A stretch of DNA of 33,124 nucleotides. Source: Chitinispirillum sp. (lineage in GTDB: Bacteria > Fibrobacterota > Chitinivibrionia > Chitinivibrionales > Chitinispirillaceae). The position numbers and the translations under genes are program-made. Below, in pieces: positions 1-33,124 of this stretch. The DNA lies in the NCBI GenBank assembly GCA_007115975.1, contig SKJJ01000059.1:1-33124 (forward strand). Direction: 5' to 3'. The notes beneath the pieces are model-generated. The model had not been told where the DNA came from. It searched no databases and saw only the letters and a list, made by a program, of their open reading frames with translations. Positions within the stretch are counted from its first letter, which is position 1. Each line of letters opens with the position of its first letter.

Positions 1-58
1 AGAGCTGTGGTACTCATTTTTTAACTTTACACAATTAAGTCAGAATAGGCATACTACA

Positions 59-736
59 ATGCTGATAAAAATCGATACCATATCAAAAATTTATACAATG
101 GGCAGTGGTGAAGTTTCTGCGCTAAATGAGGTCAGTCTCAGCATACATAACAATGAATATCTATCCATTATGGGCCCTTCCGGTTCAGGTAAATCAACCC
201 TGATGAACATAATCGGGTGTCTGGACAAACCAGAACGGGGAGAGTACATCCTCAATGATCTCCCGGTGAGCAAAATGAGTGATGATCAGCTTGCAGCTGT
301 ACGAAACCGCACGATCGGTTTTGTTTTTCAGACATTCAATCTCCTTGCCTCGCTAAGCGCTCTTGAGAATGTGAGTCTTCCCATGCTTTACGCTGGAATC
401 CCCCCACCCATAAGAAAAAAGATCGCTACAGCCTCGCTCCAAAGGGTAGGCTTATCGGAGCGGCTTCTGCACAAGCCATCGGAATTATCCGGTGGGGAAC
501 GGCAGCGTGTGGCTATTGCCCGAGCTCTTGTAAATACCCCACCGCTGATACTTGCCGATGAACCCACGGGTAATCTTGACAGTGATACGGGCGAGCAGGT
601 TTTAACTCTGTTTGATGAGCTGTTCTCAGAAGGGAAGACCATCATACTTATTACACATGATCAAAAAGTAGGAATGCATGCAAAAAGGTTTATCAGACTC
701 AAAGACGGCAGAATAGAACGTGATGAAACGGCCTGA
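59..736 (+). CDS. MacB/LolD-type ABC transporter ATP-binding protein
   Basis: This is the ATPase subunit of an ABC exporter of the MacB/LolD (FtsE-like) class, 225 residues, the normal size for a stand-alone subunit. Visible motifs are Walker [10 protein letters not shown] (39-47), Q-loop Gln91, signature LSGGE (143-147), Walker B LILADEP (163-169) with catalytic Glu168, and switch His200. The sequence DEPTGNLDS is typical of the MacB/LolD group. It would bind ATP in the cytosol and drive the FtsX-type permease that begins 2 bases after its stop, so the two genes are almost certainly cotranscribed. A periplasmic adaptor (MacA/HlyD type) would be expected but is not in the window; it may lie to the left. 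The substrate (drug, peptide or lipoprotein) cannot be read from the sequence. Confidence 0.95.
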
Positions 737-738
737 AA

Positions 739-1974
739 ATGAACATTGTTGAATCGGTGAAACTTTCAGGCAGTTCTATAGGGGCACATAAACTGCGGTC
801 AATCCTTACGACTGTTGGGGTGATGATCGGGGTCATGACTGTCATTGGCATGCTTGCTCTTATTGATGGATTAAACTCCGTGGTCGCAGACCAGCTTGCA
901 GTGCTTGGCACCAATACTCTTTACGTTCAAAAGTTCCCGTGGACCATGACCAGGGATGAGATCACAGAGATGAGGAGAAGGCAAAATCTCACCATGGAAG
1001 ATGCACATGCGGTTGACCGTCACACTGGTACGCAGATAAGGGTTGCCCCCATGCTCTCTTCTTCGAGAATGGTACGCAGGGGAGCAATCGATCTTATGGG
1101 AGTAGAGGTGACCGGCACCACTGCCGATTATCAGCTCATTGCCCAAATCGACGTAGCCTCCGGTAGGCAGATGCTTGAAATTGATCTGACACAGAGCAGG
1201 CAGGTGGTGATGATCGGTTCAACTGTTGCCCGGGAACTGTTTCCCTCCGCAGACCCTCTTGGCAGCAGAATAATTATAGGGCAGCGCAGATTTGAGGTGA
1301 TTGCTGTGCTTCAGGAGAGGGGTGCTGTTTTTGGCGCTGATCAGGACAACATTGCAATCATTCCAGTCACTACCTATATAAAACTTTTCTCAGGCCCCAT
1401 AACCGCTATCGGCGATGAATCGGTAACCATAGTAGTGCAACCACCGGACCCCGATCGTATCGACCAGACAACCATGCAGATCCGTGAGCTGCTCCGCCGC
1501 AGACGGGGACTTACGCCTGCACAGGAGGATGATTTTTCAATCAACACAGCAGAGCAGCTGCTCGACACCTACCGCACGCTCACTTCCGGGGTGTTCGCTC
1601 TGATGATCGGGGTAACATCACTCTCTTTGGTTGTGGGTGGAATAGGTATAATGAATATCATGCTGGTTTCGGTCTCTGAACGCATCCGTGAGATCGGTAT
1701 CAGAAAAGCTATTGGGGCAAAACGAAGCGATATCAGAACACAGTTTCTTATAGAAGCAATTACGTTGTCCTGCGTTGGCGGAATCTTAGGAATGATCCTG
1801 GGGTTTGTTGTTGCATGGGGGGTCTCCAGCATTATCAATCTGCCTGCAGCGGTCTCCTGGTGGTCGGTACTTCTTGGATTCGGGTTCTCCTTTGCAGTGG
1901 GTGTTTTTTTCGGATGGTACCCGTCCAAAAAGGCCTCGGAAATGAACCCTGTCGAGGCCCTCAGACACGAATAG
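739..1974 (+). CDS. MacB-type FtsX-domain ABC permease
   Basis: This is the membrane subunit of the exporter, 411 residues. One transmembrane helix lies near residues 21-43. A large periplasmic MacB_PCD-type domain follows (about 45-275), then an FtsX domain with three C-terminal helices (about 282-310, 335-360 and 370-395). The conserved run ERIREIGIRKAIGAK follows the second helix, as in MacB and other type VII ABC permeases. It ends with the usual motif around NPVEALRHE. Such permeases work as mechanotransmission devices, using cytosolic ATP hydrolysis to drive periplasmic movement, normally with an adaptor and a TolC-like channel. The start ATG is 2 bases after the ATPase stop. Without an adaptor gene in view, a LolCDE-like role cannot be excluded, though four helices in one chain is the MacB arrangement. 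Confidence 0.93.
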   Translation: MNIVESVKLSGSSIGAHKLRSILTTVGVMIGVMTVIGMLALIDGLNSVVADQLAVLGTNTLYVQKFPWTMTRDEITEMRRRQNLTMEDAHAVDRHTGTQIRVAPMLSSSRMVRRGAIDLMGVEVTGTTADYQLIAQIDVASGRQMLEIDLTQSRQVVMIGSTVARELFPSADPLGSRIIIGQRRFEVIAVLQERGAVFGADQDNIAIIPVTTYIKLFSGPITAIGDESVTIVVQPPDPDRIDQTTMQIRELLRRRRGLTPAQEDDFSINTAEQLLDTYRTLTSGVFALMIGVTSLSLVVGGIGIMNIMLVSVSERIREIGIRKAIGAKRSDIRTQFLIEAITLSCVGGILGMILGFVVAWGVSSIINLPAAVSWWSVLLGFGFSFAVGVFFGWYPSKKASEMNPVEALRHE

Positions 1975-2079
1975 ATGAGGCTGACAAGAGGTCAAACAGG
2001 CTCTTTATGTTTGATAGCAAGACAGCAGCATATGTATACCGCCGCACCTCCTAATTCCCAAGGGATGGTCCCTTTATAA

Positions 2080-2099
2080 CCCGGTGTTTGAACACCGGG
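2080..2099. repeat. Palindrome with 9-bp arms
   Basis: CCCGGTGTT and AACACCGGG are separated by TG. The right arm contains ACACCGGGA, a 9-mer that recurs at 2179 and 2273 within the two downstream palindromes. It could be a third, differently arranged regulator site or an RNA hairpin after the permease gene. Confidence 0.5.
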
Positions 2100-2178
2100 A
2101 CCCCCGCGGGCAGCGCTGTGATGTATGGATATCCCATCCGGAGTGTCTCATCATCGGGCCTCTTCAGGCCGGCCACCT

Positions 2179-2198
2179 ACACCGGGAACATCTTCCCG
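2179..2198. promoter_or_regulatory. Candidate activator-binding palindrome (distal)
   Basis: The site reads ACACCGGGAACATCTTCCCG, with arms CGGGAA and TTCCCG around a 4-base centre. It matches the copy at 2273-2292 in 18 of 20 bases. The differences lie only in the spacer. Its centre is about 190 bp upstream of the start expected from the -24/-12 promoter at 2357, a usual range for sigma-54 enhancer-binding proteins. Function is inferred. Confidence 0.5.
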
Positions 2199-2272
2199 CT
2201 CCGAAGCATATCACCGTTAAACGTTGATTAAAATAGAGTTGCAGCCTAATTACTGGTCTTTGATCATATAGC

Positions 2273-2292
2273 ACACCGGGAATATTTTCCCG
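2273..2292. promoter_or_regulatory. Candidate activator-binding palindrome (proximal)
   Basis: The site reads ACACCGGGAATATTTTCCCG, with the same arms as the distal copy. The two centres are 94 bp apart, close to nine helical turns, which would place them on the same face of the DNA. It lies about 100 bp upstream of the predicted transcription start. Function is inferred from position and symmetry. Confidence 0.5.
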
Positions 2293-2356
2293 AAAACCGT
2301 CTCATTTCTTATTATCACACACCTTATATCTTTTCATATATCAGCGTGTTACGTTT

Positions 2357-2374
2357 TTGGCACACTGTATGCAT
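2357..2374 (+). promoter_or_regulatory. Sigma-54 (-24/-12) promoter
   Basis: TTGGCACACTGTATGCAT has GG (2359-2360) and GC (2371-2372) exactly 10 bases apart, with TGGCAC at the -24 element. The -12 element is ATGCA instead of TTGCA, one base off the consensus. It lies 50 bases upstream of the lipoprotein start codon and downstream of two candidate activator sites. It implies control by an AAA+ enhancer-binding protein not encoded here. Confidence 0.65.
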
Positions 2375-2423
2375 AGCCATATTCCCCTAAGCACACCTTC
2401 TCACCCTCTAACGGGAGCAAAAA

Positions 2424-3137
2424 ATGAGAGTAAAAACTGGTATTCTCACCCTTGCCGTTGCAGTTATCTTGTCCGGATGTCTCTATGAGCTGCCAACTAC
2501 TGTAACGGTACAGGAAACAACGGTGTATATCGACACCTACCTAAGCATTCCCCATACGGTCGCAATGCTCATTGAAAATCGGGTCTATGGGTACGCAACC
2601 CCTGCACTATCACTCTACAGTGATGAGCTCTATTACTATGATATTACAAGAGATAGTCACAATCACCCAGCCTATGTACGCGGAGATTTCAACGGTAACG
2701 GAAGAGCCGATTACGCCTTTCTCTTTTCAAAAGAGGAGTGGTACAGCGGAAAATGGTGGCTCACCACAAAGCTCATTGTCGTAACAGGTTGTTATAACGT
2801 CGGTTACAACATATCTTTGGAACTGGTTTTAGGAACAGTCAGTGCACCGCACCACGTTCCGGTTGAGGAGTTTTGGGCAATCGGTTTGATGCCCCGGGGA
2901 ACTCACACCATCAGTACCGTTCACAGGGGCCTTGTTTATGAGGAGAGTGTGGATCTGGAGAATGATGCATTTCGTCTCATGAGCCTCAATCCTCAGGAAA
3001 GCTCTCTGTTCTATGTTGTTGATAGTGAAACATTTGAGATCTCCTGGGACAGAGGTGTCCGCGCAAAGCAGAAAGTTGCTCCTGATACAACCCGAAGCAG
3101 CAGGATAATTGAGCTTGGTGATTTCAGGCAATTTTGA
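2424..3137 (+). CDS. Lipoprotein of unknown function with an Asp/Asn-rich turn
   Basis: This is a 237-residue predicted lipoprotein. The signal peptide ends in lipobox LSGC, with the lipidated Cys at residue 19. I do not recognise the family of the mature part. It contains DFNGNGRAD (88-96), spaced like calcium-binding turns of FG-GAP/EF-hand-like repeats, followed by aromatic-rich beta-type sequence. A structural calcium site is possible but is inference. The start has a good ribosome site (GGGAG, 2413-2417). No gene in the window is an obvious partner. The gene stands alone between two intergenic regions, and transcription probably starts at the sigma-54 promoter at 2357. That suggests a condition-specific surface or periplasmic product rather than a housekeeping one. 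Confidence 0.8.
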   Translation: MRVKTGILTLAVAVILSGCLYELPTTVTVQETTVYIDTYLSIPHTVAMLIENRVYGYATPALSLYSDELYYYDITRDSHNHPAYVRGDFNGNGRADYAFLFSKEEWYSGKWWLTTKLIVVTGCYNVGYNISLELVLGTVSAPHHVPVEEFWAIGLMPRGTHTISTVHRGLVYEESVDLENDAFRLMSLNPQESSLFYVVDSETFEISWDRGVRAKQKVAPDTTRSSRIIELGDFRQF

Positions 3138-3307
3138 TCCGGCGGTATAAAGATCGGCGGACCTCTTTAAGCACGATTTGGGGTTTTAAGAACGGCTGGG
3201 GCTCAAGGGTCCCGCCCTTTCAGCGCCGGAAACAATACCCAAAACAGAAACAAATTCCCATTTTAGAAATACCACTTCACTCCAACACCCCCATTCCCCA
3301 CATCTTT

Positions 3308-3325
3308 TTTGGCATACTCCTTGCA
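3308..3325 (+). promoter_or_regulatory. Sigma-54 (-24/-12) promoter of the giant activase
   Basis: TTTGGCATACTCCTTGCA carries GG (3311-3312) and GC (3323-3324) exactly 10 bases apart. Both consensus elements, TGGCA and TTGCA, are intact. It lies 51 bases upstream of the ATG at 3376. The ACCGGGAA-type palindrome of the previous promoter is absent here. A short direct repeat (GATCCGGCGG at 3136 and GATCGGCGG at 3152) is the only upstream element I noticed. Confidence 0.75.
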
Positions 3326-3375
3326 ATTACCCCATCGTTGGCGCAAATCCACTTTAAAACCTGTCAGGGAGACTT

Positions 3376-6300
3376 ATGCCGGTACGATCACTTGGAATCT
3401 GCTTTGGAGCATCCACCATAAATGCCGTTGCAATGACAGAGACACCAGAGGGTGCCACTATTACCAACAGAGTAAGCCGGGTTCACGATGGTGACCCCCG
3501 AAGGGTGTTCGAAAGCCTGCTATCCCAACTCGATGTGAACTCTTTTAATTTTGTGATGCTTACCGGAAGAAAATTCAGAAACCTGATCAATGCTTCATCC
3601 ATAACGGAAGCCGAGTCTGTCGAATATGCCCTTAATTACATGAAATCAAAGGGGTTATACGAAGATTCAGGGGCCGTTGCAACACTGGGTGCAGAAAATT
3701 TCATGGTCTATACACTTGACCGGGAAGGGATGATCTGCTCTGTTGAAACCGGGAACAAGTGTGCTTCAGGTACTGGTGATTTTTTTCTTCAGCAGATCAG
3801 ACGAATGGATATATCGATAGATCAGGCAGTTGCTTTAGCCAATGATGCTGAAATATTTGGCGTATCGGGGCGCTGTTCTGTTTTTTGTAAAAGCGATTGC
3901 ACACACGCTTTGAATAAGGGGATCCCGATTGGGAGAGTAACTGCAGGGTTATGCAGAATGATCACGGAAAAAATTCTCGATCTTCTGGAAAAAATACCCG
4001 CCAAGAGAATCATTGCTACCGGAGGGATAACAAACAACACCGTTATAATGAATATGGTGGGGCAGAAAGTGGAAAAGTTGATTATCCCTGAATTTGCAGA
4101 CTCCTTTGAGGCAGTGGGAGCCGCCTGGTATGCACTAAAACAGAGAACGCCGATACGGATCCAGGCAGACAATCTCTTTAAAAAGGATCTCATCTCCTTT
4201 GATACACTACCCCCCATAAGCAGGGGAGAACCTTTGGTTCAGTTTAAAAGTATGGAGACCGGTAAAGCAAAGCCTGCAGATAAGCTCATTGTTGGTCTGG
4301 ACGTTGGCTCAACCACCACAAAAGCAGTTGCAATTCGCAGCAGTGACAGCCAGGTTGTTGCCAGTGTCTATAGGCGAACCAATGGTGCTCCGGTCAATGC
4401 ATCAAGGGAGTGTTACAGAGCACTATGGGAGCAGATCGGTGTGCCTGTTTCCATTATAGGCCTTGGTACTACCGGATCAGGCAGGCAGATTGCAGGACTG
4501 CACGCCGGCACTCAAGCTGTCATAAATGAAATTATAGCGCATGCCGCAGCATCTGCTTTTTTTGATGAGGGGGTAACCACCATTTTTGAAATCGGGGGCC
4601 AGGATGCCAAGTACACCTATCTTACCAATGGAGTGGCATCCGATTATGCCATGAATGAAGCATGTTCGGCAGGAACCGGTTCTTTTCTCGAAGAGTCGGC
4701 CGGGGAGACGCTTAAAACAGGATACAAAGAGATAGAGTCCATTGCCCTGAAGAGTAAAAACCCTCCGAACTTCAATGATCAATGTGCAGCCTTTATCTCT
4801 TCAGACATTAAAACCGCCTCTCACGAGGGGATTTCAACCCAGGACATTATCGCCGGGCTCGTATACTCCATCTGTATGAATTATGTAAACAGGGTTAAAG
4901 GGCAGCGACCCTGTGGAGAGAAAATTTTTATGCAGGGAGGAGTGTGCTACAACAGGGCTGTGCCGCTGGCAATGGCAAACCTGATAGGCAAACCAATCAT
5001 CGTGCCACCGGAACCAGGCCTGATGGGGGCGTTCGGAGTAGCTATTGAGGTCAAAAAACGGATCAGTTGCGGGCTGCTGAAAAAGGAGCACTATGACCTC
5101 CAGGCTCTTTATAACAGGGAGCTGATACAGGGCAAAAAATTCATCTGCAAAGGTGGGCAGGAAAAATGCGACAGGAAATGTGAAATCAACAACCTTATTG
5201 TTGAAGGAGTGAAATATCCTTTTGGCGGAGCGTGCAACAGGTATTACAATCAGATCTACAAGTTACACCACGATAAAAACAGGCACGACCTTGTTACCCA
5301 AAGACAGAATTTAATCTTTCACCGTGCCTTACCCGCACAGCCAAACAAGGAAAAAACTATTGGAATAAATCGCTCATTTCTTACCAATATGTTGTATCCT
5401 CTCTATTCTACCTTCTTCTCTGAACTTGGATTGAAAGTGCTGTTATCTCCCGATATTAATCCCGAAGGGATAAAGCGCAAACGGTCATCGTACTGCTATC
5501 CGGCGGATATCGCCCATGGAGCGTTATACAGTCTTCTGCAGGAGAGGCCCGACTATCTCTTTTTACCAAAAGTCGTTGAACTGTTTGTAGAGAACGCACC
5601 CACCAGAAGACGGGAACATCAGTGTACCTGTCTTCTGCTGCAAAGTGAGCCATACTATTTGAAGAGTGCTTTTAAGGATATGATCGCCCAGACTAAACTG
5701 ATCTCTCCCGTGCTTGATTTCTCCCAGGGTTACGATTCTCAAGCTGTGGTATTTATCACCATTGCACTGGAGTGTGGTTTCAGCGGACAACAGGGTTTAA
5801 CTGCTTATGAAAGTGCCGTAGCAGCCTACAGGGAGACCTGCTTTTCTATGAAAAAGAGGGGTAAAGAGGTTTTACAGGAGCTTGAAAGTGACCCGGAAAA
5901 AATTGCAGTTGTACTTTTTGGACGGCCCTACAATGCGTTTGCAGAGGAGGGCAACCTGGGGATACCGGGCAAGTTTTCTACCAGAGGAGTAACCATAGTC
6001 CCCTATGATTTTCTCCCCTTTGAAGAGGAAATTTGTCCCATGGATATGAACTGGGCTATTGGACAGAACCTTATGAAGGCAGCAAAGATGGTTGCAGCAA
6101 ACCATCGGCTTTTTGCTGTTTACATAACCAATTTCAGTTGTGGCCCCGACTCGTTTCTTACCGGCTATTTCCGCGACATCATGAAAACAAAACCATCACT
6201 CACCCTTGAACTCGACAGCCACACCGCTGATGCAGGGGTCGACACCAGAATTGACGCTTTTCTTGATATAGTAGATTCATACAGAACAATCAGCAGACCG

Positions 6301-7665
6301 CAAACCAAAACAGATGCTTTTTCTCCTGCAAAAATAACATTCGACGAAAACTCCCCGTTTTTTGTGTCGGGAGACGGAACCACAGTTGATTTGCGCGACC
6401 CCCGGGTTCATCTTCTTTTCCCATCCATGGGTGATCTCTCCAGTGAACTCATTGCCGCCACTTTTACCGGTGCCGGAATACGGGCATCGAGCACTCCTGT
6501 ATATACCAGCGAGGTCCTCAAACTGGGGAAAGGACACAGTTCATGTAAAGAGTGTCTGCCTCTGATTTTAACCACAGGCGGGCTTCTCAATTATATTCAA
6601 AACAACAGCAATGATGAATATCTGGTCTATTTCATGCCAACAAGCGGTGGCAACTGCAGGCTTACCCAGTACAACATCTTTATCAGCGGGCTTGTGAAAA
6701 AACTTCGCATTCCCGATGTTGCTCTTCTTTCGATGACAAACGAAAACGGTTACGCTGGTTTAGCAGTAAAGGATGCGCTCAATGTGATCAAGGCAATTAT
6801 TGTGGCAGACTGCATGGAGGATATAAAAAATGCTGTTCTGGTTTTGGCAAAGAAAAAAGAGCACGCAATGGAGATCTTTTCTTCTGAATGGAACAAAATC
6901 GTCTCTTTGTTCAAAACAGGGAACGCCACAAGTCTTTACAGTCAACTTCAAAGTACTGCAAAAAACCTTGCAGCAATACCAACAAAATACCCTCTCTCTG
7001 AGGCCAAAGTGATATCCCTTTTGGGAGAAATATTCGTTCGCAAGGATAACTTCTCCTCCCAGGATCTCATACAAAGACTTGCGAACAGAGAAATCATTGT
7101 AAGAAAAGCTCCGATTCTGGAGTGGCTGGAATACTGTGACCACAATGTGAAGAAGGGGATATTTCAAGCCGAATTCGGAATAAAAGCTCATCTGGAGTTC
7201 AAGGCCAGGGTGTTTCTCCAGCACCGCTTTGAGAAAAAGATCAAAGATATTTTTCAAAAATCCGGATTATATCTCCACGAAATGACCAATATAAAGGAGA
7301 TAATTGAATACGGAAAGCATTTCTTTGACCCGCGTCTCACGGGTGAAGCGATACTGGTTGCAGGAAGTTTTTTCAGGGATATTCTTCACTCAACCCACGG
7401 TGCAATTCAGATAGGTCCGTTTGCCTGCATGCCCACCAGAGTTGTGGAGGGTGTTTTGTCTGCGGAGGCAACGGTGGAAAACAAGAAACTACTGGATAAA
7501 AAGATTATAGGAAACGGCCACATAAATGAGGCGATAAAGACCCTGCCATTTTTAACAATTGAAAGTGATGGCAATCCTTTTCCGCAGGTACTGGAATCAA
7601 GAATCGAAGCATTTTGCCTTCAGGTGGAGAGGCTGCATAAAAAAGTCTCCGTCAGGGCAACCTGA
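3376..7665 (+). CDS. Giant 2-hydroxyacyl-CoA dehydratase activase-related protein (two ATPase domains, DUF2229, HgdB-like region)
   Basis: This 1429-residue protein belongs to the CoA-substrate-specific activase (BcrA/BadF/BadG/HgdC) group. ATPase domain 1 (about 5-255) keeps the bridging [4Fe-4S] cysteines Cys129 and Cys167, but its phosphate-1 loop is altered (GICFGASTIN; the usual Asp and Lys are Cys9 and Asn16). Domain 2 (about 304-560) is canonical, with LDVGSTTTK (308-316), Cys430 and Cys470. A Cys cluster follows (591, 598, 602, 620), then a DUF2229-like region (about 655-880) and a dehydratase-subunit-like region with Cys922, Cys1057, Cys1060 and Cys1094. Known activases hydrolyse ATP to push one low-potential electron into a dehydratase or double-cubane-cluster protein. 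No separate dehydratase, CoA-transferase or electron donor gene is adjacent, so the substrate is unknown. AGGGAG precedes the ATG, and a sigma-54 promoter lies upstream. Confidence 0.88.
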   Translation: MPVRSLGICFGASTINAVAMTETPEGATITNRVSRVHDGDPRRVFESLLSQLDVNSFNFVMLTGRKFRNLINASSITEAESVEYALNYMKSKGLYEDSGAVATLGAENFMVYTLDREGMICSVETGNKCASGTGDFFLQQIRRMDISIDQAVALANDAEIFGVSGRCSVFCKSDCTHALNKGIPIGRVTAGLCRMITEKILDLLEKIPAKRIIATGGITNNTVIMNMVGQKVEKLIIPEFADSFEAVGAAWYALKQRTPIRIQADNLFKKDLISFDTLPPISRGEPLVQFKSMETGKAKPADKLIVGLDVGSTTTKAVAIRSSDSQVVASVYRRTNGAPVNASRECYRALWEQIGVPVSIIGLGTTGSGRQIAGLHAGTQAVINEIIAHAAASAFFDEGVTTIFEIGGQDAKYTYLTNGVASDYAMNEACSAGTGSFLEESAGETLKTGYKEIESIALKSKNPPNFNDQCAAFISSDIKTASHEGISTQDIIAGLVYSICMNYVNRVKGQRPCGEKIFMQGGVCYNRAVPLAMANLIGKPIIVPPEPGLMGAFGVAIEVKKRISCGLLKKEHYDLQALYNRELIQGKKFICKGGQEKCDRKCEINNLIVEGVKYPFGGACNRYYNQIYKLHHDKNRHDLVTQRQNLIFHRALPAQPNKEKTIGINRSFLTNMLYPLYSTFFSELGLKVLLSPDINPEGIKRKRSSYCYPADIAHGALYSLLQERPDYLFLPKVVELFVENAPTRRREHQCTCLLLQSEPYYLKSAFKDMIAQTKLISPVLDFSQGYDSQAVVFITIALECGFSGQQGLTAYESAVAAYRETCFSMKKRGKEVLQELESDPEKIAVVLFGRPYNAFAEEGNLGIPGKFSTRGVTIVPYDFLPFEEEICPMDMNWAIGQNLMKAAKMVAANHRLFAVYITNFSCGPDSFLTGYFRDIMKTKPSLTLELDSHTADAGVDTRIDAFLDIVDSYRTISRPQTKTDAFSPAKITFDENSPFFVSGDGTTVDLRDPRVHLLFPSMGDLSSELIAATFTGAGIRASSTPVYTSEVLKLGKGHSSCKECLPLILTTGGLLNYIQNNSNDEYLVYFMPTSGGNCRLTQYNIFISGLVKKLRIPDVALLSMTNENGYAGLAVKDALNVIKAIIVADCMEDIKNAVLVLAKKKEHAMEIFSSEWNKIVSLFKTGNATSLYSQLQSTAKNLAAIPTKYPLSEAKVISLLGEIFVRKDNFSSQDLIQRLANREIIVRKAPILEWLEYCDHNVKKGIFQAEFGIKAHLEFKARVFLQHRFEKKIKDIFQKSGLYLHEMTNIKEIIEYGKHFFDPRLTGEAILVAGSFFRDILHSTHGAIQIGPFACMPTRVVEGVLSAEATVENKKLLDKKIIGNGHINEAIKTLPFLTIESDGNPFPQVLESRIEAFCLQVERLHKKVSVRAT

Positions 7666-7666
7666 G

Positions 7667-7679
7667 GTTCATTGTTCAT
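7667..7679 (+). repeat. 13-bp direct repeat, left copy
   Basis: GTTCATTGTTCAT is identical to 8060-8072. It starts one base after the activase stop codon. The neighbourhood is built from degenerate heptamers of the type GTTCATT/GGTTCAC. Together the copies bracket the broken four-helix-bundle gene. Confidence 0.7.
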
Positions 7680-7696
7680 GGTTCACAAGGTTGTGA

Positions 7697-8123
7697 ATGA
7701 GTGCTGCTGTTTATGAAAAGACATTTTCATTTGAAAATAGGATAGTGAATGCCATATAAATGGTTCATTAACAAACATACAGAATACGTTCTTTCAAAAC
7801 AACTGCTCCGTTGCGGAAAACATCTATCGGGGCAGATGTTTTTGAGGCAAGAGGGGCATTTTCAAAAACAGATTGCGGCATTTAAAATGTCTATATTGCC
7901 TAAAGAGTGTCTGGAAACGCAGTAATGGTTAAAACTTTTGAAAGAGACAAATTATTTTGACGAACAAATGGTTTCAAGGCTCTTCTGCGATGCAGAAGAG
8001 ATCGGCCGAATCCTTTACACTGTTGTCAAAACAGCCAAAAAACAGATGACATTTTCAGTGTTCATTGTTCATTTAAAGGAAACAAGAGCTGACCTAAAAG
8101 CCAAGCGCCTGAACCCTAGTTAA
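7697..8123 (+). pseudogene. Broken four-helix-bundle (23S rRNA IVP-like) protein gene
   Basis: Joining frames recovers a typical four-helix-bundle protein of the S23/IVP-like family. The first piece starts at ATG 7697 and reads MSAAVYEKTFSFENRIVNAI before a TAA at 7757. The match resumes in another frame from about 7773 with EYVLSKQLLRCGKHLSG, then FKMSILPKECLETQ. A second TAA (7923-7925) follows, exactly where the family has Tyr or His before WLKLLKET. The rest continues in that frame through EEIGRILYTVVKTAKK. So there is one frameshift and one nonsense codon. The tail after about 8050 runs into the right direct repeat and overlaps the 3' end of rfbB by 8 bp, so the native end is uncertain. 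Family members occur inside 23S rRNA insertions or as scattered single genes, and their function is unclear. Confidence 0.75.
8060..8072 (+). repeat. 13-bp direct repeat, right copy
   Basis: GTTCATTGTTCAT is identical to 7667-7679 and lies at the 3' end of the four-helix-bundle pseudogene. The spacing of 393 bp matches a cassette the size of one such gene. Confidence 0.7.
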
Positions 8124-9102
8124 TCAGCTTTCCCCACCACCACGCATTTGACTTGTACCACTCAATCGTCATCTTTATCCCATCCTCAAACGAAACCGCA
8201 GGGCTCCAACCCAGGTCCTTTTTTATCTTTGAGGCATCAATGGCATATCGTCTGTCATGACCAAGCCTGTCATCAACAAACTTTATAAGAGATTCAGGTT
8301 TGCCAAGTTCCTGCAAAATAGTTTTGACAATCCAAATATTTTGTTTCTCGTTATTTCCCCCGATATTATATACCTCACCCGGGCTCCCCTTGAGCATAAC
8401 GGTTTCCACTGCTTTGCAGTGATCGACCACATAGAGCCAGTCCCTCACATTTAATCCATCTCCATAAACCGGCAGCGGTTTATCGTTCATGGCATTTGAA
8501 ATCATAAGAGGGATCAGTTTTTCAGGATACTGCAATGGCCCGTAGTTATTAGAGCAGCGGGTGATGATGGCAGGAAATCCGAATGTTTCAAAATATGAGC
8601 GTACAAGCAGGTCACTTCCTGCCTTGCTTGCCGAGTAGGGGCTGTTGGGAGCAAGCGGTGTCTCTTCGGTGAAAAATCCTTCCGGACCCAACGATCCATA
8701 CACCTCATCGGTAGAGACGTGAACAAATCTTTTGCTGTCAAACGATCCGTTCCAGGCCAGTTTTGCAGCCTGGAGCAGAATCTGCGTCCCCAGAACGTTG
8801 GTAAGTACAAAGCGGTCCGGCCCGTCGATACTTCTGTCTACATGAGATTCAGCAGCGAAATGAACCACTATATCAAAATTGTAGTCTGCAAAAAGCTTTT
8901 CAACCGTCTCTCTGTTGCAGATATCTCCATGCTCGAATCTATAGTGGTTGTTATCTGCAATGTCGGCAAGGTTATCGGGATTACCTGCGTAGGTAAGGGC
9001 ATCAAGATTAACGATAGTGCAGTCATCTCTGCTTTCCAGTATATGCCGGATAAAATTTGATCCGATAAAACCTGCTCCACCTGTAACCAGAACTGTTTTC
9101 AT
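8116..9102 (-). CDS. rfbB: dTDP-glucose 4,6-dehydratase
   Basis: This is RfbB/RmlB, 328 residues, an extended short-chain dehydrogenase that converts dTDP-glucose to dTDP-4-keto-6-deoxyglucose. This is the second step of dTDP-L-rhamnose synthesis. The NAD-binding loop is GGAGFIG (8-14). The family motif HFAAESHVDRS spans 81-91. The catalytic set is Thr131-Asp132-Glu133 with Tyr156 and Lys160 (YSASK). The ATG overlaps the stop of rfbD by 4 bp, so the genes are translationally coupled. It is the last gene of the polysaccharide operon. The other two pathway genes (rmlA, rmlC) are not in the window. The product could also feed other deoxysugars, but the neighbouring reductase argues for rhamnose. 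Confidence 0.97.
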   Translation of the reverse strand: MKTVLVTGGAGFIGSNFIRHILESRDDCTIVNLDALTYAGNPDNLADIADNNHYRFEHGDICNRETVEKLFADYNFDIVVHFAAESHVDRSIDGPDRFVLTNVLGTQILLQAAKLAWNGSFDSKRFVHVSTDEVYGSLGPEGFFTEETPLAPNSPYSASKAGSDLLVRSYFETFGFPAIITRCSNNYGPLQYPEKLIPLMISNAMNDKPLPVYGDGLNVRDWLYVVDHCKAVETVMLKGSPGEVYNIGGNNEKQNIWIVKTILQELGKPESLIKFVDDRLGHDRRYAIDASKIKKDLGWSPAVSFEDGIKMTIEWYKSNAWWWGKLIN

Positions 9103-9977
9103 TGCGCTATCTCTCCTTTGGTTCTATTTTCAGATTGTAGAAATTTTATAAACCCATCGACCCATTGCGGCATAGTGTTTTTACCCAGCTCCTGAAGTCT
9201 CTCATTTTTCAGGACACTGAAAGGGGGCCGCTGAGCAGGTCTTGGGAATTGATCCGTGGTACAGGGCTTCACCTCAACAGGTATGGAAGCGGCCTTTAGA
9301 ATTTCAACGGCAAAGTCATACCAACTGCATTCGCCTTCGCTTGTACAATGAAAAATCCCCCGTTGATCACCTTTCATGATTGTTAGTACCTGTTTGCACA
9401 CATCCACCGTCCAGGTTGGAGTGCCAATCTGATCAGCTACAACGTTAAGTGGCTGGTTAAGATCTTTATTCTTTAAAGCCGCTCTTCGTATTGTCTTTAC
9501 AAAATTCGAGCCATTATTTCCGTATAACCAGGCAATCCTGAAGATCATGTGGTTATCCAAGATATCTGCTATGTTCTTTTCACCTTGTAGTTTTGATCTG
9601 CCGTAAGCGGTTGCAGGTGAAGGTTGATCGTTTTCAGTATACGGCCTTGACCCCAATCCGTCAAAAACGTAATCGGTGCTGAAATGAACCAAAAGGGAAT
9701 CGGTTTGCTGTGCACACAGCGCAAGATTGCGCGGACCGGATGCATTGAGTTCAAAAGCCAGGTGTTCCTGCGTTTCACAAAGATCCACGTTTGTAAATGC
9801 AGCGCAGTTCACGATAACTTGCGGTGCACAGGATGTAACGATTGGCAGCAGTTGTTTTTGATCGGTTATATCCACCTGCGGATAATCCAGAGCGGTTACA
9901 TCGTGACCTCCCTTTTTGCAGAGAGTGGTAAAATCAGAACCCAGTTGACCACCGCAACCAATCACCAGTACTTTCAT
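9099..9977 (-). CDS. rfbD: dTDP-4-dehydrorhamnose reductase
   Basis: This is RfbD/RmlD, 292 residues, which reduces dTDP-4-dehydro-L-rhamnose to dTDP-L-rhamnose with NAD(P)H. The nucleotide loop is GCGGQLG (7-13). The family motif STDYVFDG is at 100-107, and the active-site Tyr125 and Lys129 lie in YGRSK. The length is usual for the family. It starts 21 bp after the SLBB-FecR-LCP gene and overlaps rfbB by 4 bp. Its place inside a Wza/Wzc operon suggests the exported polymer contains rhamnose. Confidence 0.96.
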   Translation of the reverse strand: MKVLVIGCGGQLGSDFTTLCKKGGHDVTALDYPQVDITDQKQLLPIVTSCAPQVIVNCAAFTNVDLCETQEHLAFELNASGPRNLALCAQQTDSLLVHFSTDYVFDGLGSRPYTENDQPSPATAYGRSKLQGEKNIADILDNHMIFRIAWLYGNNGSNFVKTIRRAALKNKDLNQPLNVVADQIGTPTWTVDVCKQVLTIMKGDQRGIFHCTSEGECSWYDFAVEILKAASIPVEVKPCTTDQFPRPAQRPPFSVLKNERLQELGKNTMPQWVDGFIKFLQSENRTKGEIAQ

Positions 9978-9998
9978 AGCAGTTTATCCCCTCACTGT

Positions 9999-11567
9999 TC
10001 AAAACAGATTTCTTGACAACTCCAACTGAGGCTCATAACAGGTCTTGTTTCTTCTCTGAATCGATGTAACTGGAAGATCGTGATGAAGAAACGCCCATGC
10101 CGGCCTTTCTCTGAATCGGCTATACTGATTCATAATATCCGATGGGATGAAATTTGTTTCAATATTTGTTATAAGCTGGTCTGCAAGCAGTGCAGTAATC
10201 ACAATATTCTCCTTCCTTAATCCCTCAAAGAGATTTCTGAACACAGCGATCTGGCGCCTTTTGCTGTCTTCATATCCCGATATCTCCGGAGAGACAAACA
10301 GTGCCAGTTGTTCCTGATTAAGCTTGCTCTCCCCGGAAGGGAGATTAAGTTCAGAAGCAGCCACAGGATCGAGGTACACTTCTAATCCACCCAGAGCAGC
10401 TGCTGTACGCATAATATCACTTCTGTTCATCACCACATACTTAGGTATCTGGATATTTAACACCTTTTCAATCAGAATACTTACCAACATCGGTCCGCCA
10501 TAAAGAAATGCTTCATCAAGAGTTGAGAAGCCGTGTACAAACTGTTCGACTATAAGTGAGGGGGGTATTGGTACCACATTAACCGTGCCGGTTTCAAATT
10601 GTGTACTTATCATAAAAAAGGTGTGTGGAAGGCCGCAGAAGAGAACGTTCAGTGGCATGTTTCTGGTCATGTACCGCCTCCTCTCCTCTTCGATGGGAGT
10701 AAACCGTCCGCTCACATCATCTTCACCTCTGATACCGGTAATCTGAAAAGGGCGACCGTCTTCGTATATTGTTACCATCTGTCCGGAGATTATATTTATC
10801 GCCTCACTTCCATCAAGCCTTTCCAGGTAAATAAGGCCATCCATATTGTTTATCACAAGGTGGTCACCCCGTATGGAAACAAAGAAATCAGCACCGGTTC
10901 CACCAACGGTTAGTTCAGCAAAAGGGGTAGTGATCACGTAGGATTCTCTCTTCTCAGTGAGCGCTATCTTATACCAGCATAACCCTGATCTTTGAAACAG
11001 TTCTATCTGTGGCCGGTCACCATCACCCACTGCGATTTTATCGATCACCACTTCAGAGAAGTTATCGAGATTAACTCTTGCTTCGGTGCCAATTGAAAGT
11101 TCTGCCTGTGATGCGGCCTCTGTCTGAACACGGTCTCCTTCACTGAGCATAACCCCCTCTGCCTGAGGCAGCACCCGGCCGTCACGACTGACAAGTGTTA
11201 TTTCACCAAGGAAAAACTCCACCCGCACAACAGGCTCGTTTCTCAACCCCACAGGGGCCTCAAGTGCATTTACCTGCAAAATGCCGTTTTCCGAGACTCG
11301 GCTTACAAGAGAGAAAGAGGCAAGGTCGGAATTATTTCTTATCCCCGCAGCATGCAGAAGCTCAAATTCCGTTGTACCGTGAGGGACTTTGTAAACTCCG
11401 GGCCGTCTGACATTACCACTCACCATAACCTTGTGGGTATCCACCTGTGAAATGTTAAGGGCAGGAAAGACCGTGCGGGAAAAAGCAAGAGCCTGCCAGA
11501 TTATTCCGGCAATGAGTGTCGTGTGTAGTACAACTGCTGTAAGTTTGAATTTGTACCGTCTGGCCAT
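9999..11567 (-). CDS. SLBB-FecR-LCP multidomain membrane protein
   Basis: This 522-residue protein is anchored by one N-terminal helix (about 8-29), with the rest predicted to be periplasmic. Domains in order: an SLBB-like segment (about 45-100, VMVSGNVRRPGVYKV), as found in polysaccharide export proteins; a FecR-type domain (about 142-275, from EGDRVQTE); and an LCP (LytR-CpsA-Psr)-like domain (about 305-470). The LCP call rests on LNVLFCG, LYGGP, ALGGLEVYLD (391-400) and RRQIAVFRNL (437-446). LCP enzymes attach polymers from lipid carriers to the cell wall. The usual acidic/Arg cluster after strand one is replaced here (GLPHTFFMIS) and the usual PRD is PPS, so catalysis is doubtful. It lies 27 bp after the Wzc gene. 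A polymer-binding or anchoring role is likely, but that is inference. Confidence 0.75.
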   Translation of the reverse strand: MARRYKFKLTAVVLHTTLIAGIIWQALAFSRTVFPALNISQVDTHKVMVSGNVRRPGVYKVPHGTTEFELLHAAGIRNNSDLASFSLVSRVSENGILQVNALEAPVGLRNEPVVRVEFFLGEITLVSRDGRVLPQAEGVMLSEGDRVQTEAASQAELSIGTEARVNLDNFSEVVIDKIAVGDGDRPQIELFQRSGLCWYKIALTEKRESYVITTPFAELTVGGTGADFFVSIRGDHLVINNMDGLIYLERLDGSEAINIISGQMVTIYEDGRPFQITGIRGEDDVSGRFTPIEEERRRYMTRNMPLNVLFCGLPHTFFMISTQFETGTVNVVPIPPSLIVEQFVHGFSTLDEAFLYGGPMLVSILIEKVLNIQIPKYVVMNRSDIMRTAAALGGLEVYLDPVAASELNLPSGESKLNQEQLALFVSPEISGYEDSKRRQIAVFRNLFEGLRKENIVITALLADQLITNIETNFIPSDIMNQYSRFRERPAWAFLHHDLPVTSIQRRNKTCYEPQLELSRNLF

Positions 11568-11594
11568 TGTATTCCCTACCCCCCATGACTCTGA

Positions 11595-14417
11595 TTAAAA
11601 CTGGTATTGATCATCACTCTCAGTTGACTCTTGTGTATCGTAATGAAGTAGCACCTCACCCTTTTCCTGCGTATGCGCTGATGTTTCACCCGGAAGAGGG
11701 CCGATGTATCTGATTTTTTCGTTGCCGCCTTCATCCTCTCGACTGCTAAACCACACATTCAGGGCAAAAAGAGCGATAAGAATCGCTGACAACAGATAAA
11801 ACAGTCCCTTTTTACCAATATCCCTGATACTACTGCCCGCTTTTGCGAGGCGCATTGGAATGGAGTAGATCAGGTTCTTAAGGTTTTGTCGTATAAAGTT
11901 CTCGGTGTAAAGGCCGATTTTTCGAATTGAAAAAGGCTCCGGCGTCTCTGCTTCATAGGAGTATTTGTAGGAGTAATAGCCGTAATACCCGTAGTAGGGG
12001 TAATATCCCTTTGAGGAAGAGACGCCGTTGAGGATACCGCCGAAAATTTTTGTGCCGATTCTTGAGAGCTGAATTTTAGCCTGTTTGGCAGCTTTGACAG
12101 GAGTCCACAGTACTCGTGCCACAAACAGGCAACTGTCCATCTTTGGTGCCATAATAAGTGAGTCGCTCACTGGTAATAGCGCCGGAGAATCAAACAGAAC
12201 GATATCAGCCTCACCCCGCAGTTCACGTATCAATTGTGTGAATTTCACTGTCCCTATCAGCTCTGCGGGATTTGATGGTCTGTTACCGGAGGTGATCACA
12301 GACAAGTTTTCATATGTTGTCTTTTTAAGAATTGCACCCAGCTCAGTTTGTGACATAAGATAATCACTCAGCCCGTTCTCTTTTTCTATGGCAAAAAGCT
12401 GATGCAGTTGAGAGCGCCTCAGATCAGCATCTATCAAAATCACCTTTTTTCCATCCATTGCAAAGGTGATCGCCAGATTTGCAGCCAGAGTGGTCTTGCC
12501 CTCACCCTTAACAGCACTGCACACCATAAAGGTCTTCAGTTTATTGGCATCAATAAGATGATTGATATTGGCACGAAGCGCTCTGAATGGTTCAAGTACG
12601 TTCTTTGTTATTTCATCGGAATTTTCCACCAACGCCTTTTCTGCTTCAATAAACGGAACGATTCCCAAAAGAGGAACTCCAATATCCCGTTCCATTTGAG
12701 AGGGGTCCTTTATGCTCTGATCCAGATATTCTATTAGAAAGGCAATACATATTCCAAAAATCAGCCCGATCAATATGTTGACAAACACCTTATTGAGTTT
12801 ATAATCAGACACTGAGCGCCGTGGTTCCTGAGCGTACTCCAGCACCGAAAGATCCGACTCCTGGCTGTCCCGTCTTATTTTTGCCTCTTCGAGTCTTGTT
12901 CTCATCAGGTTAAGCGTCTGCAGAGTGCTTTCAGTGTCACGATGCAGATTTGCGTATGTCTGCTGCATCTGGGGCAATAGCAGAAGCTCACCGTTTAATC
13001 TTTCAATTATCTGCTCCTGTGTACTTCTTCTTGTGTCAAGCGATGATCGCTCAATCGTTGCATAAATGTAATTTTGCAACAGTGATTGCCGAATGGGATT
13101 GGTAACCCGGGTTTCACTTGTTGATTTTCGGGTAATCTCATTTGCAGCAACATCTTTAATGTTCTCTATCTGCTGCATAACCGTTACAACCCTGAAATGC
13201 TCCGGACTATGCTTGGCCAAAAGAGAGCTCAGCTGAAGTTCAAGCTCTTCAAGCCTGCGCTGAAAGGGCTTCTGATAAGTCATTGACTGAACCACTTCTG
13301 TCTCCTGCTGACTCATCTGGGACTGCAGCGCAACCATCCGTTCTCTGTTTTCAGAGATTTGAAGTCGTGTTGTTTGAAGCGCAAGTTCCATATCTGCAAG
13401 TTTTGATACAACCAGATTGGTTTCACTTGAAAGCGCCGCCATCTGATTGTCTTCCTTAAATATCCGCAGCCGGTCCTCTTTTTTTGACAGATCGGTCTGA
13501 AGGCTATTGACCTGGGCCTCCAGCCTCACGATCATCCTTGTCGCTTCTCTTGAGTCAACATCTCTTCGGTAGTCGATATAGGTACGGCACAACTCGTTGA
13601 GAACATCCGCTGCAAGACGGGAATCGGAGTGCCTGAAACTCATATCAATCATATCGGTTGTTTGCCCATCAACACTTCTGCGCCTCACCGATATAAACGA
13701 ACTCATATAGGAGGGGCTTACTTTTTTCTGAAGATTTTCAGATACCATAGTCAGTACGGAACTTGACTTAAGCAGATCCAGATGTGTGTAAAACATCCTG
13801 TCCCGGCTGCGAAACAGAGTAAATGATCCCTGGTTAGCGCTAAAAACATCTTTGTCCTCGGGCCGAAACAGTAACCGTGCATGTGCTGTGTAGTGCCTGG
13901 TGCTGGTCAAATAGGAGTAGCCGGAGTGCAGTGCCATTAGAAAAACAACTGCTGCTATGATATACTTTCTCCTGAAAATGACAGACAAATACTTGCCAAT
14001 GTCAAACTCCTCTTCCTCACCCTCATCAGTACTTAACGGCAGGGTTGCCGGTGCAGGCGGCTGGGTGAGCGCTTTTTCCGGTTCACTTTCCCTTACCGTT
14101 GCTTTTTCGGTCCCGCTGTCACTTGCAGTTTGGGCATCAGCGGTACCCCTGGAATCTGACTTCTGCAACTTGTTTTGTTGCAATGGTTCATTGGGGAAAT
14201 ATTTGGGCCCGGATCTGGAATAATCGGGCTGGGAAGGGAGATCATCAGCGTACAACTGGGGCTTTTTAACGGGATCTGAAACTGATTTCTGAAATCCTCT
14301 CTGCTCATCGCCATGATCCCTTTGACCGTGTACCGTATCATCCTGATCATGAGAAGTTTTCCCCTCGTTGATTTTTTTGATTATATCACCCAGACTGAAT
14401 TTTCTTTTCTTGCTCAT
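11595..14417 (-). CDS. Wzc-like polysaccharide co-polymerase / BY-kinase with extra C-terminal membrane helix
   Basis: This 940-residue protein regulates polymer length and export. It has a polar N-terminal extension of about 150 residues, TM1 (about 150-170), a periplasmic Wzz region with long coiled coil (about 285-520) and TM2 (about 540-565). A cytosolic bacterial tyrosine-kinase domain follows, with Walker A GEGKTT (Gly640-Lys641-Thr642-Thr643) and Walker A' ILIDADLRR (Asp663, Asp665). Walker B is IVLFDSPAL. A tyrosine cluster (11 Tyr within about 18 residues, around 803-822) follows the kinase, as in Wzc autophosphorylation tails. Unlike Wzc it does not end there. A further helix (about 869-890) and a polar 48-residue tail follow, which would put the C-terminus in the periplasm. 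The ATG overlaps the stop of the AAA ATPase gene by 4 bp. Confidence 0.9.
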   Translation of the reverse strand: MSKKRKFSLGDIIKKINEGKTSHDQDDTVHGQRDHGDEQRGFQKSVSDPVKKPQLYADDLPSQPDYSRSGPKYFPNEPLQQNKLQKSDSRGTADAQTASDSGTEKATVRESEPEKALTQPPAPATLPLSTDEGEEEEFDIGKYLSVIFRRKYIIAAVVFLMALHSGYSYLTSTRHYTAHARLLFRPEDKDVFSANQGSFTLFRSRDRMFYTHLDLLKSSSVLTMVSENLQKKVSPSYMSSFISVRRRSVDGQTTDMIDMSFRHSDSRLAADVLNELCRTYIDYRRDVDSREATRMIVRLEAQVNSLQTDLSKKEDRLRIFKEDNQMAALSSETNLVVSKLADMELALQTTRLQISENRERMVALQSQMSQQETEVVQSMTYQKPFQRRLEELELQLSSLLAKHSPEHFRVVTVMQQIENIKDVAANEITRKSTSETRVTNPIRQSLLQNYIYATIERSSLDTRRSTQEQIIERLNGELLLLPQMQQTYANLHRDTESTLQTLNLMRTRLEEAKIRRDSQESDLSVLEYAQEPRRSVSDYKLNKVFVNILIGLIFGICIAFLIEYLDQSIKDPSQMERDIGVPLLGIVPFIEAEKALVENSDEITKNVLEPFRALRANINHLIDANKLKTFMVCSAVKGEGKTTLAANLAITFAMDGKKVILIDADLRRSQLHQLFAIEKENGLSDYLMSQTELGAILKKTTYENLSVITSGNRPSNPAELIGTVKFTQLIRELRGEADIVLFDSPALLPVSDSLIMAPKMDSCLFVARVLWTPVKAAKQAKIQLSRIGTKIFGGILNGVSSSKGYYPYYGYYGYYSYKYSYEAETPEPFSIRKIGLYTENFIRQNLKNLIYSIPMRLAKAGSSIRDIGKKGLFYLLSAILIALFALNVWFSSREDEGGNEKIRYIGPLPGETSAHTQEKGEVLLHYDTQESTESDDQYQF

Positions 14418-15265
14418 CGATACTGTTCCTGCATATCTTCCAAAATGAGCTCTAAATCTTCTTTTCTGATTTCATCCAGATTTTGGGCAAATCCGAACTG
14501 AAGAGCTATTTTACAGATGCGGTTAACCATTCTTGGCACACCGCCGGTACAACGAAAAATCAGCTCCAGAGCAAGGCTGGTGAAAATAGTTGTCTGTTCC
14601 ATTCCTGCCACGCGCAACCGGTGCTGGATATAATTGACGGTCCCGTTGTAGTCGAGATTGTTAAGGTGAAAGCGCAAAAAAATTCTCTGATCGACCTGGG
14701 GAAGACGCCTGATTTTTTCCCTCAGTTCAGGTTGCCCCACAACAAATATGGTCATATAATTTTCATTGCCCGAGCCGATATTGGTAAGGTTCTTTATCTC
14801 ATCAAGTACTCCATCCTCTATCTGCTGCGCCTCATCAAGAACAATTACAAGATGTCTTTTCTCCTCGAAAAAGAGTGTCTCAAGCTGTTTTTTTAAATAG
14901 CTGGTTAAAGCATACTTGTCATTTCTTTGAGGAATATCACTCTCCATCAATGCCAGTCGTGGGTCACGGAAAGTAATTCTGTGTACAATATCGTAGAGAA
15001 TATCGGTAAACTGAAATGATGAGTTGTCAAAGCTTATCACCTCAAAACTATGTCGGTTAAGAGAGTTGGAGAGCACATTTTTGGTTATGGTCTTTCCGGA
15101 CCCTACTTCTCCGGTCAGCAAACCCATATTCATGTTCCAGTCGTTTACAATATAGAGCATCCTGTCAAGGGCTTCCCGGTGATCCTCGCTTTCAAAGAAA
15201 AAGCGTGTATCACACAGCTCCTCAAATGGTTTTTCCTTAAGATTCCAGTGCAAAAGATAGCTCAT
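14414..15265 (-). CDS. ExeA/GspA-like AAA ATPase of polysaccharide locus
   Basis: This 283-residue AAA ATPase is of the ExeA/GspA class. Walker A is GEVGSGKT (52-59). Walker B is VIVLDEAQ (140-147), with Asp144 and Glu145. The N-terminal signature WNLKEKPFE (7-15) is typical of ExeA proteins and of the secretion ATPase found in exosortase/PEP-CTERM polysaccharide loci. I chose the ATG at 15265 because the family begins right there. A TTG 11 codons upstream would overlap the preceding gene. No C-terminal peptidoglycan-binding domain is present, unlike full-length ExeA. It lies 10 bp after the MinD-like gene and overlaps wzc by 4 bp. It probably powers or assembles the export machine; the exact role is unknown. 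Confidence 0.88.
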   Translation of the reverse strand: MSYLLHWNLKEKPFEELCDTRFFFESEDHREALDRMLYIVNDWNMNMGLLTGEVGSGKTITKNVLSNSLNRHSFEVISFDNSSFQFTDILYDIVHRITFRDPRLALMESDIPQRNDKYALTSYLKKQLETLFFEEKRHLVIVLDEAQQIEDGVLDEIKNLTNIGSGNENYMTIFVVGQPELREKIRRLPQVDQRIFLRFHLNNLDYNGTVNYIQHRLRVAGMEQTTIFTSLALELIFRCTGGVPRMVNRICKIALQFGFAQNLDEIRKEDLELILEDMQEQYR

Positions 15266-15275
15266 AACGCAGTAG

Positions 15276-16181
15276 TCAATTCCGTGTAAGGTTAACAAGA
15301 TTTCTGGTTATTGATTCAAAACATCCGGCAGATGCTCCCTGAGGATTGAGCACGACCGGTTTCATCGCTTTTGCCGCAGCGCGAACCTCATGGGAAAAAG
15401 CCACATACCCAATATAATACAACTTGATAGAAAGATACTTTTTTACAATCATTGAAAACCGTTCTCCAACCTTTATGTCCTCTTTTTCCCTCACCATATT
15501 CACAATAAGAAAGGTCTTCCTGCCACGGAGCCACTCCTTCATCACCCTTGCCTCAGAAGGAAAATCTTTTGCGAGCAGAATCAAAAGTTCATCAATAGTA
15601 ACCGAACCCCTTGGTGATTTGGGGTTAGTCAAAGAGCGTATGGCATTTTGAATATCCCTTCTCCCCGGAAACAACCGCAGTAACCCTCTGACAATACCGC
15701 TTTTCAGAAAACCATACGCATTCTCAATTGAAAGCGGTAGCCCGTCAATAACAACAATACTGTTGGTAAAGGCTGCAAAAAAATCAGTTACATTGAAGTC
15801 ACTTCCTGCTCCCAGATCGACAATGACATAATCGGCACTCATTTTTCTCAGATGATTGAGGATTTTCTGCTTTTGAGCATAGTTGGGATTAGACAGTTCA
15901 AGAAAATCACTTGCACCGCTTACAAGCCACGTTCCCTTTACCGCCGTCTCCAACGCCACTTCGTGAAGATTTTTTTTATTGCCGCAGATAAAATCCTGCA
16001 GCCCCAGAGCAGGCCGTTTAACACCAAGACACAGGTGAAGATTGGCGCCGCCAAGATCCGCATCGATAAACCCCACCGAATGGCCCTGCTGTGCGAGCAT
16101 GGCTCCTATATTGGCCGCAATGGTGCTTTTGCCTATGCCGCCTTTGCCACCGCCGATGGAGATAAATATTGGATCACTCAT
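15276..16181 (-). CDS. MinD/ParA-like (FlhG-type) ATPase
   Basis: This 301-residue deviant-Walker ATPase has GGGKGGIGKST (10-20) with signature Lys13 and Lys18, and Walker A' FIDADLGGANLH with Asp40 and Asp42. The DADxGGANxH pattern is that of FlhG/MinD positioning ATPases. No flagellar gene is nearby. Between wza and the ExeA-like gene it more likely positions or regulates the export complex, or acts like the ParA-like proteins of exosortase-associated loci. I chose the ATG at 16181, which opens MSDPIF just before the P-loop strand. A TTG at 16244 would add 21 residues and overlap wza by 20 bp. I see no clear amphipathic membrane-targeting helix at the C-terminus. Confidence 0.87.
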   Translation of the reverse strand: MSDPIFISIGGGKGGIGKSTIAANIGAMLAQQGHSVGFIDADLGGANLHLCLGVKRPALGLQDFICGNKKNLHEVALETAVKGTWLVSGASDFLELSNPNYAQKQKILNHLRKMSADYVIVDLGAGSDFNVTDFFAAFTNSIVVIDGLPLSIENAYGFLKSGIVRGLLRLFPGRRDIQNAIRSLTNPKSPRGSVTIDELLILLAKDFPSEARVMKEWLRGRKTFLIVNMVREKEDIKVGERFSMIVKKYLSIKLYYIGYVAFSHEVRAAAKAMKPVVLNPQGASAGCFESITRNLVNLTRN

Positions 16182-16224
16182 TGATGAATATTTTTTTTCA
16201 GGTGTACTATGTGCCGGGTTTTGT

Positions 16225-16860
16225 TTACTGAGACATCCTGTCAATTCTCAATGTTATGGTTAAGGTAAGATTCACTATTCCAAGAATGGTGGAGATCAAT
16301 CCCCAGGGGATCGAAAAAGAGTCCGGAACAAACATTGTGTCACCGGGGTAGAGCATAAACTGATTCATCTCTCTGGTTGTTCCTGAACCCCAGAGCTCAT
16401 TTCTCGCTATATCTATAATTGCACCATCACTGCGGATGATCTTGAGATCCGAACCCCTGCTTTTCTGTAAGCCACCGCTCATGGCTATTGCTTTCAATAT
16501 ATCAATTGGCTCATATATATTGTACTCACCGGTCTTCCTCACATTACCAATGATATAAATCTTGTTTGCATAGTATGATTCAATGGAGATAGAGACCACC
16601 GGATTATTAACATAGGAAGCGAGTTTGCCCTGCATTATTTTAACCAGCTGAGCAGGAGTGGTTGTCGCTGCGTCAACCTCACCGATTACCGGATAATTAA
16701 TCCTTCCATCCGGACGAATCTTGTGCCTGCCCGAAAATTCAGGATGTTCTACAACCGTAATCGAGATAACATCCCCGGCCTGAAGAATATACTCATTTAC
16801 CTGGCCATAAGACGGTATGCTCAACAGCAGCAGTAATGATATAAAAACAGTTTTTCTCAT
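16225..16860 (-). CDS. Wza-type polysaccharide export protein
   Basis: This 211-residue periplasmic/outer-membrane export protein has a signal peptide (1-19, probable cleavage after SYG). It is not a lipoprotein, since no lipobox Cys is present. A Poly_export domain (about 22-97) begins YILQAGDVISITV. One SLBB domain follows (about 98-155, with IYIIGNVRKTGEYNI). A hydrophobic C-terminal segment (about 185-205) may be the outer-membrane helix seen in Wza. It is short compared with E. coli Wza (about 380 residues, two SLBB domains), a size common in exosortase-type polysaccharide loci. The SLBB of the downstream FecR-LCP fusion might provide an additional ring layer; that is inference. The ribosome site is weak. 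Confidence 0.9.
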   Translation of the reverse strand: MRKTVFISLLLLLSIPSYGQVNEYILQAGDVISITVVEHPEFSGRHKIRPDGRINYPVIGEVDAATTTPAQLVKIMQGKLASYVNNPVVSISIESYYANKIYIIGNVRKTGEYNIYEPIDILKAIAMSGGLQKSRGSDLKIIRSDGAIIDIARNELWGSGTTREMNQFMLYPGDTMFVPDSFSIPWGLISTILGIVNLTLTITLRIDRMSQ

Positions 16861-17033
16861 AAGTTTATCTATACAAAATTAAAGAGCTGCCTATCTCTGG
16901 TTCCAACAATCAGGCTTGCAAAATAAAAAGTGCTACCATACATTTATACCACAAAATTCTAACTATGTCAATATCTTTCGAATCCCAGGCCAGCTTTTTT
17001 CAGATACACCTTATAATTTCAGACTCAAGAGTG

Positions 17034-17741
17034 TTACCGGTCACTTCCCTGCACTTCGGTTTGAGCATGCTCATCGGTCACCTCGGTGCGGGCAGATAAA
17101 GAATCATCAACGTCTGCATCTCCCCCCCCTGTACTCTCCTCAACCTCAACTTCAACTTCGGGGGTGTAGCCCGTTATATCCCCTATCAACTGCTCAAGAA
17201 AAGCTCCGGGCACAACCGCTTTTTTTGCAGCGCCATTTCTGGAAAAAGAGATCTCAATGCTTGTGTTTGTAAAAACCATCGCATTGAACACTAGAACAAG
17301 TAAAAAAGCGATTGCTCCCGTGAGGACAAGCACGCTCTTTGTTCTGCCCGGAACTTTTACCAATTGACCATTACGCCCTTTTTTCTGTTCTGCCTTGAAC
17401 CTGCTCTGCTCTCTTTGCAAACAGATCTCAAGCCCGTGCTCAAACTCTTCCAGCTCTTTTTGTTCTGCAAACCTCTCAAATAACGGATCACCGGTCTGCC
17501 CTTGCCAGTTGGAACAAAACCACTCATCTACATCTTCTGTTCGCTGCCCGACAAAACGCCCATAGAGCTTTTTGCACATGGGAAACATAATCTGCGCAAT
17601 CTCAGAAAATGGTTTGCCCTGGTTTCTTAACGCAATTGCAGAAGCTCTTAAATGTCCTGAGAACAGGGTCAAAAAAGCTGAAGAATCACCGCCTGATGCA
17701 AGATGTATCAATAACTGCTGCCTGGTATCAATCGTTTTCAT
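17034..17741 (-). CDS. Membrane protein of unknown function at the head of the polysaccharide operon
   Basis: This is a 235-residue single-pass membrane protein with a helix at about 134-157. The N-terminal cytosolic part (1-130) is helical and charged. Its opening, LIHLASGGDSSAFLTLFSGHL, resembles the start of ECF sigma-factor region 2, but no region 4 or other DNA-binding part is visible, so this is only a weak likeness. The periplasmic part (158-235) is acidic and low in complexity, with EVEVEVEE at 195-202. It is the first minus-strand gene, 103 bp from the divergent ribD start and 173 bp upstream of wza. It may sense or regulate polysaccharide export, but I do not recognise the family. 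Confidence 0.6.
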   Translation of the reverse strand: MKTIDTRQQLLIHLASGGDSSAFLTLFSGHLRASAIALRNQGKPFSEIAQIMFPMCKKLYGRFVGQRTEDVDEWFCSNWQGQTGDPLFERFAEQKELEEFEHGLEICLQREQSRFKAEQKKGRNGQLVKVPGRTKSVLVLTGAIAFLLVLVFNAMVFTNTSIEISFSRNGAAKKAVVPGAFLEQLIGDITGYTPEVEVEVEESTGGGDADVDDSLSARTEVTDEHAQTEVQGSDR

Positions 17742-17844
17742 AGCTATGTAAAATACTTTCCGCTATCGTAATCACCAATAACACACCCCAATTTCAATGA
17801 GCCTGACCTATTTTATTATTGTATCGGCAAAAGAGGGAAAAAAC

Positions 17845-18936
17845 ATGAGTGATTCAGAAAAACACCTATTTTTCATGCAAAAAGCACTTGATATGGCCCA
17901 TGAAGCGAAGGGCACCACCTTCCCCAATCCCGCTGTTGGTGCTGTAATTGTCAGCCACAACAGGGTGATAGCACATGGTGCTACAGAGAAGTGCGGCGGC
18001 AAGCACGCCGAAATCGTTGCACTCCACCAAGCCGGAGACAACGCCCGTGGCAGCACATTGTACGTTACTCTCGAACCCTGCTGCCATCACGGACGCACCA
18101 GCCCCTGTATTGACTCCATTATCTCCCACGGAATAAAAAGGGTATTTGTCGCAATGGAGGATCCAAATCCGCTCGTTCAAGGCAAGAGCATAAAAATACT
18201 TCAAAATGAGGGTATCGAGGTCAATGTCGGACTGTTGGCAACTGAAGCTACACGGCTAAATGAAGATTTTCTGTGGGATATCACCCAAAAAAAAGCTTGG
18301 ATCACCCTTAAACTCGCCCTTACCCTTGATGGTAAAATTGCCGATTACAAGGGTGATTCCAAGTGGATTACCTCTTCACAATCCCGTGAATTTGTCCAGC
18401 TTTTACGCAAACGGCATGCAGCTGTCGGGGTTGGTATCACCACTCTACAGATGGATGACCCAAAACTTACTGCACGATGTGAAAAAACATTCTTCCCTGC
18501 AAGAATCGTCTTCTCCCCGGATGAGACCCTTCCCGCCAACTCCTTTTTTATTCGCAATGCATCACAAGTCAGAAGTGTTGTAGTCTTGCGGGGAGGTGAA
18601 CAACGCATAGAGACTTCATCAGATGGGGTGGAGCTGTGGCATACAGGCGAAAAAGATCCCCTCCGGAGCCTCCACTCATTCGTGGCAATGGCGCATCAGC
18701 AGCACCTCAGCAGCATACTTATTGAAGGTGGGCAGCGACTCGGCTCCCTTTTTCTCCAAGCGGGACTGGTTAACCGGATCTATCTTTTTTATGGAAACAA
18801 AATCCTGGGAAGGGGAAAAGAGGGGCTTCTTTTCTCTTCCGGGCTCAGCATAGACAAATGTATCACGCTTGAAAATACAGAGCACCTGGTTTTTGGCTCT
18901 GATATAATGATAACCGGAAAACCGGTGTTGAGCTGA
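17845..18936 (+). CDS. ribD: Bifunctional diaminohydroxyphosphoribosylaminopyrimidine deaminase / 5-amino-6-(5-phosphoribosylamino)uracil reductase
   Basis: This is RibD, 363 residues, which performs two consecutive steps of riboflavin synthesis in the cytosol. The N-terminal deaminase has zinc ligands His54 (KHAEIVAL), Cys79 and Cys88 (EPCCHHGRTSPC) and catalytic Glu56. The C-terminal reductase domain starts near residue 148 (AWITLKLALTLDGKIA) and contains the family motif around ILIEGGQRL. The ATG at 17845 has a good ribosome site (GAGGG, 17833-17837). An in-frame ATG 16 codons upstream lacks one and adds residues the family does not have. It is the first of four riboflavin genes, followed by a 336-bp gap before ribE. 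Confidence 0.96.
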   Translation: MSDSEKHLFFMQKALDMAHEAKGTTFPNPAVGAVIVSHNRVIAHGATEKCGGKHAEIVALHQAGDNARGSTLYVTLEPCCHHGRTSPCIDSIISHGIKRVFVAMEDPNPLVQGKSIKILQNEGIEVNVGLLATEATRLNEDFLWDITQKKAWITLKLALTLDGKIADYKGDSKWITSSQSREFVQLLRKRHAAVGVGITTLQMDDPKLTARCEKTFFPARIVFSPDETLPANSFFIRNASQVRSVVVLRGGEQRIETSSDGVELWHTGEKDPLRSLHSFVAMAHQQHLSSILIEGGQRLGSLFLQAGLVNRIYLFYGNKILGRGKEGLLFSSGLSIDKCITLENTEHLVFGSDIMITGKPVLS

Positions 18937-19272
18937 GCAGGTTTGGTCATTGGCGCGGCGGTGCCAAGGCAGGGATTGTGTCATGCTCCGCTCACTTTTC
19001 TACTCCCGGGAAACCGTACCCCGTGCCAGGGGAGTGGAGGAGTGGCATTTTCACCGGTTATAACGATAGTGACACACAGTCAATTTTCATTTGCATTACA
19101 CCAAACAAGGGGACGGGTCTTGCCGTTATACCACGTTCAACTGTTTTCAACCCATCCCCAAACCACCATTTCCCTCAATTTTATACCGCATTCTTTCGTA
19201 CTACACTCCGTAACCGCCTTAAACTATTTTTTGTACCGTATAGTCCCATTTAATCAAAGAGCAACGTTGCCT
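18937..19272 (+). other. 336-bp gap between ribD and ribE
   Basis: I see no conserved gene. The ribE frame stays open through the gap, but the residues do not resemble riboflavin synthase. I looked for an FMN riboswitch because of the neighbours. The conserved core elements (for example a GGGTGAAATTCCC-like box and a CCGACAGT-like box) are not visible. A small CCCC-GTGCCA-GGGG hairpin occurs near 19020-19035. A promoter for ribE is possible but not clear. Confidence 0.5.
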
Positions 19273-19935
19273 ATGTTTACCGGCCTTATCGAAACAACTG
19301 GAACCATCACCGCTGTTACCGGCTCCTCAACCAGTATAGAGTTAACAGTGCAGCCGCAGCGGCTTCCGTTTGAAACAACCATTGGCGCTTCAGTTGCCAT
19401 TGACGGCGCCTGCCTTACCGTTGTCAAACAAACGGACAAGGGGGCCTTGGTGTTTACCGCAGTTAAAGAGACTCTTCAACGCACCACACTGAGCACTCCC
19501 CAGCGTGGCTGCAAGGTCAATATGGAACGGGCCCTGAGAATCAATGGCCGGCTCGACGGGCACATGGTTTTGGGGCACGTGGACGGTGTGGGGGTTATCG
19601 AGTCCGACCGCAAAGAGGGAATAGCTCTTCTGAGAACAGTTAAAGTCCCCGGGCAACTCAGCCGTTTTCTGGCAGAAAAGGGATCGGTCTCAATCGATGG
19701 AATCAGCCTCACCATAGCACACACCAACGACAATCTTATAACAATTTCCCTGATTCCCCATACGCTCAAAGAGACTACTATGATTGAAAAAAAACAGGGT
19801 GAGCCGGTAAATATCGAGTGTGATGTCCTTGCCCGGTATATCTGCCACATGGTCTCAGCAGAGAAAAAATCACCAAATGTCCCGCCCAGCACTAACAACT
19901 CTTTGCTCAAACAGATGGAAAGGTACGGATTTTGA
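19273..19935 (+). CDS. ribE: Riboflavin synthase, alpha chain
   Basis: This is a 220-residue riboflavin synthase (also called ribC in some species). It dismutates two 6,7-dimethyl-8-ribityllumazine molecules into riboflavin plus a pyrimidine. It shows the two repeated lumazine-binding domains. The first begins [10 protein letters not shown] and includes DGACLTVV. The second begins near residue 98 ([11 protein letters not shown]) and includes [12 protein letters not shown] chose the ATG at 19273 because the family begins with MFTGLIE; the frame is open for 110 codons upstream but that part has no family likeness. The C-terminus is acceptable in length. The last codons overlap the TTG start of ribBA by 4 bp. 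Confidence 0.96.
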
Positions 19936-21149
19936 AAAGTTTTAAAGAGATTGAACAGATCATTGATGACTACCGTAGTGGCAAACTGGTCATAATTGTG
20001 GATGATGAAGACAGGGAAAATGAGGGAGATCTTGCATTTGCCTCTGAAAAATGCACCCCTGAAAAGATCAATTTCATGGCAAAACACGGAAGAGGTCTCA
20101 TCTGCATCTCAATGGAGGGTAATCGCCTTGATCAACTTGAGATACCTCTGATGGTTACCCACAATACATCAATGTTTGAAACAGCGTTCACCGTTTCGGT
20201 TGAAGCCAGGGAGAAAACCACTACCGGCATCAGTGCTGCAGACCGCTCACAAACAGTCCTTAAACTCGTGGATCCAACAAGTAAACCAACCGACTTTGTC
20301 AAACCAGGACATATGTTTCCAATCCGTGCACGCGAGGGAGGAGTTCTTGTTCGAAGCGGCCAGACTGAGGCATCCGTTGATCTGGCACGCCTTGCGGGAC
20401 TGAACCCTTCCGGGGTGATATGCGAAATCATGAACGATGACGGAACCATGGCACGTATGCCCCAGCTTACCGATTTCGCCAAGGAGCACAACCTTAAAGT
20501 AATCTCTGTTGCAGACCTGATACGATACCGCACAGCACACGATAAATTTGTTGCCCGAACATCAGAATCCAACATGCCGACCCGATTTGGCACTTTTGAG
20601 ATTATCGCCTATGAGGAGCATATTTCAAAAGCCGTTCATATAGTTCTCAAAAAAGGGGATATTGACCCGGACCAACCGACACTGGTCAGGGTACACTCCG
20701 AATGCTTTACAGGAGATCTTCTTGGATCTGTGCGGTGTGACTGCGGAAAACAGCTCCAATACGCAATGACCCAAATAGAAAAGCACGGGGGGGCCATTCT
20801 CTACCTTCGCCAGGAGGGGAGAGGTATCGGCCTTGTCAATAAATTAAGAGCCTATTCGCTTCAGGACCAGGGGATGGACACCGTTGAAGCCAATGAGCAC
20901 CTTGGTTTTGCTCCCGACCTCAGGGATTATGGGATAGGTGCACAGATACTTGCCGATCTTGGTATAAAAAAGATCAAGCTCATGACCAACAATCCAAGAA
21001 AAATAGTGGGACTGGAAGGATATGGGCTGGAAGTGGTCCAGAGAGTTCCCATTGAAATAGAACCCTGCAATGAAAATGAAAAATACCTTTCAACCAAAAA
21101 AGAAAAACTCGGCCATTTTCTCGAAGGAGGATTTATATGTCAACCGTAA
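19932..21149 (+). CDS. ribBA: Bifunctional 3,4-dihydroxy-2-butanone-4-phosphate synthase / GTP cyclohydrolase II
   Basis: This is a 405-residue fusion that makes both precursors of riboflavin. The N-terminal DHBP synthase (1-200) has [10 protein letters not shown] (24-33) with metal-binding Glu29/Glu31 and the loop around GTMARMPQL. The position of the usual metal-binding His in GHTEA is Gln144 here ([10 protein letters not shown]), which is worth checking. The C-terminal GTP cyclohydrolase II (about 208-405) has zinc ligands Cys258, Cys269 and Cys271, the RQEGRGIGL loop and the TNNPRKI motif. The start is a TTG that overlaps the ribE stop by 4 bp, a translational-coupling arrangement. The 3' end overlaps ribH by 13 bp. 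Confidence 0.95.
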
Positions 21150-21601
21150 TTGAAGGAGTGCTCAGCGGCAGCGGAAAACGGTTCGGGATCGTTGCTTCCC
21201 GTTTCAACGAACTGATAACAAGAAAACTGCTCGAGGGAGCCCTTGATTGTCTTGTAAGACATCAGGCCGACCCTGCCGAAATCACCGTAGTATGGGTGCC
21301 GGGTGCTTTTGAGATCCCTCTTGCTGCCCAGAAACTGGTTCGCTCCAAAAACTTTGATGCCGTTATCTGTCTTGGCACCGTAATAAGAGGCGCTACTCCA
21401 CATTTTGAATACGTCTCTGGTGAAGTCACCAAAGGTATTGCAAAAGTCAGCCTTGATGAAAACGTTCCGGTCATTTTTGGTATCCTTACAACTGATACCA
21501 TCGAACAGGCAATTGAACGTGCAGGAACCAAATCCGGTAACAAAGGATGGGATGCCGCACTGGGAGCAATCGAGATGGCAGACCTGCTGTCTAAAATGTA
21601 A
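21137..21601 (+). CDS. ribH: 6,7-dimethyl-8-ribityllumazine synthase
   Basis: This is lumazine synthase, 154 residues, the standard size. It condenses the RibD-derived pyrimidine (after dephosphorylation) with DHBP from RibBA. Family motifs are [15 protein letters not shown] (21-35), [12 protein letters not shown] (53-64), [14 protein letters not shown] (80-93) and the [13 protein letters not shown] region near residue 119. A strong ribosome site (AAGGAGG, 21124-21130) lies inside the end of ribBA, which fixes the overlapping start. It is the last rib gene of the cluster. Confidence 0.97.
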
Positions 21602-21932
21602 GTTCCTAACAATAAATCATTTTTGTTCTGTAAACCTGCAGGCAGCAGTCAGTAATTCAAAAGGGGTTGTTTTTGTAAAGCAATTGATCTCCGGCACACC
21701 ACCAAAGAGGGCTCCCTGAATTCTCCTGCATTCCAGCCAAATGGCAAGTCCGTTATAAGTGCCTTTTGGAGAGAATACTGATACTGTTCGCCACGCACAC
21801 CCTTGCCCGGCGGCATTATCCAAAGGGAGCTTTCCGGAAAATGGAAGCGTTGCAATTGCACTCATAACACAGTACCATACGGGAATTCATCATTTAATTA
21901 TACACCTAAATAACAAGTGCAGATAATAAACC
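21602..21932 (+). other. 331-bp gap between ribH and nusB
   Basis: I see no gene I can support. Part of it (about 21725-21855) looks like a diverged direct repeat of about 22648-22755, on the other side of nusB. The best stretch is 19 of 23 bases (21723-21745 against 22648-22670). No terminator or clear promoter is visible. Confidence 0.4.
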
Positions 21933-22376
21933 ATGGCAGACAACCAACAGCAATCTTTTGCTAATGAAAGTACCGGAACCAGACACAAAAGCCGTGAACT
22001 GGCGTTGTATACCCTTTATGCATGTGAGGTCGGCAGTACCAATCAGTGGTACACGATGCTTGATCAGATAGCAGACTCTCAACAGCGCTCTTCTGAGGTT
22101 AAAAAGTACGCCAGGGAACTGGTTCAAAAAGTTCTTCAACAAACTGATACAATCGATGAGGTTCTGACCAGCAAGGCTCAAAACTGGGAACTGAAACGAA
22201 TGGCAACAATTGACCGCAATGTCCTAAGAATAGCTGTTGCTGAGTTGCGTTTCTTTCCCCAGGTCCCCTTCAAAGTGGTAATCGATGAAGCGGTAGAGAT
22301 TGCAAAAACCTTCGGCTCAGAGGATTCGGGGAAATTTGTGAATGGAATTTTGGATTCCGTTCATAAACAGCTGTAG
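21933..22376 (+). CDS. nusB: Transcription antitermination factor NusB
   Basis: NusB, 147 residues, is an all-helical RNA-binding protein. With NusE/S10 it recognises boxA and promotes antitermination on rRNA operons. Matching features are HKSRELALYTLYACEV near the N-terminus (usual R-x-A-L-Q-x-L-Y pattern), the central ELVQKVL helix, and the C-terminal run IDRNVLRIAVAELRFF, PFKVVIDEAVEIAKTFG and SGKFVNGILD. A ribH-nusB order is common in bacteria. Here they are 331 bp apart, so separate transcription is possible. About 14 N-terminal residues are polar and variable. Confidence 0.96.
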   Translation: MADNQQQSFANESTGTRHKSRELALYTLYACEVGSTNQWYTMLDQIADSQQRSSEVKKYARELVQKVLQQTDTIDEVLTSKAQNWELKRMATIDRNVLRIAVAELRFFPQVPFKVVIDEAVEIAKTFGSEDSGKFVNGILDSVHKQL

Positions 22377-22717
22377 TGTACACAAGAGTGTGCCGGGGGG
22401 CATAGCCCATAACTGTTACGTCAAGGCTTGCGGGTCAAGTTTTACTGCACACACTCAACCCTTTTACAATCCGATTTTTGCAGGGTTGTAAACCGAGCCT
22501 TTTCACTTGGTTTATGCAATCCCCGGGCACCCCTCCTCGCCCCTCTGCGTTTTATTCCCACAAGCTTTTGTCCCGCCGCACTTTTAGCTTACGTAAAATT
22601 ATCGCACCACAGCTACAGCAAAAACGATTCTTAAATCAGGAGTCTCGCACTAATCATCCTGCATTCAGGCCAAACAGTATCTCTTACAAGGTGCTGCCTG
22701 TAGCCATATTGCCGGCA
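22377..22717. other. 341-bp gap between convergent nusB and a UPF0104 gene
   Basis: No gene is recognised. Transcription converges here, but I could not find a hairpin followed by a T-run on either strand. The right end carries the second copy of the weak repeat that flanks nusB. Confidence 0.4.
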
Positions 22718-23671
22718 TCATTGGTCACTGCCGGAAAAACGGCACCTCACAAGACTACCATTTTTTGCTGCCGAGCCCAGCAACAGAAACAAAGCTCCTC
22801 CAGTGAGCGCCAACAAAAGAAGAACTACATAATTCACCATGCTTGCCTGCACCACTAATTCGGAAGTAACTCCTTGAAAGGGGGCCAAAAAGTAGGTGAG
22901 TGATGCTTCCCGTATGCCAAGCCCGGAAAAAGAGACCGGAAGAAACAGCAGAAGCGTCGTGAGTGGAGCGTAGAGAAAAATCATGGGCATCGTTACTGCG
23001 GCACCAACCAATTTCAGAGAACTATAGATAAGCAGAAACATTGCAAGCTGATTGACCACTGAAAGCAGTGCTCCCTGTATCCATCGGGAAGTTGGAACTG
23101 TTTGCAGATAGTTGAGCACACGATGAATTCTGGATGTTTTGGGTACCAGTTTCACTATAACACCAGAAGATTTAAAAACCAGAATCAATCCGCCCGTAGC
23201 TGCAAGTGTCAATAATGCCATAACCAAAAGCACCGGCTTCGCCACAGGGTAATCAACGACTACATAGGAACCCCAGAACAGAAAAAGTAGCGCTGTTATT
23301 CCAAATATCCGCCCAAAGAGAACAGCCATTGAAGAATTGAGCATCCCGTTGTGTCGTTTACCAAAGGCAACGGCCTTGACAGCATCACCCCCAAGGCTCC
23401 ACGGAAGAAGAGTACCGAAAAAGTAGCCAATAAGCGTAAACCGGATAAACTCCTGTAACCGTGGCACTGCTCCGCCCCCGTAGAGCACACGCCAGCGAAC
23501 AGCCTGAACAGTGACCTGAATCACACCACAAACAAGCGGCACCCAACTCCATTGCCACTGAAACTGCGACAGGTCAAACACCGCAGCTGTTATGTTAAAC
23601 GTACGAATGAACCATCCGAGAATCACCAGGGAGAGAGCTGCTTTGATGAGTATGGAGATCAGTCGTTTCAT
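22718..23671 (-). CDS. UPF0104 / LPG-synthase-TM family integral membrane protein (copy 1)
   Basis: This is a 317-residue polytopic membrane protein of the family that includes the N-terminal domain of MprF and AglD (lysylphosphatidylglycerol synthase TM region/UPF0104). About eight hydrophobic segments are visible. Family-type motifs are YFFGTLLPWSLGGDAVKA and PVSFSGLGIREASLTYFL. Members are thought to move or position lipid-linked substrates, and many sit beside glycosyltransferases. The ATG at 23671 overlaps the stop of the upstream glycosyltransferase by 4 bp and follows GGGGAG, which fixes the start over a longer in-frame alternative. The pair is likely one functional unit in envelope glycan or glycolipid synthesis; this is inference. 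Confidence 0.85.
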   Translation of the reverse strand: MKRLISILIKAALSLVILGWFIRTFNITAAVFDLSQFQWQWSWVPLVCGVIQVTVQAVRWRVLYGGGAVPRLQEFIRFTLIGYFFGTLLPWSLGGDAVKAVAFGKRHNGMLNSSMAVLFGRIFGITALLFLFWGSYVVVDYPVAKPVLLVMALLTLAATGGLILVFKSSGVIVKLVPKTSRIHRVLNYLQTVPTSRWIQGALLSVVNQLAMFLLIYSSLKLVGAAVTMPMIFLYAPLTTLLLFLPVSFSGLGIREASLTYFLAPFQGVTSELVVQASMVNYVVLLLLALTGGALFLLLGSAAKNGSLVRCRFSGSDQ

Positions 23672-24795
23672 GACCCACTCCCCAATGCAGCTGCCCACTG
23701 TGCAGCAATGCGGGACGGAGCGTACCTGGCGGTAAAATGAGCACTGCTTTTTTGCGCAGAGAGATGCGATCGGGCACATGTATCGATACAGTCCCTCATT
23801 TGCTGAACCGTACTGAACAACAGTCCCACCGAATCGTCGGTGATAATTTCAGGAATGGCACCAGAATCAGCTCCCAGAAGATAACAACCGTACGCCATCG
23901 CTTCCACCAGTACCAGCCCAAAACCTTCATTTACCGATGGTAAAATCATCACATCTGCGCCACCATAGTGCACAGGAAGCTCCTGGGGGGAAACGGGATC
24001 ATACCATTCAATATGAGCAGCAATGGGTGCAGATAATTGCTGCAGAGTGGATTTTGTTGCACCGTCACCAACTATTCCAAGTCGCCAGTTGTGGGGAATG
24101 GGGCGTACCATTAATGCCTCAATGATCATGGCGACCCGTTTCTGTTCACTGAGCCTTCCCACATAGAGAATGCGAAAGAGTGAATCATCACGCGGGGGGA
24201 CTCTTGGTGACTCATACTGCTCTGAAAGGGGCATGGGAAGCACCGTGCACTCCATCCCAAGAGTTCGCTCTAAAAAGTTTGAGACGGTAAACCTCTTCTC
24301 TGCCATGGACCAGATTGGGCGAAAAACCCTTTTCAGAGGGCCTAATTTGCTATAGAGTCGGATATCTGTTCCGTGTGAGATGATTGTGTACCGCTGCCCG
24401 GTGGTGATACGCAGCGCCAAAGCCACAACTCCTGATGGAATCCCCCAGTGAACTACCAACCGATCATACTTTTGGGAGCGCAGCTGAGTTCTCACTGCCC
24501 AAAAGGCCGACCACAGGTAGACCAGCAGCCGAAAAAAAGCGCGAAGTGATCTAAAGGCCACATTGTGCATCTCATTGGTGTAACAGAGAACTTCCTGTGT
24601 GTCACGGCCATAACGAAAGCGCCGGATAGTGACATTCTCCCAGGTCTCGTGGAGCGAAAGTCCTGCTGCGTGAGGAACCACCATCGTCACTTCAAAATTT
24701 TCCCGGTGGAGTGCCTCACACCATTGGAGCAGAAAAGGAGCAGTAGTATCACCCTGATAACGTGGAAACACCTGACTAAAGGCGAGAATTTTCAT
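23668..24795 (-). CDS. GT4-type (GT-B fold) glycosyltransferase
   Basis: This is a 375-residue retaining glycosyltransferase of the GT4/RfaG group. The N-terminal domain begins MKILAFSQVFPRYQGD. The C-terminal nucleotide-sugar domain begins near residue 190 (LFRILYVGRLSEQKR) and carries the EX7E motif Glu290/Glu298 (EGFGLVLVE). The length is typical. No signal peptide or membrane segment is seen, so it acts at the cytosolic face of the membrane. It is 4-bp coupled to the UPF0104 gene that follows. The sugar and acceptor are unknown. Transcription would start in the 581-bp spacer shared with the divergent UPF0104 gene. Confidence 0.92.
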   Translation of the reverse strand: MKILAFSQVFPRYQGDTTAPFLLQWCEALHRENFEVTMVVPHAAGLSLHETWENVTIRRFRYGRDTQEVLCYTNEMHNVAFRSLRAFFRLLVYLWSAFWAVRTQLRSQKYDRLVVHWGIPSGVVALALRITTGQRYTIISHGTDIRLYSKLGPLKRVFRPIWSMAEKRFTVSNFLERTLGMECTVLPMPLSEQYESPRVPPRDDSLFRILYVGRLSEQKRVAMIIEALMVRPIPHNWRLGIVGDGATKSTLQQLSAPIAAHIEWYDPVSPQELPVHYGGADVMILPSVNEGFGLVLVEAMAYGCYLLGADSGAIPEIITDDSVGLLFSTVQQMRDCIDTCARSHLSAQKSSAHFTARYAPSRIAAQWAAALGSGS

Positions 24796-25376
24796 TAGCG
24801 CTCTTGTTGTTGAGAGATACCGTTTGGTTTTGCATCAATTGCGTCCAGCTATTCTGTGGTGCTGTGAGCTTTACCAACTTCACACACGCTCCAGTTTGCA
24901 ACCCGCAGGAACTGGTTATCTTTTTTCTACACAGAGATTAAGATAAATTCATAAACCTGCACAAGCAATAGTACTCACTCGCGATACTGCGTATTGTACC
25001 CAATTCTATCTTTTTGCCACACTGTTGGCATCAAAAAAAACTCCTGCAGCCGACTCTCCAACAGCTCAATCGGGGAATTGTCCCAGAAACCTATCCGTTA
25101 ATGGCCAGTATTTACTATTTTTCTATATCGTAATACTATAACAGTACCAAAAACTAATAATTATCATTCCAGGGACAGGCAACCTGAAAACTTTGATAGT
25201 GCCCCACTAACGGGAATTTGGCAGATGTTACTAACAGTTCGCTCGGACAACAATAAAGAGTTGGCCTGCTCCGAACAAGAAGGGGTACCTGCCTCAGCAC
25301 CAGTATACACAATCGCCGGCACCTTGTTCCTGCGATTGTTCGGACTATTTTCTCAGTTTCAGAGGTAAAAGGGAAC
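24796..25376. other. 581-bp divergent spacer between two UPF0104-glycosyltransferase pairs
   Basis: No gene or known RNA is recognised. The right part (25271-25343), 24 bp before the ribosome site of the plus-strand gene, contains two overlapping inverted-repeat pairs. ACAATCGC (25309-25316) pairs with GCGATTGT (25332-25339). CCGAACAA (25271-25278) pairs with TTGTTCGG (25336-25343). The right arms overlap, so only one stem could form at a time. A palindrome near 25015-25031 (TGCCA/TGGCA) lies between a T-run and an A-run and is not a terminator. Confidence 0.5.
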
Positions 25377-26357
25377 GTGACTGAAAAACAGCGCAAAAAG
25401 AGAAAAACAGCCTTTACTGTTTTGAAATTTCTAACCACTTTTCTGGTAATAGCATTTCTGATTAACCGTCTTGGGTGGGATACCATTGTTGAAACCCTCA
25501 GCAGTGCCAGACCATCATGGCTCATACTTGCACTTGGAATCTTCTTTTTAAGCATCTGGCTGGGTGTCATACAGTGGCGGATTCTACTCTCAAACAGGGG
25601 TATCCCCCTCCCCTTTTCACGAACTTTTAAGCTCTATTTTATAGGGATGTTTTTCAACAATTTCATGGTAGGGGGCATTGTTGGAGATATTGTAAAGGTC
25701 TCCTCCATTCGATCCCGCGACGGAAAAGGGATGGCAGGTTTTGCAGCCACCTTTCTCGATCGCTTCGCCGGACTGTGGGCTCTGTGCGGTTTTGCAATGG
25801 CCGGCAGCATTGTACTTTTAAGAAAAGGGGCACTCGATGGAACAGGTGTTACCAGTGCAGTTGTGGCCCTCTTTGCCACCTTTATGCTGTTTGCCGGAAT
25901 AATGCTCTTTCTTACCCTCAAGCCACTGCAAGACATTTTTTTCCGCATAACAGCTACCGCACCTTTTTTGAAACGACTCCCTGTTGAACAGATTGTTTCA
26001 GAGATTCTCATCGATGCCCGTGATTTTAGGCTGCTGTTCAATGTCTGCACACTCTCTTTGTGCATTCAGTTTTCAAGGATTATCGTTTACGCACTTACCG
26101 CAGGGAGCATAGGACTCGTAACAATGGGCAACATTCACTATTTCTTTATCTTTGTGCCGGTAATTGCAATGCTTATGACCATACCACTGCCATTTGGCAC
26201 CAGAGAGGCCTTTGGAGGCACACTTTTTGCCCTTGCCGGATTTCAGCTTGAAGCCGCTTTCATCATGGGTTTTTTAGCCTCACTGGTAGGCATTGCGGCC
26301 AGTACCCTCGGTGGTGTATTTTTCATTACTGACAAGCTCCACTCTCCCGAAAGGTAA
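25377..26357 (+). CDS. UPF0104 / LPG-synthase-TM family integral membrane protein (copy 2)
   Basis: This is a 326-residue polytopic membrane protein of the same family as the 22718-23671 product but clearly diverged from it. About eight hydrophobic segments are visible. Matching motifs are YFIGMFFNNFMVGGIVGDIVK (split here as YFIGMFFNNF and GGIVGDIVK, about 85-108) and IPLPFGTREAFGG near 280. It starts with GTG behind AAAAGGGA. A family 2 glycosyltransferase gene follows after 3 bp. The two proteins probably work on the same lipid-linked sugar; known family members affect lipid or glycan transfer across membranes. The substrate is unknown. Confidence 0.85.
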   Translation: MTEKQRKKRKTAFTVLKFLTTFLVIAFLINRLGWDTIVETLSSARPSWLILALGIFFLSIWLGVIQWRILLSNRGIPLPFSRTFKLYFIGMFFNNFMVGGIVGDIVKVSSIRSRDGKGMAGFAATFLDRFAGLWALCGFAMAGSIVLLRKGALDGTGVTSAVVALFATFMLFAGIMLFLTLKPLQDIFFRITATAPFLKRLPVEQIVSEILIDARDFRLLFNVCTLSLCIQFSRIIVYALTAGSIGLVTMGNIHYFFIFVPVIAMLMTIPLPFGTREAFGGTLFALAGFQLEAAFIMGFLASLVGIAASTLGGVFFITDKLHSPER

Positions 26358-26360
26358 CTG

Positions 26361-27305
26361 ATGGACATATCGATTGTAATCCCTCTCTACAACGAACAAG
26401 AGAGCCTCTCACCCCTGATCAAAGCCATAACCCAAGCACTTAGCCACACAGGGCAAAGCTATGAGGTGATATTTGTGGATGACGGCAGTACCGATGATTC
26501 ATTTAATGAGATCAAAAAACTCCATAACACCTACGGGTCAATTGTCAAAGCATACCGATTCTCCAGAAATTACGGAAAATCTGCCGCCTTGAGTGCTGGT
26601 ATTCAGTTCGCCAGGGGAGAGTATATCATCACCATGGATGGCGATCTTCAGGATGACCCTGAAGCTATTCCCGATATGATCACAAAACTCGAAAGCGGGT
26701 GGGATCTTGTGAGCGGATGGAAAAAGGTGCGCCACGACCCCATCTCCAAAACCATGCCCTCAAAAGTCTGGAACTCCATGACTTCTCTGGTAAGCGGAAT
26801 TAAACTGCACGATTTCAACTGTGGCTTCAAAGCGTACAAATCAGATGCTGCCAAGTCGCTTCGAATCTACGGCGAGCGACATCGCTACCTCCCCGCTCTT
26901 GCATTCTGGGACGGCTATGCGGTTACCGAAATCCCCGTCCCCCATCACCCCCGTAAATTCGGCAAATCAAAATTCGGCGCCGGAAGAATGTTTAACGGGC
27001 TTATGGATATGATAACCCTGCTCTTTTTGCGCCGGTATCTCACCAAACCGCTCCACTTTTTCGGTTTAATAGGGTTGCTCTTTATGCTCGCAGGCCTCAG
27101 TGTTATCGGCTATTTCGGAATCGAATGGATCATTACCCAGCAGATGCGTATCCGCCCGCTCATGATCCTCTCTCTGGGGTCGATGATCATGGGTATACAG
27201 ATCTTTTCAATCGGCCTTGTGGGGGAGATGATAACCCACTCCCAGGAAACCGGCAACGGTTTTTCTATCAGGGAGCGATTGGGTGAAGAGGTACAAAACT
27301 CCTGA
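26361..27305 (+). CDS. GT2 polyprenyl-phosphate glycosyltransferase (GtrB/DPM1-like)
   Basis: This is a 314-residue GT-A enzyme. The N-terminal catalytic domain has FVDDGSTDDS (Asp40, Asp41) and metal-binding MDGDLQDDPE (DxD at 93-95). Two C-terminal helices (about 232-255 and 265-292) anchor it in the membrane. This layout is that of GtrB/ArnC/DPM1 enzymes, which move a sugar from a nucleotide donor to undecaprenyl or dolichyl phosphate. The linked UPF0104 protein could then act on the lipid-linked sugar. It starts 3 bp after that gene and converges on the pseudo-receiver gene at 27364. Confidence 0.92.
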   Translation: MDISIVIPLYNEQESLSPLIKAITQALSHTGQSYEVIFVDDGSTDDSFNEIKKLHNTYGSIVKAYRFSRNYGKSAALSAGIQFARGEYIITMDGDLQDDPEAIPDMITKLESGWDLVSGWKKVRHDPISKTMPSKVWNSMTSLVSGIKLHDFNCGFKAYKSDAAKSLRIYGERHRYLPALAFWDGYAVTEIPVPHHPRKFGKSKFGAGRMFNGLMDMITLLFLRRYLTKPLHFFGLIGLLFMLAGLSVIGYFGIEWIITQQMRIRPLMILSLGSMIMGIQIFSIGLVGEMITHSQETGNGFSIRERLGEEVQNS

Positions 27306-27363
27306 ACCCCTGGTCGTGCCGGCTATGGGGCGCCTGCACAAAGAGCGTGGCCGATCCTTGCTA

Positions 27364-27852
27364 CTACCGTAACAGCAGCAGCACCAACAGCACCACCCCG
27401 ATTGGCAACCCAAGGGTGCAAAAAATCAGCAGATCATACAAAAACAGTTTGCGCCCGGTCACCTTTAAGCGCTGGGAAACTCTCTTTATGCCCAATGCCA
27501 GCTCCTTATGGGCGACCGGTGTTTCCACAAACTCGCCTGAGGTCAATGTTTCGTTGTACAGATAGGTAAAGACATTTGAGATCTCAGGTGCAAGGTACAG
27601 AACTGCAGGGGTGCGATGCGCCAGTTTGAAGAGCTGAATCAGGCGTTGTGCATGAGCCGGCAGAAAAAGCGATTCAATGAGGAGCAGGCTGTGCTTTCTT
27701 GCCATAAATGCCCGCATCGCATCAAGCCGGGAACGCACGACCTCCACTTCATAGCCCGCTGAGATCAGCAGCGCTATGTGCCGGGAACTGATCGTCTCTT
27801 CCCTGCAGCAGACAAGACACCGCTCTTTACAGATATTTCTCTTTATCTTCAT
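27364..27852 (-). CDS. Tail-anchored receiver-like protein lacking the phosphoacceptor Asp
   Basis: This is a 162-residue protein. Residues 11-130 follow the pattern of a response-regulator receiver domain: a beta strand CLVCC, a helix and ISAGYEVEVV, then LLLIESLFLP (56-65) where the phosphoacceptor Asp normally sits, and FVETP with Thr in place of the switch Lys. Glu60 occupies the Asp position and the acidic pocket of strand 1 is Cys-Cys-Arg-Glu, so phosphorylation is not expected. A C-terminal helix (138-161) ends at Arg162, making it tail-anchored in the membrane. Four cysteines (8, 12, 15, 16) cluster at the N-terminus. GAGGTG precedes the ATG. It may be a membrane-bound partner-binding module; the family assignment is tentative. 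Confidence 0.6.
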   Translation of the reverse strand: MKIKRNICKERCLVCCREETISSRHIALLISAGYEVEVVRSRLDAMRAFMARKHSLLLIESLFLPAHAQRLIQLFKLAHRTPAVLYLAPEISNVFTYLYNETLTSGEFVETPVAHKELALGIKRVSQRLKVTGRKLFLYDLLIFCTLGLPIGVVLLVLLLLR

Positions 27853-28260
27853 AGCACCTCGTGTATTTAAGACCTGTTCAGAATACCATCCGTGTCGTCA
27901 CACCGAGTTGTTTTATCGGGTATCCATCTGAAAAGTCAAGACATGGTGGATCCCTGCCTTCGGGGCTGGGTCATAATACGTTTATTTTGATGATATCGAT
28001 GTTCCGCTCACCCTGAGCTCCTAGTCGAAGGGTTTCTAATCCCTTATTCTGAACCGTTAGGAGCACTTCGACAAGCTCAGCACAGGCACTTCGATACGGC
28101 CAATCGGAATCCCGATGTAAAATCGGGACTCAGTGTGAGCGCAACCTACGTATTCAATCGGTACATGACCCAGCCCCCTTCGCAGGAATGACGGATCTTT
28201 CTCCCATCTCCATTCTGAAAAGAAACTATTTAAGTGCTGTTTCAATTCAGTGTCCCAGGA
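27853..28260. repeat. Mosaic intergenic repeat region
   Basis: No gene is present; an antisense open frame here is only repeat sequence. A perfect 13-bp inverted repeat, GGGGCTGGGTCAT (27962-27974) and ATGACCCAGCCCC (28165-28177), bounds the core. Similarity extends outward through CCTGC on each side. Inside are three copies of a family with ends like CACTTCGAC and CTCAGTGTGAGCG: one inverted (28002-28032), one partial (28064-28086) and one split by a TCCCGAT/ATCGGGA hairpin (28087-28142). A further copy is at 32953-32997. The arrangement suggests nested non-autonomous elements. Confidence 0.65.
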
Positions 28261-29739
28261 TTACTCCATTGATGACGTAAAGCCTTTTACTATCTTCTGT
28301 ATCCCCTCAAGCTCCTCTGCAGATGTCCTGAGATTGGAGATGATCTTGAGAGACTCTCTCGATGAGCCATCAAAAGGCACTCTGGAGAATCCATGTATGG
28401 TGGACAGCTCCATTGCAACCCTTGCAGCCATCTCGGTGAGAACAGAGGTGTTACGCACAACTGCGGCCCTTAACTGCCCCGCTATAGCCGGCAGGTCCTT
28501 TTGACTTGACAAGAGAACAAACACATATCCGTTCGTACGCTGTCTGCGCAGATACTCATACAGTTTTCCATCCGAATCTATTACGCCTATAAATTCCGGT
28601 TTGTCATAATCACCCGAGTTGCTTTTGCCCAAATTAAGAGCCACTCTGAAGCGCCCCCCAAAACCAAGCCTGTACAGTGCAACAGAGACAGGAAGAATCA
28701 GGTAAAGTGCGACCATCACCGACAACCAGACCGGAGAGAGGTAGACTGCAATTGCCCCAGCCACCATGGTGGCAGCTAAAACCCCCACCAGCACACATGT
28801 CTCCAGATGAGAGAAACCCCTGAAGAGAAACCGGTGATGAATGTGGTTACAATCAGCGGTAACTATGAACTTTACAACTGTTTTAAGGGAGTGGTTAAGT
28901 TCATTTGCCCTGAAATAACGCCTCACTATGGTGACAAACACTTCCAACACCGGTATACCCGCCAGAAGCGGCAGCACCAGCGGAACTTTTCCATGGGGTA
29001 CCCCGGGGGCAATGTGGAGGGTAAGTAGGGCTATGGTAAAACCCAGAAAAAGAGAGCCCGTATCTCCCATAAAAATCTTTGCCGGCGGAGTGTTATGAAA
29101 CAGAAAACCAACCGTTGCCCCTGCAGTGACAAGGCTGAAGATGGCAGCCTCTGGATTACCGCTTAATTGCCCCAGAATGAAGATACCGGCAAAAGAGACA
29201 ACGGTAACCGTCCCGGCAAGTCCATCAAGCCCATCCACGAGATTAAAGGCATTAACAAGTCCGATTATCCACAATACGGCGATGATTTTACTCCAGAACT
29301 CCGGCACTACCACAATGTTAAACAGTGCAATTTCACCTGGATGAATGCCAAACAGATAGACCGTCGCAACTGCAAGAAGTATAACGGCCAGTAACTTGTG
29401 GCGCACCTTCATATTCACAAATTTCGAATCATCAAAAAAACCAAATACCCCCAGTATCACCGCGGAAAGTAATATGGCACAGGAAAAATGGAACTCAATG
29501 GGTGGAAAAAAGGGGGTTGTAGAGAGGATATTCCAGAGCAGAAGCATCAGCATCACCGAACCGGTGATTGCCAGCCCGCCGATACGTGGTATCGGTATAG
29601 TATGCACCTTGCGGGCATTGGGAGGATCAACAAACATCGAGACAAGGGGGGTGTGAAGAATTGCATAGATGAGGGCATAAGTGATGCCTGCAGAAAGACC
29701 AAAAAGGGCCCCGGTTATTGCGATCGGTGCAATTTTCAT
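28261..29739 (-). CDS. WecA/TagO-like polyprenyl-phosphate HexNAc-1-P transferase with C-terminal extension
   Basis: This 492-residue membrane enzyme of the MraY/WecA family transfers a sugar-1-phosphate from a UDP-sugar to undecaprenyl phosphate, the first step of many envelope glycans. Conserved elements are DPPNARKVHTIPIPRIGG (38-55), Asp103-Asp104, NLVDGLDGLAG (166-176), MGDTGS (224-229) and the HIHH motif (299-302) typical of WecA/TagO rather than MraY. About ten hydrophobic segments end near 356. Residues from about 370 form a soluble, likely cytosolic domain of about 120 residues that I do not recognise. The length is 492 against about 350-370 for typical members. It may initiate the polymer exported by the Wza/Wzc operon. 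Confidence 0.92.
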   Translation of the reverse strand: MKIAPIAITGALFGLSAGITYALIYAILHTPLVSMFVDPPNARKVHTIPIPRIGGLAITGSVMLMLLLWNILSTTPFFPPIEFHFSCAILLSAVILGVFGFFDDSKFVNMKVRHKLLAVILLAVATVYLFGIHPGEIALFNIVVVPEFWSKIIAVLWIIGLVNAFNLVDGLDGLAGTVTVVSFAGIFILGQLSGNPEAAIFSLVTAGATVGFLFHNTPPAKIFMGDTGSLFLGFTIALLTLHIAPGVPHGKVPLVLPLLAGIPVLEVFVTIVRRYFRANELNHSLKTVVKFIVTADCNHIHHRFLFRGFSHLETCVLVGVLAATMVAGAIAVYLSPVWLSVMVALYLILPVSVALYRLGFGGRFRVALNLGKSNSGDYDKPEFIGVIDSDGKLYEYLRRQRTNGYVFVLLSSQKDLPAIAGQLRAAVVRNTSVLTEMAARVAMELSTIHGFSRVPFDGSSRESLKIISNLRTSAEELEGIQKIVKGFTSSME

Positions 29740-30046
29740 AAAAGCTATGGTGTTGTGATGAGCAAAAGTTGCCGGTTATTGTCAGATTTTGTACCTAGTA
29801 GTATACAATATTACACCGCTTATGTGGTAAAAAAGCTTTGGACAAGCCAAGAAAAACGGTGATCGAAGGGTTTTGTTATGAATACGGACAGCAAAGAATG
29901 CCCCGATAAAAAACCGGGGGTTGGATTACGACCCAAAAGCCTCTGCACAACCGATCTGCGCGTATGCATCCTGCACGCCATCATCGCTTTGGTGAGATGG
30001 TTTTTATCCATCTCCTTCTGAGCTGTACTACCGTGTTGAGATCCCG
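29740..30046. other. 307-bp gap between wecA-like start and intron remnant
   Basis: No intact gene is seen. The left part must hold the promoter of the minus-strand WecA-like gene; a TATACT hexamer reads on that strand near 29800, with no good -35. A hairpin CCCCG/CGGGG (29901-29919) is present. I could not recognise group II intron domains I-III, so the 5' end of the intron is missing or degraded. Confidence 0.4.
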
Positions 30047-30997
30047 TTGTGCTCTGCGTCCTCGATGAACTGCTTCGTTTTAATCCCCAACGGAAGCTAT
30101 AAGCTGTCACCGGTGAAACGGGTATACAGCCCCAAAGGGAATGGTAAAAGTCGCCCGCTTGGAATCAAGACCTTAGAGGACAGGATGATCCAACAGGCGA
30201 TAAACCAATGTCTGCAACAATACTTTCAACCGCTGTTTAGTGAACACTGCTACGGGTTTCGACCCGGAAAAAGTGTACACGATGCGGTAAAGATGACGCG
30301 TTCTTCATATATCGCAGAAGGTAAAACTTGGGTCGTAGATATTGATCTTGCATCATTCTTTGACGAAGTAAACCACGATATTCTCATGCGACGAGTCTGT
30401 GAAGTCATCCGCGATAAAAGGGTACTGCATCTGATAGGAACGTATCTCTTCTCAGGAGTGGCTGAAGACGGCCTTGTAACCAAAGGTTACAAAGGTGTGC
30501 CACAAGGAGGCACTCTCTCGCCTCTTTTATCAAACATCTACCTTGATGCGGTTGACAAAGAGTTTGAGAAACGCGGTCTCTCCTTCTGTCGCTACCCCGA
30601 TGACTGCAATATCTACGTAAAGAGCTCTGCAGCTGCACAACGGGTATTTAAATCGGTGTGCACGTGGATAGAAAAGCATCTTAAAATTGCGGTTAACCGA
30701 GACAAAAGCGCATGGGGAGAACCATGGGAACCACTGTTCCTTGGATATCGCCACAGACGCAACGGAAATCTGGTACCTTCACCCAAGGCCATACAGAGAT
30801 AAAAGGAAGCTGTGAGGACAAGGTTTAATAACAGGAACAACCTGAGGAAACTCGGGGAAAAGGTGTACAATCTCAATAGAAGTCCCCTTTACGGGGCAGC
30901 ATGGAGAATGTCCCAGCATCCTTTGTTACAGTACTCATTAACCAATAAGAAACTGGTGAAATTTGGGTTCCTCACACCAATAGACTTCGCGACCTGA
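30047..30997 (+). pseudogene. Decayed group II intron reverse transcriptase/maturase
   Basis: This is a remnant of a group II intron-encoded protein. Reverse-transcriptase blocks are clear: RVYSPKGNGKSRPLGIKTLE, the FRPGKSVHDAV block, VVDIDLASFFDEVNHD, GVPQGGTLSPLLSNIYLD and LFLGY. The catalytic YADD is YPDD, one base change from Ala to Pro. The usual N-terminal part before the first block is absent. A TAA at 30800-30802 interrupts the frame. In-frame sequence then resumes with the C-terminal signature (RTRFNNRNNLRKLG, GAAWRMSQHPLL), but the maturase X domain of roughly 90 residues expected between is missing. So 5' truncation, an internal deletion, a nonsense codon and an active-site change all point to a dead element. 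The frame boundary at 30047 is only the open frame, not a true start. Confidence 0.85.
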
Positions 30998-31083
30998 AGG
31001 TCGCCATACTCAACCGCCGTATGCGGTAAACCACACGTACGGTGGTGTGTGAGGGAGCGGTAACCAGTCCGCTCTCCACCCAA
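30989..31083 (+). ncRNA. Group II intron RNA 3' end (domains V and VI)
   Basis: A 34-nt domain V hairpin is visible at 31013-31046. ACCGCCGTATGCGG pairs with CCACACGTACGGTGGT around a TAAA loop, with the family's CGTAYG/CGTACGG core. Domain VI follows (31051-31077), with stem GGGAGCGG/CCGCTCTCC and a bulge. The 3' splice site should lie within the next few bases (near CACCCAAT, 31077-31084). A small hairpin GCGACC-TGAA-GGTCGC (30989-31004) precedes domain V and contains the stop of the protein remnant. Confidence 0.8.
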
Positions 31084-31295
31084 TCCAAAATTTCACTACT
31101 ATTAGAGAGTAACCATTTTGCACCCTAACTTCTATGCAGCAACAAACCGCTGTTACAAACGTAGAAAGATCACGATTGCAATCACTATCCTGCCGAAAAG
31201 TTCTCTCTCTCGGGGGACTCCACTTTTGGGCAAAAACATACTATTCAATACTCCTCTTCGGCGCACAATGAGTATTTTTTCTACGGAGGAAAAAA

Positions 31296-32924
31296 ATGGT
31301 TCAAAACACACTGAAAAAAATCGATCAGTTCTACACTGGTGCAAATCGCTGGTGGTTGCCGGCACTCTGCGGGTTGCTCTATTCACTGGCATTACCACCC
31401 TTTAACAGCTTTTGGCACCCACTGTTTACACTGTTTCCGTTGCTGTCGTTCTTTGCACTGGTACCGCTGCTGTTCTTTGTCACCAGAAAACCTCTCAGAA
31501 GAGCGCTTTTTCATACAGCCATATATCTTTTTTTCATGTCTTTGGGGCAGTACTACTGGATTGGGTTTGTGACTGCGGAGGGGTTGTGGGTTCTTGTTCT
31601 GATCGGGACATTTCTGATCTGCATCGCCGTTGGACTGTTTTACTTTGTGGCAGCTCTAAGCTTCAGAATACTAAGAACAACGTTGCCCCGTGGATGCCTG
31701 TACATTTTTCCCGCTGTGTGGGTTCTGGTCGATTATTCCCGCACACTGAGTGATATCTCTTTTCCGTGGGCTCTTATTGGGTATAGTTCTGCAGGGTTCC
31801 TGCCGCTTGCCCAGCTTTCGTCCATTACCGGTGTCTGGGGGCTGACATTTATCATTGTGATGGGAAATGCTCTTGTTTACGATCTGCTTGTTGCTGTAAA
31901 AAACGGTTCTGCACAAGTTTCTCAGAATAAAGTCCGGGCAGGTATCTTGGCTGCTTTTGTTGTTGTTGTTTCGGTGTGGGGGATTTTGAGAATTTCGGGT
32001 ACCGATCTGAGCAGCGCAGATACTGCAAGGGTAACAAAGCTGCAAAGCTACATGGATCAGTTTAACTGGAACAGGAGTTCTCTTGATACCGCGTTTACGG
32101 TTACCGATTCGATGCTCTCTGTTGTTGAGCCTCAGCGACCCGATCTTATCATTCTTCCGGAGAGTGCGTTGCTCTGCTATCTCGACAGAGTGCCCGATCA
32201 CCGAAGAACGGTACAATCCTGGGCCGCACGAGCATCGGTTCCAATTATAATTGGTGCCCTGCACTGGGACTATCCACCGGAGGACTCACCTCATAAATAT
32301 CATGTGTACAACTCTGCATTCCTGATCAGACCTGATAGCACCGATCTCAAACCGTACCATAAGAAAATGCTTGTTCCTTTCAGTGAAGCGATGCCGTTTG
32401 AGGCACAGTTTCCAATTTTGTCAAGAGTCAATCTTGGGAGTGCCGGTTTCAGAAGAGGTGCGGGGGAGACGGTCTTTGCGGTAAATAAAAAAATAAGAGT
32501 GTCACCAAATATCTGTTACGAAATCATCTATCCAGAATTTGTTCAGAAACGTCTGGACAGCTCAATAAATCTGCTGGTGAATGTGACAAATGACGGATGG
32601 TTCGGCCGCTCGTCAGGACCGTATCAGCATGCCGCCATGGCACAGATCCGTTCGGTTGAAAATGGGATATCCCTGGCACGGTCTGCCAATTCCGGTATCA
32701 GTATGAGTGTGGATCCTCTGGGAAGAGTTTTGTCAAGAACCGGACTGTATGAACGGGTTATTCTTACACAGGATATCCCCCTGATCCGGCTTTCTACTTT
32801 TTACTCCCGTCATGGTGACTGGTTTGTCACTCTCTCCATGGTGATGGTGATTTTTGGAGGAGTGGTGGTTGTAAGGAGGAGAGTGTCGAGGGGCTGGCGC
32901 ACCCAAAAAAAACCTCCAAAGTAA
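31296..32924 (+). CDS. lnt: Apolipoprotein N-acyltransferase
   Basis: This is Lnt, 542 residues. It adds the third acyl chain to the N-terminal Cys of lipoproteins at the periplasmic side of the inner membrane. The N-terminal part has about six membrane segments. A CN-hydrolase domain (about 250-500) carries the catalytic triad Glu289 (LPESAL), Lys356 (YHKKMLVPF) and Cys407 (ICYEII). A last helix is at about 508-528. The motif NDGWFG is also present. A strong GGAGG lies 8 bases before the ATG. It would mature lipoproteins such as the 2424-3137 product. It follows the intron remnant after about 210 bp, in which I see no clear promoter. Confidence 0.95.
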   Translation: MVQNTLKKIDQFYTGANRWWLPALCGLLYSLALPPFNSFWHPLFTLFPLLSFFALVPLLFFVTRKPLRRALFHTAIYLFFMSLGQYYWIGFVTAEGLWVLVLIGTFLICIAVGLFYFVAALSFRILRTTLPRGCLYIFPAVWVLVDYSRTLSDISFPWALIGYSSAGFLPLAQLSSITGVWGLTFIIVMGNALVYDLLVAVKNGSAQVSQNKVRAGILAAFVVVVSVWGILRISGTDLSSADTARVTKLQSYMDQFNWNRSSLDTAFTVTDSMLSVVEPQRPDLIILPESALLCYLDRVPDHRRTVQSWAARASVPIIIGALHWDYPPEDSPHKYHVYNSAFLIRPDSTDLKPYHKKMLVPFSEAMPFEAQFPILSRVNLGSAGFRRGAGETVFAVNKKIRVSPNICYEIIYPEFVQKRLDSSINLLVNVTNDGWFGRSSGPYQHAAMAQIRSVENGISLARSANSGISMSVDPLGRVLSRTGLYERVILTQDIPLIRLSTFYSRHGDWFVTLSMVMVIFGGVVVVRRRVSRGWRTQKKPPK

Positions 32925-32952
32925 ATTATGGAATTACTCAGGAAAGTAGGAA

Positions 32953-33000
32953 CACTTCGACTGCTCCCGAAGACGGGAGCGCTCAGTGTGAGCGGAATGC
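32953..33000 (+). repeat. Dispersed repeat copy with internal hairpin
   Basis: The copy begins CACTTCGAC and ends CTCAGTGTGAGCGGAATGC. Between them is a perfect hairpin GCTCCCG-AAGA-CGGGAGC (32963-32980). The ends match the copies at 28002-28142, but the hairpin differs in sequence. Lying just after lnt, it could also act as a transcription end or mRNA-stabilising stem, though no T-run follows. Confidence 0.7.
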
Positions 33001-33013
33001 AACTGCAGTGTCG

Positions 33014-33058
33014 CCCTGCACCCTGCACCCTGCACCCTGAACCCTGCACCCTGAACCC
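33014..33058 (+). repeat. Heptamer tandem repeat
   Basis: Six units of 7 bp, of the form CCCTGCA or CCCTGAA, are followed by CCC. The order is three CCCTGCA, then CCCTGAA, CCCTGCA and CCCTGAA. It lies directly after the dispersed repeat copy. It is not a CRISPR, as there are no spacers. Confidence 0.85.
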
Positions 33059-33124
33059 ATAGGGGGCTTCCTCAAATCCTCCCCCCCGTCTCACAATCAA
33101 AAACATGAACCCTGTTCATATCAA

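Follow-up and report, generated by a model that had tools for sequence, protein, structure and literature searches.

Architecture of the lipoprotein promoter region

The 33,124-nucleotide stretch of Chitinispirillum sp. DNA analyzed here (hereafter the window) carries, on the plus strand at 2424–3137, a gene for a 237-aa lipoprotein with the lipobox ILSGC and a GDFNGNGRADYA motif. It is preceded on the same strand by a -24/-12 (sigma-54) promoter sequence, TTGGCAC-N5-ATGCA (2357–2373), in which GG (2359–2360) and GC (2371–2372) are separated by exactly 10 bases, as a first-pass annotation of this DNA had reported. This site, TTGGCACACTGTATGCA, has one mismatch to the sigma-54 consensus TGGCAC-N5-TTGCW, and its -24 GG lies 65 bp from the lipoprotein ATG. 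Promoters of this class are RpoN-dependent and start transcription ~12 bp past the -12 element; the lipoprotein transcript is predicted to begin near 2384.

Further upstream, two 20-mers, ACACCGGGAACATCTTCCCG (2179–2198) and ACACCGGGAATATTTTCCCG (2273–2292), start 94 bp apart and are identical at 18 of 20 positions, with both mismatches confined to the bases between the palindrome arms, in full agreement with the annotation. Each consists of the shared flank ACAC (from 2179 and 2273, respectively) followed by a palindrome of the form CGGGAA-N4-TTCCCG: the distal copy CGGGAACATCTTCCCG (2183–2198) is centered 168.5 bp 5' of the -24 GG, and the proximal copy CGGGAATATTTTCCCG (2277–2292) 74.5 bp 5' of it. 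Core matches with up to two mismatches number 6 in the window against 1.26 expected. Relative to the predicted start the centers fall at approximately -100 and -194, close to the ~100 and ~190 bp first proposed. Bacterial enhancers (UAS) are repeated dyads ~80–200 bp 5' of a transcription start, and the window palindromes lie within this range, at positions that are conserved.

An IHF-consensus site that the annotation had overlooked, TATCAGCGTGTTA (2339–2351, plus strand), agrees with WATCARNNNNTTR at 9 of 9 positions and occupies GG-20 to GG-8. It thus lies between the UAS and the promoter and corresponds, at the consensus level, to the IHF-type bend site that is common, though not universal, in such regions. 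Together, UAS, IHF site and -24/-12 element make up a textbook arrangement (PMC7057263, PMC7175178, PMC3709507).

Two other elements of the window were recorded alongside this layout. A separate strong hairpin, CCCGGTGTT-TG-AACACCGGG (2079–2100), lies 3' of a MacB-like gene and has ACACCGGGA in common with the palindromes; it could be either a terminator or a relic. A second -24/-12 site, TTGGCATACTCCTTGCA (3309–3325), is a perfect consensus match before a 1429-aa BadF/DUF2229 activase gene at 3376. It is accompanied by neither palindromes nor an IHF consensus (IHF score 0/9) and is probably served by a different enhancer-binding protein (EBP).

A third motif copy and the putative target gene families

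Searching the 3.9 Mb genome with the 20-mer returned two exact matches, both in the window, and one copy with a single mismatch, CCACCGGGAACATTTTCCCG, on another contig (G000:C220:106315–106334). The latter precedes a -24/-12 site, TTGGCACAGACTGTGCT, and its center lies 74.5 bp from the GG, the same distance as for the proximal window copy. The gene behind this promoter (G000:C220:106473) encodes a 162-aa Cys-rich exported protein with a signal-like N-terminus and no match in Pfam or NCBIfam, which we infer to be controlled like the lipoprotein. A whole-genome scan with the 16-bp core, allowing up to one mismatch, yielded no further copy suitably spaced from a good -24/-12 site.

The lipoprotein had been described as an orphan, a view that does not hold: relatives with 36–44% identity are present in 13 of the 39 other genomes of the order, and named records of the family come from Fibrobacterota MAGs (Chitinispirillaceae, Chitinivibrionales and 'Fibrobacter sp.'). 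The protein has no Pfam or NCBIfam match, and its predicted structure, of fair quality (pLDDT 78), gave no fold match against the PDB. In five relatives (G005, G008, G009, G011 and G016), a homologue of the Cys-rich protein is encoded directly 5' of the lipoprotein gene. The two genes with this shared promoter layout are therefore adjacent elsewhere, evidence for a common regulon that does not depend on the motif. An outer-membrane-barrel-like gene lies 3' of the Cys-rich gene in three relatives (L194, 8042–9310; L192, 10819–11172; L193, 3133–4392), where the two probably share one transcript; the one barrel-like protein that was tested gave weak PorV/FadL matches.

Counting palindromes alone was less useful. 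Across 40 genomes, matches showed a raw excess over a reversed control, yet most lay inside reading frames without a rightly spaced promoter; the excess is therefore uninformative and was dropped as evidence. The same distribution of CGGGAA-N4-TTCCCG matches within the order could suggest that the window copies are themselves chance repeats or codon-driven matches. We consider this scarcely credible, as the intergenic copies keep both their spacing and the identity of the neighboring gene across families whose proteins are only 36–44% identical.

A conserved promoter layout in relatives

To compare the layout, we used the -24 GG as the reference point for an alignment of sixteen promoters. Our initial promoter filter required GC at -12 and missed orthologous promoters in which, as in many relatives, GA or GT replaces it. 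The filter was then relaxed; because this was done after the upstream regions had been read, its looser version was in part tuned to these very sequences. At unchanged spacing, TGG(C/T)A at -24 and TTG at -12 are retained in the orthologous promoters.

In 14 of the 16 promoters, the center of the proximal palindrome lies 73.5–75.5 bp from the -24 GG, two of these sites being no better than four-mismatch matches. The exceptions are the promoter in G035, where the distance is 64.5 bp (about one turn less), and the lipoprotein promoter of G027, which has no proximal site. The distal palindrome lies 156.5–168.5 bp from the GG in most promoters and 143.5 bp in G035, and in several promoters one palindrome of the pair is weak (3–4 mismatches). 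Spacing between the palindromes is 94 bp in the window, about nine helical turns as originally noted, but 89–93 bp in most relatives and 81 bp in one; since it varies in this way, phasing between the palindromes is not a general property. The conserved spacing is that from palindrome to -24, rather than that between the palindromes.

The IHF consensus WATCARNNNNTTR recurs at GG-20 to GG-8 with at least 7 of 9 positions matched in 15 of the 16 promoters, and its score at GG-20 averages 7.9/9 over all 16, compared with 3.3 at other offsets. A CARCRYGTTAYG box that had appeared to be private to three promoters was discarded as a separate element, the alignment showing it to be the right part of the IHF site.

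These distances bear on what the palindromes do. Each folds into a 6-bp stem, and in G035 and G030 a T run follows a palindrome, as might be expected if the palindromes were intrinsic terminators or other RNA hairpins that end upstream transcripts. However, neither window copy has a T run behind it, an Rfam search gave no match, and terminators would not be expected to stay 74–75 bp away from the -24 element that follows them in 14 promoters; such a role is highly improbable. Binding of a repressor, or of some other regulator unrelated to sigma-54, would suit a 16-bp dyad, which is a generic operator shape, but the sites lie 75–168 bp upstream and do not overlap the promoter. Moreover, a -24/-12 element is always present, the IHF consensus nearly always lies between it and the palindromes, and an EBP operon (below) is adjacent, making this explanation very unlikely.

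Synteny and co-occurrence with an EBP operon

In three relatives (G014, G024 and G030), the lipoprotein gene adjoins an operon encoding a TPR protein, a Ser/Thr kinase and an EBP. The palindromes flank this operon in G024 and G030 and sit 3' of the EBP gene in G027, G032, G033 and G036. In all six of these genomes the gene 3' of the EBP is equipped with a palindrome and a -24/-12 site of its own, and in several cases that gene is recognizable by eye as a relative of the Cys-rich protein. The expectation that a palindrome copy would mark the activator gene was thus borne out in relatives, but in the present genome no palindrome was found near the orthologous EBP. Conservation of the palindromes upstream of lipoprotein orthologues, another prediction made for the motif, was seen in 6 of 6 other genomes with both the lipoprotein and the EBP, weakly in two.

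We also conducted a blind fixed-spacing search of 40 genomes. Five matches had no more than one mismatch, all within the eight EBP-bearing genomes, and the remaining matches had three mismatches each, which is the background level; because two of the five had defined the pattern, three are independent. In the seven genomes that have the lipoprotein and lack the EBP, neither a phased palindrome nor a -24/-12 site was found up to 400 bp from the unit; G011 does carry a two-mismatch palindrome in that interval. The lipoprotein gene tree places the loss of the EBP and of the sites in a single joint change, so these seven absences amount to one consistent loss rather than seven cases, and for this reason we made no use of an exact test comparing presence of the EBP with that of the sites (7/7 versus 0/7). 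A stronger argument than co-loss is that the positions have stayed fixed while the proteins of these lineages have diverged to ~40% identity.

Two further loci were noted. In G035 the layout precedes a Pro-rich exported protein (L025, G035:C398, 1498–1900, intergenic), with palindromes 64.5 and 143.5 bp from the GG; neither an EBP orthologue nor the lipoprotein was found in this genome, which is 79% complete. On the far side of the same intergenic region there is a second CTCATARCGTGTT element. In G030, a perfect palindrome lies 74.5 bp 5' of ATGGCATAGTGTTTGCA at the gene for a small exported protein without a family (L142, G030:C380, 6427–6834). This promoter lacks the IHF consensus, and the protein is a probable further regulon member in that genome.

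The candidate activator

The activator had been expected to lie outside the window, and the likely candidate is indeed encoded on another contig. Contig C47 carries the EBP orthologue (G000:C47:29178–30680) as the third gene of a TPR protein/Ser-Thr kinase/EBP operon whose products are 50–54% (TPR protein), 38–55% (kinase, aligned parts) and 61–65% (EBP) identical to those of the relatives' operons. The kinase (L147, G000:C47, 5702–7066) comprises a Pkinase domain at its N-terminus, a hydrophobic stretch and, at its C-terminus, a domain that is PEGA-like by eye, an arrangement conserved across the orthologous operons. The EBP and the lipoprotein lie on different contigs of a draft MAG with 5.25% contamination.

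The C47 EBP matches Sigma54_activat (PF00158) at 234 bits, above the cut-off, and ends in a Fis-type HTH (HTH_8, PF02954, 27.9 bits against a cut-off of 22). The GAFTGA motif is present in six of seven EBP orthologues and reads GSFTGA in G014, while the HTH region, NLTxAAxILxIDRKSLRxLxEKY, is nearly invariant across all seven. The 190-aa N-terminal region has no Pfam match, GAF included, and no receiver domain was found in the protein. The NifA model aligns from residue 29, covering the N-terminal region too, with a score below its curated cut-off, and the scores for the NifA, NorR, ZraR and NtrC equivalogs all fall below theirs. The predicted structure of the EBP is a poor model. The genome also encodes the sigma factor that such a system needs, as a search for rpoN, whose absence would have argued against the annotation's reading, located Sigma54_DBD (202 bits) at G000:C18:5544–6017. 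A motif scan for HU/IHF proteins, restricted to the retrieved loci (a small part of the genome), found none.

Because the genome contains ~14 full or partial EBPs, we chose the C47 protein on the grounds of its synteny in relatives and of co-occurrence. The palindromes might instead be enhancer sites of another member of this set, and G035, which has the sites and no detectable C47 EBP orthologue, fits such an assignment. Nevertheless, synteny between the C47 family and the sites is seen in six other genera, and all site-bearing lipoprotein genes occur in genomes that encode an EBP of this family; we consider a different EBP unlikely.

Discussion

Reading the window layout as a sigma-54 enhancer region, as the first-pass annotation did, is strongly supported by the presence of rpoN, the third palindrome copy at 74.5 bp, the conserved layout and the EBP synteny. 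On these sequence-based grounds, we consider it very likely that the palindromes are the UAS through which the C47 EBP activates the lipoprotein's sigma-54 promoter with the help of IHF-type bending. Specifically, the EBP, which has a Fis-type HTH, would bind both palindromes as dimers and assemble into a hexamer. An IHF-type protein (IHF or HU-type) would bend the DNA at 2339–2351, and the AAA+ ring of the EBP would contact sigma-54 polymerase at 2357–2373 and open the lipoprotein promoter. The C220 unit, encoding the Cys-rich exported protein, would be under the same control.

The activating signal may reach the EBP through the operon kinase or through its N-terminal region, which could be GAF-like. 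One possibility, which we put forward tentatively, is that the exported or membrane TPR protein and the membrane Ser/Thr kinase control the EBP by Ser/Thr phosphorylation and so switch on a small Fibrobacterota envelope regulon; such a signaling system, encoded within one operon, would then involve neither a histidine kinase nor a small ligand. The regulon most likely serves an envelope response, since the targets look exported and an outer-membrane-barrel-like gene follows in relatives, matching the pattern described for sigma-54 (PMC3162934).

That these genes form a new regulon, within a type of system already known, is well supported. Our literature search found no paper on these protein families or on the regulon, and the palindrome arms occurred in one sigma-54 paper as primers only. 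In an order that has been little studied and is largely uncultured, the analysis thus links an uncharacterized EBP to a likely motif, promoter grammar and set of targets, and it traced this regulator from a window that does not encode it. Motif and spacing are sufficiently well defined to be examined directly in binding and reporter assays, and control of the EBP by a Ser/Thr kinase could be tested with three genes. The conserved pairing of the two is a control mode missing from the published table of bEBP groups (PMC7175178).

Among known systems, PspF/pspA of E. coli, in which two UAS and IHF-assisted looping serve a sigma-54 promoter responsive to membrane stress (PMC3709507), resembles the one proposed here in combining two UAS with IHF at a sigma-54 promoter and in having an envelope-related target. 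PspF, however, lacks a regulatory domain and is held by PspA, whereas the C47 EBP has a 190-aa N-terminal region, is co-encoded with a Ser/Thr kinase and is associated with a different palindrome sequence. NifA, NorR and FhlA (bEBP group 3, PMC7175178) are likewise AAA+ sigma-54 activators with a Fis-type HTH, and NorR is among the best-scoring models for the C47 EBP. The C47 protein nonetheless scores far below the curated nifA and norR cut-offs and has no Pfam GAF match, and its system differs from those of GAF-type EBPs in its DNA site and in its kinase and TPR partner genes.

ZraR, one of the nearest relatives of known structure for the AAA+ and HTH part of the C47 EBP, drives the small exported protein ZraP from a sigma-54 promoter through sites that neighboring genes also use, much as we propose that the C47 EBP drives a small exported protein. 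ZraR is a response regulator whose partner is the histidine kinase ZraS; in contrast, no receiver domain was found in the C47 EBP, and its kinase is of the Ser/Thr type. More broadly, the putative targets identified here, namely the lipoprotein, the exported Cys-rich protein and, downstream in relatives, the outer-membrane-barrel-like protein, are in keeping with the view that sigma-54 governs the bacterial exterior (PMC3162934).
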